Part shown: positions 1-64,000 of the stretch, one piece after another | Layout: each line of letters opens with the position of its first letter | How positions within the stretch are numbered: position 1 is the first letter of the stretch | Assembly (NCBI RefSeq): GCF_900107995.1 | Contig: NZ_FNUM01000002.1 | Coordinates: 394,283 to 458,282 of the forward strand | Length of the DNA stretch: 64,000 nt | Source: Alcanivorax sp. DSM 26293 | GTDB lineage: Bacteria; Pseudomonadota; Gammaproteobacteria; Pseudomonadales; Alcanivoracaceae | Direction: 5' to 3' | Translations under genes and position numbers: made by a program | The notes under the pieces: model-generated | What the model saw: the letters and a program-made list of their open reading frames with translations, nothing else | Database searches by the model: none | What the model was told of the DNA's origin: nothing

Positions 1-1
1 G

Positions 2-388
2 AAGGTGGCGCAGATCCTCGAGGAAGTGGATCTCCCGGCATCGGCACAGGGCCGTTACCCCCATGAGTTTTCCGGTGGCCAGCGACAGCGTATCGCCATC
101 GCCCGGGCCCTGATCATGGAACCGGAGCTGCTGATTCTGGATGAGCCCACTTCCGCCCTGGATCGGAGCGTGCAATATCAGATTCTCGAGCTACTGAAGT
201 CTCTTCAGAAGAAACATGATCTCAGCTATCTGTTTATCAGCCATGATCTGAAAGTCATACGGTCCATCTGTCACCGGGTCATGGTGATGAAAGATGGCAA
301 AGTGGTGGAACACGGCGAGACCGAGGCCGTTTTCGACCAGCCGCAACACGGTTACACCCTTAAGTTGATGTCCGCCGCCTTCGCCTGA
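2..388 (+). CDS. Peptide ABC transporter ATP-binding protein, C-terminal part
   Basis: This is the C-terminal 128 residues of an ABC ATPase whose start lies before the window. The reading frame is open from base 2. Visible motifs are the signature FSGGQRQRIAIARAL, Walker B LLILDEPTSALD and the H-loop LFISHD. They are followed by the short tail, ending near PQHGYTLKLM, that is usual in oligopeptide/nickel (OppF, DppF, YejF) ATPases. The protein would energise uptake of a peptide-like substrate from the cytoplasmic face of the inner membrane. A YejF-like ATPase directly before fabI is also the Pseudomonas arrangement, so the tandem-domain YejF type is likely. The missing N-terminus prevents a firm choice. 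Confidence 0.88.
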   Translation, partial: KVAQILEEVDLPASAQGRYPHEFSGGQRQRIAIARALIMEPELLILDEPTSALDRSVQYQILELLKSLQKKHDLSYLFISHDLKVIRSICHRVMVMKDGKVVEHGETEAVFDQPQHGYTLKLMSAAFA

Positions 389-521
389 AGAAGGCACCGG
401 GAAACACACCGTTGCATTTGTCAGCCCGTGAAGAGACGTCAAACCCGCTTTAATTGCCTATACTTGGCCCAGTCGTTATGTTGGCCACCAATCGGAACAA
501 CCAGAACCACGAGGGATGACC

Positions 522-1322
522 ATGGGATTTCTAGCAGGCAAACGCTACCTGATTGTCGGCGTCGCCAGTGACCGCTCCATTGCCACAGGTATCGCCGAAG
601 CAATGCATCGCGAGGGTGCTGAGCTGGCCTTTACCTTCCAGAACGAGAAACTGAAAAGCCGGGTCGTGAAAGCGGCCGAACGCTATGGCAGTAGCGAAGC
701 CCTGTGCTACCCCTGCGATGTGGCAAGCGATGAAGAAATCGAGGCAGTGTTCACCTCCCTGGGCAAGCAGTGGGACGGTCTGGATGGCATTATCCATGCG
801 GTGGGCTTTGCCCCCGGCAATGAGCTGGATGGCAACTTTGCCGACGTGGCCACCCGGGAAGGCTTCCGTATCGCCCATGATATTTCCAGCTACAGCTTCG
901 TTGCCCTGGCCAAGGCCGGCCGCCAGATGATGGCCAACCGCAATGGTTCCCTGCTGACCCTGACCTATCATGCCGCCCGACAAACCGTGCCGAACTACAA
1001 CGTGATGGGTCTGGCCAAGGCGAGCCTGGAAGCCTCTGTCCGGTATCTGGCTTCCAGCATGGGCCCGGATGGCATCCGCGTGAACGGCATCTCTGCCGGC
1101 CCGATCCGCACCCTGGCAGCATCCGGTATCAAGAAATTTCGCAGCATGCTGGACTACAATGCCGCCAAAGCGCCTTTGCGTCGCAATGTGACCATCGAGG
1201 AAGTGGGTAACGTAGCCGCTTTCCTGTGCTCTGATCTGGCTTCCGGCATTACCGGTGAAATCACCTACGTCGATGCCGGGGCAAGCACCGTATCCATGCC
1301 TTTCGAAATGGATAGCGAGTAA
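522..1322 (+). CDS. fabI: Enoyl-[acyl-carrier-protein] reductase (NADH)
   Basis: FabI performs the last reduction of each type II fatty acid elongation cycle, enoyl-ACP to acyl-ACP. The protein is 266 residues, the usual length. The N-terminus [19 protein letters not shown] is the divergent nucleotide-binding loop of FabI. The active-site block [19 protein letters not shown] supplies the Tyr-x6-Lys pair (PNY...AK). An ATG two codons upstream (516) is open, but GAGGG at 511-515 is ideally spaced only for the ATG at 522, and that start gives the family N-terminus. The gene stands alone on the plus strand and ends at a strong bidirectional terminator shared with ppiD. Confidence 0.97.
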
Positions 1323-1345
1323 CCCCGAAACAGACCATTCAGCAC

Positions 1346-1380
1346 AAAAAAAAGCTCACCATCGCTGGTGAGCTTTTTTT
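1346..1380. terminator. Bidirectional rho-independent terminator between fabI and ppiD
   Basis: A perfect stem AGCTCACC/GGTGAGCT with loop ATCGCT is flanked by A7 on the left and T7 on the right. Each strand therefore reads as a hairpin followed by a U tract. It lies between the convergent ends of fabI (plus) and ppiD (minus). Confidence 0.92.
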
Positions 1381-1394
1381 GTGCCCTGGTCAGG

Positions 1395-3326
1395 CTACTG
1401 ATCGGCAGTGTTACTGCTCAGCCGTCCCAGGTTGAGGTCCACGTCGCCCTCATCGCGCAGCAGTGCCACCACCTGGCGGAAACTGCGTTGCCCTTCAATA
1501 TTACCAAGCTGAAGCAGCGCAGCCTGTTGCTGGACTTCGGACAGAGGCTCAACGTTACCGTCTTCCACACGGGTTACCTGATAAGCAACCAGGGAACCAT
1601 CTCCCACCCGAGTCAGCTCGATGGAGGAAGGCGCACCTTCATTGCTCTTGGGCAAGGCAAAAGCACCGTTGACCACTTCCATGAACGGCTCGGCGCCACC
1701 GCGCTGAAGCCCTTCCTGTTCCTCGATTTCGCTACCAAACAGGGAGGCGATCTCATCCAGTGTTGCCCCTTGCTGTAATTGCTCCTCTGCCTGGGCGGAC
1801 AACTGCTGGGCCTTGTCCGCTGCCAGCTCGGCCTTGAGCCGCTCGCGAATCACAGCGGCGACGTCCTCCAGTGGCAGAGCTTCGGCAGGCTTTTCTTCAG
1901 CAATGCGAACCGCCAGATACTCACCCGGCGCCGTTTCGATCAGATCACTGTTATGGCGATCCTTACGCACCTGATCGCTGTTAAGTGCCTGTTGAACCTG
2001 GGGCGCAGACAGCGGCGCTGGCAGGGCTGACAAGGCAACCCATTCGGTGGTTTGGACTTCTGCCCCCACCTGTTCGGCCGGAACAGCCATATCACTGTGT
2101 TCGTACAGCAGCTCTTCAAGACGCGCCACATCTTCATTCAACAGGGTTTCTGCACGACCCTGCTTGAGATCAGCACGAATCTGTTCGCTAAGCGCCTCCA
2201 GTGTGGGCAGGTCCTGCTCACGAACGGCCTCGGACACCTTGATCAGGTGAACACCCGCATCGGTGACAACCGGCTCGGAAACCATCCCGGGCTCAAGACT
2301 GGCAATGGCCTCTTCCATCTCTTCCGGCAGCGCGCCTTTGGAGACCACACCCAGATCACCGCCAGCATTGGCGGAGCCCGGATCGTCGGAATACTCGGCA
2401 GCCACATCAGCAAAAGATGCCCCCGCAGCGATAGCCTGAGCCGCCTCGCTGGCACGCGCCTGCGCCTGCTGCAGGTCCCGGTCGCCGTTAATTTCCACCA
2501 GAATATGCGCCACTTTACGGGCCGCACCGGCTCCGGATTCTTCCATGATGGAACGACGCACCTGATACTCTGCCGCCACGTCCTCGTCGCTGACAGAGAC
2601 CTGATCCGCATAATCCTCAACCGCCAGCCTCACATAGCTGATGCGGAATTCCTCCGGGCGCATGAACTCTGCCTGATTTTCATCGTAGTAGGCCTGAACG
2701 TCCTCGCTGGTCACGGTGAACTCGCTACGCAGGGCATTCATATCCAGGGCCACATAGCGAATATCACGAACCTGTTCGCCCAGGCGGCGCTGTTCGCTCA
2801 ACTCCGCAGGAAGCGCGAAATTGGTCGCCACGAAGCCACTACGATACTGCTCTTTGATCACATCCTGACGCAGGCCCTGAATGTAGCTCTGCGGAGTCAT
2901 GCCCCGGCTACGCAGCTCCCGCTCGAAACGGGTTTCGGAAAACTTGCCATTTTCCTGAAACAGGGGGATCTGATAAATATCGCGTGCGGCCTGGGTTTCA
3001 CTGAATGCCAGGTTGGCATTTTGTGCTGCTGCCAGAATCAGCTGTTCATTGACCAGCCCCTCAAGAACCATTTCAGGACGCACAAAGGAATCCAGCATGG
3101 AGGGGTCAATGTTCGGACTTTGCTGTCGCAGCATGTCACGAACGCGTTCAACGCGCTGATTGACCATACTTCGGGTGATTTTGTTGCCTTCCACTTCGGC
3201 AACCACATCTCCGCTTCCGCCTCCGGTGAAATACCCATAGAAGCCGGAAATGACAAAAGGAAGGATAATCGCGGCAAGCAGGACCTTGCCCACGGGACCG
3301 CGGACAAACCGTCTGAACTCCTGCAT
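1395..3326 (-). CDS. ppiD: Periplasmic folding chaperone/peptidyl-prolyl isomerase PpiD
   Basis: PpiD is an inner-membrane-anchored chaperone that meets proteins leaving the Sec translocon. The 643-residue protein has one N-terminal membrane anchor (about residues 13-33, GKVLLAAIILPFVISGFYGY) after a short basic cytoplasmic tip. A SurA/PpiD N-domain follows, then one parvulin domain at about residues 269-365 (starts ARKVAHILVEI; contains SDDPGSANAGGDLG) and a long C-terminal region. Length and order fit the family. It follows hupB and tRNA-Asp on the same strand, as in Pseudomonas. ACGGAG precedes the ATG. PpiD parvulin domains are often weak isomerases, so the chaperone role is the safer statement. 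Confidence 0.95.
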   Translation of the reverse strand: MQEFRRFVRGPVGKVLLAAIILPFVISGFYGYFTGGGSGDVVAEVEGNKITRSMVNQRVERVRDMLRQQSPNIDPSMLDSFVRPEMVLEGLVNEQLILAAAQNANLAFSETQAARDIYQIPLFQENGKFSETRFERELRSRGMTPQSYIQGLRQDVIKEQYRSGFVATNFALPAELSEQRRLGEQVRDIRYVALDMNALRSEFTVTSEDVQAYYDENQAEFMRPEEFRISYVRLAVEDYADQVSVSDEDVAAEYQVRRSIMEESGAGAARKVAHILVEINGDRDLQQAQARASEAAQAIAAGASFADVAAEYSDDPGSANAGGDLGVVSKGALPEEMEEAIASLEPGMVSEPVVTDAGVHLIKVSEAVREQDLPTLEALSEQIRADLKQGRAETLLNEDVARLEELLYEHSDMAVPAEQVGAEVQTTEWVALSALPAPLSAPQVQQALNSDQVRKDRHNSDLIETAPGEYLAVRIAEEKPAEALPLEDVAAVIRERLKAELAADKAQQLSAQAEEQLQQGATLDEIASLFGSEIEEQEGLQRGGAEPFMEVVNGAFALPKSNEGAPSSIELTRVGDGSLVAYQVTRVEDGNVEPLSEVQQQAALLQLGNIEGQRSFRQVVALLRDEGDVDLNLGRLSSNTADQ

Positions 3327-3453
3327 GAAAATACTCCGTAGGGACTCTTATTAAAACCTGAGCCGGTCACTTCAACATGGCGTCAGGTAAAAACTGTCGA
3401 ATTCAATCTTGTTATATGAGAACCGCAATAATGACTGCAGGTTCCCTAAACGG

Positions 3454-3484
3454 AAAAAAGCGCACCCGCTTACGGCTGCGCTTC
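3454..3484 (-). terminator. Terminator after hupB/tRNA-Asp
   Basis: On the minus strand AAGCGCA and TGCGCTT form a 7-bp stem around a 12-nt loop and are followed by a T tract (A54-A59 on the plus strand). It lies just beyond the CCA end of tRNA-Asp and before the ppiD leader. Confidence 0.8.
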
Positions 3485-3491
3485 CTCAAAC

Positions 3492-3568
3492 TGGCGGAGC
3501 GGACGGGACTCGAACCCGCGACCCCCGGCGTGACAGGCCGGTATTCTAACCAGCTGAACTACCGCTCC
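3492..3568 (-). tRNA. tRNA-Asp (GTC)
   Basis: A 77-nt cloverleaf is readable on the minus strand. The acceptor arms GGAGCGG/CCGCTCC have discriminator G and an encoded CCA. The anticodon stem-loop CCGGC-CTGTCAC-GCCGG gives anticodon GTC. The T loop is GGTTCGAGTCC. The 5' end is only 10 bp after the hupB stop codon, so the tRNA is probably cut out of the hupB transcript. Confidence 0.97.
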
Positions 3569-3578
3569 CGCAAACAGT

Positions 3579-3851
3579 TTAGTTCACCGCGTCTTTCAGT
3601 GCCTTACCGGCTTTGAAGCCCGGTACTTTGGCGGCGGCGATCTGAATGGTCTGGCCAGTTTGCGGGTTGCGGCCTTCACGAGCAGCGCGCTCTTTCACAG
3701 CAAAAGTGCCAAAACCTACCAGAGAAACGCTGTCACCTTTTTTCAGGGCGCCAGTTACCGCTTCCAAAGTAGCATCCAGTGCACGGCCTGCGTCGGCCTT
3801 GGAAATATCCGCGCTAGCGGCAATCGCATCAATCAACTCTGACTTATTCAC
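3579..3851 (-). CDS. hupB: Nucleoid-associated DNA-binding protein HU-beta
   Basis: A 90-residue HU subunit that bends and compacts DNA in the nucleoid. The start [11 protein letters not shown], the dimer core and the DNA-binding arm block with GRNPQTG are standard. It lies downstream of lon, as in Escherichia and Pseudomonas, but has its own strong promoter in the 185-bp gap (3923-3951). AGGGGAAC provides the ribosome site. tRNA-Asp follows almost immediately, implying a shared transcript ended by the hairpin at 3454-3484. Confidence 0.97.
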
Positions 3852-3922
3852 AAAGTTCCCCTTTCTGTTTTTCCCGGTTTTATGGTCGAGGCGTGATGTA
3901 CTCTCCTCCTGAGCAAGCCGCC

Positions 3923-3951
3923 TTTATACCAACGGGTATAAGGAGCGTCAA
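3923..3951 (-). promoter_or_regulatory. Sigma-70 promoter of hupB
   Basis: On the minus strand a -35 TTGACG (3946-3951) and a -10 TATAAA (3923-3928) are separated by exactly 17 bp. The predicted start would be about 60-70 bp upstream of the hupB ATG. There is no competing gene in the gap. Confidence 0.8.
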
Positions 3952-4036
3952 GAAAGGAAAGGTATCATCGCACCCAAGTTAAAAAAAATGAAAAACCATA
4001 TAGATCAATAATTTAAAAAGCTTCAAATCCGACCCG

Positions 4037-6433
4037 TTAATGTGTACTGGGACGCTTTGTGCCTTCCTGGTTTTTCTCTTCTGCGAGCGCCAAATCCTCT
4101 TCCTGTTCCGCTTCGCTCAGCGGGCTGGGTTGATGAGTTAGCGCCACATCAAGCACCTGGTCAATCCATTTGACAGGACGGATATCCAGGGACGACTTGA
4201 TATTGTCAGGGATCTCTTTGAGGTCCCTCTCATTTTCTTCCGGTATCAATACCGTCTTGATGCCACCACGGTGAGCGGCCAGCAATTTTTCTTTCAGGCC
4301 ACCGATGGGAAGCACTTGACCGCGCAGGGTAATTTCACCGGTCATGGCCACATCCGCACGGACAGGGATCCCGGTCAGTACAGAAACCATGGCGGTACAC
4401 ATGCCAATACCCGCACTGGGCCCATCTTTCGGAGTCGCACCCTCTGGCACATGCATGTGCAGATCGTTGCGTTCCAGTGTGCGGCGTCGAATTCCAAGGG
4501 TACCGGCACGGCTTTTCACAACTGTCCATGCAGCCTGAATAGACTCCTGCATCACATCACCCAGGGAACCGGTAGAGATTACGCGGCCTTTGCCCGGAGT
4601 GGAAACACTTTCGATGGTGAGCAGCTCGCCGCCAACGGAGGTCCATGCCAACCCGGTAACCTGTCCAACCTGGTCTTGCTCTTCCGCACGACCGAAACTG
4701 AACTTGCGCACACCAAGGTAATGTTCGATCAGCTCTTCAGACAAGGTAACGGTCTTGGCCTCGTTCGCCAGCAAGTGCTCCTTGACCACCTTGCGGCAAA
4801 TCTTGCTCACTTCCCGCTCCAGCCCACGAACCCCGGCTTCACGGGTGTAGTGACGAACCACATAGCGCAGCACGCTCTCGTCGAAAACCACTTCGTCTTT
4901 CTTCAGGCCATTGTTCTTGATCTGTTTCGGGACCAAGTACTGGAGGGCAATATTGACCTTTTCGTCTTCCGTATAGCCTGGCAGACGGATCACTTCCATG
5001 CGGTCCAGCAAGGGTGCCGGAATGTTCATGGAGTTAGAGGTGCAGATAAACAGGGTTTCCGACAGATTGTAGTCAACTTCAAGATAATGATCGCTGAAGG
5101 TATCGTTCTGTTCGGGATCGAGCACTTCCAACAACGCGGAGGCCGGATCACCACGGTTATCCATGCCCATCTTGTCGACTTCATCAAACAGGAACAGCGG
5201 GTTTTTTACGCCGACCTTGGACAATTTCTGGACCACCTTGCCCGGCAGTGAACCAATGTAGGTGCGACGGTGGCCACGAATTTCCGCCTCATCGCGCACC
5301 CCGCCGAGGGCCATTCGCACAAACTTGCGATTGGTGGCATGGGCAATGGATTGCCCCAGGGAGGTTTTGCCCACACCGGGAGGGCCCACAAGACACAATA
5401 CCGGCCCCTTGACCTTGCCCACACGGCTTTGCACGGCCAGAAATTCCAGAATACGGTCTTTCACTTCTTCCAGACCATAGTGGTCACGATCAAGCACTTC
5501 CTTGGCATGGGCCAGATCATGGCGAACGCGGCTGCGTTTTTTCCATGGCACCGATGTCATCCAGTCAAGATAGCTTCTTACTACCGTGGCTTCCGCAGAC
5601 ATGGGTGACATCATCTTGAGCTTGTTCAGCTCATTCATGGACTTCTCGAGGGCTTCCTTGGGCATGCCCACGTTTTCAATTTTCTTTTCCAGGTCTTCCA
5701 GGTCGTTGCCGCTGTCGTCCAGATCACCCAACTCTTTCTGGATGGCTTTCATCTGTTCGTTCAGATAGTACTCGCGCTGGCTTTTCTCCATCTGTTTCTT
5801 GACGCGGCCACGAATACGTTTTTCCACCTTGAGCACGTCAATATCGGATTCCATCAGGGCAATCAGATGCTCGACACGCTCACGGACATCCACCATCTCC
5901 AGGACATCCTGCTTTTCTTCCAGTTTCAGCTGCAGATGCGCGGCAATGGTGTCGGCCAGACGGCTGACTTCATCGATGGAAGACACGGAACCGGTGACTT
6001 CCGGCGCGACTTTCTTGGAAAGTTTTACGTAATCCTCAAACTGGGATTGCAACGAACGGGACAGGGCTTCTTGCTCGCCCTCTTCAGGCAGCCCCTCTTC
6101 CAGCTCTCGCACATCCGCGATACCACCCTGATCACCGAACTCGGCCTTGACCACGTGGGCGCGCTGCCCGCCTTCCACCAGCACCTTGACGGTACCGTCA
6201 GGGAGTTTCAGCAGCTGCAGGATGGTCGAAACAGTACCAACCCGGTAGATGTCATCCACGCCCGGGTCGTCGTCGGAGGCATTGCGCTGGGCGACCAGCA
6301 TGATCTGTTTGTCGTCGGCCATGGCTGTTTCGAGCGCAGCAATGGACTTTTCCCGGCCAACAAACAACGGGATCACCATGTGGGGATACACCACTACGTC
6401 ACGCAGTGGTAAAAGCGGGATATCTTTCAGCAC
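4037..6433 (-). CDS. lon: ATP-dependent protease Lon
   Basis: Lon is a soluble hexameric AAA+ serine protease that degrades misfolded proteins and many short-lived regulators. The 798-residue protein has the LonN substrate domain (about 1-205), a coiled helical region, the AAA+ module with Walker A GPPGVGKT at 350-357, and the protease domain. The catalytic dyad is Ser673 in [10 protein letters not shown] and Lys714 in GGLKEKLLA. The C-terminal tail is rich in Glu and Lys and slightly longer than in E. coli. Only 28 bp separate it from clpX, so at least some transcription probably comes from the clpP-clpX unit. Confidence 0.98.
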
Positions 6434-6461
6434 GTATTGCCTCTATTGCCGTGGCGGCACC

Positions 6462-7742
6462 TTAATCCGGTGCCACCTTGGAAGACTGCTCGTTGTTTTC
6501 GTAAATCAACAACGGATCGGATTCACCCTTGATGGTGGGGCTGTCGATAACCACCTTGGCGACAGAGTCCATGGACGGAACCTGATACATGGTATCGAGC
6601 AACACGCTTTCCAGAATGGAGCGCAGGCCACGAGCCCCGGTCTTGCGCTCCATGGCCTTGTGGGCCACGGCCCGCAGGGCATCATCGCGGAAATCCAGCT
6701 CCACCCCTTCCATCTCGAACAGGCGGGCGTATTGCTTGGTCAGGGCGTTGCGAGGCTCGGTCAGGATCTGCACCAAAGCCTCTTCACTGAGTTCTTCCAG
6801 TGTGGCAATCACCGGCAGACGGCCGATAAATTCGGGAATCAGGCCATACTTGACCAGATCTTCCGGCTCCACATCCACCAGCAGCTCGCCCAGGTTGCGG
6901 GCATCGTCCTTGCTCTTCACTTCTGCGGAGAAGCCGATCCCGCCTTTCTCGGAACGCTCGCGAATCACCTTGTCCAGCCCGGCAAACGCACCGCCACAGA
7001 TGAACAACATGTTGGAGGTGTCCACCTGCAGGAACTCCTGCTGGGGATGCTTGCGACCGCCCTGCGGGGGCACGGAAGCCACCGTGCCTTCAATCAGTTT
7101 GAGCAGAGCCTGCTGCACACCCTCCCCGCTCACATCACGGGTGATGGACGGGTTGTCGGATTTGCGGGAAATCTTGTCGATTTCATCGATATAGACAATG
7201 CCGCGCTGGGCCTTGTCCACATCGTAGTCGCACTTCTGCAGAAGCTTCTGGATGATGTTTTCCACATCCTCACCCACGTAACCGGCTTCGGTGAGGGTGG
7301 TGGCATCCGCAATGGTGAAAGGCACATTGAGCAGTCGGGCCAGGGTCTCTGCCAATAGTGTCTTACCACTACCGGTGGGGCCGATAAGCAAAATATTGCT
7401 CTTGCCCAGCTCCACTTCATCACGGCCCTTGCCAGTACTGCGCAGACGCTTGTAATGGTTGTACACCGCTACAGCGAGAACACGTTTGGCTCGCTCCTGC
7501 CCAATGACATACTCATCAAGGGTTTCCTTGATTTCGTTGGGCTTCGGCAGGCTCTCTCCGCCGGTATCTCCGGTGTCTTCCTGCACTTCCTCGCGGATAA
7601 TGTCATTACACAGATCCACGCATTCGTCGCAGATAAAGACCGAGGGCCCCGCAATCAGTTTGCGGACCTCATGCTGGCTTTTGCCACAAAAAGAGCAGTA
7701 CAGCAGCTTGCCGTCGTCGCCCTTGCCAGTGGAGTCGGTCAT
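6462..7742 (-). CDS. clpX: ATP-dependent Clp protease ATP-binding subunit ClpX
   Basis: ClpX is the unfoldase that delivers tagged proteins to ClpP. The 426-residue protein begins with the zinc-binding domain (Cys16, Cys19, Cys38, Cys41), followed by the AAA+ module with Walker A GPTGSGKT at 121-128 and Walker [10 protein letters not shown]. The IGF loop that docks to ClpP is present as [10 protein letters not shown]. It sits 131 bp downstream of clpP and just before lon. Confidence 0.98.
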
Positions 7743-7873
7743 TGAATCGCCTCTAAACCTGTGTATTTGAGTATTTGCGTCTCTTTGAAGATGCAGGGAG
7801 ACGGGGGGTTTTTCAAGCCCGCCGGGCCTCTCAGGCCTTCCGTTAGGACACTTTTTGTACGACGCTTACCGAA

Positions 7874-8530
7874 TTACACCGGACGTTGACGCAACACCGC
7901 GTCAACGATGCCGTATTCCTGGGCTTCTTCAGCGCCCATGAAATTATCACGGTCCGTGTCTTTCTCCAGCCGCTCCAGCGGCTGACCGGTGTGGTGCGCC
8001 AGCAAGCTGTTGAGCTGCCCCTTGATCTTGAGGATTTCCTTGGCGTGGATTTCGATATCCGACGCCTGGCCCTGGAACCCCCCCAGCGGCTGGTGAATCA
8101 TCACCCGCGCATTCGGCAAGGCATAACGCTTGCCAGCGGCACCGGCAGCCAACAGGAAGGCGCCCATGCTGGCAGCCTGCCCGACGCACATGGTGGACAC
8201 ATCCGGTTTGATGAACTGCATGGTGTCATAAATAGACATACCCGCCGTCACAGAGCCACCCGGGCTGTTGATATACAGGTGAATATCCTTGTCCGGGTTT
8301 TCGGACTCCAGAAACAGCATCTGGGCCACGATCAGATTCGCCATGTGGTCTTCCACCTGGCCGATCATGAAAATCACCCGCTCTTTGAGCAGGCGGGAAT
8401 AAATATCAAAAGAACGCTCGCCACGGGCGGTCTGCTCGATCACCACCGGCACCAGACCCAGATTGGTGGGGTCCTTGCTCAGTTGCTGCATTTCCGGGGT
8501 CATGGAGTTGATACGGCTCAAGTCGATCAT
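7874..8530 (-). CDS. clpP: ATP-dependent Clp protease proteolytic subunit ClpP
   Basis: ClpP is the barrel-forming serine peptidase of ClpXP. The 218-residue protein has the triad Ser121 ([11 protein letters not shown]), His146 (MIHQPLGG) and Asp195 (TDRDNFM), plus a short N-terminal extension that may be removed autocatalytically as in E. coli. AAGGAAAG precedes the ATG. A possible heat-shock-type -10 (CCCCCCATAC on the minus strand, near 8690) lies in the 280-bp gap to tig, without a convincing -35. Confidence 0.98.
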
Positions 8531-8762
8531 GTAGCGCTTTCCTTCTCGTCGATCGTCCGGGGACGCTCTTGTGATTTGTTGGTATCGGCTGTAGCCGACC
8601 TCATCCTGATTGCTGCAATGGGGGCTGGCATAGCCGAAAACAAGGCAGGCCGGACGAACAGGTCTTCCAGCATCTTATGACGGTGTATGGGGGGCGTCTA
8701 TAAAAGTGGGCTCAGGCGGGGTCTGAATGCGCAAAACTTGCGCAAATTGTGCATAAATAACG

Positions 8763-8790
8763 CAAAACGGGGCCAGAAGGCCCCGTTTTG
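8763..8790 (-). terminator. Rho-independent terminator after tig
   Basis: A perfect 12-bp stem CAAAACGGGGCC/GGCCCCGTTTTG with a 4-nt loop lies 20 bp beyond the tig stop codon. The stem itself carries the terminal T run. The rest of the tig-clpP gap (8531-8762) should hold the clpP promoter. I see no gene in it. Confidence 0.85.
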
Positions 8791-8810
8791 GTGTCAAAAA
8801 GCGGAAAGAA

Positions 8811-10124
8811 TCAGCCTTGCGCTTGCTCGCGAGGCTTCACCGCGTCCTGGTAGGACATGGCTTTTTCTTCCACCTTGGCACTATCCAGTACCAGGTCGAC
8901 AACCTGCTCTTCCAGCACCGCACCTTCAATCTGCTGCAGCTGCTGGGGGTTGCTGTACACCCAGTTAACGACTTCTTCCGGCTTCTCGTATTGCTCGGCG
9001 ATCTCTTCTACACGGGCTTTGACCTTGTCGGCATCAGCCTTGATCTCGTGCTTGTCGAGAATCGCGCGAACCACCAGACCCAGACGAACGGAGCGCTCAG
9101 CCTGTTCCTTGAACAGGTCATCCGGCAGGATGGAGGCGTCAAACTGCTGACCGCCACCGAACTGCTGCATCATCTGCTGACGCATGCGCTGGATTTCCTG
9201 GGTGACCAGGGCGCCCGGCAGGTCAAACTCGTGCAGATTGACCAGGCCATCCATCGCCTGCTCTTTCACCTTGCCGGTGACCGCATTCTTCAGCTCGCGC
9301 TCCATGTTCTTGCGCACTTCCGCCTTGAATTTGGCCTCATCGCCATCTTCAACACCAAAGGCCTTCATGAACTCGGCGTCCACTTCCGGCAGGGCCTTGC
9401 CCTCTACCTTGTTGACCTTGATCTGGAAGACCACGGCCTGACCTTTCAGCTCTTCGGACTGGTAGTCCTCCGGGAAGGTCACATCGATATCCTTTTCCTC
9501 ACCGGCTTTCATGCCGACGATACCGTCTTCAAAACCGGGGATCATCTGACCGGAGCCCAGCTCCAGGTTCTGCCCTTCGGCGCTGCCGCCGTCGAAGGCT
9601 TCACCGTCTTTCAGACCCTTGAAGTCGATGTTGACACGGTCACCGCTTTCCGCAGCACGGTCCACTTCTTCAAACTGGGCACGCTGCTGACGCAGGGTTT
9701 CGATCATGGTGTCCACGTCAGCGTCGGTGACTTCTGCCTGGGGCTTTTCCACTTCGATGGAATCAAAGGCAGACAGCTCCACATCCGGGTATACCTCGAA
9801 GGTGGCAACAAATTCCAGATCCTGGCCCGCTTCGTTCTTGGTGGCTTCAAAGCCCGGCATGCCCGCTGGCTGCAGCTTTTCCTGCTCCACGGCTTCGATG
9901 AACGCTTCACGCATCACATCGGCCAGCACTTCGTTACGCACGGCGCTGCCAAAGCGACGCTTTACTTCACGCATGGGCACTTTGCCCGGGCGGAAACCGT
10001 CCAGACGGACATTCTTCTGGGCTTCCTGGAGCTTGCCTTCTACTGCAGAGTCCACTTTCTCCGCCGGCACACCCACCGTCAGACGGCGCTCAAGACCTGA
10101 AGTCGTTTCAACAGAAACCTGCAT
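8811..10124 (-). CDS. tig: Trigger factor
   Basis: Trigger factor is the ribosome-bound chaperone for nascent chains, with peptidyl-prolyl isomerase activity. The 437-residue protein has the ribosome-binding N-domain with the loop GFRPGKVP (family signature GFRxGKxP), the FKBP-like domain in the middle (from about residue 160), and the C-terminal arms. The frame is open for 14 more codons upstream. The start at 10124 gives the family N-terminus MQVSVETTSGLERRL and has GAGGA just before it. It lies upstream of clpP-clpX-lon on the same strand but ends in its own terminator. Confidence 0.97.
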   Translation of the reverse strand: MQVSVETTSGLERRLTVGVPAEKVDSAVEGKLQEAQKNVRLDGFRPGKVPMREVKRRFGSAVRNEVLADVMREAFIEAVEQEKLQPAGMPGFEATKNEAGQDLEFVATFEVYPDVELSAFDSIEVEKPQAEVTDADVDTMIETLRQQRAQFEEVDRAAESGDRVNIDFKGLKDGEAFDGGSAEGQNLELGSGQMIPGFEDGIVGMKAGEEKDIDVTFPEDYQSEELKGQAVVFQIKVNKVEGKALPEVDAEFMKAFGVEDGDEAKFKAEVRKNMERELKNAVTGKVKEQAMDGLVNLHEFDLPGALVTQEIQRMRQQMMQQFGGGQQFDASILPDDLFKEQAERSVRLGLVVRAILDKHEIKADADKVKARVEEIAEQYEKPEEVVNWVYSNPQQLQQIEGAVLEEQVVDLVLDSAKVEEKAMSYQDAVKPREQAQG

Positions 10125-10186
10125 AACATCCTCTTTAAAAAGACTTTTTGCTGCTCGCCGTCGCATGATAGAGCAGACGGCCTGAA

Positions 10187-10381
10187 TGAGCCTGATTGGA
10201 ATCTATACACAGCCGTGCCGGCGTCCCTCTTCACCCGTTAGAGTGTGTCGCCAGGTCGTGGTTACGATTGCGCGCTGTAGTCACTCTACATAAACAATCG
10301 TAATCGCAGCCTGGCGGCAATAAGGGGCCCGGCCCTTCCGGTTGTCGCTAAAACGCTGTGTACAGATCCCAATCAGGCTCA
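10187..10381. repeat. 195-bp concentric palindrome upstream of tig
   Basis: Three nested inverted repeats share one centre near 10283. The outer arms (10187-10213 and 10355-10381, 27 bp) differ at only two positions. The middle arms (10249-10270 and 10295-10316) match at about 18 of 22. The innermost hairpin is TGTAG-TCACT-CTACA (10276-10290). The stretches between the arms are of similar length (35 and 38 nt) but little conserved. It fills most of the gap between tig (ends upstream at 10124) and tRNA-His. No gene or obvious target duplication is seen. It could be a miniature inverted-repeat element, or a long 5' leader structure if tig transcription starts beyond it. Confidence 0.8.
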
Positions 10382-10457
10382 GCGGGCGCAGATTATAATC
10401 AAAAGGCGCCCACTGTGCCTACAGAGCCCGGCGATAGCTTCTACCGGGGCCCATACG

Positions 10458-10488
10458 AAAAAGCCTCCGGGAGTTCCCGGAGGCTTTT
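10458..10488 (-). terminator. Terminator of the tRNA operon
   Basis: A perfect 10-bp stem GCCTCCGGGA/TCCCGGAGGC is flanked by A5 and T4. It lies 5 bp beyond the CCA end of tRNA-His on the minus strand. The flanking A and T runs could let it work in both directions. Confidence 0.88.
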
Positions 10489-10492
10489 CAAT

Positions 10493-10569
10493 TGGGGTGA
10501 CTGAGGGGATTTGAACCCCCGACCACCGGAGTCACAATCCGGGGCTCTACCAACTGAGCTACAGTCACC
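10493..10569 (-). tRNA. tRNA-His (GTG)
   Basis: The cloverleaf on the minus strand has acceptor arms GTGACTG/CAGTCAC, the extra 5' G (G-1) opposite C73 that is diagnostic of tRNA-His, and an encoded CCA. The anticodon arm CCGGA-TTGTGAC-TCCGG gives GTG. It is last in a three-tRNA unit. Confidence 0.97.
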
Positions 10570-10611
10570 ATAAACCACATTGTTTGTCCTGCGCGTCGCC
10601 GCAATGGCTAA

Positions 10612-10688
<77 letters not shown>

Positions 10689-10713
10689 ATTGCAGGTTTC
10701 GCCTTCTCTAAAA

Positions 10714-10790
10714 TGGTCGGGGTGGAGGGATTCGAACCCCCGACATCCTGCTCCCAAAGCAGGCGCGCTACCAGGCTGCGCTACACCCCG
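10714..10790 (-). tRNA. tRNA-Pro (TGG)
   Basis: The acceptor arms CGGGGTG/CACCCCG carry discriminator A and an encoded CCA. The anticodon arm CCTGC-TTTGGGA-GCAGG gives TGG. It is the first gene after the tRNA operon promoter. Confidence 0.97.
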
Positions 10791-10829
10791 ATGTTCTTCA
10801 CGCCTACATAGCTTGAAAGCGAGGCGCGC

Positions 10830-10858
10830 ATAATACTCGGCACCCCCGGGAGCGTCAA
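10830..10858 (-). promoter_or_regulatory. Sigma-70 promoter of the Pro-Arg-His tRNA operon
   Basis: On the minus strand -35 TTGACG (10853-10858) and -10 TATTAT (10830-10835) have a 17-bp spacer. The next bases are the GC-rich stretch GCGCGCCTCGC, typical of stringently controlled stable-RNA promoters. tRNA-Pro begins about 40 bp downstream. Confidence 0.85.
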
Positions 10859-10995
10859 CGGACCTGGCAACAAAAATATGCCTAACGTACAGATTTTAGA
10901 CAACTTTTGCGCCCATGGCCGGTGCGTGCGAGAATCGCGCCGTTTTCGCCCCAACTCCCTTGCCTATTTTCAGCCAATGTTAGAGAGACCCGATC

Positions 10996-11841
10996 ATGAC
11001 CGCCCAGATTCTTGATGGCAAAGCCCTGGCCCAGCAGTTTGAAGAGGAAATGCGTGAGCGTGTTGACGCCCTGAAGGCCAAGGCCGGCGGCCGCACTCCT
11101 ATTCTGGCCACTATCCTGGTCGGCGCCGACCCGGCCTCGGCCACCTATGTCAAGATGAAGGGGAACGCCTGCCGCCGTGTCGGCATGGAATCCGAAGCCA
11201 TCGAGCTGCCCGCGGAGACCACCACCGAACAACTGCTGGCCAAGATCAGTGAACTGAACCATAACCCGGATGTACACGGCATTTTGCTGCAGCACCCCGT
11301 GCCCGAGCAGATTGACGAGCGGGCCTGTTTCGACGCTATCAGCCTGGAGAAGGATGTGGACGGCGTCACCTGCCTGGGTTTTGGTCGCATGAGTATGGGC
11401 GAAGCGGCCTACGGTTGCGCCACACCGAAAGGCATCATGCGCCTGCTGGAGCACTATCGGGTTGAGCTGGAAGGCAAGCACGCCGTGGTGGTCGGGCGCA
11501 GTGCCATCCTGGGCAAGCCCATGGCGATGATGCTGTTGGAAGCCAACGCCACCGTGACCATCTGCCATAGCCGCACCCGCAACCTGCCGGACCTGGTCAA
11601 GCAAGCGGATATTGTAGTCGGCGCCGTGGGCAAGCCGGAATTCATCAAGGCGGACTGGATCAAGGATGGAGCCGTCGTAGTGGATGCCGGCTTCCACCCG
11701 GAGAAATGTGGCGATATCGAGCTGACGCCTCTGGTGGACCGGGTCAGCGCCTATACCCCGGTACCCGGCGGCGTGGGTCCAATGACGATCAATACCCTGA
11801 TTTTCCAGACCCTTCAGTCTGGCGAGAAAGCGCTCGGCTAA
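10996..11841 (+). CDS. folD: Bifunctional methylenetetrahydrofolate dehydrogenase/cyclohydrolase
   Basis: FolD interconverts 5,10-methylene- and 10-formyl-tetrahydrofolate with NADP, supplying one-carbon units for purines and formyl-Met. The 281-residue protein has the catalytic Tyr51-x3-Lys55 ([14 protein letters not shown]), the NADP-binding block [13 protein letters not shown] and the C-terminal signature PGGVGPMTI. Length and motifs are standard. It is a single plus-strand gene after the tRNA operon and is followed by a GC-rich hairpin. Confidence 0.97.
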
Positions 11842-11857
11842 CCCCCTCCCCGCTCCG

Positions 11858-11880
11858 CGGTGCCGCCAAAGGCGGCACCG
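11858..11880 (+). terminator. Possible terminator after folD
   Basis: A perfect 10-bp stem CGGTGCCGCC/GGCGGCACCG with loop AAA starts 16 bp after the folD stop. There is no T tract after it, so it may act only weakly or protect the 3' end. Confidence 0.55.
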
Positions 11881-12026
11881 TCCTCTCCCTGTTTGCGATA
11901 CCCTCCAGCAAAGCAACGCTACGCTACGCAGTCACGACCGGCGGTAACATTATTGTCTTCTCCCGCGGCCTATAGTTTCTCGAGCCTCATCCGCGAGGCC
12001 CTTCAATCGCCCCAGGGAGAACGACA

Positions 12027-12362
12027 ATGGCAGGGAAATTCGAGATCGATAAGGCCAGCAACGGGCAGTACATCTTCCGCCTGAAAGCCGGTAACGGAGA
12101 AATTATTCTCTCCAGTGAGCAGTACACCAGCAAAGGTGCCTGTGAGAACGGTGTGGACTCAGTAAAAAAGAATGCCCCGGACGACAGCCGCTACGAACGC
12201 AAGGAGGCCAAGGACGGCAGGCATTATTTTTCCCTGAAAGCGGCCAACCACCAGATCATTGGCCAGAGCCAGATGTACAAAAGCACCAGTGGCATGGAAA
12301 ACGGCATTGAGTCCGTCAAAAACAATGCCCCGGATGCCCCCGTAGACGATCTGACTGATTGA
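12027..12362 (+). CDS. DUF1508 (YegP-type) protein with two repeats
   Basis: A 111-residue soluble protein made of two tandem DUF1508 modules, about residues 5-52 (FEIDKASNGQYIFRLKAGNG) and 57-102 (YERKEAKDGRHYFSLKAANH). Each module ends in the family block ENGxxSVKxNAP. YegP-family proteins are widespread. I know of no established biochemical function, and the single-domain fold has been proposed to form compact beta structures. A good CAGGGAGAACGAC leader precedes the ATG. It is transcribed alone and ends at the strong terminator it shares with glnS. Confidence 0.9.
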   Translation: MAGKFEIDKASNGQYIFRLKAGNGEIILSSEQYTSKGACENGVDSVKKNAPDDSRYERKEAKDGRHYFSLKAANHQIIGQSQMYKSTSGMENGIESVKNNAPDAPVDDLTD

Positions 12363-12365
12363 TAC

Positions 12366-12396
12366 AAAAAGGGGCCGCTTGTGCGGCCCCTTTTTT
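12366..12396. terminator. Bidirectional terminator between DUF1508 gene and glnS
   Basis: The stem GGGGCCGC/GCGGCCCC with loop TTGT is flanked by A5 and T6. It lies between the convergent ends of the DUF1508 gene (plus) and glnS (minus). Confidence 0.92.
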
Positions 12397-12412
12397 CAGA
12401 CTGTCGCCGGAA

Positions 12413-14095
12413 TCAGGCCTCCTTGGGCCAGGACTCACGCAGTCCCACCGTTTGGTTGAACACCAGCTTGTCCTCTTTGCTCTCCTGATCCACGCAGAAA
12501 TAGCCCTCACGTTCGAACTGGTAGCGGGTTTCTGCCAGCGCCCCTCGCAGCCCCGGCTCCACCCAGCAACCTTCCAGCACGTTGAGGGAATCAGGGTTGA
12601 TGTGGGAAAGGAAGGTCTGCCCTTCTTCGGTCTTGTTGGGATTCGCGGCAGTGAAGAGGCGGTCGTAAAGACGCACTTCGCAAGGCACTCCCTTGCTGGC
12701 GCTGACCCAGTGGATCACCCCCCGCAGCTTGCCCTGATCCTCCGCGTTCTCCGGATTCTTGCCCAGGGTATCCGGGTCATAGGTACACCGTACTTCCAGA
12801 ATCTCGCCATTGTCATCGCGCACAACGTCCGTGGCACGAATCACATAGCCATAGCGCAGGCGCACCCGGTCACCCAGCACCAGACGCTTGAATTTCTTGT
12901 TGGCCTCTTCGCGGAAATCTTCCCGGTCGATATACACCTCACGGGTCATGGGCACCTGCCGGGTTCCCATGGTCTCATTCTGCGGGTGAACCGGCGCAGT
13001 GAGGGACTCCTCGTGCCCTTCCGGCCAGTTTTCGATGACGACTTTCAAGGGGTGCAGCACACACATGGCGCGGGGTGCATGGTGATTCAGGTCATCGCGA
13101 ATGGCCGCTTCCAGCATGCCCATATCCACCACGGAATCCGCTCGACTGACGCCCACGGACTCACAGAAGGTACGGATGGACGCCGGGGTGTAACCGCGAC
13201 GCCGCAGGCCACTGATGGTCGGCATGCGGGGGTCGTTCCAGCCTTCCACATGGCCCTCATCCACCAACTGTTTGAGCTTGCGCTTGCTGGTCACCGTGTA
13301 ATTCAGGTTGAGCCGGGCAAACTCATACTGGCGCGGGTTGGCGGGCACCGACGTGTTCTCAATGATCCAGTCATAGAAGGGGCGATGATCCTCGAACTCC
13401 AGGGTACAAAGGCTGTGGGTAATCCCCTCAAGGGCATCGGACAGCGGATGGGTAAAATCGTACATGGGGTAGATCACCCATTTGTCACCGGTCTGGTGAT
13501 GCACTTTCTTGCGGATTCGATAGAGAATCGGATCCCGTAACGTCAGGTTGGGGCTCTGCATGTCGATTTTGGCACGCAGTACCGCCGCCCCTTCATCCAG
13601 CTCGCCGCTGCGCATCTGCTCGAACAGCGCCAGGTTTTCTTCCACGCTTCGCTCGCGGTAGGGACTTGGCCTGCCCGGGGTGGTGAAATTGCCCCGGTAC
13701 TCGGCAATCTGCTCCGGGCTCAGGCTGTCCACATAGGCCAGCCCCTTGTGGATCAGCTCCACTGCCAGCTCATAAAGCCGATCAAAATAGTCACTGGCAA
13801 ACCGTTCCTGGCCATGCCAGGTGAAGCCCAGCCATTGCACATCCTGCTTGATGGACTGGATGTACTCGTCTTCTTCCTTCTCCGGGTTGGTATCGTCGAA
13901 GCGCAGGTTGCAGGTACCGTTATAGCTTTCGGCAATACCGAAGTTCAGACAAATAGATTTGGCATGACCGATATGCAGGTAGCCATTGGGTTCCGGCGGA
14001 AACCGGGTCACCACCTGGCCGTCGTTTTTACCTTCTGCGAGGTCACGGTCGATGATCTGTCTGATAAAATTGCTGGGCGCTTTCGTTTCGCTCAT
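12413..14095 (-). CDS. glnS: Glutaminyl-tRNA synthetase
   Basis: A class I aminoacyl-tRNA synthetase that charges tRNA-Gln with glutamine in the cytoplasm. The 560-residue protein has the signature HIGH at 41-44 ([11 protein letters not shown]), the acceptor-binding insertion, the KMSKS-equivalent VTSKRK at about 268-273 and the C-terminal anticodon-binding beta barrels. Length is close to the E. coli enzyme. It is divergent from the cyclophilin pair, with about 160 bp between the starts. Confidence 0.98.
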
Positions 14096-14255
14096 GGGTC
14101 TTGGCCAGTCCGGAAGGCTGAGAGCCTCAATATGGGCAGGCTCTCACGGTGAAAATGAAGGTGCGCTAGTGTACTGTACGCCCCCCAACAGTCAAAGACT
14201 CAGGGCCAGCCCGGGAACAAAAAGCCCAGCGGCCCCATCTTGCGGAGAAAACCTG

Positions 14256-14753
14256 ATGAAAGTGGTGCTGACAACAACCTACGGCAAAATCACCCTGCAA
14301 CTGGACGCAGAGAAGGCGCCGATCACGACCGAGAACTTTGTACAATACGTCAAGGATGGCCACTTCGACGGCACCATCTTCCACCGTGTTATCAGCAATT
14401 TCATGATCCAGGGCGGCGGTTTCACCGAAGATATGCAGCAAAAACCCACCCGCGACACTATCCAGAACGAGGCGGGCAATGGTCTGTCCAACAAGGTGGG
14501 CACCATCGCCATGGCGCGCACACCGGACCCGCATTCCGCCTCCGCCCAGTTTTTCATCAACGTGGCCGATAACCACTTCCTGGACAAGGAACGCAGCCAG
14601 GATGGCTGGGGCTATGCGGTCTTCGGTGCTGTGGTCGAGGGCATGGACGTGGTGGAAAAGATCCGCAATGTGCCCACCGGTAACAGCGGCTTCCACCAGG
14701 ATGTGCCGGTGGAACCCGTGCTGATCGAATCCGCTGAACTGATCGAGGACTGA
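14256..14753 (+). CDS. ppiB: Cytoplasmic peptidyl-prolyl cis-trans isomerase B (cyclophilin)
   Basis: A single-domain 165-residue cyclophilin without a signal peptide. The active-site blocks [33 protein letters not shown] and [15 protein letters not shown] are intact. The frame is open far upstream (to 13986), but the ATG at 14256 gives the family N-terminus [12 protein letters not shown] and has GGAG before it. A periplasmic-type cyclophilin gene starts 4 bp after its stop, then lpxH, so the three probably form one operon. Confidence 0.95.
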
Positions 14754-14757
14754 GCCC

Positions 14758-15354
14758 ATGCGCGTTCTGGCCATCGCCCTGCTTACCCTGGTACCGACCC
14801 TGCTGCTCGCCAACCCGCAGGTTCGCCTGGAAACCTCTGCCGGGCCTGTCACCGTGGAACTCTACGAGGACAAGGCCCCACTGACGGTCGCCAACTTCCT
14901 CAAATATGTGGATGCGGGCTTCTACGACGGCACCCTGTTCCATCGGGTCATTCGGGGTTTCATGATTCAGGGTGGCGGTTTTGACCAGAACGGGCAACGC
15001 AAGGCGACCCGCGCCCCGATCCAGAATGAGGCGGACAACGGCCTGAGCAATGAGCGTGGCACTCTGGCCATGGCCCGTACCGGCGACCCGCACTCCGCCA
15101 CTGCTCAGTTCTTTATCAATCTGGTCGACAACGGCAATCTGGATTTTTCCGGCAAGAACGCGCGCGGCTGGGGCTATGCCGTATTCGGCAAAGTCACGGA
15201 CGGCATGTCCGTGGTGGACAATATCGCCCGCGAGCGCACCACCAGCCAGCGCCTGAATGGCATGATGGCACGGGATGTGCCGGAAGTGCCCATTCTGATT
15301 ACCCGGGCCTACCGCCTGGATGCAGCCGGTGATACAGAGAAAGGCCCTCAGTAA
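14758..15354 (+). CDS. Exported peptidyl-prolyl isomerase (PpiA-type cyclophilin)
   Basis: A 198-residue cyclophilin whose first 19 residues ([18 protein letters not shown]) look like a Sec signal peptide, so it should act in the periplasm. The catalytic blocks [33 protein letters not shown] and [15 protein letters not shown] closely mirror those of the neighbouring ppiB product, as expected from a tandem duplication. An insertion near residues 120-130 ([10 protein letters not shown]) and a C-terminal tail distinguish it. It lies between ppiB and lpxH with 4- and 2-bp gaps. Confidence 0.92.
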
Positions 15355-15356
15355 CC

Positions 15357-16088
15357 ATGAGCTACACCCTGTTTATTTCCGACTTGCATCTGGACCCGGC
15401 CCGACCGGAACATCTGGAGGCTCTGGGCAAACTGCTGGAAGCCCATGCCGGCAAGGCAGACGCGCTCTATGTTTTGGGCGATCTGTTCGAGGCCTGGATC
15501 GGCGATGACGATGACACGCCGTTCAATCAGGAAGCCATCAGTGCCTTCCGCAGTTTCAGCGACAACGGCAGCCAGCTCTATTTCATGCATGGCAACCGGG
15601 ATTTCATGCTCGGTGAGGGCTTCGCTGCCGCCTGTGGTGGCAACCTGCTGGAAGAAGGCACCGTGGTCGATCTGTATGGCACCTCTGCCCTGCTGATGCA
15701 CGGTGACAGCCTGTGCACCCTGGATACGGCCTATCAGCAATTCCGCACCATGGCCCGCAGCCCCCAGTGGCAGCAGGGTATGCTGGCCAAACCCCTGGAA
15801 GAACGCCGTATGATCGCCCAGGGCATGCGCATGCAAAGCCAGGGCAATAACGCCAACAAGGCCGAAAACATCATGGACGTGACCCCGGAAGAAGTCGTCC
15901 GGGTGATGGACGAAGCTGGCGTCAAACACCTGATCCACGGTCACACCCACCGTCCCAACATCCATGACGTCGCGCTGGCCGATGGCCAGGGAAAACGCTG
16001 GGTGTTGGGTGATTGGGGCAAGCTGGGCTGGCAGATTGTGGCGGACAGTGAGAAGGGGCTGCGGTTGGAAAGCTTTGAAATTAATTAA
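15357..16088 (+). CDS. lpxH: UDP-2,3-diacylglucosamine diphosphatase
   Basis: LpxH hydrolyses UDP-2,3-diacylglucosamine to lipid X and UMP, step four of lipid A synthesis, at the inner face of the inner membrane. The 243-residue protein carries the calcineurin-type metal motifs: SDLHLD, LGDLFEAWIGDD, MHGNRDF and HLIHGHTHRP. It starts 2 bp after the exported cyclophilin gene, as in related genomes where ppiB-lpxH are paired. Its last codons lie inside the AT-rich arm of a 165-bp palindrome. Confidence 0.96.
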   Translation: MSYTLFISDLHLDPARPEHLEALGKLLEAHAGKADALYVLGDLFEAWIGDDDDTPFNQEAISAFRSFSDNGSQLYFMHGNRDFMLGEGFAAACGGNLLEEGTVVDLYGTSALLMHGDSLCTLDTAYQQFRTMARSPQWQQGMLAKPLEERRMIAQGMRMQSQGNNANKAENIMDVTPEEVVRVMDEAGVKHLIHGHTHRPNIHDVALADGQGKRWVLGDWGKLGWQIVADSEKGLRLESFEIN

Positions 16089-16243
16089 TAATGAATAGTT
16101 AATAATTAATAACTCGCGACTTAGCTTTGTCTTATTCAAACGCAAGAGGCCGCGCCCAACCTATGGGCGCGGCCTCTTGCGTTTGAACCATTACAGCTGT
16201 TGCTCGCGCAACTATTAATTATTCATTATTAACTATTAATTCC
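16079..16243. repeat. 165-bp concentric palindrome between lpxH and miaE
   Basis: A perfect 24-bp inverted repeat (16135-16158 and 16164-16187, 5-nt loop) begins TTCAAACGCAAGAGG and ends CCTCTTGCGTTTGAA. It is bracketed by AT-rich inverted arms of about 40 bp (16079-16119 and 16204-16243) built from AATTAATA and TAATAATTAATA blocks and ending in CGCGA. All arms share a centre at 16161. The arms contain the stop codons of both convergent genes. The GC-rich hairpin can serve as a bidirectional terminator, but it has no T tract. The AT arms are unexplained. Confidence 0.85.
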
Positions 16244-16844
16244 CTTCCGGCGTTCCAGAATGAAACCGAAACTCCGAATCCGGCGATTCCACCAGCTCCC
16301 GCTCCACTTCCTTGAAGAAACCCACCCGCTCCTCGATCGGCCCACCGGCATATTGTTCGGCCAAGGTCAGGTAATCCTCGAAGTGTCGTGATTCGCTTTT
16401 CAGCAGATAACGGTAGTAGCGACCTAACTCCTCATCCACATGAGGAGCCAGAGCCGCAAAGCGCTCGCAGCTTCTCGCTTCAATCAGGGCCCCGACAATC
16501 AGGGTGTCGATGAGACGCCCGGGTTCGCTGGTGCGCACATGCTGGCGCAGGCCCTTGGCATAACGCGCCGGCGTCATATGGTCATAGGTAACGCCACGCT
16601 GACGCATGATCTGCAGCACCTGCTCGAAATGCAGCAGTTCCTCGCGGGCAAGCTGGCTCAGGGCATCCAGTAATTCCGGCCGATCCACATAACGGAACAT
16701 GAGATTCAGGGCCGTACTGGCCGCTTTCTTCTCACAATGGGCATGATCAATAAGAAGAATGTCCGGATGCTGCAACGCCCAGTCGATCCAGGCCGATGGC
16801 GTTGAACAGGGCAGGAATTCGTGAATGAAACTGATATCTTGCAT
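16236..16844 (-). CDS. miaE: tRNA-(ms2io6A)-hydroxylase
   Basis: MiaE is a di-iron monooxygenase that hydroxylates ms2i6A at position 37 of UNN-reading tRNAs. The 202-residue protein is a four-helix bundle with the expected ligands Glu38, Glu69-x2-His72 (REELLHFEQ), Glu122 and Glu151-x2-His154 (SESRHFEDY). The frame is open for 19 further codons, but only the ATG at 16844 gives the family N-terminus. The ribosome site there is weak. It is convergent with lpxH and monocistronic. Confidence 0.93.
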   Translation of the reverse strand: MQDISFIHEFLPCSTPSAWIDWALQHPDILLIDHAHCEKKAASTALNLMFRYVDRPELLDALSQLAREELLHFEQVLQIMRQRGVTYDHMTPARYAKGLRQHVRTSEPGRLIDTLIVGALIEARSCERFAALAPHVDEELGRYYRYLLKSESRHFEDYLTLAEQYAGGPIEERVGFFKEVERELVESPDSEFRFHSGTPEGN

Positions 16845-16940
16845 GGGACTCTCGCGCCGCGGGGGGATAAGTATAGAGCGGCGCCAAAGCCTGTGCATCA
16901 TTTGCGGGGCCAGAGGCAGGCCCCGCCAAGGTCGTCGTGA

Positions 16941-18827
16941 TTAAAGGGTGGTCCGACTCAGCAAGTACTCGACCAGTGCCGCACGGCCCTCCTCCGTTGC
17001 CGGGGTTTCATCAGCAACCGATCTCGGGAAGTAGAAAGGATGCGGTGAATTTACAGGATTCCCCATCTCGTCTTCCCCCCGGGCCGGGTTGAACAGGTTA
17101 TTCAATGCCTCTGCCGCATCCTCACCCTTCACCGAACCGTTATGAAGAAACTCATCCTTGTCCGCCAGGCCCAGCAATAGCGGTTTCGAAAAACCTCGCT
17201 GCTGCTGTCGCACGCTGGCATCCAGTACCACCAGGGTGTTGTCGTAATCCGGTGTGGGGCCGGCCAAGGTGGTCTGAACATTACTGAGCGGGTCATCGCG
17301 CTCCAGGAGAACCAGAAGATCGTCTTCATAATCACGGTACAGCGTGGTGATCGACACGATGATGTTGGCCACAGGGTCATTGGGGTTGGGCGTGTGGCAC
17401 GCAGCGCAGTTGGCACCCTCGGGACGGGAATTGCGGAAGATCGCCTCCCCGGCTGCCACCATCTCAGCATCCAGCCCTTGCGGAGCAGCCGGGGATTCCA
17501 ATTGATCCGTGTATGCCTTGAGGGCATCCAGTTTGTCATCGGAGACTCTCACTCCCACCGGACCCGTCGGATCCCCGGCAGCAATCCCCGTGGTTTCGCT
17601 GTCTACCAGCGGCACCTGATCATCCAGCGCCATACCGGAGGAAAGCACACCACTGTCTTCCAGAATTTGCTGATATCGCTGCGTGATTTCGTCACCGACC
17701 GGGCCTGCAAGCACATTCAGGAAGGCCTTGCCCTCATCGGTGAGCAGGCTGGTGGGGTCCAGCGCCACGGTATAGACCAGATTGTTGAAGTCATTCAGGC
17801 GCGCAAAAGATCCACTGTGGCCCCACGGCGCCGCCAGATCCGTGCGGAAGAACGGAGGCACATAGGTCGCGTTGCCAATGCCGTCCGGAGTGGCGTCAAA
17901 CGAAGTCACCGCATAGTAGCGAATACCGGTTTCCTCGTTCACGCCGGTCAGGTATTCCCTGGCAACCTGATTGAGGTCGTCAATGGTGCCATCAGACGGT
18001 ATGCCGGTGAAATCACCATTGCCAATGGTTGCTCCGTCCAGGGCGTCAAACTCAAGCTGCAGTAAAGGCAAATACGCCAAAGGATTCGCGGATGCGGCAA
18101 AGATATTGCCCACATCAATGCCTTCAGCGACGACACCATCCACTTGCACACCCACTGAACCGGGGCCCGCAAAACCGGCCGGAACAACGGAATCATCCGT
18201 TCGTGCGTGGCAAAGGGCACAGGTCACACCGACTTTATCACCCCGTGCCAGATCGAGACTGTCGTTGGCGTTGAAGTCAGCGTCACTCCCCAGCGGTTTT
18301 CGGCTGCCATCCGCGGCGAAGGGAACAACGCCAATGACGGCCCCTTCATTGATCAGCGCGAGAGTCACCTGGGGATTGCTGAGGACCGTATCCTGAGGAT
18401 TGGCTCCGTCTTCTATCATTGCCAGTGCATCCAGCAAGGCGGCAGCTGTTCCAGGACTCAGTGCCTCCACATTGACGTTCAAACCAAGAGACAACGCTGT
18501 CAGCGGGGTTACCTCAGCCTGGGCAATGCCCTGGGGAAGTTGCATGAAATCCGTCCAGAAGCGTTCGTTGCCGAAGGTTTCGAAGCGAAACACCTCCCTG
18601 CCTTCGGAAACCGGATCGTCTCCGACAACAACTTCAACCGGGCGATCCACAAAGCGGGTCGTGTCGTCGCCACCGCAACCGGCCAGCCCCAGTCCGGCGA
18701 GCACAAGAAGGAATGCCGGGACTCCGGGTAAGCGACGGGCAATGGCTGAACGCTCCAACCTTCCCCGCCGCCGCCGCGATCCGGCGGAATGTTTGTTGAA
18801 CCGGCTGTTACTGATGACGCTGACCAT
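16941..18827 (-). CDS. Di-haem c-type cytochrome lipoprotein (peroxidase/MauG/RoxA-like)
   Basis: A 628-residue exported protein. After a long basic start, a signal sequence ends in the lipobox LAGC (Cys51), followed by GG, so it is probably membrane-anchored. Two haem c motifs are present: CALCH (203-207) and CAACH (474-478). Two HxGS blocks (PWGHSGSF and FLHNGSV) resemble the segments around the second haem in cytochrome c peroxidase/MauG/RoxA proteins. A peroxidase or oxygenase role is plausible, but the substrate is unknown. The ATG at 18827 is preferred over 18848 because AGGGAGA lies 6 bp before it. Neither neighbour (miaE, acyltransferase) suggests a pathway. Confidence 0.82.
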   Translation of the reverse strand: MVSVISNSRFNKHSAGSRRRRGRLERSAIARRLPGVPAFLLVLAGLGLAGCGGDDTTRFVDRPVEVVVGDDPVSEGREVFRFETFGNERFWTDFMQLPQGIAQAEVTPLTALSLGLNVNVEALSPGTAAALLDALAMIEDGANPQDTVLSNPQVTLALINEGAVIGVVPFAADGSRKPLGSDADFNANDSLDLARGDKVGVTCALCHARTDDSVVPAGFAGPGSVGVQVDGVVAEGIDVGNIFAASANPLAYLPLLQLEFDALDGATIGNGDFTGIPSDGTIDDLNQVAREYLTGVNEETGIRYYAVTSFDATPDGIGNATYVPPFFRTDLAAPWGHSGSFARLNDFNNLVYTVALDPTSLLTDEGKAFLNVLAGPVGDEITQRYQQILEDSGVLSSGMALDDQVPLVDSETTGIAAGDPTGPVGVRVSDDKLDALKAYTDQLESPAAPQGLDAEMVAAGEAIFRNSRPEGANCAACHTPNPNDPVANIIVSITTLYRDYEDDLLVLLERDDPLSNVQTTLAGPTPDYDNTLVVLDASVRQQQRGFSKPLLLGLADKDEFLHNGSVKGEDAAEALNNLFNPARGEDEMGNPVNSPHPFYFPRSVADETPATEEGRAALVEYLLSRTTL

Positions 18828-19013
18828 GATGTTTCTCCCTACCAACACCGCATGAGATGGATCGACAGTGTTCCTCGGGCAGTGAACATCGGGTCAACCG
18901 CACGTCATGTCACAAAACATGACACGAAGACACACAGAAAATGTTCCGCACTGTGGGGCAGTCGTCGAGAAGAATGCTGCGACCGAGCCTTCTGCCCCTT
19001 ATACTCTGCCGCC

Positions 19014-19922
19014 ATGGGCCGACGAACCAATCCGACAATTCAACGCATCAAGGGTGTGATCGCAGTGTCATTACTGCGACTGATCGCCTGGCTCCCCTAC
19101 GCTGTGAACCGTGCCATCGCCTCCCTGTTCGGTGCGATCCTGGCCCGACTCCCCGGCGAGGCCCGACATGTGTCCCGGATCAATCTCTCCCTCAGCTATC
19201 CCCATTTGAGCGAGGTCCAGCGTCATCATCTGGCCCGGCAATCGCTTCTGGAAAGCGCTCGCAATACCTTCGAGATCGCCCTGTTCTGGCGACGACCGGA
19301 GCAAGGACTGAAACGCATCGTGGCAGTGGACGGTGACGGCCCCCTGCGGCAGGCAGTGGAGGACGGCAAACCGGTGATGATTCTGGCTCCTCACCTGGGA
19401 TGCTGGGAGGTACTTAATTTCTGGCTGGCCACCGAGTTCGGTCTGCATGCCATGTTTGCCCCGTCAGGACTGCCGGAAGTGGATGACCTGATACGCTCCG
19501 GGCGCGAGCACTTCGGCTCTACCATGTACCCCACCACCGCCCGGGGAGTGGCCGGTCTGGTCCGGGCCATGAAGAAAGGGGCGCTCACCGCCATCCTGCC
19601 GGACCAGGTACCGGATCGTCGCAGTGGTCGGCACGCCCCCTTCTTCGGCCAACCTGCCTACACCGGCACCCTGGCCTGCAAGCTGATCCGCCAGACCGGT
19701 GCAGTCACTTTTATGGCCTGGGCTCGCCGTTTACCGAACGGAAAGGGATTCGAGATTCGCGTGCGACCGGCGGACCCGCAGGTGGCTGATGACGATCTGG
19801 ACACTGCTCTCACCGCCATGAACCGCTCCATCGCACACCTGATTGACGAGGAGCCCGCCCAGTATCTGTGGAGCTATAAACGCTTCCGGCGACCGCCCCC
19901 GGGGCACCAGGCCCCCTATTGA
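19014..19922 (+). CDS. LpxL/HtrB-family lysophospholipid or lipid A acyltransferase
   Basis: A 302-residue inner-membrane-associated acyltransferase. An N-terminal hydrophobic helix (about 13-45) is followed by the catalytic HX4E motif His127-LGCW-Glu132 and the later blocks ILPDQVPD and YLWSYKRFRR that are typical of the family. Members transfer secondary acyl chains to lipid A or acyl groups to other lipids. The gene is not beside lpx genes, so the acceptor is uncertain. The frame is open upstream to 18789; the ATG at 19014 gives the usual family N-terminus. It diverges from the cytochrome gene over about 185 bp. Confidence 0.88.
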   Translation: MGRRTNPTIQRIKGVIAVSLLRLIAWLPYAVNRAIASLFGAILARLPGEARHVSRINLSLSYPHLSEVQRHHLARQSLLESARNTFEIALFWRRPEQGLKRIVAVDGDGPLRQAVEDGKPVMILAPHLGCWEVLNFWLATEFGLHAMFAPSGLPEVDDLIRSGREHFGSTMYPTTARGVAGLVRAMKKGALTAILPDQVPDRRSGRHAPFFGQPAYTGTLACKLIRQTGAVTFMAWARRLPNGKGFEIRVRPADPQVADDDLDTALTAMNRSIAHLIDEEPAQYLWSYKRFRRPPPGHQAPY

Positions 19923-19990
19923 CGCCAACGGATCTCGCTTTCAGTGATTGCGAGTATTCATCCCATGAATGGCTGTAACCGCGGTTTGGC

Positions 19991-20019
19991 TTAACAGTTG
20001 ATGGCGTTTCGGCTATACT
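19991..20019 (+). promoter_or_regulatory. Sigma-70 promoter of acnB
   Basis: -35 TTAACA (19991-19996) and -10 TATACT (20014-20019) have a 17-bp spacer and a GC-rich discriminator CCGCGCGC. Transcription would give a leader of about 80 nt containing the hairpin at 20058-20078. Confidence 0.72.
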
Positions 20020-20057
20020 CCGCGCGCAATTCCAACCCCCAGTAACACCCTAAAAGA

Positions 20058-20078
20058 CTGATTTCCAAAAGAAATCAG
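20058..20078 (+). promoter_or_regulatory. Small hairpin in the acnB leader
   Basis: A perfect 8-bp stem CTGATTTC/GAAATCAG with loop CAAAA ends 26 nt before the GTG start codon. It has no T tract, so it is unlikely to be a terminator. It might influence translation or mRNA stability. Confidence 0.5.
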
Positions 20079-20104
20079 CCAATTCGAGTAAAGAGGGACA
20101 CGCT

Positions 20105-22705
20105 GTGCTAGAAGCCTATCGCAAACATGTTGAAGAGCGCGCCGCCGAAGGTGTGCCGCCCAAGCCGCTGAACGAGCAGCAGGTTGCCGAGCTGGTCGAA
20201 CTGCTGAAAAACCCGCCGGCTGGCGAAGAAGAATTCATCCAGGACCTGTTCGTTAACCGTGTTCCGCCCGGCGTGGACCAGGCCGCCTACGTGAAGGCTG
20301 CCTTCCTGACCGCGATTGTGAAAGGCGAAGCCAGCTCTCCCCTGATCGACCGCAAGCGTGCCGTGCAGCTGCTGGGCACCATGCAGGGCGGCTACAACGT
20401 CGCCACCCTGGTGGAAGCCCTGGACGATGCCGAACTGGCAGAAATCGCCGCCAACGAACTCAAGCACACCCTGCTGGTTTTCGATGCTTTCCACGATGTG
20501 GAAGACAAGATGAAAGCCGGCAACGCCAAGGCCAAGGAAGTGATCGAGTCCTGGGCCGAAGGCGAGTGGTTCACCAAGCGCCCGGATCTGGCAGAGAAAA
20601 TGTCTCTGACCGTGTTCAAGGTAACCGGCGAAACCAACACCGATGACCTGTCCCCCGCCCAGGACGCCTGGAGCCGCCCGGACATCCCGCTGCACGGCAA
20701 CGCCATGCTGAAGAATGCCCGCGAAGGCATCTTCCCGGAGAAAGACGGCGAAATCGGCCCGCTCAAGCAAATGGAAGAACTGAAAGCCAAAGGTCTCCCT
20801 GTTGCCTACGTGGGTGACGTTGTCGGTACCGGTTCCTCCCGTAAGTCCGCCACAAACTCCGTGCTGTGGCACTTCGGTGAAGACATTCCGTACGTGCCTA
20901 ACAAGCGCGCCGGCGGCGTCTGCATTGGCGGCAAGATCGCCCCCATCTTCTTCAACACCATGGAAGACTCCGGCGCCCTGCCCTTTGAATGTGACGTTTC
21001 CAAGATGGAAACCGGCGACCAGATCGACATCTATCCGTTCGAAGGCAAGGTCGAGAAGAACGGCGAAGTGATTGCCGAATTCGAACTGCGCTCCCAGGTA
21101 TTGCTGGACGAAGTGCGCGCCGGCGGCCGTATCAACCTGATCATTGGCCGCGGCCTGACCACCAAGGCCCGCGAAGCGCTGGGTCTGGCCCCGTCTGACC
21201 TGTTCCGCAAGCCGGAGCAGCCCGGTGACTCCAACAAGGGCTACACCCTGGCCCAGAAGATGGTCGGCAAGGCCTGCGGCCTGGAAGGCGTTCGCCCCGG
21301 CATGTACTGCGAGCCGAAGATGACCACCGTGGGTTCCCAGGACACCACCGGCCCGATGACCCGTGACGAGCTGAAAGATCTGGCCTGTCTGGGCTTCCAG
21401 GCGGATCTGGTGATGCAGTCCTTCTGCCACACCGCCGCTTACCCCAAGCCGGTTGACGTCGAAACCCAGCATACCCTGCCCGACTTCATCATGAACCGTG
21501 GCGGTGTGTCCCTGCGTCCGGGCGACGGCATCATCCATTCCTGGCTGAACCGTATGCTGCTGCCTGACACCGTGGGCACCGGTGGTGACTCCCACACCCG
21601 TTTCCCCATGGGCATTTCCTTCCCCGCAGGTTCTGGCCTGGTAGCCTTCGCTGCCGCCACCGGTGTCATGCCGCTGGATATGCCGGAATCCGTACTGGTT
21701 CGCTTCAAGGGCAAGCGCCAGCCGGGCATCACCCTGCGTGACCTGGTACACGCCATCCCGCTGCAGGCGATCAAAGACGGTCACCTGACCGTTGCCAAAG
21801 CCGGCAAGGTCAACGTGTTCTCCGGTCGGGTCCTGGAAATCGAAGGTCTGGACGATCTGACTGTGGAGCAGGCATTCGAACTGTCTGATGCTTCCGCCGA
21901 GCGTTCTGCCGCCGGTTGTACCATCACCCTGTCTGAAGACAGCGTGACCGAGTACCTGAAGTCCAACATCACCATGCTCAAGTGGATGATTGCCAACGGT
22001 TACGGCGATGCCCGTACCATCGAGCGTCGCATCCAGGGCATGGAAGAGTGGCTGGCCAACCCGAGCCTGATGCGTGCCGACGCCGATGCCGAGTACCACA
22101 CCGTCATCGAAATCGACATGGATCAGATCAAGGAGCCGGTACTGTGCTGCCCGAACGATCCGGACGATGCCAAGACCCTGTCCGAGGTGGCTGGCGCCAA
22201 GATCGACGAGGTATTCATCGGTTCCTGCATGACCAACATCGGTCACTTCCGCGCGGCGGGTAAACTGCTGCAGAAAGTGGAAAGCGGCACCATGCCCACC
22301 CGTCTGTGGATCGCACCGCCGACCAAGATGGATCAGCACCAGCTCACCGAAGAAGGCTACTACAACATCTTCGGCAGCGCCGGTGCGCGTACTGAGATGC
22401 CGGGCTGCTCCCTGTGCATGGGTAACCAGGCTCGCATCGCGCCCAAGTCCACGGCGGTATCCACTTCCACCCGTAACTTCCCGAACCGTCTGGGTCAGGG
22501 TGCGGATGTGTACCTGGCATCGGCTGAGCTGGCGTCTGTGGCGTCCATCCTCGGCAAGCTGCCGACCCCGGAAGAGTACATGGAGTATGCAAACACCATC
22601 GACTCCATGTCTTCTGACATCTACCGCTACCTGAACTTCGACCAGATGCCGGAGTACCAGGACGTGGCCGATACCGTGAAGATCCCGGTTGCCCAGTCTG
22701 TCTAA
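20105..22705 (+). CDS. acnB: Aconitate hydratase B / 2-methylisocitrate dehydratase
   Basis: AcnB interconverts citrate and isocitrate in the TCA cycle with a labile [4Fe-4S] cluster. The 866-residue protein follows the AcnB layout: N-terminal HEAT-like domain (about 1-160, starting [16 protein letters not shown]), a swivel domain, then the catalytic core. Cluster cysteines are visible in [11 protein letters not shown] and [10 protein letters not shown]. The start is GTG with GAGGG before it, and the N-terminus matches the family residue for residue at the conserved positions. It is transcribed alone from its own promoter to its own terminator. Confidence 0.98.
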
Positions 22706-22730
22706 GACCGGATAATCGCTTTGCGAACCC

Positions 22731-22765
22731 GAAACGCCCGGCCTGTGCCGGGCGTTTCGCGTTTT
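22731..22765 (+). terminator. Rho-independent terminator after acnB
   Basis: A perfect 12-bp stem GAAACGCCCGGC/GCCGGGCGTTTC with loop CTGT is followed by GCGTTTT. It begins 25 bp after the acnB stop. The remaining 137 bp to the end of hrpB shows no feature I can support. Confidence 0.87.
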
Positions 22766-22902
22766 AACAGGAAATAAATGGATTCAGCACGAATTGGCGG
22801 CCATCGCATCAACGCTTGAGGCAATCCTGTTCCAGCAGCAACCTCCATCCGCACTTTGCCCTATCCAGGGCCACCCACCTTCCTTGCCGTCATTTCAACC
22901 GA

Positions 22903-25353
22903 CTACTGACCACCACTGCCACTCAGGCGCCGTTTGGTGAGCGCGGTTGCATCTGCCGCCAGAGGATCTTCCGGCCAGGGGTGCTTGGGATATCGGCCAC
23001 GCAGATCCTTGCGCACAGCCGGGTAGTTCTCCCGCCAGAATCGTTCCAGGTTATCGGTAATGGCGGCAGGCCGTCCCGCCGGGGTGAGGAGATGGGCGCT
23101 GATGGTCCGCTTTCCTCCGGCAATGGCTGGCAAGCGGGTAAGGCCAAACAATTCCTGCAACTTGACCGCCAGAACCACGGTTTCCCCCGTGTAATCCAGC
23201 AACACCCGTCGTCCGGTGGGAATGGTGATCGCCTCCGGCATATCCCTTTGCAGCTGCTTGCGCTGATCCGCAGTCAATAGCAGGTTCAGGGCATCACGTA
23301 GCGGCACCCGTTTGAGATCCTGAAGGGTACGCATCCCGGCGAGAAAAGGCGCCAACCAGCTTTCCAGGTTTTCCTGCAGAGCCTCATCACTCACATCCGG
23401 CCAATGCTCTCCCTCCACCGCCGCCAGCGTTGCCACCCTGGCCTGCCACTGCCGACAGTCCTCGGACCAGGGCAACAACCCCAGGCCATCCGTCCGCAGC
23501 CCCTCCAGCAGTCCCTGTACCTGTTGCCCAGCGGTAAGCGACGCCATGGGCTGACTGTGCAGGACAATGGCGCCAAGACGCCGTTGGCGCCAGCCCGTTA
23601 CCCGCTGACGCTGACGATCCCACCCGATCTGTTCGTGCCACTGGGCATGGTCCCCCAGAACCGAGTCCAGGTCCGTCTCATCCAGCGGCATGGCGAGCCG
23701 GATACGGGCATCCCGGGGTTGGCCGTCGGTGTCCAGAATCAGTAACCATGATGTCCCGGACAAACTGTCCCCGGGGGGCAGTTGCACACCCGGGCCGTCC
23801 ATCATCTGGTAGCGGTTACCCTCTCCCTGGCGCAGTCGAGCCAGCTGTCGCGGGTATACCCGGGCCAGCAACGCCCCCAGACTCTGGCGCCAGTCCTGTC
23901 GATCCTGTGGGTCGCCGGCTAGCAGACGTTGTGCTTCGAGCAGCAGCGAACGGTGACGATCCGGACTGGTTTCCAGGGCCTGCAGCCGGCTGCGCAAATC
24001 CACACCCTGGCTCAGGATGTCTCGCTCTGAAAGCAACGCGGCGACCCGGGCGGCACAAACGGGCAGCCCCTGCTCCCGGCCGGCCAGAATCAGCATCCCC
24101 AGAGCGGGTTCAACACCCAGGCCGGCAATCGCAGCGCCAAACGTGGTAAGCCCACCTTGAGCATCCAGCGCCCCACCGTCGCGCAGCCTCGCCACCGCAC
24201 TGTTCCAGGCTGCCACAGGGGGCAGGTCCAGCCATTGCATCTGCTGAGGTTCCCGGCATCCCCAGCGGGCCAGATCCAGCACCAGAGGGTCCAGCGCCAC
24301 CCGGGCAATCTCCGGCTTCTGGTGGCTGGCCATGACCTCTGAGGCTGACCATAGCCGCACACAGCAGCCGGGGCCTAACCGCCCCGCCCGACCGCTACGC
24401 TGACGAGCACTGGCTTCGCTGATCCTGCGAGTCACCAGACGGCTACGGTGGCGGGCCGGGTCATAGACGGGCTCCCTGGCCAGGCCACTATCAATCACAT
24501 GGGTAACCCCCTCAATGGTGAGGCTGGTTTCCGCCACATTGGTGGCCAACACCACCAGAGGCTCACCGTTTGCGGCTGCTTCCAGCACCTGTTGTTGCTG
24601 CGCCAGCGGCAACCCCCCATGCAATTCTCTCACTGGCAAACCGTATCCGGATTCGGACAAACCCCGGGCTACCCGGCGAATGTCCCCCCGGCCCGGAAGA
24701 AACACCAGTATCACCTGGGCGTCAGCCGTCACGGACAGAATTTGCTGCACGCAGTGGTCGCGCCAATCCTGACGTGATGCCGGCGGGCGATAGAGAACCT
24801 CCACCGGGTAACTGCGCCCTTCACTGCGAATGACCGGCGCCTCCAGCATGGCCTCCAGGGGCCCACAGTCCAGCGTCGCGGACATGACCAGCAACCCCAG
24901 ATCCGGGCGGAAGGCCTCTCGGATTTCCCTGACCAGAGCCAGCCCCAGGTCCGCATTCAGGGATCGTTCATGAAATTCATCAAAGATGACCAGCGCAATA
25001 CCCTGGAGCTCCGGGTCACTCAACGCCATGCGGGTCAGCACCCCTTCCGTGACCACCTCCAGCCGGGTGGCCGCGCTGACTCGGGTATCGGTCCGGGTTC
25101 GGTAACCAACAGTCTGCCCCAACGGCTCACCGAGCTGGGAAGCCATAAAGGTCGCCACGGAACGGGCGGCAACCCGACGGGGCTCCAGCATCAGAATGCG
25201 CCCCGGGCGGGAGCCGAAACGCTCGAGCAGTGACAACGGCACACGGGTCGATTTCCCGGCCCCCGGAGGCGCTTCCAGAATGGCACAGCCGGATTGCTGC
25301 AGGGCTTCAAGGAGTGGCGCCACCACATCATCGACGGGAAATTCGTTCTGCAT
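22903..25353 (-). CDS. hrpB: ATP-dependent helicase HrpB
   Basis: HrpB is a DExH-box helicase of uncertain cellular role in bacteria. The 816-residue protein has Walker A APPGAGKST at about 28-36, motif II IFDEFHERS, the helicase C-terminal domain with ARQRSGRAGR (motif VI), an HA2-like region and the HrpB-specific C-terminal domain. Length is standard. It is convergent with acnB and divergent from the unknown gene at 25497. Confidence 0.95.
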   Translation of the reverse strand: MQNEFPVDDVVAPLLEALQQSGCAILEAPPGAGKSTRVPLSLLERFGSRPGRILMLEPRRVAARSVATFMASQLGEPLGQTVGYRTRTDTRVSAATRLEVVTEGVLTRMALSDPELQGIALVIFDEFHERSLNADLGLALVREIREAFRPDLGLLVMSATLDCGPLEAMLEAPVIRSEGRSYPVEVLYRPPASRQDWRDHCVQQILSVTADAQVILVFLPGRGDIRRVARGLSESGYGLPVRELHGGLPLAQQQQVLEAAANGEPLVVLATNVAETSLTIEGVTHVIDSGLAREPVYDPARHRSRLVTRRISEASARQRSGRAGRLGPGCCVRLWSASEVMASHQKPEIARVALDPLVLDLARWGCREPQQMQWLDLPPVAAWNSAVARLRDGGALDAQGGLTTFGAAIAGLGVEPALGMLILAGREQGLPVCAARVAALLSERDILSQGVDLRSRLQALETSPDRHRSLLLEAQRLLAGDPQDRQDWRQSLGALLARVYPRQLARLRQGEGNRYQMMDGPGVQLPPGDSLSGTSWLLILDTDGQPRDARIRLAMPLDETDLDSVLGDHAQWHEQIGWDRQRQRVTGWRQRRLGAIVLHSQPMASLTAGQQVQGLLEGLRTDGLGLLPWSEDCRQWQARVATLAAVEGEHWPDVSDEALQENLESWLAPFLAGMRTLQDLKRVPLRDALNLLLTADQRKQLQRDMPEAITIPTGRRVLLDYTGETVVLAVKLQELFGLTRLPAIAGGKRTISAHLLTPAGRPAAITDNLERFWRENYPAVRKDLRGRYPKHPWPEDPLAADATALTKRRLSGSGGQ

Positions 25354-25496
25354 TTGTTACGTCCATTGCTGAGGCGCCGTGACGGCGGTCACTTCTGGTC
25401 AACTTGGTGAATCAATACCGCTGGTGGGGAAACGGACCTATGCTATATTCTGCTCATCATCGACTAATAATTAATAATGACTTTCTGTAGTGATAT

Positions 25497-26063
25497 ATGC
25501 TGAATGACTTGGGGATTCCTGAGCACCTGATCTGGAAGTTGAATGACTTTGACAACCACCAGCGGGCGGTCAATTTCATCAAACAGTTTCAGGATACGCT
25601 GTGCGTATACAGTGCGCCGGTGGAACAGCTCTATACCAATTACGATATTTCCATACCACCGGATGACGATCGCTCACTGGTGATTCTGCCCAATCCCTAT
25701 GCATACCACGATACGTTCAACAGTATTGGGGATCATAGTGTTCACGCCACCGGCATGTATATCGTGCCTGGAGATTTGTTCGGTAAGGAAGGGCTTTTTC
25801 TGACGTTACGGCTACTGAAGTATGGCAAGCGGGTTATCAAACCGGTGCCTCTGAAAGTGGGCCTGTGGGCGCTGATGAAGAAGGAATCCACTACCATCCC
25901 CTTCCTCCCGGTCATCACCAAAGGGGATTTACGGGCCTTTCGCAAGGATTTTCCCTGCCTCCACCTGCATCGTATTCAACCCTCCAGACTGTCTGATCGC
26001 TCGCCCATGGAAATCAAAGCCATACAGCGCGTCATCCGCGACAAGCTGAAGGTGTACATGTAA
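25497..26063 (+). CDS. Protein of unknown function, 188 residues
   Basis: I do not recognise this family. The protein is soluble, without a signal peptide or membrane segment. It is rich in aromatic residues and histidine in the middle (ILPNPYAYHDTF, HSVHATGMYIVPGD) and basic at the C-terminus (IQRVIRDKLKVYM). The ATG at 25497 has no good ribosome site, and the leader contains the AT-rich TAATAATTAATAATGA. Base composition looks less GC-rich than its neighbours, which may mean recent acquisition. It stands alone, divergent from hrpB and convergent with the UndA-like gene. Confidence 0.7.
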   Translation: MLNDLGIPEHLIWKLNDFDNHQRAVNFIKQFQDTLCVYSAPVEQLYTNYDISIPPDDDRSLVILPNPYAYHDTFNSIGDHSVHATGMYIVPGDLFGKEGLFLTLRLLKYGKRVIKPVPLKVGLWALMKKESTTIPFLPVITKGDLRAFRKDFPCLHLHRIQPSRLSDRSPMEIKAIQRVIRDKLKVYM

Positions 26064-26112
26064 CGGCAGTGAACCGCTAATAGTGAAGAGTTAACAGCGA
26101 AAACAAACCGGA

Positions 26113-26151
26113 CCGGGAAGAACCACCAAACACCAGAGATGGCTTTCCCGG
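26113..26151. terminator. Possible weak bidirectional hairpin
   Basis: CCGGGAAG and CTTTCCCGG can pair over about 8 bp around a loop of about 20 nt, in the 112-bp convergent gap between the unknown gene and the UndA-like gene. There is no T tract on either side. Confidence 0.35.
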
Positions 26152-26175
26152 ATGTGTAGACGTGATCAAGTCTAT

Positions 26176-26910
26176 TCAGTCTGACTGAGCGTAGCAGTGG
26201 TCCAGTGCCAGGACATAGTACTCCAGCCCTTTCACCGCTGCCGCAAAGGCTCTTTCCCGGCTCTGTTGATCGACACAGGTGAGCTTGATGAGCTCCATGG
26301 CCTCGTGGGGATGGGCATCATCGTAGGAGGCGTGGGCTCGCAGCCAGGCCATGGAATGGCGGTTAATGGTGGCCACCCCGTTTTCCTGATAGGCCTGCAT
26401 GCCTTTGACCACGCTCTGGCTCCACTCCCCCGTGGCCCACTCTATGGCCAGATTGGTGGCGGCAATGCCTTCTTCCAGGCTGGCCTGTCTGCCCATGTGC
26501 CAGAGATAATGGTTTACCGCATCCATGGCTGGCGGCGGCGTGACAAACTCCAGCTCTTCCAGAGTAATACCAAAGCCCATGGCCCAGTCCTGATACCAGT
26601 ACGCATGGCGTTGTTCGACCTTGATATTGCTGATCAACCAGTTCTTGCTTTCTTCGTGGCCGGGATACCGGCCTGGCTGGGTCTTGGCCAGATTCAGCCC
26701 CATGTACTTGGGAAAGTTTTCCACCAGCGGATAGAAATTCAGCAAGGCACTGCGGAAACGGGGCAAGCTGAGTGTCCCGGCCCCCATTTCCACAAAGACC
26801 GGATGCTCCACCACCTGATTTTTCAACGGTACCAGATCGTCCCAGAAAGTTTGGGCCCAGGGGCTGTGATCGGTGAGTTCGAGCCCTTTCTTATAATTTG
26901 CGGCGCGCAT
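26176..26910 (-). CDS. Haem-oxygenase-like di-iron oxidase, UndA/TenA-like
   Basis: A 244-residue all-helical protein of the TenA/PqqC/haem-oxygenase fold. Putative iron ligands are Glu99-x2-His102 (IKVEQRHAYW), Glu157 (AIEWATGEW) and His193-x3-Asp197-x2-His200 (HASYDDAHPHEA). This set and spacing match what I recall of UndA, which converts medium-chain fatty acids to terminal alkenes, and of CADD-type oxidases. Thiamin-salvage TenA enzymes use a catalytic Cys instead, which I do not see. A fatty-acid-related oxidase is therefore likelier than thiaminase, but the substrate is unproven. GGAG precedes the ATG. It may be read through from tgpA, which ends 68 bp upstream. Confidence 0.8.
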   Translation of the reverse strand: MRAANYKKGLELTDHSPWAQTFWDDLVPLKNQVVEHPVFVEMGAGTLSLPRFRSALLNFYPLVENFPKYMGLNLAKTQPGRYPGHEESKNWLISNIKVEQRHAYWYQDWAMGFGITLEELEFVTPPPAMDAVNHYLWHMGRQASLEEGIAATNLAIEWATGEWSQSVVKGMQAYQENGVATINRHSMAWLRAHASYDDAHPHEAMELIKLTCVDQQSRERAFAAAVKGLEYYVLALDHCYAQSD

Positions 26911-26978
26911 TTGTCGTTCTCCATAACAACCAGTTATCGCAGCGTTGGATCAGAGAGCTATCCTATACAGATAACACA

Positions 26979-29021
26979 CTAGTCCAATAATTTGTATAAG
27001 CGATTTCGGAGCCTGCGTAAATGACGCCGTTGCTGTTTATTCGGTGGCGAAGCGGGATCGTAGTGGAGCTTCTGGTAGTATTTTGCCCAACTTTGGGCAG
27101 CGCCAGCCGCCTGGGGCCATTGCTCGCTGATCGCATCGCATAGCTGCATGGGGCTCAGGCCGACTACCAGGGGGCGCCCCCGTTCACTGGCCCGTTGATG
27201 TAACCGCCAGTATTCCCGCTCCATCAGCGTCTGTTTTGCCTTGCCGGTTCGCCAAAGCAGAAACAGCGCATAGAGCCCCATCAGCACGCCGACAGAGACA
27301 ATCAGGGCAATGGCAATGCGCGTTGGCGAAACCGCGCCGAGAAGGTCTCCGAGAAATTCGGACTGGAAGACACTGTCGTAGCCCAACACCCAGGTCTGCC
27401 AGCGGAAATCCACATAGTCCATCCACTGGCTGACCAGCGCCAGTACGCCGCCATCCGAGAAACGACGCAGCCCCAGATCATCCAGCAGATCGCTGCCCTC
27501 CTCGCTGTTTTCCAGGGCCTCTCTCAGACCAAACTCAATGCGCTCGGGGGCAACCGCGGCGGTGGGATCCACACGGGTCCACCCTTTGTTTTCAAGCCAG
27601 ATTTCACTCCAGGCATGGGCGTCATACTGGCGCACCAGTAAATGTGAGCCCAGCTCGTTACGCTCACCCCCCTGGTAGCCAACCACCACTCTGGCCGGCA
27701 CCCCTGCAGCGCGCATCAGAAAGGTAAAGCTGGACGCATAGTGCTCACAAAACCCCCGCCGGGTTCGGAATAAAAAATCATCCACCGGATCCATGGCAAG
27801 CCGTGGGGGCCGCAGGGTGTAGTGAAAAGGCTGCTCCCGGAAGTATTGCAGGGCACGCTGGGCGATGCCCTCCGCCGAAGGACTTTCCAGACGCCACTGT
27901 TGCGCCAGGCCACGTGCCTTGACCCCGGCGTCCTCCGGTATCGACAACATCAATTGTCGCTCCAGCCGGGTCAGGTCAATCTCTTCGGCCACGGCAGGCA
28001 CGCTTTCCACGCGATAGGCAAATCGCTCGGAAACCGGCCGGTTGGCCACCAGACGCATATCCTTGGCCAGGGCCACATCGCCATAGATCGGGAAAGGCAC
28101 ATCCAGGCTGAACAACCAGCGCCGCTGGGTGGGTTCCGCGATCACCTGATAGCGGTAACCGGGCAGCCCTGACTCCCGCTGCTCTGCTATCCGCTGGTAC
28201 CAGTCCGGTTTGTTATTGCCTGGCCGGTACAGGTACTGCGATTCCGGGATCCCCTGGGGGATCGCCTGCTGCCAGGTTCGACCGTCATAGTGGCTCAGCG
28301 TCAGGCCCCGCCAGTAACGCTGGCCCCGCGACGGCATCTCTCCCTCAAAGTCCACCCGAAACGCCAGCTCCGCCGACTCCGACAACTCGCTGATCTGTCC
28401 CGGCGACATGCTGTCGCTCATCCCCGTGCGGGCCTTGTCTCCCCCCACCTGCATATTCCATAACGGCGCGACCCGGGGTACCAACAGGAACAGCACCACC
28501 ATCATGGGAATCGCTTGCAAGGTCATCATCGCCGCACGCTTGCCATGTACCCAGCCACTGGCACGGGTATCACTGTGGTTGATCCCGACCAGGCAGGTGG
28601 TAAGGACCATCATGCACAGCAGCACATAGAGAAACATGCCCAGGGTCTGGGAAAACAATAGCGCGGTTGCACAGACAAAATAACCGAGCACAATCACCAC
28701 ATAGGCGTCACGCTGCTGCACCACTTCCAGATACTTCAGCGCGAACAGGCTCACCAGCAGAGCGACCCCGGCTTCGGGCCCGTACAGTCGACCGAAGCTG
28801 AAAAACGTCAGACCGACAGCACCGATCAACAACAGGGAACGCACTATCCGGCCCGGCAGTGTCAGACGTTGATGATCCACCAGCCAGCGGATCAGGATCA
28901 CCAACGCCAGCAAACCGGTCTGCCAGAGAACGCCTTTGACCAGTTGCGGGATGGAGCACAGCACGACAGCCAGAGCCAGCCAGAGTCGGGTATGGGATGG
29001 AACCTGATAGATGCGCGCCAT
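26979..29021 (-). CDS. tgpA: Membrane transglutaminase-like protein TgpA (DUF3488)
   Basis: A 680-residue inner-membrane protein. Several hydrophobic helices occupy about residues 12-190, then a periplasmic region carries a transglutaminase-like core with the triad Cys425 (RRGFCEHYAS), His469 (DAHAWSE) and Asp485 (RVDPTAAV). A last membrane helix lies near 555-575, followed by a short C-terminal DUF4129-like tail. The Pseudomonas homologue is reported as essential with transglutaminase activity. It is the last gene of the moxR-DUF58-tgpA unit, starting 8 bp after the DUF58 gene. Confidence 0.93.
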   Translation of the reverse strand: MARIYQVPSHTRLWLALAVVLCSIPQLVKGVLWQTGLLALVILIRWLVDHQRLTLPGRIVRSLLLIGAVGLTFFSFGRLYGPEAGVALLVSLFALKYLEVVQQRDAYVVIVLGYFVCATALLFSQTLGMFLYVLLCMMVLTTCLVGINHSDTRASGWVHGKRAAMMTLQAIPMMVVLFLLVPRVAPLWNMQVGGDKARTGMSDSMSPGQISELSESAELAFRVDFEGEMPSRGQRYWRGLTLSHYDGRTWQQAIPQGIPESQYLYRPGNNKPDWYQRIAEQRESGLPGYRYQVIAEPTQRRWLFSLDVPFPIYGDVALAKDMRLVANRPVSERFAYRVESVPAVAEEIDLTRLERQLMLSIPEDAGVKARGLAQQWRLESPSAEGIAQRALQYFREQPFHYTLRPPRLAMDPVDDFLFRTRRGFCEHYASSFTFLMRAAGVPARVVVGYQGGERNELGSHLLVRQYDAHAWSEIWLENKGWTRVDPTAAVAPERIEFGLREALENSEEGSDLLDDLGLRRFSDGGVLALVSQWMDYVDFRWQTWVLGYDSVFQSEFLGDLLGAVSPTRIAIALIVSVGVLMGLYALFLLWRTGKAKQTLMEREYWRLHQRASERGRPLVVGLSPMQLCDAISEQWPQAAGAAQSWAKYYQKLHYDPASPPNKQQRRHLRRLRNRLYKLLD

Positions 29022-29029
29022 GGAGAACC

Positions 29030-29986
29030 TCAGAAATCCGGATAACTGGCCAATGCATCCAGCAGCCGCCAGCGATGCACGTCACCGGTATCCGGAGCCA
29101 GTGTCAGCCCGGGCAACTCCAGACCATAGGGTTGGCGCTGCGGATCCAGTTGCAAAATCCAGTAGCACAATATGGATAAGCGTTGCTCCTCCCCCAGGCC
29201 CTGCAGACGGTCCCAGCGCAGCCACAGACGACCACCGACCGGTTCCTCGAACTGCTTGGTATTCAGCCCACGGCCCCGCGCGTACCCTTTCCAGTCGACC
29301 CGTCGCAGGGAGTCCCCCGCTGTGTAGTTTCGCAACCCCTGGAATTCGTCATTGCCCGTTTGACCACTACTGAATGACTGCTGATTTTCCTTGCCGCCAT
29401 CGGCCGGGCAATCCGGGCTTTCCTGCGGGCGCGGCCAGGCCAGGCAGTAATGGTCCATGGACACATAGGACCAACTTCGCAGCAGTCCCAGCGGGAAGCG
29501 GCTTTCTACCCTTAACCGGGGCGCCGTCACCCTGCCCCGTTCGGGCAACGGCAGGTTCAGCCACAGGCTTTCTTCCTCGCCCCTGCGGATGCTGATCTGT
29601 TGAGCATCCTGGTCCGGCCAGCGTAGCCAGACACAATGGTGATCGCGACGTTGGGCAAACAGCACAATTTCCAGTGCCCCTTCTTCCCCCGCAAAGCCGG
29701 ATTCACTATCACCGTTACGCATGCCCAGGGCGGACAGGTTCCGGAAGGTATGCAGAATTGCCACCATGAACAGGCTGGCAAGCAGGAACGCCAGGGCCAG
29801 GATCAGATTGTTTTCATAATTGATGCCGCCGATGAACAACAGGGCGGACACCAACAGATAGAAGAAACCGTAGCCGGTGGGAAAAATAAAGATGCGCCGT
29901 TGATCCAGCACCACCTGTCTGGCCGGCGGTAAGCGCCGCGCCAGCCAGCGTTCATAAAGGTTCCGTATCGGCGCCGGCATCAGCAT
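29030..29986 (-). CDS. DUF58 domain protein
   Basis: A 318-residue protein with two N-terminal membrane helices (about 35-80, including GFFYLLVSALLFIGG) and a cytoplasmic DUF58 domain marked by GLRNYTAGDSLRRVDWKGYA. DUF58 proteins accompany MoxR ATPases and often have von Willebrand A-like folds. Their molecular role is not settled. The frame is open upstream to 30091, inside moxR. The ATG at 29986, directly after the moxR stop, is the sensible start; the ATG at 29980 is an alternative. Confidence 0.9.
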   Translation of the reverse strand: MLMPAPIRNLYERWLARRLPPARQVVLDQRRIFIFPTGYGFFYLLVSALLFIGGINYENNLILALAFLLASLFMVAILHTFRNLSALGMRNGDSESGFAGEEGALEIVLFAQRRDHHCVWLRWPDQDAQQISIRRGEEESLWLNLPLPERGRVTAPRLRVESRFPLGLLRSWSYVSMDHYCLAWPRPQESPDCPADGGKENQQSFSSGQTGNDEFQGLRNYTAGDSLRRVDWKGYARGRGLNTKQFEEPVGGRLWLRWDRLQGLGEEQRLSILCYWILQLDPQRQPYGLELPGLTLAPDTGDVHRWRLLDALASYPDF

Positions 29987-29988
29987 GG

Positions 29989-30900
29989 CTAACGGCGTAT
30001 AACGGGAACGGACTGCAGCAAAGACTGGGTGGTGGCGGCCACACTGCCACCCTGCCGGGCACTGAGACGATGCTCCGCCACAGAGGGCCACACTGCCTGT
30101 ACATCCTCGGGCAAGACATAATCACGCCCACTGATGAGGGCCCAGGCACGGGCCGCCTTGAGCAGCCCCAGACCTGCCCGGGGAGACAACCCGGAGACAA
30201 AACGGTCATCAGATCGGGTGGCATCCAGTAGCCGTTGTACATAGTCCAGCAGTTCGTGGCTGGCGCGCACCTTCCCCACGACCCGTGACAGCTTGATGAG
30301 GCCTTCACTGTTTATGACGGCCTGCAACTCCCGCACCTGTTCGCGCAAGTCGCCACCGGCCAGCAATTGCAGCTCCACTTCCGGCGCGGGATAGCCCAGG
30401 GAAATTCGCATCAAGAAACGGTCAAGTTGGGATTCCGGGAGCACGAAGGTGCCGGCCTGGTCCACCGGATTCTGGGTGGCGACAACGAAGAATGGTTGTG
30501 GCAGATCCCGGGTCACCCCATCCAGAGTCACCTGTCGCTCTTCCATGGCTTCCAGCAATGCACTCTGGGTTTTCGGTGTGGCGCGATTGATCTCATCGGC
30601 AAGCAGCAACTGGGTGAAAACCGGCCCTTCGCGCAGGGAGAATTGCTGTGTGGCAGGGTCAAACACAGAGACGCCAAGAATGTCCGCAGGCAGCATGTCG
30701 CTGGTGAACTGCACCCGTCGGTACTCAAGCTTGAAGACCCTGGCCAGGGCATGCGCGAGCGTGGTTTTACCCATGCCGGGCAGGTCTTCGATAAGCAGGT
30801 GACCATTGGCCAGCATGCAGGTAAGTGCGAGCTTGAGTTGTTCTTCTTTGCCCAGTACAACACGGCCCACCTGGGCCAGAACTTTATCCAGTGCCTGCAT
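29989..30900 (-). CDS. MoxR-family AAA+ ATPase
   Basis: A 303-residue AAA_3 ATPase with the P-loop DLPGMGKT at 39-46, Walker B LLADEIN (Asp100-Glu101) and the family block FVLPESQLDRFLMR. MoxR ATPases act as chaperones in assembly or activation of partner complexes, usually encoded next to DUF58 and transglutaminase genes as here. Tight spacing (2 and 8 bp) with the two following genes shows one operon. A 91-bp gap separates it from metZ on the same strand. Confidence 0.94.
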   Translation of the reverse strand: MQALDKVLAQVGRVVLGKEEQLKLALTCMLANGHLLIEDLPGMGKTTLAHALARVFKLEYRRVQFTSDMLPADILGVSVFDPATQQFSLREGPVFTQLLLADEINRATPKTQSALLEAMEERQVTLDGVTRDLPQPFFVVATQNPVDQAGTFVLPESQLDRFLMRISLGYPAPEVELQLLAGGDLREQVRELQAVINSEGLIKLSRVVGKVRASHELLDYVQRLLDATRSDDRFVSGLSPRAGLGLLKAARAWALISGRDYVLPEDVQAVWPSVAEHRLSARQGGSVAATTQSLLQSVPVIRR

Positions 30901-30991
30901 GGTTCCCCTTGATTCTATTTATTGCGGGCGCGACAGATGAAGTACAGGCGTCTTTTTAACCCGATTGGCCAGCCTACGCCGGCGCTTGTTG

Positions 30992-32203
30992 TTATGCGCT
31001 GGCGATCGCCTGTAGACCCCGGTTCAAGTCTGCCTTCAGGTCGTTCACCGATTCCAGACCAATGGCCAGACGAATCAGGTTTTCAGTGACCCCTGCCCGC
31101 TGTTTTTCTTCCTCTTTAACCCGCCCGTGGGTTGTGGATGCCGGGTGGGTAATCGTCGTTTTAACATCACCCAGGTTGGCGGTGATGGAAATCAGCCGGG
31201 TGGCATCAATAAAGCGCCAGGCTGCTTGCCGGTCCCGGTTTCCCGCAGCATCTTCCACTTCAATGGACATGACAGCGCCAAAACCGGACTGCTGTTTTCC
31301 GGCAAGAGCATGCTGAGGGTGATGTTTCAGGCCCGCATAATGCACCCGCACAATGCCAGGCTGTTTTTCCAACCACTCGGCCAGCTCCTGGGTACGGGCG
31401 CTCTGGGCTTCCATCCGCAGGGATAGTGTTTCCAGGCCCTTGAGAAATACCCAGGCGTTGAAGGGGCTCATGCAGGCACCGGCGGAACGAACAAAACCCA
31501 GCACTTCTTCCATTTCGGCTTTCGGGCCTACCACGGCACCACCGAGGCAACGCCCCTGGCCATCAAGATACTTGGTGGCACTGTGGATGACGATATCAGC
31601 GCCAAGCGCCAGGGGCTTTTGCAGCGCAGGGGTGCAGAAGCAATTATCCACGACCAGCAGTGCGCCATTGTCATGGGCCAACTTGGCCAGGGCGCGAATA
31701 TCGCCAATTTCCGATAGCGGGTTGGACGGGGTTTCCAGATAGAGAATCCGGGTCTCCGGCCGTATTGCCGCTTCCCAGTCCTGCAAGTCACTCAGATCCA
31801 CCAATGACGTTTCGATACCGAACTTGGCCAGGTATTTGTCGAACACCACATTGGTGGTACCGAACACACTGCGTGAGCTGACAATGTGATCGCCCGGAGA
31901 CAACAGCGAAAAGAAAGTCCCACTGATGGCGGCCATGCCAGAAGCAAACGCCACACAGGCTTCGCCCCCTTCAAGCGCTGCCAGCCGCTGCTCGAAGGCG
32001 CGTACCGTGGGATTGGTAAAGCGGGAATAGATATTACCCGGCTCCTGGCCTCCGAATCGGGCCGCAGCCTGGGCGGCGCTCTCATAGACAAAACTCGAGG
32101 TCAGGAAAATCGGATCCGAGTGTGCCATCTCGTCCGTACGCAACTGTGCCGTGCGGATAGCCAGGGTTTCCACATCAAGTTGTGTCGGATCCAGATCGTT
32201 CAT
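30992..32203 (-). CDS. metZ: O-succinylhomoserine sulfhydrylase
   Basis: A PLP enzyme of the Cys/Met metabolism family that makes homocysteine directly from O-succinylhomoserine and sulfide. The 403-residue protein has the PLP lysine Lys211 in IHSATKYLDGQGR and the phosphate-binding block FASGMAAIS. The position directly after purF on the same strand is the Pseudomonas metZ arrangement. This context favours MetZ over the similar cystathionine gamma-synthase (MetB), which cannot be excluded by eye. Confidence 0.93.
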   Translation of the reverse strand: MNDLDPTQLDVETLAIRTAQLRTDEMAHSDPIFLTSSFVYESAAQAAARFGGQEPGNIYSRFTNPTVRAFEQRLAALEGGEACVAFASGMAAISGTFFSLLSPGDHIVSSRSVFGTTNVVFDKYLAKFGIETSLVDLSDLQDWEAAIRPETRILYLETPSNPLSEIGDIRALAKLAHDNGALLVVDNCFCTPALQKPLALGADIVIHSATKYLDGQGRCLGGAVVGPKAEMEEVLGFVRSAGACMSPFNAWVFLKGLETLSLRMEAQSARTQELAEWLEKQPGIVRVHYAGLKHHPQHALAGKQQSGFGAVMSIEVEDAAGNRDRQAAWRFIDATRLISITANLGDVKTTITHPASTTHGRVKEEEKQRAGVTENLIRLAIGLESVNDLKADLNRGLQAIASA

Positions 32204-32232
32204 TGATAGCCTCGGTTTTCCTTCGGTCTTGC

Positions 32233-33756
32233 TCAGTTCGGATTGTGCAAATCGATAATCTCGTTATCTGCCAATGCGCGGGTTTTCTCACTACTGCCTT
32301 TGGCCATATCGTTACGACGGGCTTCCAGACCGGCCAGATATTCCGGGGTGATGTTGCCCGCCAGATAGGTTCCATTGAACACGGAACAGTCGAAGGACTC
32401 CACCCCGGGATTACCTTCCTTGCACGTCTCCACCAGATCTTCCAGATCCTGGTAAATCAACTTGTCGGCACCGATCAATTTGCCGATTTCCTCAGTGGTG
32501 CGGCCGTGGGCAATCAGCTCCTGGGCGGCCGGCATATCAATGCCATAGACGTTGGGATACTGCACCGCAGGCGCCGCAGAGGCGAAATAGACCTTGCGGG
32601 CGCCGGCTTCCCGGGCCATCTGGATGATCTCGTTACAGGTCGTCCCGCGGACAATGGAGTCATCCACCAACAGCACATTCTTGCCTTTGAACTCCAGCTC
32701 AATGGCATTGAGTTTCTGGCGCACGGATTTCTTGCGCTGCTGCTGGCCCGGCATGATGAAGGTTCGGCCAATGTAGCGGTTCTTGATGAACCCCTCACGG
32801 TATTTGACGCCCAGATGGTTCGCCATCTGCAGGGCAGACGTACGACTGGTATCCGGGATCGGGATCACCACGTCGATGTCGTGGTCCGGCCATTCCCGCT
32901 CGACTTTCTCCGCCAGCTTCTCGCCCATGCGCAGGCGCGCCTTGTACACCGAAATACCGTCGATGATGGAGTCCGGCCGGGCCAGGTAAACCTGCTCGAA
33001 AATGCAGGGATGCAGACTGGGATTGTCGGCACACTGACGGGTGTGCATCTCCCCTTCTGCAGTAATGTAGATGGCTTCACCAGGCGCCAGATCCCGTTCG
33101 ATATGAAAACCCAGGGAAGACAAAGCCACAGATTCCGACGCCACCATGTACTCGGGACCATTGGGGGTGTCCTTGCGACCGAAACAGACCGGACGAATGC
33201 CGTGGGGATCACGAAACGCCAGAATGCCATAGCCGGTAATCATGGCCACCACCGCATAGGCCCCTTCCACCCGCTTGTGAACAGCGGCGACGGCGTCAAA
33301 GATATCGTCCGGCTCCGGCTGCAACTTGCCACGACTCTGCAGTTCGTGGGCAAACACATTCAGCAGCACCTCGGAATCGGAGGTGGTGTTGATATGGCGC
33401 AGATCCGCCCGGAAGATATGCTCGGCCAATTCCTCGGCATTGGTGAGATTGCCGTTGTGGGCCAGGGTGATGCCGTAGGGAGAGTTGACATAGAACGGCT
33501 GGGCTTCCGCGGAACTTGAGCTGCCCGCAGTGGGATAGCGCACATGACCGATGCCCATGTTGCCCACCAGACGGCGCATATGGCGGGTGCGAAACACATC
33601 ACGCACCATGCCGTTGTCCTTGCGCAGATAAAGACGATCCCCGTCACAGGTAACGATACCGGCTGCATCCTGCCCCCGATGCTGAAGGACTGTCAGCGCA
33701 TCATAGATACCCTGGTTCACATAGCTATGGCCGACAATGCCCACAATGCCGCACAT
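32233..33756 (-). CDS. purF: Amidophosphoribosyltransferase
   Basis: PurF transfers the glutamine amide to PRPP, the first committed step of purine synthesis. The 507-residue protein starts MCGIVGIVG, with Cys2 as the glutaminase nucleophile after Met removal. It carries the PRPP-binding motif [15 protein letters not shown] in the C-terminal phosphoribosyltransferase domain. It follows cvpA with a 68-bp gap, a very widespread pairing. Confidence 0.98.
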
Positions 33757-33824
33757 GGTACTTTCCTCTCGTTAGGGGCTGTTAACCGCATTCATCTGAA
33801 CGATGTCTTGCAGCCCCTCGTTGC

Positions 33825-34310
33825 TTATACGTTCATGACCAGAGCGAGTAGTTTTTCGCCCATGTCCCGGGTCCACGCTTCCATCATGACCAGATGCGGA
33901 ACCAGGGTGGATTCTTGCCACCATGGATCGGCACCAAACAGGTGCCGCCCCAGGGCTACCAGCACAACCATCAGCAGCACACCTCGCATGGCGCCGAAGA
34001 CCATACCCAGCAATCGATCAGTACTGCTCAGCCCGGTGACACGAATCAACTCACCGAGCAAATGGTTAATGAGGGCACCGACCACCAGCGTCAAGACAAA
34101 CAGCAGGCCGAAAGCAACAGCGGCACGCAGGCTGGGAGTGGTAATCTGGTCCTGAAGAAGAAGATCCAGGGCCGGGCTGAACAGGCGCGCGATGATAAAG
34201 GCCGCCACCCAGGTGAGCAACGAAAAGGCTTCACGGGTGAAGCCTCGGCGCACGCTCAGCAAAGCGGAAATTGCGATGACAATCAGAATGATGGCGTCTG
34301 CCAGATTCAT
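33825..34310 (-). CDS. cvpA: CvpA family membrane protein
   Basis: A 161-residue inner-membrane protein with about four hydrophobic segments (starting NLADAIILIVIAISALLSV) and the family block GRLTRV-like LGELIRVTGLSSTDRLLG. CvpA is linked to colicin V production and to envelope stress tolerance in enterics; its mechanism is unknown. It lies between dedD and purF as in most gammaproteobacteria. The 148-bp gap to dedD shows no further gene. Confidence 0.94.
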   Translation of the reverse strand: MNLADAIILIVIAISALLSVRRGFTREAFSLLTWVAAFIIARLFSPALDLLLQDQITTPSLRAAVAFGLLFVLTLVVGALINHLLGELIRVTGLSSTDRLLGMVFGAMRGVLLMVVLVALGRHLFGADPWWQESTLVPHLVMMEAWTRDMGEKLLALVMNV

Positions 34311-34458
34311 GTAAAGCGTGCTCTCACCGGCGGATAAACGCTCGTCCGGGGGTGCCCTTGCGCTGCAGCCAGCGGCGGGACACCCGGAAAATTCAGAGCG
34401 CGAAGTTTAACAGAGGCTGACCCACTTGCCCATGGATACAGCCCGTGGATGGCGGCAA

Positions 34459-35055
34459 TCAGGGGGCGTAAATCCGTACCAGCCCCTTGAAGCCGAAACG
34501 GCTGTCATCCGCCAGCTGCTGGCGGGTTCGTTCGGCATCTTTCTTGTGGATTTCCGGCCCCACCATGACACGGTGAACGACCTTGCCCTGGTGGCTGTCA
34601 GTCTCGCTGTATGCCCGGTAACCGGCGGCTTTCAGCTTCTCCACCACGGCCTCGGCGTTATCGACACTGGAATAGCTGCCCACCTGAACCACAAAACCGG
34701 CCAGCACCGGACCGTCATCCGGATCTGCCGGCGGTGGCACTGGCGCATCCTCCGTCACCACAGGATCCTTGGCTGGCGGCGGCTCGGCACTGTCTGGATT
34801 CGCCTGCAAATGCTCCTGCGCAGCAGCTCTGACCGCCTCTCTCTCCGACTCAATGCGCTCCGCCGCGGCCTCCTCCATCTCGGTTGTCACCACAGGATCC
34901 ACGTTGACCGCCGTCATCTCCGGCTGATCAGGAATTTGCATATCCAGGGCATTGCGGATCTGTTCCGGCGACCGGAACACAAAGGGTGCCAGCACAGCCG
35001 CCAGGACCAACAACAGAACAACGCCGACAATGCGCTGACGGGTTCGTTTATCCAC
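34459..35055 (-). CDS. dedD: SPOR-domain cell division protein DedD-like
   Basis: A 198-residue bitopic membrane protein. A short basic N-terminus and one membrane helix (VGVVLLLVLAAVLAPFVF) lead to a variable acidic linker and a C-terminal SPOR domain (from about GFVVQVGSYSS to the end) that binds denuded peptidoglycan at the septum. The start is the GTG at 35055, with GAGGGGAG before it and a family-like N-terminus [15 protein letters not shown] at 35079 is open but lacks that site. It overlaps the end of folC by 8 bp. Confidence 0.9.
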   Translation of the reverse strand: MDKRTRQRIVGVVLLLVLAAVLAPFVFRSPEQIRNALDMQIPDQPEMTAVNVDPVVTTEMEEAAAERIESEREAVRAAAQEHLQANPDSAEPPPAKDPVVTEDAPVPPPADPDDGPVLAGFVVQVGSYSSVDNAEAVVEKLKAAGYRAYSETDSHQGKVVHRVMVGPEIHKKDAERTRQQLADDSRFGFKGLVRIYAP

Positions 35056-36283
35056 CTTGCTCTCCCCTCGCTTCCGCAACGGTATAGAAAGACCCGAAGA
35101 TTAGCACCTGATCGTCGGCCTGTGCAGCGTTAAGGGCACCCTGCAACGCCTCACGGACACTAGCGTACTGGCGGCAGGATGCCTGCTCCGGCAAGGCAGC
35201 GGCCAGCCTGGTCGCGGGGGCGGCCCTGGCAATCGCAGGCGCGGCCAGATGCCAGCTCACCGGCTGTCCGGTGAAGAGCGCCACCACGTCATCGATCGGC
35301 TTGTCGGCCATCATCCCGAACACCAGGTGTCGCGCCCCCTCACAGTGGGGCAGCATCTGAAGGAAACGCGCAACCGCGGGCAGATTATGGCCCACGTCAA
35401 ACCAGCAGGCACGGCCCTGAATCTGTCGGAATTCACAGCGCCCGAACAGGGTCACTTCAGCCACGGCCTGGCAGTCCGCTGTGTCGACCTGCACCCCCGC
35501 CAGGCTGAGGGCCTGGCAAGCCGTCGCCAGATTATCCCGACCCAGCACTACCCGGTCGGGAAAACCCAGGTCACGCCCATCACAGAGAGTGACTCCCTGC
35601 CGGGCAAGACGGAAATCCCGGCCGGCAAACACCGGCACCGCGGCATACTGTCCTGCCAGCTCCAGCAGGTTTTGCGGCCAGTCTGCCTCACCAAAGACCA
35701 GCGGCTTGCCGGATCGGGCAATCCCGCATTTTTCACCGGCAATGGCTTCCCGGGTCTCACCCAGCCAGTCCTGGTGATCCAGCCCCACCGAGGTGACCAC
35801 CGCCACATCCGGATCGACGATATTGACCGCATCAAGTCGGCCCCCGAGGCCCACCTCCAGCAGTACCAGATCCGCCCCGCTCTGCCGGAACAGCCACAGC
35901 GCCGCCAGGGTACTGAACTCGAAATAGGTCAGGGAAATGTCCTGGCGCGCCTGCTCCACCTGTTCAAACGCTTCACAGAGCTGCTGATCAGACGCCAGAC
36001 CATCAGGCAGGCGAACGCGCTCATTGAAACGATGCAGATGAGGGGAGGTATAAAGACAGACTCTTCGGCCATGACGCTCCGCCAGAACCTGCATCAGGCG
36101 CAGGGTGGAGCCTTTCCCATTGGTGCCAGCCACGGTGATCACCGGCACAGGCATTGTGCTCACCCCGAGACGACTGGCCACCTGGCGAATACGCTCCAGG
36201 CCCAGTTCAATTTCGGTGGGATGCATGGCCTCGATCCGCTCCAGCCAGGCGGCCAGAGCGGATGCGGCAGGATCGTCAGTCAT
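35048..36283 (-). CDS. folC: Dihydrofolate/folylpolyglutamate synthase
   Basis: FolC adds glutamate to dihydropteroate and then to reduced folates. The 411-residue Mur-ligase-fold protein has the P-loop [13 protein letters not shown] near residue 50, the block [14 protein letters not shown], and the second-domain region with FDVGHNLPA. It overlaps accD by 8 bp at its start and dedD by 8 bp at its end, showing translational coupling within the trpF-to-purF operon. Confidence 0.96.
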
Positions 36284-37157
36284 CGACAGTCTGGAGGGAC
36301 CAGCCCATCATGTTCGCCAGCAGGCGATGGAGGGTATCGCGCATATCGTGGCGAGCCACGATCATGTCGATGGCACCATGATCCAAGAGGAACTCGCTAC
36401 GCTGGAAACCTTCAGGCAATTTCTGCCGCACGGTCTGTTCAATGACCCGAGGTCCGGCAAAACCGATCAGGGCATTGGGCTCAGCCACGTTCACATCACC
36501 CAGCATGGCCAGGGACGCGGACACGCCACCATAAACCGGATCGGTGAGTACGGAGATAAACGGCAGACCCGCCTGCCGCAACTTTTCCAGCGCCGCGCTG
36601 GTCTTGGCCATCTGCATCAGGGAGAACAGGGCTTCCTGCATGCGCGCCCCACCGCTGGCGGAAAAACAGACCAGCGGCAGCTTTTGCTCCAGGCATACGT
36701 CTACGGCACGGACAAACCGCTCACCGACCACAGAGCCCATGGAGCCGCCCATGAAGTTGAATTCGAAGGCACAGGCCACCAGGGGTTCCCCGTGCAACGT
36801 CCCTTTCAAGGCTATCAGGGCGTCGTTTTCCTCGGTGGCTTTCTGGGCAGCGACCAGGCGATCCTTGTATTTCTTGGAGTCCTTGAACTTGAGACGATCC
36901 ACCGGGGCCAGTTCCGCTCCGATTTCCGTCTGCACGCCTTCATCGAGAAACAGCTTGAGCCGCCGCCGGGCATTGATGCGCAGGTGATGCTCACACTTCG
37001 GGCAAACATCCATGTTGCGGTCCAGTTCGGGCCGATACACCACCCCGTCGCAGCGTGGGCACTTGCGCCACAACCCCTCGGGAATGCTGTTGCGCCGATT
37101 TTCCTGGGGGCGGCGTACTGCAGGCAGGATTTTTTCCAGCCAGTTGCTGTTGCTCAT
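36276..37157 (-). CDS. accD: Acetyl-CoA carboxylase carboxyltransferase subunit beta
   Basis: AccD forms, with AccA, the carboxyltransferase that makes malonyl-CoA for fatty acid synthesis. The 293-residue protein has the N-terminal four-cysteine zinc ribbon ([11 protein letters not shown] and DVCPKCEHH) and the crotonase-like core with [13 protein letters not shown]. It follows trpA by 12 bp and overlaps folC, the standard trpBA-accD-folC string. Confidence 0.97.
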
Positions 37158-37169
37158 GCAAAGGTCCCG

Positions 37170-37973
37170 TTACTGATCCATAGCGTTACGCATGGCGGCC
37201 AGAATGTCACTGATGGACTGGTTGATCGCTTCCGGGTTGTCCGGATTGGCCGCAATCTGATTCACCAGGGCACTCCCGACAACCACACCATCAGACACTC
37301 GACTTACCGCCTGTGCAGATTCAGCGTCTTTGATACCAAAGCCGACACCAATGGGCAATTGAGCAAGGTTGCGAATTGTTTCAACCCGACCGGCCACTTC
37401 GTCCACATTCAGGGAGGCCGAGCCTGTCACCCCCTTGAGAGAGACGTAATACAGGTAGCCGGAACCGGCCTTGCCAATCAGCTTGATACGGGCATCCGAG
37501 GTGGTCGGGGCCACCAGGAAAATCATGTCCAGCTCGTAGGCATCCATCACCGGCTTGATTTCCAGGGCCTCTTCCGGGGGCAAGTCCACCAGCAAGATGC
37601 CATCCACGCCGGCCTGTGAGGCCGCCTTGGCAAAGTTTTCATAGCCGAGCGCTTCCACCGGATTCAGATAGCCCATCAGGACCACCGGTGTCTCGCTATC
37701 GCGCTCACGGAATGCCTTTACCATTGCCAGCACGTCATGAGTGGAAGTGCCATGGGCCAGGGCCCGCTCGCAGGCCTTCTGGATCACCGGCCCGTCAGCC
37801 ATGGGGTCAGAAAAAGGCACACCCAGCTCGATGATGTCGGCACCGGCTTCCACCATGGCATGCATCAGTGGCACCGTCACTTCCTTACTGGAGTCACCGG
37901 CGGTCACGAAAGGAATCAATGCCTTGCGTTTTTGCTCGGCCAGCCGCTGAAAACAGCTTTCAATACGACGCAT
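37170..37973 (-). CDS. trpA: Tryptophan synthase alpha chain
   Basis: TrpA cleaves indole-3-glycerol phosphate to indole and glyceraldehyde 3-phosphate within the alpha2-beta2 complex. The 267-residue TIM barrel has the catalytic Glu49 and Asp60 at exactly the E. coli numbers ([16 protein letters not shown]). It follows trpB by 9 bp. There is no trpE, trpD or trpC in the window, so the pathway is split as in Pseudomonas. Confidence 0.97.
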
Positions 37974-37982
37974 TACTGCTCC

Positions 37983-39194
37983 TTAAAATTCAATGCCATC
38001 GATGGCAGCGACAGTCAGAATATCCTTGTCCCCTCGACCGGACAGGTTGATAACGATGTCCTGATCCGGGGTCATGGTCGGAGCCAGCTTGCGAGCGTAG
38101 GCAAGCGCATGGGCCGATTCCAGAGCCGGCATGATGCCTTCCACCCGGGTCAACTCACGAAACGCAGAGAGGGCTTCCGTGTCGTCTGCTGACACATAAT
38201 TTACCCGTCCCAGATCCTTCAACCAGGCGTGCTCGGGACCGACACCCGGGTAATCCAGGCCGGCAGACACGGAATGGGTTTCAATGATCTGGCCGTTGTC
38301 GTCTTCCATCAGATAAGTGCGGTTGCCGTGCAGCACACCCGGGCGCCCTGCACTCAGCGGAGCCGCATGGCGACCGGTTTCAATCCCGTCGCCGGCCGCT
38401 TCTACGCCGTACATGGCCACCCCATCATCATTGAGGAAGGGGTGGAACAGGCCAATGGCATTGGAGCCACCACCGACACAGGCCACCAATGCATCCGGGA
38501 GCTTACCGGCCTGCTTCAGGCTCTGCTCACGGGCTTCACGACCGATCACGCACTGGAAATCGCGCACCAGCAACGGGTAAGGATGCGGGCCTGCCACGGT
38601 GCCGATGATGTAAAAGGTGTCATCCACATTGGTGACCCAGTCACGCATGGCCTCGTTCATGGCATCTTTCAGGGTTTTCGAACCGGAGGTGACCGGAATC
38701 ACCTCGGCACCCAGCAACTTCATGCGGTAAACGTTGAGCTTCTGTCGCTCCACATCCTCGGCGCCCATATACACCTGGCACTTGAGCCCCAGCCGGGCGG
38801 CCACGGTGGCAGTTGCCACCCCATGCTGCCCTGCCCCGGTTTCCGCAATCACCCGTGGCTTGCCCATATGTTTGGCAAGCAGCGCCTGGCCAATGGTGTT
38901 GTTCACTTTGTGGGCCCCGGTGTGGTTCAGGTCCTCACGCTTGAGCCAGATTTTTGCGCCGCCGAGCTGCTTCGACCATCGCTCCGCCAGATACAGTGGA
39001 GACGGGCGGCCGACATAATGGGCCAGATCATAGTCGAAATCCGCACGGAACTGCGGATCATCCTTGAGACGCTCATACATGGCGGCCAGATCGTCCAGAG
39101 CCCCCATCAGGGTCTCGGATACAAAACAGCCGCCAAATTGGCCGAAGTGGCCTCGGGCGTCAGGAAAAGCAGAAAAATCAGGGCGTTCAGACAC
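37983..39194 (-). CDS. trpB: Tryptophan synthase beta chain
   Basis: TrpB condenses indole with serine using PLP. The 403-residue protein has the PLP lysine Lys96 in [10 protein letters not shown] and the glycine-rich phosphate-binding block VGGGSNAIG. Its start overlaps the end of trpF by 8 bp. No TrpI-type regulator lies next to it, unlike in Pseudomonas; here the genes sit in the accD-folC operon. Confidence 0.98.
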
Positions 39195-39843
39195 CAGCTA
39201 CTCCTCGTGTTTTCGCACTTTTGATGAAGGCGCGGATGGCGGCAGGATCCTTGATCCCGCCACTGCGGCCACCCTGAACAGTTTTCTGTTCAACGCCACC
39301 ACTCACATCCACCGCCCATGGCCGCACCTGTGCTACGGCATCGGCCACATTACCCGGTTGCAGGCCACCGGCCAGCACCACGGGGAGGGACAGGTCCTTA
39401 GGCAACCTGTCCCAATTGAACGTCTCACCGGTCCCCCCCGGAATACCGGCCACATAGCTATCCACCAGTAACCCAGCTGCTTGCCGGTATTGAACCGCGC
39501 ATTGATACAGATCCACATCGTCTTTCATGCGTACCGCCTTGATCCAGGGGCGCGAAAAACGGGAACAGAACTCTGCAGGCTCGTCGCCATGAAATTGCAG
39601 CAGATCCAACGGTACCTGGCTCAGCACATTCTCTATATCCGCCTGTGTGGCATTCACGAACAGGCCGACGGTAGTCACGAACGGAGGCAGGCTGGCACAA
39701 ATTGCTGCTGCCCTGGCGACCGTCACAAAACGGGGACTGGGCTCGTAAAAAACCAGACCAATGGCATCGGCACCGGCGTTTGCCGCCGCCAGTCCGTCCT
39801 CAATGCGGGTAATGCCACAGATTTTGACCCGGGGTATGGTCAT
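39187..39843 (-). CDS. trpF: Phosphoribosylanthranilate isomerase
   Basis: TrpF isomerises phosphoribosylanthranilate in the third step of tryptophan synthesis. The 218-residue TIM barrel begins with VKICGIT, holding the catalytic Cys, and ends with the phosphate-binding segments [10 protein letters not shown] and VDVSGGVE. It is the first gene of the trpF-trpB-trpA-accD-folC-dedD string, 83 bp after truA. Confidence 0.96.
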
Positions 39844-39926
39844 GGGTTCTCCAGTGTATCAAAAGCCCGATGGATTAGGGATATTTCCGGGGCGTGAGCG
39901 AGCCAGACTGTACTCACCCTCTGCCA

Positions 39927-40730
39927 TTATGCCTCAAGGGAATCGGGTAACCACAGAGGACCAAGCGGCTCTCTGGGCAAATCGAATTGATCCGGGTATT
40001 CGATCTCCACCAGATACAAACCATAGGGGGGCGCCGTGGCTGCCCCCTTGCGACGATCTCGGGATTCCAGGACTTCGCGGGCCCAGGTGGCCGGCCTCTT
40101 GCCGGCACCGATTGTCATTAATACACCCGCCATATTACGCACCATATGCATCAAGAAGGCGTTAGCATGGGCTTCCAGCACGATGACCTTGCCGTGTTGG
40201 TGCAGTTTCAGACTGTGTAGTGTCTTGTGGGGAGACTTGGCCTGACAGTGCACACTTCGGTAAGCGGTAAAATCATGACTGCCGACCAGACAAGACGCAG
40301 CTTCACGCATGGCGTCCAGATCCAGTGGCCGGTAATTCCAGGTCACCTGATTGCGGTACAGGGCTGGCGGTCGCGAGTGATTGTAGATCACGTATCGATA
40401 GCGTCGGCTGACCGCAGAAAACCGGGCATGAAACTCATCGCTTACCGGTTTCGCCCAGCGCACGGTCACGTCCCGGGGCAGGTTGGTGTTCCCGCCCATG
40501 ATCCAGCTCTTCATTTCCCTGGGCGCATCAGAGTCAAAATGCACCACCTGCCCGGTGCCATGGACACCCGCATCGGTGCGTCCGGCACACACCACCGATA
40601 CCGGATGATCCGCCACTTTCGATAATGCCTCCTCGAGGCATTCCTGCACGGTTCTGACGCCGGGCTGCTGGGTCTGCCAGCCGCGAAAATCAGTACCGTC
40701 GTATTCAATTCCCAGGGCGATGCGGGCCAT
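39927..40730 (-). CDS. truA: tRNA pseudouridine(38-40) synthase
   Basis: TruA makes pseudouridine at tRNA positions 38-40 in the anticodon stem-loop. The 267-residue protein has the catalytic Asp53 in CAGRTDAGVHGTGQV and the N-terminal YDGTDFRGWQ block. It lies between fimV and trpF, as in Pseudomonas, and follows a strong terminator that separates it from fimV. Confidence 0.97.
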   Translation of the reverse strand: MARIALGIEYDGTDFRGWQTQQPGVRTVQECLEEALSKVADHPVSVVCAGRTDAGVHGTGQVVHFDSDAPREMKSWIMGGNTNLPRDVTVRWAKPVSDEFHARFSAVSRRYRYVIYNHSRPPALYRNQVTWNYRPLDLDAMREAASCLVGSHDFTAYRSVHCQAKSPHKTLHSLKLHQHGKVIVLEAHANAFLMHMVRNMAGVLMTIGAGKRPATWAREVLESRDRRKGAATAPPYGLYLVEIEYPDQFDLPREPLGPLWLPDSLEA

Positions 40731-40744
40731 GGTTCCACCAAAAC

Positions 40745-40783
40745 AAAAAGGGGGCGATACCTTAAGGCATCGCCCCCTTTTTT
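40745..40783 (-). terminator. Rho-independent terminator after fimV
   Basis: The stem GGGGGCGAT/ATCGCCCCC extends through the inner palindrome CCTTAAGG and is flanked by A5 and T6. It lies 17 bp beyond the fimV stop and 15 bp before the truA start. Confidence 0.9.
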
Positions 40784-40799
40784 CCTAGCTCAGCCAGTA

Positions 40800-43700
40800 T
40801 CAGCCGACCTGGGACATCAGCTCACGGGCTTCCGCCTGTTGCTGATCATTGCCTTCCGAGATCACCTCATTAAGGATATCGCGGGCACCTTCGGTATCCC
40901 CCATATCGATGTAGGCCTTGGCCAGGTCCAGCTTGGTGGCGTTCTCGTCGGTTTCGCCGAGGAAATCGAAATCATCCTCGTCACCCAGGACGTCAGCGGA
41001 TTCTTGCGGTGCAGACGACCCCAGCTCATCGGCCTGCGGCACCGGGACGGCAGGGATTTCCGGTTCTGCCACCGGCGCATCTTCCCGGGCAGGCTCCTCT
41101 TCCAGAGACAGGCTCTCGCCCTGTTCCTCGATCTCCAGATCGTCATCGCCCAACAGGTCTTCCAGTGAATCGGCCTTGTCGGCAGCCGGCGCCTCCGGCT
41201 CTGCTGGCTCGTCCAGATCCAGATCGGCAAGATCATCCTTGGCAGCATCAGCCTCAACGCCACTTCCCGCCGATTCGGCCAGCGATTTTTCGGCCTCATC
41301 CAGTTCCAGGTCCAGATCCGTCAGAGTGTCATCCGCGTTGTCATCCGCGCCACCATCCAGATCCAGATCATCCAGGGACAGGTCCAGTTCTTCCTTGCTG
41401 TCTTCACTGTCACCGGACTCATCGAACTCAAGACTCATGTCGTCCAGGTTGAAATCGCCGAACTCGGTGTCATCGTCGCCCATGGAGGCGCTGCTTACAT
41501 CGTCCAGCTCCAGCACCGGGCTGGCGCCCAGAGACTGCTTGTCGGCATCGGAAAGCGGTGCTTCCTCTTCCTGCTCGGTTTGCGGCTTGCTGTCGTCTTC
41601 GAAATCCAGGCTGAAGTCGTCATCCAGCGAAGCGGTATTCTCCTCGGAAGAGTCCAGCATCACGGTGTGATCTTCGTCGTCGCCGTTCTCATCGAGTTCG
41701 AAATCGAAATCAGCCAGCTCATCACCCTGCGGCTCCGGGTCCTGGTCCGTGGTGCCGGATTCAGGCTCATCCGCCTGCATGGTCGGCACATCGTCGTCCA
41801 GACCGGAAGAAAGCCCCATTTCCAGATCGTCCAGAGACAAGGCGTCATCATCCGCTGCAGAAGCGTCTGACGCCACGCTACCACCAAGGCGGGCGATAGC
41901 ATCATCGACCTCGGGGGAGGTGCCGGCAAAAATGCTGGTTTGCTGCTGGAAAGCAGCATCGTCATTCATTTCCTTGAGCAGCTCCAGCAAACGGACCTTG
42001 AGGTCATCTCGCTGGGGGTGCTTGTTGATTTCATTGCGCAGGAAATCCACGGCCTGCGGGTAACGGCCATAGGCCACATAGACTTCCACGTCTTCCAGCG
42101 GATCCTGGCTGCCACCCTGCTCCGGCGCATCGTCGTCATCATCATGATCCGTGATGGCGCCAGTGGCCGCGTTGTCATCATCCAGGTTCAGGCCAAACTC
42201 ATCCTGACCCTCATCATCAAGATCTTCGAACAGGGCGCCCTCAGAATCCTGGTCAGCATCGTCTTTCTTCTTGCTGCGAAGCAGCACGAATACCAGCAGC
42301 AGCATGGCAACCAGAGCCAGGGCGATATACATCAGGTTATCAAGCAACAGAGATACAATGCCGCCCTGCTGCTGAACCGGAGGCTGTGCCGGGGCTACCG
42401 GTTCGGGTTTTGCCACTTCCGGTGCTTTTGCCGTTGTCGGCTCGCCGTCGGCAACAACCGTGGCGTCCCCTTCTGCCGACTCGCTGCCGTCAACGCTTTC
42501 ATCCTGATTCGCTGCCCCGGTATCCGCTGCCGCCGCAGAGGCGCTGTCGTCGAGGCCTGCGTCCGAAGAATCACCACCCTGCAAGGTTTCTGCGGATTCC
42601 GGTTCGGAAGTGCCCGCAACGACATCACTGTCAGCCGCGCCATCAGTGCCCGCTTCCACTTCAACCACTTCCGGTTCGGCAGGCGCTTCCATGAGCGGGT
42701 CTTCCCCGTCCACAACGACGCCTTCCTGCTCACGCAGCTTGCGGAGTTCTTCCTGCAACTGGGCAATCTGGTCGTTACGCAGTTTCAGGAGCTGCTCGCT
42801 GGTACGAGTCTGTTCTTCCAGGTCACCCAGGCGGGATTTCAGTTCTGCGTTTTCGCGATCAAGACGGTCCAGATTTTCATCGCGAATGGCCAGTTCATTC
42901 TCAAGCACCGCCGTGTTGGCATTCCCGTCACTGGCAGAGCCAGTGCTGTCACCGTCATCCACACCGGCCGCAGACTCCGGGGAAACCAGTTTCACCTGGC
43001 CGGTAGTTGGGCCCCGGTCATCTTCATCGCTATCGGCAACCTGACGGCTGCCATCCAGTTGGGCGCGCTGCTGGGGGGCCTGAATGCCACGGGCCTCGAG
43101 CATTTCGCGCCATTTGCGGTTCTGGTCCGCCACTTCAACGATGGCGTTGCGGGTTGAGATGGTGCGCACTTCCTGCTCGTTGGGAATGCGCAGCACGGTG
43201 CCTTCCCGTACCAGGTTCACATTGTTGTTAATGAACGCATCCGGATTCATGGTCTGGATGGCGACCAGCATTTGCTGCACGGAGACACTGTCAGCCGGAC
43301 GATTATCCAGAGCAATACGCCACATCGTGTCAGAGGCTTTCACCGTGTACGAATTACGAGCACCGCTGTCGGCCATCGGTGAAGCCGGTACAGACGGCTG
43401 TGCGGCCGGTTCGGCTGGCGCGGGCTGTGCCGGAGCCGGCGAAACCGGGCGCTGGGGAGAGGGCTGCACCTGCGGCTCGCTTCGAGAAACCGGCTGGGGC
43501 GCACGACTGATCGTTGGCGCGGTGGTCGCTGCACTGTCCGCGTAGCTGGGCGGGTCCAGCAACACCGTGTACTCACGCATCAGTCGGCCGGTAGGCCAGA
43601 GAAATTCCACCAGGAAATTCAGGTAGGGCTCACGAACCGGTTGGTCCGTGGTGATACGCAGTCGTGCTTTGTCAGCCCCCTGCTTCTCCACCGCAAAATC

Positions 43701-43937
43701 CATACGGTTGAGAAAATAGGCGCGATCCACCCCCGCCGCATCAAATTCGGCCTGCGACGCCAGATTCACGAGAATTTCCTCTTCGGTCAGATCCCCAACC
43801 TCATGCAAGGAAATTTCCATATCCAGGGGCTGATTAAGGTAGGAATTCAGCTCGTATTCCCCAACCCCTAAAGCTGCCGCAACGCCTGGTGACATGATGA
43901 CCAGTGCGGTTAAGCCAAACCCAAGTTTTCGAAGCAT
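40800..43937 (-). CDS. fimV: FimV/HubP-type polar peptidoglycan-binding protein
   Basis: A 1045-residue bitopic protein that in relatives organises the cell pole, type IV pilus secretins and twitching. In order: signal peptide (1-22, ending VAAALG), periplasmic FimV N-domain to about 130, a Pro-rich linker, LysM domain (about 196-251, YTVKASDTMWRIA), a coiled coil (about 345-405), an acidic low-complexity stretch, a membrane helix (about 534-554) and a very acidic cytoplasmic region with many Asp-Leu-Asp repeats. It ends in the FimV C-terminal TPR-like motif KLDLAKAYIDMGDTEGARDI. All family parts are present. The gene has its own terminator. Confidence 0.95.
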   Translation of the reverse strand: MLRKLGFGLTALVIMSPGVAAALGVGEYELNSYLNQPLDMEISLHEVGDLTEEEILVNLASQAEFDAAGVDRAYFLNRMDFAVEKQGADKARLRITTDQPVREPYLNFLVEFLWPTGRLMREYTVLLDPPSYADSAATTAPTISRAPQPVSRSEPQVQPSPQRPVSPAPAQPAPAEPAAQPSVPASPMADSGARNSYTVKASDTMWRIALDNRPADSVSVQQMLVAIQTMNPDAFINNNVNLVREGTVLRIPNEQEVRTISTRNAIVEVADQNRKWREMLEARGIQAPQQRAQLDGSRQVADSDEDDRGPTTGQVKLVSPESAAGVDDGDSTGSASDGNANTAVLENELAIRDENLDRLDRENAELKSRLGDLEEQTRTSEQLLKLRNDQIAQLQEELRKLREQEGVVVDGEDPLMEAPAEPEVVEVEAGTDGAADSDVVAGTSEPESAETLQGGDSSDAGLDDSASAAAADTGAANQDESVDGSESAEGDATVVADGEPTTAKAPEVAKPEPVAPAQPPVQQQGGIVSLLLDNLMYIALALVAMLLLVFVLLRSKKKDDADQDSEGALFEDLDDEGQDEFGLNLDDDNAATGAITDHDDDDDAPEQGGSQDPLEDVEVYVAYGRYPQAVDFLRNEINKHPQRDDLKVRLLELLKEMNDDAAFQQQTSIFAGTSPEVDDAIARLGGSVASDASAADDDALSLDDLEMGLSSGLDDDVPTMQADEPESGTTDQDPEPQGDELADFDFELDENGDDEDHTVMLDSSEENTASLDDDFSLDFEDDSKPQTEQEEEAPLSDADKQSLGASPVLELDDVSSASMGDDDTEFGDFNLDDMSLEFDESGDSEDSKEELDLSLDDLDLDGGADDNADDTLTDLDLELDEAEKSLAESAGSGVEADAAKDDLADLDLDEPAEPEAPAADKADSLEDLLGDDDLEIEEQGESLSLEEEPAREDAPVAEPEIPAVPVPQADELGSSAPQESADVLGDEDDFDFLGETDENATKLDLAKAYIDMGDTEGARDILNEVISEGNDQQQAEARELMSQVG

Positions 43938-44101
43938 GGTCGAACCCTTTATTTATTATGTTTCCCGCGCTCAGCCCGATCCCGCGGGCGCTACCGGACG
44001 AACCCGAGGCGGCAAGCAGTCCTATGACGCTGGTCACACATTTTGCCCCAGGCTGGGGTCAAAACCTAGAAACCGCGTCACATAATGTCAGTAAGTATCC
44101 A

Positions 44102-45115
44102 TTACAGATAGTCTTTTAGCAACTTCTCGACCACCTTCACCGCATTCAGCGCGGCCCCCCAACGGACATTGTCGGCGACGCTAAAATAGCTCAAACCGCC
44201 GCTGCCTTCCATGTCTTCCCGGGTTCGGGAAATCCGCAGGCACGGCTCCCCTTCCACCGAGGCAACCGGAGACATGGCCTGTGGATCCTCATTGTCCAGC
44301 ACATCCACGTCGTTCTGCGCTTCCCAGACGGTAAGCGCCTGCGCCATGGCCAGCGGCTGGATGCTACGAACCGACACACTCTGGCCATGCCCATAGAAAA
44401 CCGGCACCCGCACCGTGGTGACCTGCACCGACAGGGGTTGGTCAGCCAGAATGCGGCGGGTTTCCAGCATCAATTTGAGCTCTTCGCTGGTAAAGCCATT
44501 TTCCTGGACCTGGCCACTGACCGGCAGCACATTGAACGCGATCTGGGCCTGGGCCGCCTCGCTGGGAGAGAGGCCATTGAGCAACCGTACGCTCTGCTGT
44601 GCAAGCTGATCCACCCCGCTTTTGCCCGTGGCGGACACCACCTGAAACTGGGTCACCACCACTTCCTGGAGCGGAGCCAGGTCGGCCAGGGGCTTGAGTG
44701 TGCGGACCAGCTGGACGGTGGCCGCATCGGCACACGCAACCAGGTTGTTCTCCCGGGCCTGGGCCAGCAGCTCGTCATTGACGTCGGCAACCAGCAACGG
44801 CACGTCGGATTCGTATCGAAACGCCGGTGACAGGTCCACCGCCACGGCCCCGGCCTCTGCGGCCCGGGGAGCCAGCTGCTGACTGACGCTGGCACCCGCA
44901 GCAAAGAGCGCCACCTCCACCCGGGAAAAGTCAAAATCTTCGGCTTTTTTGACGATCACCGATTTTCCGGCAAATGACACCTTGGCGCCCGCACCATTGT
45001 CTGACGCCAGAAGAAAAAGCTCGCCGACCGGGAACTGTCGCTCCGCAAGCAATTTGAGAATCGCCTCACCGACCAGTCCGGTTGCACCGACAATGGCAAG
45101 ATTGATAGAGCGCAT
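44102..45115 (-). CDS. usg: USG-1-type aspartate-semialdehyde dehydrogenase paralogue, catalytically altered
   Basis: A 337-residue protein with the fold of aspartate-semialdehyde dehydrogenase: Rossmann start AIVGATGLVGEAIL and late block RVPVFYGHGQSVSV. At the nucleophile site, where active enzymes read N-C-T/S-T-I-Q, it reads ACADAATVQLV, so the catalytic Cys is Ala131. It is thus very probably not a dehydrogenase. It lies just after the true asd gene, as in E. coli-like and Pseudomonas genomes where the paralogue is called usg. Its role is unknown. Confidence 0.9.
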   Translation of the reverse strand: MRSINLAIVGATGLVGEAILKLLAERQFPVGELFLLASDNGAGAKVSFAGKSVIVKKAEDFDFSRVEVALFAAGASVSQQLAPRAAEAGAVAVDLSPAFRYESDVPLLVADVNDELLAQARENNLVACADAATVQLVRTLKPLADLAPLQEVVVTQFQVVSATGKSGVDQLAQQSVRLLNGLSPSEAAQAQIAFNVLPVSGQVQENGFTSEELKLMLETRRILADQPLSVQVTTVRVPVFYGHGQSVSVRSIQPLAMAQALTVWEAQNDVDVLDNEDPQAMSPVASVEGEPCLRISRTREDMEGSGGLSYFSVADNVRWGAALNAVKVVEKLLKDYL

Positions 45116-45173
45116 AGAAACCCCGCTACAACGATGCTGCGGGAACGCGGATCACGTCCCCCACAAATACAAA

Positions 45174-45212
45174 CGCGGGCACGGCCTTGATACTACCTCG
45201 GCCCTGCCCGCG
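45174..45212 (-). terminator. GC-rich hairpin between asd and usg
   Basis: On the minus strand CGCGGGCAGGGCC and GGCCGTGCCCGCG pair over 12 of 13 positions around a 13-nt loop. It is followed by a loose GTTTGTATTTG. It may attenuate transcription from asd into usg. Confidence 0.5.
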
Positions 45213-45241
45213 CTTTTCCACTTTCACCTTTTAACTGCTTT

Positions 45242-46354
45242 TTAGCGCTCCATAAGGATGCGCAGCATGCGACGCAGCGGCTCCGCGGCGCCCCACAGCA
45301 GCTGGTCGCCCACGGTGAAGGCATTCAGGTACTCGCCGCCCATGTTGAGCTTGCGCAGCCGGCCCACCGGAATGCTCAGGGTACCGGTCACCGCCGTGGG
45401 GGTCAGATCCCGAAGGGTCGCCTCTTTCTCATTGGGCACCACTTTCACCCAGTCATTGGCCTTGCCAATGATCTGGTAGATTTCCTCCAGCGGCACATCA
45501 CGAGTGAGCTTCACAGTGATGGCCTGGGCATGGCAACGCATGGCACCGATGCGCACACAGGTACCGTCCAGAGCAATGGGATCCGCACCACGACCCAGAA
45601 TCTTGTTGGTTTCCGCTTGAGCCTTCCATTCTTCCTTGCTCTGCCCATTCTCCATTTCCTTGTCGATCCAGGGCAGCAAAGAGCCCGCCAGGGAGTGACC
45701 GAAATGTTCTGCAGGCAGATCGCTGCTACGCATGGTGGCCGCCACCTGGCTGTCGATATCCAGAATCGCGCTGGCCGGATCCGCCAGCTTGTCTGCCACA
45801 TCGCCGTGGATCTTGCCCATCTGGGCAATCAGCTCGCGCATGTTCTGGGCGCCGGCACCGGATGCCGCCTGATAGGTCTGGGCGCTGGCCCATTCCACCA
45901 GGCCTTCATTGAACAGACCACCGAGGGCCATCAGCATCAGGCTCACGGTGCAGTTGCCGCCCACATAATCCTTCACACCCTTTTCCAGGGCGCTATCAAT
46001 CACTTTGCGGTTCACCGGATCCAGCACGATAACGCTGTTGTCCGCCATGCGCAGGGCCGAAGCGGCATCAATCCAGTAACCGTCCCAGCCAGCTTCACGC
46101 AGTTTGGGATAGACCTCATTGGTGTAATCGCCGCCCTGACAGGTCACGATCACATCCAGGCTTTTCAGCTCATCAATGCTCTTGGCATCACCCAGGGCAG
46201 GAATGTCCTTGCCCACATCGGGGCCCGCCTGTCCGACCTGGGAGGTCGAGAAAAAGACCGGTTCGATATCTGCAAAATCATTTTCGGCAATCATGCGTTC
46301 CATCAGAACGGAACCCACCATGCCACGCCAGCCGACAAAACCGACTTTCTTCAT
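45242..46354 (-). CDS. asd: Aspartate-semialdehyde dehydrogenase
   Basis: Asd reduces aspartyl phosphate to aspartate semialdehyde for lysine, diaminopimelate, methionine and threonine. The 370-residue protein is the enteric type: Rossmann motif [11 protein letters not shown] and catalytic Cys135 in [11 protein letters not shown], the same number as in E. coli. It lies 62 bp after leuB on the same strand and is followed by its inactive-looking paralogue. Confidence 0.97.
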
Positions 46355-46416
46355 TGGAAAACAGTCTCCTGAAAGGATTGCCCTTTCTATCTGTGAATAA
46401 ACGGGTGAACGCGTTA

Positions 46417-47493
46417 TTAAGCCTGGGCCAGAGCTTCGGCCACGGCGCTACCCATCTCTTCAGTGCCCACTTTGCGAGTGCCCTCGGTGTAGATGTCCGC
46501 AGTACGCAACCCCTGATCCAGTACCCGCTCTACCGCCGCTTCGATGGCATCCGCCACATCGCCGCGCTCCAGGCTGTAACGCATCAGCATGGCCAGCGAC
46601 ATGATGGTCGCCAGCGGGTTGGCAATACCCTGGCCGGCAATATCCGGTGCCGAGCCATGGCAGGGTTCGTACAAGCCCTTGCGGTTCTCGTCCAGGGACG
46701 CGGAGGGCAGCATTCCGATGGAGCCGGTGAGCATGGCGGCTTCATCGGAGAGAATGTCACCAAACAGGTTGCCGGTGACAATCACATCAAACTGTTTCGG
46801 CGCACGCACCAACTGCATGGCCGCATTGTCCACATACATATGAGACAACTCGATCTCCGGATAGGCCTTGGCCTCCTCGGTGACCACTTCTTTCCAGAGC
46901 TCAGTGACTTCCAGCACATTGGCCTTGTCCACCGAACAGACTCGCTTGCCACGCTTCATGGCCAGCTCGAACGCCACCTTGGCGATGCGGCGCATTTCCG
47001 ACTCGGTGTAGACATAGGTATTGAAACCCACGCGCTCGCCGTTCTCTTCCCTGATTCCGCGGGGCTGACCGAAGTAGATGCCACCGGTCAGCTCGCGCAC
47101 AATCAGAATATCCAGACCGGAAACCACTTCAGGCTTGAGGCTGGATGCATCCGCCAGTTGCGGAAACAGGATCGCCGGGCGCAAATTGGCGAACAGGCCC
47201 AACGAGGAACGCAGGCGCAGCAGCCCCCGCTCCGGGCGCTTGTCCCGCTCAATGGTGTCCCACTTGGGGCCACCGATAGAGCCAAACAGAATCGCATCCG
47301 CAGCGCGGGCCTTGTCCAGGGTACCTTCCGGCAGCGGATCACCTTCCGCATCCACCGCCGCGCCGCCCACCAGGGCCTCATCCAGCTCAACCTCGAGGCC
47401 AAACTTCTGCTTGGCGACATTCAGCACTTTCACCGCTTCATTCACGATTTCCGGGCCGATACCGTCGCCGGGCAACACCAGTACCTTGCTCAT
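46417..47493 (-). CDS. leuB: 3-isopropylmalate dehydrogenase
   Basis: LeuB oxidises and decarboxylates 3-isopropylmalate in leucine synthesis. The 358-residue protein has the NAD-dependent family signature [17 protein letters not shown] and the start [11 protein letters not shown]. It is the third leu gene, separated from leuD by a small lipoprotein gene. Confidence 0.97.
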
Positions 47494-47519
47494 TCCTGCT
47501 TCCTGTTTACTCTCTGGGG

Positions 47520-47960
47520 TTAAAAGTTTTTGCTTACCAGCACATCATTCGGTGCGGAGGCCTTGACCAGCTCCAGGGTGTAATCGCCCTTGGTGCCGGA
47601 AGACGGCTTGATCCGCACCTGGTAGATACCCTTTTCTTCAAAGGTATGGCGGAATTTACCGAACCGCAGAATGCCGCCCTGATCGGCGAACACTTCAACG
47701 GAACGCTCACCGGCATCAATGAACACCGATTCCACCCCGCCCTGCTCGGAAATCCGGTCACCATCGACCTTGAAGATTTCTGCCTTGGCGGCGCTGCTGG
47801 TAGGCATCTGCCAACCACCGGCATTCTCATCCTGAGACGCGACGGAGAGCTGGTTATCCACGCTCAGTTTGGCCGCATCTCCTGCGTCCGGTTCGTTGTA
47901 CATACCGGTCGCACAACCGGCCAGAGTCAGTACTGACAGCAGAGATAAAATTCGCAACAT
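47520..47960 (-). CDS. Putative lipoprotein of unknown function inside the leu cluster
   Basis: A 146-residue exported protein with a short signal sequence and lipobox LAGC (Cys16, [19 protein letters not shown]), so it is probably membrane-anchored. Residue 17 is Ala, which does not suggest inner-membrane retention. The mature part appears beta-rich, with [23 protein letters not shown] and DYTLELVKA, resembling pre-peptidase C-terminal or Ig-like folds; this is only an impression. It sits between leuD (43 bp) and leuB (26 bp) on the same strand, so it is probably co-transcribed. I know of no role in leucine synthesis. Confidence 0.82.
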
Positions 47961-48003
47961 GGTGTCGCCTCCTGGTTTTTTCTTTTAATGGTCCCGGACT
48001 CTG

Positions 48004-48642
48004 TTACTGGAAAATCCAGGGTTCACGCTCGGCGCGGCGTGCTTCATAGGCACGAATGGTGTCCGCCTCATTCAGTGTGAGGCCGATTTCATCCAGACCA
48101 TTGAGCAGACAATGCTTGCGGAACTCATCAATCTCGAACGGCAGTGGCTCTCCGTTTTCCGGGATTACCTGCTGCTGCTCCAGATCAATGGTGATCCGGA
48201 AGCCTTCCTTCCCTTCCACCGCTCTGAACAGGGCTTCCACGTTATCCTCAGACAACACAATGGGCAACAATCCGTTTTTGAAGCAGTTGTTGTAGAAGAT
48301 ATCTGCAAAGCTCGGCGCGATGATGGCCTTGAAACCGAAATCCATCAGCGCCCAGGGGGCATGCTCACGGCTGGAGCCGCACCCGAAGTTGCGACGGGTA
48401 AGCAGAATGCTGGCGCCCTGATAGCGTGCCTGGTTGAGCACGAAGTCTTCGTTTTTCGGCCGCTGGCTACTGTCCTGGCCAGGAAAGCCTTCATCCAGAT
48501 AGCGCCACTCATCAAACAGATTCGGCCCGAAACCCGTGCGTTTGATGGACTTGAGAAACTGCTTGGGAATGATCTGGTCGGTGTCCACATTGGCACGATC
48601 CAACGGTGCGACCAGCCCTTCCTGACGAATAAATTTTTCCAT
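48004..48642 (-). CDS. leuD: 3-isopropylmalate dehydratase small subunit
   Basis: LeuD pairs with LeuC to isomerise 2- to 3-isopropylmalate. The 212-residue swivel-domain protein has the family blocks [10 protein letters not shown] and [16 protein letters not shown]. It begins 10 bp after leuC. Confidence 0.97.
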
Positions 48643-48652
48643 GATGTTCTCC

Positions 48653-50071
48653 TCAGGCCCGGTCGAGTTCGCGAATATCGACGAAGTGACCGGCCACTGC
48701 CGCGGCGGCTGCCATGGCAGGGCTCACCAGATGCGTGCGGCCGCCGTTGCCCTGGCGTCCCTCAAAATTACGGTTGGACGTGGATGCACAATGCTCCCCG
48801 GCTTCCAGACGGTCCGGGTTCATGGCCAGACACATGGAACAGCCTGGCTCACGCCACTCGAAGCCGGCTTCGATAAAGATCTTGTCCAGACCTTCCTGCT
48901 CCGCCTGCCGTTTGACCAGGCCGGAACCGGGCACCACCAGCACCTGCTTAACCGACGCTGACTTCTTGCGGCCCCGGGCCACTTCGGCAGCGGCACGCAA
49001 ATCCTCGATACGGGAGTTGGTGCAGGAACCGATAAACACCCGGTCCACTTTGATATCCGTCACCGGCATACCCGGCTTGAGCCCCATATAGGCATAGGCA
49101 CGTGTCATGCCCGAGCGCTTCACCTCATCGCTCTCGGCGGCGGGATCCGGCAGATTGGCATCCACTGGCACGACCATCTCCGGGCTGGTCCCCCACGAAA
49201 CCTGGGGTTTGATGTCCGCCGCATCGATGGTGATGTCCTGGTCGAATTGCGCATCGGCATCGGAAACCAGGGTGCGCCAGTATTCCACGGCCTTGTCCCA
49301 GTCTGCGCCGCTGGGGGCAAAGGGACGGCCCTTCACATAATCAATGGTGACATCATCCACCGCCACCATGCCGGCACGGGCACCGGCTTCAATGGACATG
49401 TTGCAGATCGTCATCCGGCCTTCCATGGAAAGACTGCGAATGGCACTGCCGGCAAATTCCAGCGCATACCCGGTACCCCCGGCGGTGCCGATAATCCCGA
49501 TGATATGCAACACCACATCTTTGGCGGTGACACCGGGACCCAGCTCCCCTTCCACGCTGACACGCATATTGTTCATTTTTTTCGCCACCAGGGTCTGGGT
49601 AGCCAACACGTGCTCGACCTCGCTGGTGCCAATACCATGGGCCAGACAGGCAAGCGCGCCATTGGTAGAGGTGTGCGAATCACCGCAGACCACCGTCATC
49701 CCGGGGACAACTGCGCCCTGTTCCGGGGCCATCACATGGACGATGCCCTGGCGAACATCGCCAATACCGAATTCGGTAATGCCGAACTCCTTGGTGTTGT
49801 CCTGCAGGGTCTGCACCTGGATGCGGGAGGTTTCATCCACAATTTCCGCTGCGGATTTGAATGGGGTGGTCGGCACGTTGTGATCGATGGTGGCCACGCT
49901 GGCACCCGTACGCCAGGGTTTGCGACCCGCCAGACGCAAGCCCTCGAAGGCCTGTGGCGACGTCACCTCATGAATGATCTGACGATCGATATAGATCAGT
50001 GCGGAGCCATCCTCACGCTCGGTGACGAGGTGAGCGTCCCACAATTTGTCATAGAGGGTTTTGCCGGCCAT
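48653..50071 (-). CDS. leuC: 3-isopropylmalate dehydratase large subunit
   Basis: LeuC is the [4Fe-4S]-binding catalytic subunit of isopropylmalate isomerase. The 472-residue protein has cluster cysteines in [12 protein letters not shown] and [11 protein letters not shown], and the substrate block [12 protein letters not shown]. It heads the leuC-leuD-lipoprotein-leuB string. Its promoter region is shared with the divergent LysR regulator gene. Confidence 0.98.
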
Positions 50072-50183
50072 GTGTCTCTCCCTGTGTCGCGGTGCAGCAA
50101 CTTCACCATTGCGACTGGTTTGTCAATAACTATTAATGTAGGGTTCACCCATCAATAAATCCAATTCATATTTTTCATTTTTA

Positions 50184-50202
50184 AGATAACCAATTATTAT
50201 CT
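50184..50202. promoter_or_regulatory. Candidate LysR-type operator
   Basis: AGATAA-CCAATTA-TTATCT is a perfect 6-bp dyad with a 7-nt centre, and it contains a T-N11-A core. It lies in the 159-bp divergent gap, 29 bp before the LysR start. The gap is markedly AT-rich compared with the genes. Confidence 0.5.
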
Positions 50203-50230
50203 CGCAACCGAATAACTGGACGCACCGGGA

Positions 50231-51106
50231 ATGATAGACACGCCGACTCTCAGCGCCTTCATGGCGGTGGCCGAAACCGGCTCGTTTTCTGCTGCCGCAG
50301 AGCGCCTTTACATCACCCAACCCGCCATCAGCAAGCGTATTGCCCTGCTCGAACAGCAGCTTGGCGCCCGTCTGTTTGACCGGGTGGGCCGCCAGATTCA
50401 GCTTACCGAAGCCGGCCGATCCCTGCTGCCCCGCGCCCGCCAGGTGCTGATGGATGTGGAAGATATGGCCCGGGCCATCCATGATCTGTCCGGTTCCGTC
50501 ACCGGCAAACTGCGTATCGGCACCAGCCACCACATCGGCCTGCATCGCCTGCCACCGGTACTGCGCCAGTTTTCCCGGGATTATCCAAAGGTGGAGCTGG
50601 ATATCCATTTTATTGATTCGGAGGAAGCCTGGGAGGGGGTGCTGCACGGGGAACTGGAAATGGGTGTGGTCACCCTGCCCCCGCAACCGGATGACCGTCT
50701 GCAGAGTGACGTGATCTGGCGCGATCCACTGGTATTCATGTGCGCCCCGGAGCATCCGCTGGCGAAGGTGGAGAATATCACCCTGGAAACCCTCACCGGC
50801 TACAGCGCCATCCTGCCGTCACCGGTCACCTTTACCCGCGGCATTGTGGAGCGGCTGTTTGACGAGCATAACCTGAAGCTCAATATCGCCATGTCCACCA
50901 ACTATCTGGAAACCATCCACATGATGGTCTCCATCGGCCTGGGCTGGAGTGTTCTGCCCGCCACCATGGTGGATGGTTCGGTGGTGGAACTGGCCGTGGA
51001 CGTGCCCTTGCCGGAACGGGAACTGGGCGTGGTGATCCACCCGGCCCGCACCCGTTCCAACGCCGCCAAGGCGTTTTTGCAGGCCCTTGAGGCGTCCGGG
51101 CTATAA
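50231..51106 (+). CDS. LysR-family transcriptional regulator
   Basis: A 291-residue regulator with the N-terminal winged helix-turn-helix (SFSAAAERLYITQPAISKRI) and a periplasmic-binding-protein-like effector domain from about residue 90. It diverges from leuC, so it probably controls the leu genes and itself, perhaps responding to a pathway intermediate. A LysR gene next to leuC is also seen in Pseudomonas. It is convergent with the MFS gene; a GC-rich hairpin (51121-51144, CCCGC/GCGGG core) overlaps the end of that gene. Confidence 0.92.
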   Translation: MIDTPTLSAFMAVAETGSFSAAAERLYITQPAISKRIALLEQQLGARLFDRVGRQIQLTEAGRSLLPRARQVLMDVEDMARAIHDLSGSVTGKLRIGTSHHIGLHRLPPVLRQFSRDYPKVELDIHFIDSEEAWEGVLHGELEMGVVTLPPQPDDRLQSDVIWRDPLVFMCAPEHPLAKVENITLETLTGYSAILPSPVTFTRGIVERLFDEHNLKLNIAMSTNYLETIHMMVSIGLGWSVLPATMVDGSVVELAVDVPLPERELGVVIHPARTRSNAAKAFLQALEASGL

Positions 51107-51128
51107 CCCTTACCACCGCAGCGTCCCG

Positions 51129-52274
51129 CTAATCGCGGGAACGCGTTACACCGCCAACCATCAGCAACATGGCCGCCAGCACGGCGGCCAGCCCAGCGCC
51201 GAAGAACAGATGGACTCCCCACTGCTGCCAGAGCAAACCGGACAGTCCGGCCCCGGCGGCCCACCCTGCACCAAAGCCCAGGCTGGAATAGAGAGCCTGT
51301 CCCTGACCGCCCAGTGACGCCCCGAACTGTTTGTGCACCCAGGCGATACTGCCCGCGTGGAAGCTGCCGAAACTGGCCGCATGGAGCAGCTGGGCAAAGG
51401 CCAGCCAGAACAGGGAATCGGCCACCACGCCAATCAGCAGCCAACGGAGGGCGGCCAAAAACAGACTGGCCACCAGAATCCAGGGTATGGAGAAACGCCG
51501 CATCAACCGGTGCATGACCAGAAACAGCCCCACTTCCGCCAGTACGCCCAACGCCCACAGACTCCCCACCACAAACTTGCTGAACCCCAGATCCTGCAGA
51601 TAGATGCTGTAGAAGGTGTAGTAAGGCCCGTGGGAAAGCTGCATCAGAAACGCCGACACCAGAAACAGGGAAACGGCGGGACGGCGCAATACGCGCCATA
51701 CAGAGGGCTCGCCCTGTTTCCGCTGACGCGCCACCCCGTCACCGGCCGGCAACGTCAGCGTACCCAGCCACAGCAGCCATAGCAGAGCGCTTAACACCCA
51801 GGGCAGCAGCTCAGTACCAAACCGGTCCAGAGCCTCACCAAGCACCAGCACTGCCAGGATAAAACCCACCGAGCCCCACAGGCGTACCAGACTGTAGCGA
51901 TGAGACTGACGCCCGAGAGATTGCAGGGTGAGCACTTCAAACTGGGCCAGCACCGCGTTCCAGAAGAAGCTGAACGACACCAGCAGTGCGGCCATGGACC
52001 AGAACTGATCGATCCAGAACACCGGCAGGAATACCACTGCCGCCAGCAGATTGCCGGCCCGGATGATACGAAGACGCTGGCCGCTGCGGTCCGCCAGCCA
52101 GCCCCAAAGATTGGGAGCGCCGATCTTGGTCAGTTGCGGAATCGCCATCAACAGACCGATGGCAGCAGCACTGAATCCCAGGTCTTTCAGATACAAGGAC
52201 CAGTAAGGCACCAGGGTGCCCAGCAGTCCGAAATAGAGAAAATAGAAGCCTGACAGTCGCCAGTAATAGGGCAT
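51129..52274 (-). CDS. MFS transporter (PPP/nucleoside permease-like)
   Basis: A 381-residue polytopic inner-membrane protein with about twelve hydrophobic segments. The start MPYYWRLSGFYFLYFGLLGT, the acidic loop LADRSGQRLR after helix 2 and the overall shape resemble the MFS_1-like/phenylpropionate permease (HcaT, YcaD-type) branch. The substrate is unknown. The frame is open upstream to 52445, but that part is charged, not membrane-like and overlaps a palindromic repeat; the ATG at 52274 starts the transporter fold. Confidence 0.85.
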   Translation of the reverse strand: MPYYWRLSGFYFLYFGLLGTLVPYWSLYLKDLGFSAAAIGLLMAIPQLTKIGAPNLWGWLADRSGQRLRIIRAGNLLAAVVFLPVFWIDQFWSMAALLVSFSFFWNAVLAQFEVLTLQSLGRQSHRYSLVRLWGSVGFILAVLVLGEALDRFGTELLPWVLSALLWLLWLGTLTLPAGDGVARQRKQGEPSVWRVLRRPAVSLFLVSAFLMQLSHGPYYTFYSIYLQDLGFSKFVVGSLWALGVLAEVGLFLVMHRLMRRFSIPWILVASLFLAALRWLLIGVVADSLFWLAFAQLLHAASFGSFHAGSIAWVHKQFGASLGGQGQALYSSLGFGAGWAAGAGLSGLLWQQWGVHLFFGAGLAAVLAAMLLMVGGVTRSRD

Positions 52275-52363
52275 GGAGCGAACCTTGCTCTTGGCTTGGA
52301 ACGTGAGCGAGACATTGTGCGGCGGCCGCTTTTTTGTTCGGGCAGTCCCGCGTTTTTTTTGCT

Positions 52364-52441
52364 GGGTGCACTGAGCCCAAGGCGAATTGCATCGATCCGG
52401 CGCTTGATGGTGCAGTTCGCCTTGGGCTAAGTACACCCTAC
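52364..52441 (-). repeat. REP-like palindrome, first of two
   Basis: Read on the minus strand it begins GTAGGGTGTACTTAGCCCA and folds back onto itself. The arms of about 29 bp (52364-52392 and 52410-52438) match except for about four positions; the central block AGCCCAAGGCGAA/TTCGCCTTGGGCT is perfect. A GTAG start followed by a long imperfect hairpin is the hallmark of REP elements mobilised by RAYT transposases. No RAYT gene is in the window. Confidence 0.75.
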
Positions 52442-52459
52442 TCACTATGGCACGAGATC

Positions 52460-52493
52460 GGCGGAAATGGGCTGACGGCCATTTCCGCCCTAC
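52460..52493 (-). repeat. REP-like palindrome, second of two
   Basis: On the minus strand it also begins GTAGGG. It contains a perfect 11-bp stem GGCGGAAATGG/CCATTTCCGCC with an 8-nt loop. It lies 18 bp from the first element in the same orientation, in the 258-bp gap between the MFS gene and aroC. Confidence 0.72.
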
Positions 52494-52532
52494 GAATCCC
52501 GGCGCCTTGACCTGGCATCAGGCATTCGTCAT

Positions 52533-53618
52533 TTAAATCGCCGGAAACGGTGGCGTCACATCGCCGTTCTGGGCCCGATGGCGCAGGCAGTGATCCATCA
52601 GCACAAGGGCCAGCATGGCTTCGGCGATGGGGGTGGCACGCACCCCCACGCATGGGTCGTGACGCCCCTTGGTGATCACCTCCACCGGATTCCCTTGCAG
52701 ATCAATGCTCTTGCCGGGAATCAGAATGCTGGAAGTGGGCTTGAGTGCCATGGCCACACGAATGGTCTGCCCGGAGCTGATCCCCCCGAGGACCCCGCCG
52801 GCATGGTTGCTGAGAAACCCGTCCGGCGTCATCTCATCACGATGTTCTTCGCCACGCTGGTTGACGACCGCAAAGCCATCGCCCACTTCCACACCTTTGA
52901 CTGCGTTGATGGACATCATCGCCTTGGCCAGGTCTGCGTCGATGCGGTCGAATACCGGCTCCCCCCAACCCGGCGGGACACCGTCGGCAAACACTTCCAC
53001 CCGCGCGCCAATGGAAGAACCGTCCTTGCGCAGGGCATTGATGAGCGCTTCCAGCTCCGGCACCTTGTCGGCATCCGGGAAGAAAAACGGATTGCGGTTT
53101 ACCGTTGACCAGTCGAACTGCTCGGCCTTGATGGCCCCGATCTGGGTACAGCCACCGTAAATGCGGATACCCTGTGTCTGTTCCAGGTACTTGCGGGCAA
53201 TGGCGCCGGCGGCCACGCGCATGGCCGTTTCCCTGGCAGAGGAACGACCACCGCCCCGGTAATCCCGGAAGCCGTATTTCTGGGTATAGGTGTAATCCGC
53301 ATGCCCGGGCCGGAAGGTGGTGGCGATATCGGAATAGTCCTTGGACTTCTGATCCGTGTTTTCAATCAACAGTCCAATGGACGTGCCGGTGGTCTTGCCC
53401 TCGAACACCCCGGAAAGGATCTTCACCTGATCCGGTTCCCGACGCTGGGTGGTATAACGGCTGGTGCCGGGCTTGCGCCGGTCCAGTTCCACCTGCAGGT
53501 CTTCCTCGCTGATTTCCAGCCCTGGCGGGCAGCCATCCACAATGGCCCCCAATGCCAGGCCATGACTCTCACCAAAGGTGGTGATGCGAAAACGTTCACC
53601 GAAACTGTTGCCGGACAT
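52533..53618 (-). CDS. aroC: Chorismate synthase
   Basis: AroC removes phosphate from EPSP to give chorismate, using reduced FMN. The 361-residue protein has the three family signatures: [18 protein letters not shown] near the N-terminus, the [20 protein letters not shown] region and the C-terminal [17 protein letters not shown]. It follows prmB on the same strand with a 69-bp gap. Confidence 0.98.
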
Positions 53619-53687
53619 GCGGATCCTCTAAAGCATTGGGCCATTGCTGACTCCCTTCACCGGTCGGATGAAAGGAGCATCAGAGGC

Positions 53688-54614
53688 TCAGGAAGAAAAC
53701 TGTTGGCGGTATTCTAGCAGCTGTTGGCGGGTAAGCATGAATACCCCGTGACCGCCGCGCTCGAATTCGAACCAGAAGAACGGCACCTGGGGCCACTGAT
53801 TGACCATGGCTTCCCAACTGTTGCCCACTTCCACGATCAACACACCATGGTCGGAGAGCTGATCCGGGGCCTCACGCAGCAAGCGGCGGGTAAAATCCAG
53901 CCCATCCTCTCCGGAGGCCAGCGCTAACTCCGGCTCATGGCGGTATTCATCCGGCAGGCTGGCCATATCCTGCGCATCCACGTAGGGGGGGTTGGAGACA
54001 ATCAGGTCATAGGGACCGTCCACCTGGGCAAGACCGTCGGAATGCAATGCTCTCACCTGCCCTGCCAGGCCGTGACGGCGAATATTCTCTTCACAGACCG
54101 CCAGGGCCTCTTCACTGATATCGCTGCCGTCCACCCTCGCCTGCTCAAACGCATAGGCACAGGCAATGGCAATACAGCCGCTGCCCGTACACAGATCCAG
54201 CACCGCATGGACCTGCTCAGGGTCCACCCAGGGAGTGAAAGATTGCTCGATGAGCTCCGCCAGCGGCGAACGGGGGATCAGCACGCGCTCGTCCACGTAA
54301 AAGGGCAACCCGCAGAACCAGGCTTCATGGGTCAGATACGGCACCGGGACCCGGTCATTTACCCGCCGTGACAAGAGGTCCAGATAGTCACTGACCTCGG
54401 AGGGCAGCAAGCGGGCATCCAGGATACGCGGGTCGCTCTGCAACGGCAGCGACAGGGTGTGCATCAGCAAGGCCAGGGCCTCATCCCAGGGATCATCATT
54501 ACCATGGCCAAAAAAGACGTCACCGGCACGCAGCGCGCTTTCACCGAAGCGCAGGCAATCCCTCACTGTCTGTAGCGCCGTCACGGCTTCCTGGTGTTGT
54601 TGCGGGCTAATCAC
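53688..54614 (-). CDS. prmB: Ribosomal protein L3 glutamine methyltransferase
   Basis: PrmB N5-methylates a glutamine of ribosomal protein L3. The 308-residue protein has the N-terminal helical domain, SAM-binding block VLDLCTGSGCIA and the glutamine-recognition motif NPPYVDA. The frame is open to 54704, but the GTG at 54614 has GAGGAGG five bases before it and gives the length of the E. coli protein. It lies before aroC, the widespread prmB-aroC pair. Confidence 0.95.
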   Translation of the reverse strand: MISPQQHQEAVTALQTVRDCLRFGESALRAGDVFFGHGNDDPWDEALALLMHTLSLPLQSDPRILDARLLPSEVSDYLDLLSRRVNDRVPVPYLTHEAWFCGLPFYVDERVLIPRSPLAELIEQSFTPWVDPEQVHAVLDLCTGSGCIAIACAYAFEQARVDGSDISEEALAVCEENIRRHGLAGQVRALHSDGLAQVDGPYDLIVSNPPYVDAQDMASLPDEYRHEPELALASGEDGLDFTRRLLREAPDQLSDHGVLIVEVGNSWEAMVNQWPQVPFFWFEFERGGHGVFMLTRQQLLEYRQQFSS

Positions 54615-54825
54615 GGCATCCTCCTCAAGCAGGCGGCGAAGGTTAGCACAGAATCCATGAGGAGGACCTGCCAGAGAATGCCTTGCTGGCCCGTTTAAAG
54701 ACACAGGGGGCGTCGATGGTCACGCAGGTATTCTCTTCAGCCATCCGAACAGAATTCAGTGCCATCATTTTCAGCCGAGCAAGGATTGCGTATAAAGTGC
54801 GGATAGACTTTATGAAAGGATAAGC

Positions 54826-55206
54826 ATGACTGCAGTTACCGTGTCACAAGATGGCCCTTTCACCCTGGTAGATCTGAAAAACGGCACCCTGGTAGACATG
54901 CGTGTGGAACTGTCCATTTATCGGCAGCGGCTGACCCTGTTCAACATGAATCGCCAGCGCAAACAGCTTGCCATCTATCTGGGTCGTATCCGTGGACTGG
55001 ATTTCACTGCCGCCCGCTACGCCTGCGGTGAAGATTTTGAACAAATTACCGAGGCCAAAGTCCTGGTACTGGAAAACATGCTAAACCGGACTTTTGCCAA
55101 TATGATGTTGACGCTCAATAAACCGCAGTTTCCGGTCCACGTCTGCGGCAGCCTCAGCCAGGCCAAGGCCTGGCTGCAGGAAAACTACGCCCCGGGGGAA
55201 AAGTGA
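54826..55206 (+). CDS. Protein of unknown function, 126 residues
   Basis: I do not recognise the family. The protein is small and soluble. It begins with a beta-rich stretch (FTLVDLKNGTLVDMRVELS), has a basic patch (MNRQRKQLAIYLGRIRG) and ends in helices. An overall alternation of strands and helices is reminiscent of STAS or SpoIIAA-like folds, which I cannot confirm. AAAGGATAAG precedes the ATG. Its stop overlaps the GTG start of the EVE-domain gene (GTGA), so the two are translationally coupled. Confidence 0.82.
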   Translation: MTAVTVSQDGPFTLVDLKNGTLVDMRVELSIYRQRLTLFNMNRQRKQLAIYLGRIRGLDFTAARYACGEDFEQITEAKVLVLENMLNRTFANMMLTLNKPQFPVHVCGSLSQAKAWLQENYAPGEK

Positions 55207-55682
55207 GCAAAATCTGGCTACTGAAAACTGAACCTGACACCTTTTCCATTGAAGACCTGCAAGCCTGCCCGGATGGCACCAGCGGTTGGGACGGAGTGCG
55301 CAATTATCAGGCCCGCAACCGACTGCGCGACGAAATGGGCAACGGCGATGCCGTGCTGATCTATCACTCCAGTTGCGCCGAACCGGCCATTGTCGGCGAA
55401 GCCCAGGTCGCCAGTGCCCCCTATCCGGATCCCAGCCAGTTTGATCCCGACTCAACGGGCTACGATCCCCGCAGTACACCGGACACCCCACGCTGGTGTC
55501 AGGTGGATATTCGCTTTGTATGCATGTATCCACAGCCGCTACCCCTGAAAACCCTGCGCCAGGATCCGGAATTTGCCGATATGGAACTGGTCGTTCGTCC
55601 TCGCCTGTCAGTACAGAAAGTCACTGAGCGGCAATTTCAGCATATCCAGCAATGCTGTCAGTCCACGCGCGCCAGCGCCTGA
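55203..55682 (+). CDS. EVE domain-containing protein
   Basis: A 159-residue single EVE domain, starting KIWLLKTEPDTFSIEDL and containing the family blocks WDGVRNYQARNRLR and GDAVLIYHSS. EVE domains are PUA-like folds thought to bind modified bases in DNA or RNA, and some sit in modification-dependent restriction systems. Here no nuclease is linked, which fits the housekeeping (THYN1-like) type. The GTG start overlaps the previous stop. Confidence 0.93.
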   Translation: MSKIWLLKTEPDTFSIEDLQACPDGTSGWDGVRNYQARNRLRDEMGNGDAVLIYHSSCAEPAIVGEAQVASAPYPDPSQFDPDSTGYDPRSTPDTPRWCQVDIRFVCMYPQPLPLKTLRQDPEFADMELVVRPRLSVQKVTERQFQHIQQCCQSTRASA

Positions 55683-55713
55683 CTGTCAGCGGAATCATTA
55701 CGGCGCATCACCG

Positions 55714-55730
55714 CGCACCATTGTGATGCT
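55714..55730 (+). promoter_or_regulatory. Candidate NtrC binding site upstream of amt
   Basis: CGCACCATTGTGATGCT matches the NtrC palindrome (GCAC-N7-GTGC type) with one clear mismatch in the right half. It lies about 72 bp before the -24 element, a usual enhancer distance. Confidence 0.65.
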
Positions 55731-55801
55731 TCGCCCCAAAACAGGGCCGGGAGATACGAAAAAAGAACGACTACCCCGCGGATTTCCTCGTCCGCCCGGC
55801 T

Positions 55802-55817
55802 TGGCACAGCCGTTGCA
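55802..55817 (+). promoter_or_regulatory. Sigma-54 (-24/-12) promoter of amt
   Basis: TGGCAC-AGCCG-TTGCA is a full match to the sigma-54 consensus TGGCAC-N5-TTGCA. Transcription would start near 55828, about 29 bp before the amt ATG. Confidence 0.87.
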
Positions 55818-55856
55818 GTTGACCCTTCGTCACTATCCACGAATGAGGTTCATCTC

Positions 55857-57152
55857 ATGCCGCTGCGCCGCCTACCCTGGTGTGTCCTGTTGTTCTTGCC
55901 CGGGCTTGCCAGAGCCGACTCACTCAGCGCCGTCGACACGGTCTGGATTGCCGTCGCCGCTGCCCTGGTGTTCTTCATGCAGGCCGGTTTTGCCTTGCTG
56001 GAAAGCGGCCTGAGCCGAGCCAAAAACGCCCTGAATGTGGTGATGAAAAACTACATGGACCTGTGCGTGGGGACGCTGGTGTTCTGGGGGGTGGGTTTCG
56101 GGCTGATGTTTGGCACCAGTAGCACCGGCTGGTTCGGCGAGAACCAGTTTATGCTCAGCCAGGCGGATGCCAGCACCTGGGCCATGCTGCTGTTCCAGAT
56201 CATGTTTGCGGCCACCGCCGCTACCATCGCCTCCGGGGCCATGGCCGAACGCACCCGCTACGTGGGCTACCTGTGCGGGGCGGTGATTATCACCGGTCTG
56301 ATCTATCCGCTATACGGCCACTGGGCATGGAACAGTGATGGCTGGCTGGCAAAACTGGGCTTTATCGATTTTGCCGGTTCCACTGTCGTGCACAGTATTG
56401 GTGGCTGGTGCGCCCTGGCCGGGGTACTGGTGGTGGGGCCACGGCTCGGCCGTTTCGACCGCCACGGCCAACCTCGCACAATCCCTGGCCATAACCTGTC
56501 CTACGTGGCCCTGGGCGGTTTTATCCTCTGGTTCGGCTGGTTCGGCTTTAATGGTGGCTCCACCCTGGCGGCCAGCGTGGATATCGCCAAGGTAAACCTG
56601 AACACTCAGCTCGCTGCCGCCGCGGGCGCAGTGGGTAGCGTGGTCTACCGCATGGTCAGCCGCCGCCCGATTCTGTTGACGGAAACCGTCAATGGCAGCC
56701 TGGCCGGTCTGGTAGCAGTGACGGCCGGCTGTGCAGTCATGACCCCGGGGTTTGCGGTCCTCACCGGCCTGGTGGCCGGGGCCCTGGCCGCGTTCGGTGC
56801 CAGAGTCCTGCTGGCATTTCGCCTGGATGATGTGGTCGGCGCGGTACCGGTGCATGCCTTCGCCGGCGCCTGGGGCACCCTGGCCGCTGGCCTCTTCTAC
56901 GAAGGCGACCTGTTCAACCCGGAACGGATTACCGTGCAACTGCTCGGCATCGTGGTGGCGTTTGGCTGGGCATTCTTCACTGCCCTGGTCATGTATATGC
57001 TGGTTTCACTGCTGGCCGGCCTGCGCGCTCCCGCGCTCCATGAACAGCGAGGCCTGGACCTGAGCGAACATGCCGAGAGTGGCTATCCGGAGTTTCCCCA
57101 GAACACCCTCTACAACAGTGATATGAGCAACCCTGTGGAGTCGCGTTCATGA
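55857..57152 (+). CDS. amt: Ammonium transporter Amt
   Basis: A 431-residue inner-membrane channel with a cleavable signal peptide (1-20, ending GLARA) and eleven hydrophobic segments. Key conserved residues are visible: Asp171 in DFAGSTVVHS, pore twin histidines His179 and His333 (VPVHAFAGAWG), and ALLESGLSRAKNALN near the N-terminus. No glnK lies beside it, unlike the common glnK-amtB pair. The sigma-54 promoter and NtrC-like site indicate induction by nitrogen limitation. It overlaps the next gene by 4 bp (ATGA). Confidence 0.96.
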   Translation: MPLRRLPWCVLLFLPGLARADSLSAVDTVWIAVAAALVFFMQAGFALLESGLSRAKNALNVVMKNYMDLCVGTLVFWGVGFGLMFGTSSTGWFGENQFMLSQADASTWAMLLFQIMFAATAATIASGAMAERTRYVGYLCGAVIITGLIYPLYGHWAWNSDGWLAKLGFIDFAGSTVVHSIGGWCALAGVLVVGPRLGRFDRHGQPRTIPGHNLSYVALGGFILWFGWFGFNGGSTLAASVDIAKVNLNTQLAAAAGAVGSVVYRMVSRRPILLTETVNGSLAGLVAVTAGCAVMTPGFAVLTGLVAGALAAFGARVLLAFRLDDVVGAVPVHAFAGAWGTLAAGLFYEGDLFNPERITVQLLGIVVAFGWAFFTALVMYMLVSLLAGLRAPALHEQRGLDLSEHAESGYPEFPQNTLYNSDMSNPVESRS

Positions 57153-57766
57153 GTCAGGAACTGCAACGCCGACGGCGTGCCATTGTCACCGGACTCATGC
57201 CCTACATGAATGAGCCCCTGCTGCTTGAGGCTATCAGCCTCTGGCAGCAGAACTATGCCGAACGGCCACGGTTTTCATTGCAAGGGTTCGTCAGTGAGCT
57301 GTGCCAGCTGTTTGATCTGGGTGAACGGCGTCACCAGATTCATATGAGTCTGGTACAGGCCATGACACTCTCCGAACAGGAACTGGCCGACGATCCCCTG
57401 GCCAGCAGCGACGAGAGCCCCGTGGAGGAGCACCCTTGCAGCCGGGCTTTTGAACAGATGATGCATGCGTTGTGGGAGGGCATCGGGGCTGCAGCTGCCA
57501 GCCAGCTTCGCCTGGACCTGGCCGCCCAGCTTCGTAGTCAGCAGGTAGGTGCCGAGGTCCGTCTGACCATGGAATACTGGCTGCAATCGCCGGAGCGCCC
57601 ACTGGCGCCACTGGCACTGCCCCCCCTGCGTGACCAACTGAACCGAACCTATGTCCTGCTGTGCGAACGACTCGGCCCGGTGGAAGCCGATCAACAGCTG
57701 AAGGCGGCTTACCAGAAGGCCCTGGCACGCCAGGTTGCGCCGGCGGCACTTCGCCAGCTCCTGTAA
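57149..57766 (+). CDS. Unknown helical protein coupled to amt
   Basis: A 205-residue soluble protein that I do not recognise. It appears almost wholly helical, is acidic in the middle (about residues 75-95, LADDPLASSDESPVEEHP), and has repeated Gln- and Leu-rich helices (LRLDLAAQLRSQQ, LPPLRDQLNRTY). No catalytic motif, signal or membrane helix is seen. The ATGA overlap with amt means it must be nitrogen-regulated with it, so a role in ammonium transport control or assimilation is a reasonable guess only. Confidence 0.85.
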   Translation: MSQELQRRRRAIVTGLMPYMNEPLLLEAISLWQQNYAERPRFSLQGFVSELCQLFDLGERRHQIHMSLVQAMTLSEQELADDPLASSDESPVEEHPCSRAFEQMMHALWEGIGAAAASQLRLDLAAQLRSQQVGAEVRLTMEYWLQSPERPLAPLALPPLRDQLNRTYVLLCERLGPVEADQQLKAAYQKALARQVAPAALRQLL

Positions 57767-57864
57767 CCGTTCCCGCCATTTCCCCCCTGTGACACCAACA
57801 AGGATCAGGTAGGCTTGTAATCCTGTTCGCGCGTTGAACCCGACAACAACCGATAGGGAGCACC

Positions 57865-59193
57865 ATGAAGCTACACCACCAGATCTTTATTGCCATGCTG
57901 GCCGGCGCCCTGGCCGGCAGCCTGACCAGCGAGTCCACCACCCTGTTCGGGGTCCCGGTACTGGCCGGTTACGATCTGGTGGGCAGTCTTTTTATCAATG
58001 GGCTGAAAATGGTGGTGGTGCCGCTGATTGTCACGGCCATCATCAATGGCATGACCAGCGTTGGTGATGGCAAGAACCTGGGGCGCATGGGGCTCAAGAC
58101 CGTCTCCTTGTACATGACCACCACCGTGGTCGCGGTCACCATCGGTCTGGTCATCGTCAATCTGCTGACCCCCGGCGTCGTCAATGGTGAACCGGCCAGG
58201 GACATGCTTGGCCTGGCCAGCGACACCGAGGCCGTACTGGCGGGGATCGAAGGGCGTGGTGCCGGGGATTTCACCCAGATTCTCATGCAAATGCTGCCGC
58301 CCAATCTGATCGCCGCCGCCGCAGAAGGCCAGATGCTAGGCCTGATCGTATTTGCCCTTCTTTTCGGCTATTTCCTGCGCACGGAACGCAATGCTGCCGG
58401 CCGCAGCCTGCGAGATTTGATCGAGGGGATATACCAGGTAGTGATGAAAATCACCATGCTGGTGATTCGCTTCACACCAATAGGGGTTTTTGCCCTGATT
58501 GCCGCTACGGTGACCCGTACCGGCCTGGATGCCATTGAGCCGCTGGCCTGGTTCTTTGTCTCTGTGGTGGTGGCGCTCACCCTCCATGCCTTTGTTTTCA
58601 TGCCGGCACTGGTGTTTTTCCTGGCCCGCCGCTCCCCACTTCGACACCTTCAGGCCATGACCCCGGCATTGCTCACCGCCTTTTCCTCGGCCAGCTCCGC
58701 AGCCACCCTGCCGCTGACCATGGAATGCGTGCAGAATCGTGCCGGCGTGTCCCAACGAAGCAGCAGCTTTGTGCTCCCCCTGGGGGCCACCGTGAACATG
58801 GATGGTACCGCCCTGTACGAGTGCGTGGCGGCCATGTTCATTGCCCAGGCCTATGGCATGGATCTGTCACTGGCCACACAATTCATGATTGTGATCACCG
58901 CGGTACTCACCTCCATTGGCGTGGCCAGCATTCCCGCCGCCTCGCTGGTGGCAATTACGGTGATACTGGCCGCCATCGGCCTGCCGGCGGAAGCCATTGG
59001 CCTGATTCTGGTCACGGATCGTCTGCTGGACATGTTCCGCACCGCCGTCAACGTGTGGGGGGACAGTGTCGTCACGGTGTTGCTGGCTCGCAGCGAAGGG
59101 GAAGAGAAGGTGCTGACGTTGTCAGTGGCCGAAGCAGAGAGAGCGGCGCAGGCGGCAGGCGCCCGCGCCAGCGAGGGTCAGACTGACAGGTGA
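57865..59193 (+). CDS. Dicarboxylate/amino acid:cation symporter (DAACS family)
   Basis: A 442-residue inner-membrane transporter with about eight helices and two re-entrant loops. The family motifs SSASSAATLPLTMECV (serine-rich hairpin) and LGATVNMDGTALYE (NMDGT) are intact. It would import glutamate, aspartate or C4-dicarboxylates with Na+ or H+; the exact substrate cannot be read from sequence. AGGGAG precedes the ATG. It begins 98 bp after the Amt-coupled gene, and its last 16 bp overlap the small membrane protein gene on the other strand. Confidence 0.95.
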   Translation: MKLHHQIFIAMLAGALAGSLTSESTTLFGVPVLAGYDLVGSLFINGLKMVVVPLIVTAIINGMTSVGDGKNLGRMGLKTVSLYMTTTVVAVTIGLVIVNLLTPGVVNGEPARDMLGLASDTEAVLAGIEGRGAGDFTQILMQMLPPNLIAAAAEGQMLGLIVFALLFGYFLRTERNAAGRSLRDLIEGIYQVVMKITMLVIRFTPIGVFALIAATVTRTGLDAIEPLAWFFVSVVVALTLHAFVFMPALVFFLARRSPLRHLQAMTPALLTAFSSASSAATLPLTMECVQNRAGVSQRSSSFVLPLGATVNMDGTALYECVAAMFIAQAYGMDLSLATQFMIVITAVLTSIGVASIPAASLVAITVILAAIGLPAEAIGLILVTDRLLDMFRTAVNVWGDSVVTVLLARSEGEEKVLTLSVAEAERAAQAAGARASEGQTDR

Positions 59194-59387
59194 TGGTCGC
59201 GGTTGTCCCAGTCACGTTTGATGGCTACCGCCGCACTGCCCACTACCGGGACCATGGCGGCAAACGCCAGCATGGCTGGAAACAGACTTTTCCCCTGATC
59301 GGCAAGACCGGCTACCATCAGCACGGTGAACATAACAGCCACAACCAGAGCGAAAACATCTTTGCAGAGACGAGAGATAATAGTCAT
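59178..59387 (-). CDS. Small two-helix membrane protein of unknown function
   Basis: A 69-residue protein with two hydrophobic segments (VFALVVAVMFTVLMVAGLA and FPAMLAFAAMVPVVGSAAVA) and charged ends. AGAGGAG lies upstream of the ATG, which supports real expression. It diverges from the SDR gene across a 101-bp region holding two operator dyads, so both may be under one repressor. I know of no family. Confidence 0.72.
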   Translation of the reverse strand: MTIISRLCKDVFALVVAVMFTVLMVAGLADQGKSLFPAMLAFAAMVPVVGSAAVAIKRDWDNRDHHLSV

Positions 59388-59413
59388 GGGAAATGCTCCT
59401 CTGAACTTGTTTT

Positions 59414-59431
59414 AGTGAACACATGTTAACT
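59414..59431. promoter_or_regulatory. Operator-like dyad 1
   Basis: AGTGAACA-CA-TGTTAACT: two 8-bp half sites around 2 bp, one mismatch. The shape fits TetR-family operators. It is nearer to the small membrane protein gene. Confidence 0.7.
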
Positions 59432-59444
59432 CACAAAAAGAGAA

Positions 59445-59462
59445 AGTCAACACTTGTTCACT
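59445..59462. promoter_or_regulatory. Operator-like dyad 2
   Basis: AGTCAACA-CT-TGTTCACT: same layout as dyad 1, one mismatch, centre 31 bp away (about three helical turns). It lies 26 bp before the SDR start. Confidence 0.7.
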
Positions 59463-59488
59463 ATTGATCGATTTGCCGCGGAGATCCC

Positions 59489-60286
59489 TTGAAACATCAG
59501 CCTACCCTGCTTATCAGCAATGCCTGTTCCGAGCTTGGCCAGACCCTGGTCAGTGACGCCGCAGCGCATTTTCGGGTGGCCCTGGCAGACGCTGATGGGC
59601 AGCTCGGAAACCAGCTGTGTGCCGACCTGCACGGTAACGGCCGGGAAGCCCTTTTCCTGGACTGCCTGCCCGGCAGCGCCCGAGACCGGCAACGGGGCGT
59701 GGAGCGGGTTTTACGTCGCTGGCAGCAACTGGACACCGTCATCAACCTGCCGGCCCCGCTGACCCTGGGGCCCTTCGAGGCCACCCAGGCCTCCCATTGG
59801 CAGCGGGTGCTGGATGAGCAACTGATGGATACGGTGAACCTGTGTCAGAGTGCGATCAGCGCCATGCACCGCCAGGAAGGCGGCAGGATTCTCAATGTGG
59901 TGCCGGAATACGGCATTCTGCCGGGCCCGCTGGCTGCGGCACAAAGCGCCGCCAGCGCCGCCATCGTGGCAATGGGAGAAAGTCTTAACAGCGAATTGCA
60001 CAGCAGCGGTATCCAGGTAACCACCGTGGTGATTCCCCTGTATGCGGAACAGGCCAATAACCTGTGCGCCACGGACCCGCTCAGCGACGCCCGCTTCCAA
60101 CGCAAGCTTGCCCGCAGCCCGGTCACCCGCCAGGAACTCAGCCAGCAAATTCTGCGGGCACTGGACAGTGACAGCGCCCTGCACATTGCCTCGGGCCACA
60201 CCCGGAGCAAGTGGCGACGCAAACGCTGGTTCAGGGAACGCTGGGAGCGAGGCTTACGGGCATTGGGCGCCAAATACCGGCGCTAG
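59489..60286 (+). CDS. Degenerate short-chain dehydrogenase/reductase
   Basis: A 265-residue SDR-fold protein that has lost the usual catalytic set. The glycine-rich loop reads SNACSELG instead of TGxxxGxG. The catalytic Ser position is Pro139 (NVVPEYG), Tyr is Gln152 and Lys is Ser156 (AQSAASAAI, where active enzymes read YSASKAA). The NNAG block reads NLPAP. The C-terminus is very basic (RSKWRRKRWFRERWERG), which could bind membrane or nucleic acid. The start is TTG with GGAG before it. Loss of all catalytic residues with a full-length open frame suggests a binding role rather than decay. Confidence 0.83.
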   Translation: MKHQPTLLISNACSELGQTLVSDAAAHFRVALADADGQLGNQLCADLHGNGREALFLDCLPGSARDRQRGVERVLRRWQQLDTVINLPAPLTLGPFEATQASHWQRVLDEQLMDTVNLCQSAISAMHRQEGGRILNVVPEYGILPGPLAAAQSAASAAIVAMGESLNSELHSSGIQVTTVVIPLYAEQANNLCATDPLSDARFQRKLARSPVTRQELSQQILRALDSDSALHIASGHTRSKWRRKRWFRERWERGLRALGAKYRR

Positions 60287-60380
60287 GGAGACAAGCGCCG
60301 GAACCGCAGGGGGCTTGCGAGGATCCTGGGCCCTGTGCCGGTTTTGTGACCCGAATCCCGCGTCTCGCAACGGCTGACTG

Positions 60381-60890
60381 TCAGGCGAACTGCTCCACAT
60401 AACGCAGGGTGTGCCGGTAATCCCCGGCCAGTGCGTCATCAATTTTGGGGGCCACCAGATCCACCAGTTTCTTGCCCACCAGCGGAACCGATGAGGTGAT
60501 TTCCACCTGGGTTTGTTGAATCGACTGGTTTTCACTGTCAGCGCTGAGCCGCATGGTCCCACTGATCTTTAACGGAACATTACCAAGCTGAAAGCGATAG
60601 CGGGCCTGATAAGATCCCGGCTGCCCCGTGCTCTGCCAGAGAAACTCGGTTAACAGATCTGCCTGACCAGGCAGCAACCGCCGCGCAAATGACGGCACCT
60701 TGTCCGTGCGAATCTGGATCGGCTGAACGATCTGTATCAACAACCCTTCCGCGGTATCCTGAAATGCCTGGAAACGGTAGTCATTTACCTTGCCCCACTC
60801 GAAACGCTGTTCGAAATAGGCCTTGCTGGTGAGAATTTCATAAAGCCGGTCCACGCCGACAGGAAATTCCCGGTCAACCATTACCTTCAT
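60381..60890 (-). CDS. DUF2505 (START/SRPBCC-like) protein
   Basis: A 169-residue protein resembling DUF2505: the start MKVMVDREFPVGVDRLYEIL and the later VPLVGKKLVDLVAPKI block with C-terminal helix fit a lipid-binding START-like fold. Actinobacterial and proteobacterial members are uncharacterised. Its ATG overlaps the stop of the response-regulator gene (ATGA), so it is the last gene of a three-gene operon with that regulator and an alpha/beta hydrolase. Confidence 0.85.
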   Translation of the reverse strand: MKVMVDREFPVGVDRLYEILTSKAYFEQRFEWGKVNDYRFQAFQDTAEGLLIQIVQPIQIRTDKVPSFARRLLPGQADLLTEFLWQSTGQPGSYQARYRFQLGNVPLKISGTMRLSADSENQSIQQTQVEITSSVPLVGKKLVDLVAPKIDDALAGDYRHTLRYVEQFA

Positions 60891-61975
60891 GCTGTCTCCT
60901 GACCCGCCGGCGTCTGCTCTATCAGTTTCAGCAGTGGCGCCAGCTGGCGTTTCAAATCCGGCAATGCATTCACCACCACACGGGACTTGCCTGCCCGCAA
61001 CAGGGTGAGTGCCTGCTCTATGGTTATCGAGGGCACCGCCCGGGCGGTGGCCAGAGGCTCGTCGGGACCATCCGTCACCACTGCTCCGGGCCCCGCCAGA
61101 CGGGCCTTCTTCATTTGTTGATCCAGTACCGCCTGTACTTGACGAGGTATCAGGCCGGTGTGCGCGGTGGGCGTGTGGATCACCACCGACAAAGGCAGCT
61201 GCTGCGGTTTGCCACGGAACTGGAAGGCCAGTTTCTCACTGACTTTCAACGCTCGCTCCACAAATCGCTGCGCACCATTCGCCCCGGCACTGGGCAGCAG
61301 AATGGTGAACTGGGCCACGCTGCTTCTCGCCAGCGAATCTTCCTTGCGCACCACTCCCCGCATCAGCTGCGCCATTTTCATCAGCACCATATCGATTCTG
61401 CGTTTACCGAGCTGTACGAAAAGTTGATTGAATTGGTAAATCTCCAGTTGCACAACCGACAGGGGGATTTGCTGCCGACTGGCCAGTGCCAGCTCCTGAC
61501 GCAGGCGATGTTGCAGATAGCGACGGTTGCCAAGCCGGGTTAACGGATCGATCATGGCCTGGCGGACCAGCTCCTTGCGCTCACGCTGATAATGGGCATG
61601 GGCGCGCGCGCGGGCCAACAAGTCGGTGGAATTGAACGGCTTGCTGATAAAATCGGTCCCCCCCAGCCGCAGGGCTTCGCTACGCGCTTCCTCATCATTC
61701 TCGGCACCGGTGACGATAATCACCGGTAACCCGGCAATGCCGTCATCCTCGTTGGTGCGGATTTTTTTCAGTAGCGTAAAGCCATCCATCTCCGGCATGG
61801 CCAGATCCGAAAAGACCACGCTGATGCTCGGGTTATGGCAGATCATCTCCCAGGCTGCGACCCCGTTTTCCGCAACCTCCACGCGAAATTCCCTGCCCAG
61901 CATCTTGTCGGCTGCCAGACGCATCACCTTGGAGTCATCGACAAACAACAGTACCGGTTTGTTATTGTTATCCAT
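60887..61975 (-). CDS. Response regulator with degenerate GGDEF domain
   Basis: A 362-residue protein with an intact receiver domain (Asp13-Asp14, phosphorylatable Asp57 in FSDLAMPEMDG, Thr89, Lys112) and a GGDEF-fold domain starting DPLTRLGNRRYL. The signature site reads SVAQF (219-223) in place of GGDEF, so cyclase activity is not expected. A C-terminal helical region follows (about 315-362). It may act as a receptor or partner protein. It overlaps the hydrolase gene by 8 bp and the DUF2505 gene by 4 bp. No histidine kinase is nearby. Confidence 0.9.
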   Translation of the reverse strand: MDNNNKPVLLFVDDSKVMRLAADKMLGREFRVEVAENGVAAWEMICHNPSISVVFSDLAMPEMDGFTLLKKIRTNEDDGIAGLPVIIVTGAENDEEARSEALRLGGTDFISKPFNSTDLLARARAHAHYQRERKELVRQAMIDPLTRLGNRRYLQHRLRQELALASRQQIPLSVVQLEIYQFNQLFVQLGKRRIDMVLMKMAQLMRGVVRKEDSLARSSVAQFTILLPSAGANGAQRFVERALKVSEKLAFQFRGKPQQLPLSVVIHTPTAHTGLIPRQVQAVLDQQMKKARLAGPGAVVTDGPDEPLATARAVPSITIEQALTLLRAGKSRVVVNALPDLKRQLAPLLKLIEQTPAGQETA

Positions 61976-62921
61976 GTAATTTCACTTCCTTGTTGAATAC
62001 AGACAGCGCCCCTTTGGGGCCGGGTTCCCGTCCTCGCACATACCCGTAAAGCCGGGAGCGGCGCTGGCAGAAATCACCGCGCGCAATGGCTGGCAAATAA
62101 TGCTCGTTGAGAAGATGGCCCGGTCGATCAGCAAGGCAGTAAACGGTCCCGGCGGTACTGTCCAGATGCGAGAGAATGCCGATCTGCGCCAGATAATCGC
62201 GGCCGTTGGCAAAGTGCTCCACATAGGGCACGGGATGTCCTGCCGCCAGGGTCAGTTGCGGATCAATTTCCAGACTGTCAGCCACGCCGCCGATGCAATA
62301 GATTTCCAGCTTCTTGACCAGTTCCCGGGCACTGGGGTGGCGGAGCAGTTTACGAACGATATAGCTGGCCACAATGGTGCCCTGAGAGTGGCAGAGCAGT
62401 ACCACCTGATCGTTGTGTTCCAGTGCTTCCACGAGGATATTCAGTGCCGGGCGGGACAACTTGCCATCCTTGCGCAACGTCCGCGCAGTGATGGATTCCG
62501 CCACATCGCGAATCAGCCCCCAGGTGGGAGTATGAATCAGGTGGACCGGACGTCGGAAAATACGCGCGATCTCGCTGGCATTGAGCAATGCCACCGGTCC
62601 CGCTGTGCCCATGCCATTGATAAAGAACCAGCGTGAAGAACGGGCTTCAGCGGTAGCTCTCGGAGGATGACACACCAGGGTACCCTGGCTGATGGATTCG
62701 CGCGTGGCAGGCACCAACAACTGTAGTAGCGAGAATACCGCTTCACCGCGGCTGGTATAAGACGACCAGGCCAGTTCCGAGCGGATACCCGGCTCGCGGC
62801 CAACAGGCAGCACCATGCGCGGGATATCCGCCGCATGGGTCAGGCTGAGGCGCAAATCGCGGCGTATGGCAGATCGGTTGTCTACCAGACGGCGAAGCCA
62901 TTGTCGGGGACGATGCAACAT
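61968..62921 (-). CDS. Alpha/beta hydrolase-like protein
   Basis: A 317-residue protein with the nucleophile-elbow sequence LLCHSQGTIVASY, where the first Gly of GxSxG is Cys, and a following helix. This is seen in DUF676-like serine esterases. Later His candidates include VPYVEHFANG and LLNEHYLPA. The frame is open to 63038, but the ATG at 62921 has AGGG before it and excludes a non-conserved-looking Phe/Cys-rich lead. It is first in the operon with the response regulator and DUF2505 protein. The substrate is unknown. Confidence 0.78.
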   Translation of the reverse strand: MLHRPRQWLRRLVDNRSAIRRDLRLSLTHAADIPRMVLPVGREPGIRSELAWSSYTSRGEAVFSLLQLLVPATRESISQGTLVCHPPRATAEARSSRWFFINGMGTAGPVALLNASEIARIFRRPVHLIHTPTWGLIRDVAESITARTLRKDGKLSRPALNILVEALEHNDQVVLLCHSQGTIVASYIVRKLLRHPSARELVKKLEIYCIGGVADSLEIDPQLTLAAGHPVPYVEHFANGRDYLAQIGILSHLDSTAGTVYCLADRPGHLLNEHYLPAIARGDFCQRRSRLYGYVRGREPGPKGALSVFNKEVKLHG

Positions 62922-63131
62922 GGGAAAGCCCTGATAAAAGGGTGGCGGCAAACTCGCCCTACTACGAAAGTTCCCCCTTACAGTACGTCGAAATGCGGTC
63001 TTTTGCCAGCAGCAAAAGTGGCCAAAACAGAAAATCAAACTGAGCCAAATCAGCAGCTTATTTGATCAACCTTGTGTAGAACCCGAACTTTGCACGGCAA
63101 ACGATGACAGGAATTTAAACCCGCCCGAGCG

Positions 63132-63170
63132 AAAAAAACAGGCCTGACGCGCGCAACACGACAGGCCTGA
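63132..63170 (-). terminator. Terminator after the MaoC-type gene
   Basis: On the minus strand two copies of the self-complementary CAGGCCTG, each preceded by T, pair with each other around about 15 nt and are followed by T7. It lies about 40 bp beyond the MaoC-gene stop. The rest of 62922-63131 should hold the hydrolase promoter, and no gene is seen there. Confidence 0.8.
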
Positions 63171-63210
63171 CCAGGAGAGGGGGATACGACTATTGGAAGG
63201 GATTTTTCGG

Positions 63211-63672
63211 TCAGACGAAGTACATCAACAACCATTCTGCAATGAGTGCGGGTTTGTCTTCGCCTTCAATCTCAACGGTAAAGGAAAAAGTCAGCAACCA
63301 CTGGCCATCGCGTTTTTCTTTCGCATCCAGCAGGGTCGCCACGGCACGAACCCGCTTCCCCTCTTTTACCGGAGCCATGAACCGCAGCTTGTCGAAGCCA
63401 TAGTTCATTGCCATTTTCATGCCCTTGGGCATAAGAAAATCGTCGATGGACGCTTGCAGGTAAGGCAGCAGGGACAGGGTCAGATAACCATGGGCAATGG
63501 TGGTGCCAAACGGGGTGTTCTTTGCCTGTTCAGGATCCACATGAATAAACTGATGATCCAGAGTCGCATCGGCGAAAGCGTTAATTCTGTCCTGATCGAT
63601 CTGAAACCAATCAGACGCGCCCAATTCCTTTCCTACGTATTCGGTCAGCGAGGCAACCTCAACCACTTTCAT
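63211..63672 (-). CDS. MaoC-like (R)-specific enoyl-CoA hydratase family protein
   Basis: A 153-residue single hotdog-fold protein. The hydratase-2 dyad is visible as Asp39 and His44 (DHQFIHVD), followed by FGTTIAHGYLTLSLLP. Such proteins hydrate enoyl-CoA to (R)-3-hydroxyacyl-CoA, as in PhaJ, or act on related CoA or ACP thioesters. No phaC or beta-oxidation gene is in view, so the pathway is undecided. It is transcribed alone with its own terminator. Confidence 0.9.
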   Translation of the reverse strand: MKVVEVASLTEYVGKELGASDWFQIDQDRINAFADATLDHQFIHVDPEQAKNTPFGTTIAHGYLTLSLLPYLQASIDDFLMPKGMKMAMNYGFDKLRFMAPVKEGKRVRAVATLLDAKEKRDGQWLLTFSFTVEIEGEDKPALIAEWLLMYFV

Positions 63673-63780
63673 CGTAACGCGCTCCTCAAATGTGTTTTTC
63701 CCGAAGCTTAGCCTTCCTCAGCAAGTCAATACATGACCCTTTCAGATATCAGCCCGATCCGGTCTGGTGCTTTTGGTCAG

Positions 63781-64000
63781 TCAACCGTTGTTGTTATCAA
63801 GAAAAACATTCATTGCATGCGCCACCTCTTTCGGGGCTTCCATATGCAAATGATGTCGGCCCGGCAAGCGCACCACCGTGGCATTCGACAGCCACTCAAG
63901 ACGGTGATCAAACATACCGTTGCCCCCCATCCCCTGCTCGCCAAGAATCAGGCAGACGGGGGCCTGAATGGCACGCACAAACCCCTCCACCTGTTCTTCA
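63781..64000 (-). CDS. Alpha/beta hydrolase, C-terminal part
   Basis: The C-terminal 72 residues of an alpha/beta hydrolase whose start lies beyond the window; the frame is open to base 64000. The strand VCLILGEQGMGG and the end block VVRLPGRHHLHMEAPKEVA carry the usual catalytic-His region followed by the last helix. The product could be an esterase, lipase or epoxide-hydrolase-like enzyme; too little is visible to choose. Confidence 0.82.
   Translation of the reverse strand, partial: EEQVEGFVRAIQAPVCLILGEQGMGGNGMFDHRLEWLSNATVVRLPGRHHLHMEAPKEVAHAMNVFLDNNNG

Follow-up and report, generated by a model that had tools for sequence, protein, structure and literature searches.

The window analysed here, the whole 64,000-nucleotide stretch of Alcanivorax sp. 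DSM 26293, carries on its minus strand an ATG-initiated open reading frame for an UndA-like protein of 244 amino acids, for which the sequence-only reading had given no strand. A likely ribosome-binding site and a transglutaminase gene lie upstream of it:

26176..26910, minus strand: UndA-like haem-oxygenase-fold diiron oxidase, 244 aa (Pfam, phmmer, AF2 model and fold searches)
26919..26922, minus strand: likely ribosome-binding site GGAG, 8 nt from the ATG (read from the sequence)
26979..29021, minus strand: TgpA-like transglutaminase, the upstream neighbour, 68 bp away (Pfam; TgpA_N 261.6 bits, Transglut_core 82.2 bits)

The protein matched Haem_oxygenas_2 in Pfam with 66.7 bits against a cut-off of 28.9. 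The gene, present in one copy in its 3.7-Mb genome, had dN/dS values of 0.041, 0.074 and 0.075 relative to the loci L043, L044 and L048, respectively (dS was saturated for L047), and the protein is therefore maintained. The overlapping plus-strand ORF at 26197-26982 was taken for an antisense frame. A second haem-oxygenase-like protein of 227 aa is encoded elsewhere in the same genome (G000:C13:179349-179855, locus L134; Haem_oxygenas_2, 108 bits); it fell far from UndA in a 92-row tree and scored 22.9 bits against a CADD cut-off of 200.

Twenty nearby ORFs were searched with NCBIfam and mostly matched housekeeping families (glnS, miaE-like, acnB, hrpB, metZ, purF, cvpA-like and dedD-like, and also folC, accD, trpABF, truA and asd), with three matching nothing. 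No thiamin gene was found among these 20 or among the four closest neighbours, consistently with the non-thiamin context described in the sequence-only reading. Directly beside the UndA-like gene we recognised no fatty-acid, thioesterase or redox-partner gene, and the lipid genes closest to it among the scanned ORFs belong to other gene blocks (an LpxL-type acyltransferase at 18789-19922, below cut-off, and accD at 36276-37157). Two further ORFs of the window were recorded. The first, of 188 aa (25497-26063, plus strand), adjoins the gene and is without a Pfam or NCBIfam hit at E 0.001; being conserved at 87-92% identity in seven Alcanivorax-type loci and at 62% in L067, it represents a conserved family nameless in both databases. 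The second, of 635 aa (16941-18848, minus strand), has only a weak resemblance to di-haem cytochrome c peroxidase, at 28 bits against a cut-off of 150.

Gene context varied among genera. In Alcanivorax/Alloalcanivorax-type loci the UndA-like gene comes after genes for a tgpA-like transglutaminase, DUF58 and MoxR; among the loci of the best 80 of 546 relatives, a tgpA-type gene lay upstream in 13, all of this type, and the remaining 67, which include incomplete loci, showed none. Since the association is limited to these 13 loci, we read it as local gene order and not as a pathway, and a function deduced from gene context was rejected. Of the same 80 loci, 40-41, mostly from Acinetobacter and other Moraxellaceae and also from Alcanivorax sp. 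1008 types, have a membrane-type diguanylate cyclase (GGEEF) divergent from the UndA-like gene and about 126-1642 bp away, as in the following example:

L063:8570-9814, divergent: diguanylate cyclase (39 further loci among L059-L105)

GGEEF was found in 41/41 members of this cyclase family, and the Pfam GGDEF domain was checked on two. A homologue is present in G015, a genome without the UndA-like gene, and a search at E 1e-10 gave none in G018 or G025, both of which have that gene; in the Alcanivorax genome studied here, a 46% homologue of the N-terminal part of the cyclase lies elsewhere (C12:38357). Thus the cyclase is not a required partner, and it was rejected as a partner because the presence of one gene in a genome does not follow that of the other.

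To relate the protein to its family we used a 69-row alignment (A2) of the query and 68 of the best 80 of 546 relatives, at 36-94% identity, leaving out L046, L080, L082, L084, L086, L089, L103-L105, L116, L117 and L120. Thirteen rows are on the UndA side and 55 on the query side, referred to below as the sister clade; L106 is in neither count. The following codons, all on the minus strand, specify residues invariant in 69/69 rows:

26614..26616, minus strand: E99, predicted iron ligand (UndA E101)
26605..26607, minus strand: H102, predicted iron ligand (UndA H104)
26440..26442, minus strand: E157, predicted iron ligand (UndA E159)
26344..26346, minus strand: W189, equivalent of UndA W190, the radical-forming Trp
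26332..26334, minus strand: H193, predicted iron ligand (UndA H194)
26320..26322, minus strand: D197, predicted iron ligand (UndA D198, as numbered in this alignment)
26311..26313, minus strand: H200, predicted iron ligand (UndA H201)

The six ligands named in the sequence-only reading were all at their places, as were its motifs (VVEH at 33, Y60-P61-x2-E64, IAATN, ATGEWS and YDDAHP). Together, E99, H102, E157, H193, D197 and H200 make up the complete 3H/3C set at the core-helix places of HDOs, and since all six are invariant in the 69 rows the motif match goes beyond chance. The AF2 model and fold searches predict the all-helical haem-oxygenase fold of the HDO superfamily. Such a protein would be expected to bind two irons (or Fe/Mn) and to activate O2. 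As to the conserved Trp, the available text of PMC13108848 has W190 of UndA initiating the radical that is observed as the peroxo intermediate decays.

UndA was the closest characterised relative in both phmmer (E 1.3e-46 to 4.2e-45 to the UndA entries 3oql, 4wwj and 6p5q) and fold searches, with TenA, PqqC and CADD clearly more distant. The two proteins have in common the fold, the six ligands, W190 (UndA structures PDB 4WWJ, 4WWZ, 4WX0, 6P5Q and 3OQL) and most residues near the ligands (AATN, ATGEW, YDDxHP); they differ in that identity is about 37%, the query lies in a separate sister clade, and the gene neighbours are not the same.

Identity as a TenA/THI-4 thiaminase or as PqqC has a negligible probability, even though the fold is shared and Pfam TENA_THI-4 gives 47 bits against a cut-off of 22 (no other protein of this genome is above that cut-off) and an Acinetobacter member of the clade reaches 27.2 bits with salvage_TenA, for which the cut-off is 130. 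The query hit no NCBIfam model of TenA (salvage_TenA) or PqqC at E 0.001, and its phmmer E-values to TenA were 0.046 or worse. The TenA catalytic Cys sits in a PCxxxY-type segment. In three TenA-type rows this Cys aligns beside E157, where the query has none: its only Cys residues are at positions 212 and 239, so that the apparent absence of the TenA Cys, noted in the sequence-only reading, was borne out. The full ligand set was present in 0/13 PF03070 rows examined; PqqC-type rows have Asp in the D197 column and mostly His in the H200 column, and TenA-type rows mainly acidic residues. As far as sequence allows, the missing Cys and the lack of the ligand set in these 13 rows refute a TenA or PqqC identity. 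A self-sacrificing p-aminobenzoate synthase of the CADD/PabS type is likewise very improbable. This is the second nearest solved family (CADD/NePabS), sharing the HDO fold and ligand set, and TIGR04305 gave 38.5 bits; this is far under its cut-off of 200, and the column of the sacrificial Tyr27 holds F39 in the query and Phe in 55/55 sister-clade rows. The CADD identity was rejected on these two grounds.

Phylogenetic analysis placed the protein outside the characterised UndA clade, in a sister clade from Alcanivorax, Alloalcanivorax, Acinetobacter and Alkanindiges. In an unrooted 37-row tree, 24 query-type and 12 UndA-type rows were parted by a 100/100 branch, with L106, an Acidobacteriota MAG protein intermediate between the two clades, lying between them; an AU test disfavoured, and did not formally reject, the query alone joining the UndA side (p 0.0757). 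We preferred this tree, which has no outgroups, to outgroup trees, whose branches of 5-9 changes per column were flagged as unsafe. A 92-row outgroup tree made with a quick method grouped UndA, the sister clade and L106 (66 rows, SH-aLRT 99). Against this tidy picture, a 60-row tree with TenA and PqqC rows did not place UndA next to the sister clade, whose rows were interrupted by three of TenA type with a branch length of 6. Taken at face value this would favour a TenA-like identity; we attribute it to long-branch attraction, given its conflict with the results of the sequence and fold searches.

The UndA-like gene was present in 29/57 related genomes, that is, in 29/36 of its own family and 0/21 outside it. 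No copy was seen in G015, a single-contig genome of 3.1 Mb from the same genus, in G023, which is 86% complete, or in any of the five sampled genomes of genus g4. Sampling 390 genomes evenly across the order gave 23 matches, 15 in the own family and eight in one other family (38-40% identity), while 369 genomes of the class gave four, including the own genome, the other three being at 69, 35 and 22%. Within the best 80 of 546 relatives, identity was 59-94% for Alcanivorax- and Alloalcanivorax-named proteins, 53-61% for Acinetobacter, Alkanindiges and Agitococcus, and 38-40% for Pseudomonas. The best named relative in this set (94% protein identity) comes from an uncultured Alcanivorax MAG, in which all 12 queried window genes are present in the same order. 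The gene was found in 51/119 Acinetobacter genomes, and a match, one per genome, in 27/148 genomes of Pseudomonadaceae. Close relatives at 51-65% identity also occur in MAGs named Pedobacter, Omnitrophota and Nitrospina (L059, L101 and L104), through either gene transfer or misbinned contigs.

The clades differ instructively at the column that forms the end of the substrate pocket in UndA, where a single codon marks the change:

26206..26208, minus strand: A235, at the place of UndA F239, the end of the substrate pocket (Ala in 54/55 sister-clade rows)

This column, anchored by an invariant Tyr and an invariant Cys four places to either side, holds Ala in 54/55 and Gly in 1/55 rows of the sister clade, and Phe in 11/13 rows of the UndA side. 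The two UndA-side exceptions, L114 (Ala) and L107 (Thr), indicate that Phe239 characterises the 11 Pseudomonas rows rather than the UndA side at large. At least 53/55 sister-clade rows in each case show the replacements F239 to A235, W62 to Y60, G160 to W158, Y156 to L154, F/Y57 to A55 and M236 to Y232, and G61 to F59 and Y233 to L229 also separate the clades cleanly. Among the replaced columns a published source backs a pocket role for F239 only; the others may line the substrate pocket as well. The sequence-only reading had counted conserved pocket residues as support for UndA, and here it fails, given that F239, the sole known pocket residue, and several further columns are replaced. Its proposal of an UndA-like protein thus stands as to the nearest relative and the 3H/3C set, and does not stand as to the pocket columns and the clade. 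Because the protein belongs to a separate sister clade, the description of UndA as a maker of medium-chain 1-alkenes is not simply transferable to it.

In UndA itself, the F239A mutation, made to enlarge the pocket, extended the substrates from C14 to C16-C18 and yielded 1-pentadecene and C17 alkenes, according to the part of PMC6361979 available. Since Ala takes the place of the pocket-end F239, the protein probably prefers longer chains than UndA does, C14-C18 rather than C10-C14. The changes G160 to W158, Y156 to L154, G61 to F59 and W62 to Y60 could narrow the pocket or redirect it, and such replacements may offset the opening at A235.

The analysis establishes the gene, the fold prediction, the six ligands, the retained Trp, the placement in a sister clade and the residue replacements, and we propose that the protein is an O2-dependent diiron oxidase turning free fatty acids into 1-alkenes, probably longer than those of UndA, a reading to which we give a nearly even chance. 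That it binds iron, decarboxylates its substrate and forms an alkene of this length is inferred, and the course of the reaction is modelled on UndA (PMC13108848 and PMC7670169, available sections). A free fatty acid would enter a hydrophobic channel and its carboxylate would ligate Fe1; the diferrous pair and O2 would give a peroxo-diferric intermediate, as in UndA, which would oxidise the substrate at C3-H or at the carboxylate, releasing CO2 and a Cn-1 terminal alkene; and an external reductant would reset the iron.

Against this reading, the protein shares no more than about 37% identity with UndA, and an identical ligand set serves very different chemistry among HDOs, as stated in the accessible text of PMC13108848. 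The lack of a recognised fatty-acid, thioesterase or redox-partner gene directly beside the gene, and the variation of its neighbours among genera, also count against it. It is quite possible that the protein combines the fold and ligands of UndA with another reaction, such as fatty acid desaturation or hydroxylation, or the oxidation of an unrelated small molecule. The clade-wide replacement of many columns around frozen metal ligands, the 100/100 branch parting the clade from the UndA side and the diversity of HDO chemistry (PMC13108848, same text) would suit such a protein; UndA is, however, by far the nearest characterised relative, W190 is retained, and the pocket end is altered in a direction that engineered UndA tolerates.

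Published observations on 1-undecene bear on the proposed alkene formation. In the excerpted text of PMC8246062, a P. aeruginosa undA mutant produced no 1-undecene. Acinetobacter UndA homologues were reported earlier (PMC6410514, citing Rui et al. 2014); the accessible part of that paper describes a trace of 1-undecene from A. baylyi ADP1 with an empty plasmid, which its authors suggest such homologues may explain. The Acinetobacter proteins of the sister clade, at 54-61% identity to the query, may be the same as the homologues of Rui et al. Cultures of A. baumannii are listed as 1-undecene emitters (PMC11727074; reviews PMC7111428 and PMC10758372, each as far as its text was available). The weight of these reports is weak, since E. 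coli is listed in the same table (PMC11727074) and volatiles were undetectable in A. guillouiae in the available portion of PMC10791660, and the strains concerned may or may not carry the gene. Should long chains really be the preference of the clade, its chief product would be something other than 1-undecene.

A further alternative is a protective diiron protein acting against oxidative or desiccation stress, any alkene production being secondary, which we consider improbable. It draws on a paper of 2026 about DtpC, a protein for desiccation tolerance in A. baumannii, the indexed text of which mentions UndA, diiron and fatty acid decarboxyl- (PMC13232832) and which may concern the Acinetobacter relative or the same clade; the terms 'heme oxygenase-like' and 'TenA' do not, however, occur in that text index, and the invariant ligand set and W189 suit an enzyme.

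Our literature search found no earlier report of UndA or 1-undecene in Alcanivorax; PMC7181335, retrieved with UndA and Marinobacter, does not in its available text concern the UndA-like Alcanivorax protein. The fold, the ligand class and the mention of Acinetobacter UndA homologues were already known. New, as far as this search reaches, are the clean split from UndA, the natural F239-to-Ala pattern and the chain-length prediction for the alkene-forming oxidase that we favour.

About a dozen HDOs have been characterised (PMC13108848, available text), and UndA is among the few enzymes known to form terminal alkenes, native UndA stopping at C14 (PMC12344977, available text). In a more specific form, which we consider rather unlikely, a natural long-chain UndA branch in the oil-degrading and wax-storing Alcanivorax, Alloalcanivorax, Acinetobacter and Alkanindiges would convert C14-C18 free fatty acids into C13-C17 1-alkenes. 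If this were true, hydrocarbon-eating bacteria would also make hydrocarbons, and nature would have arrived at the same F239-to-Ala change that engineers made by hand. The sister clade, which has the metal site of UndA together with Ala at the known chain-length gate, offers a direct test of chain-length control and, if the protein is active, it would be a ready catalyst for long-chain 1-alkenes.
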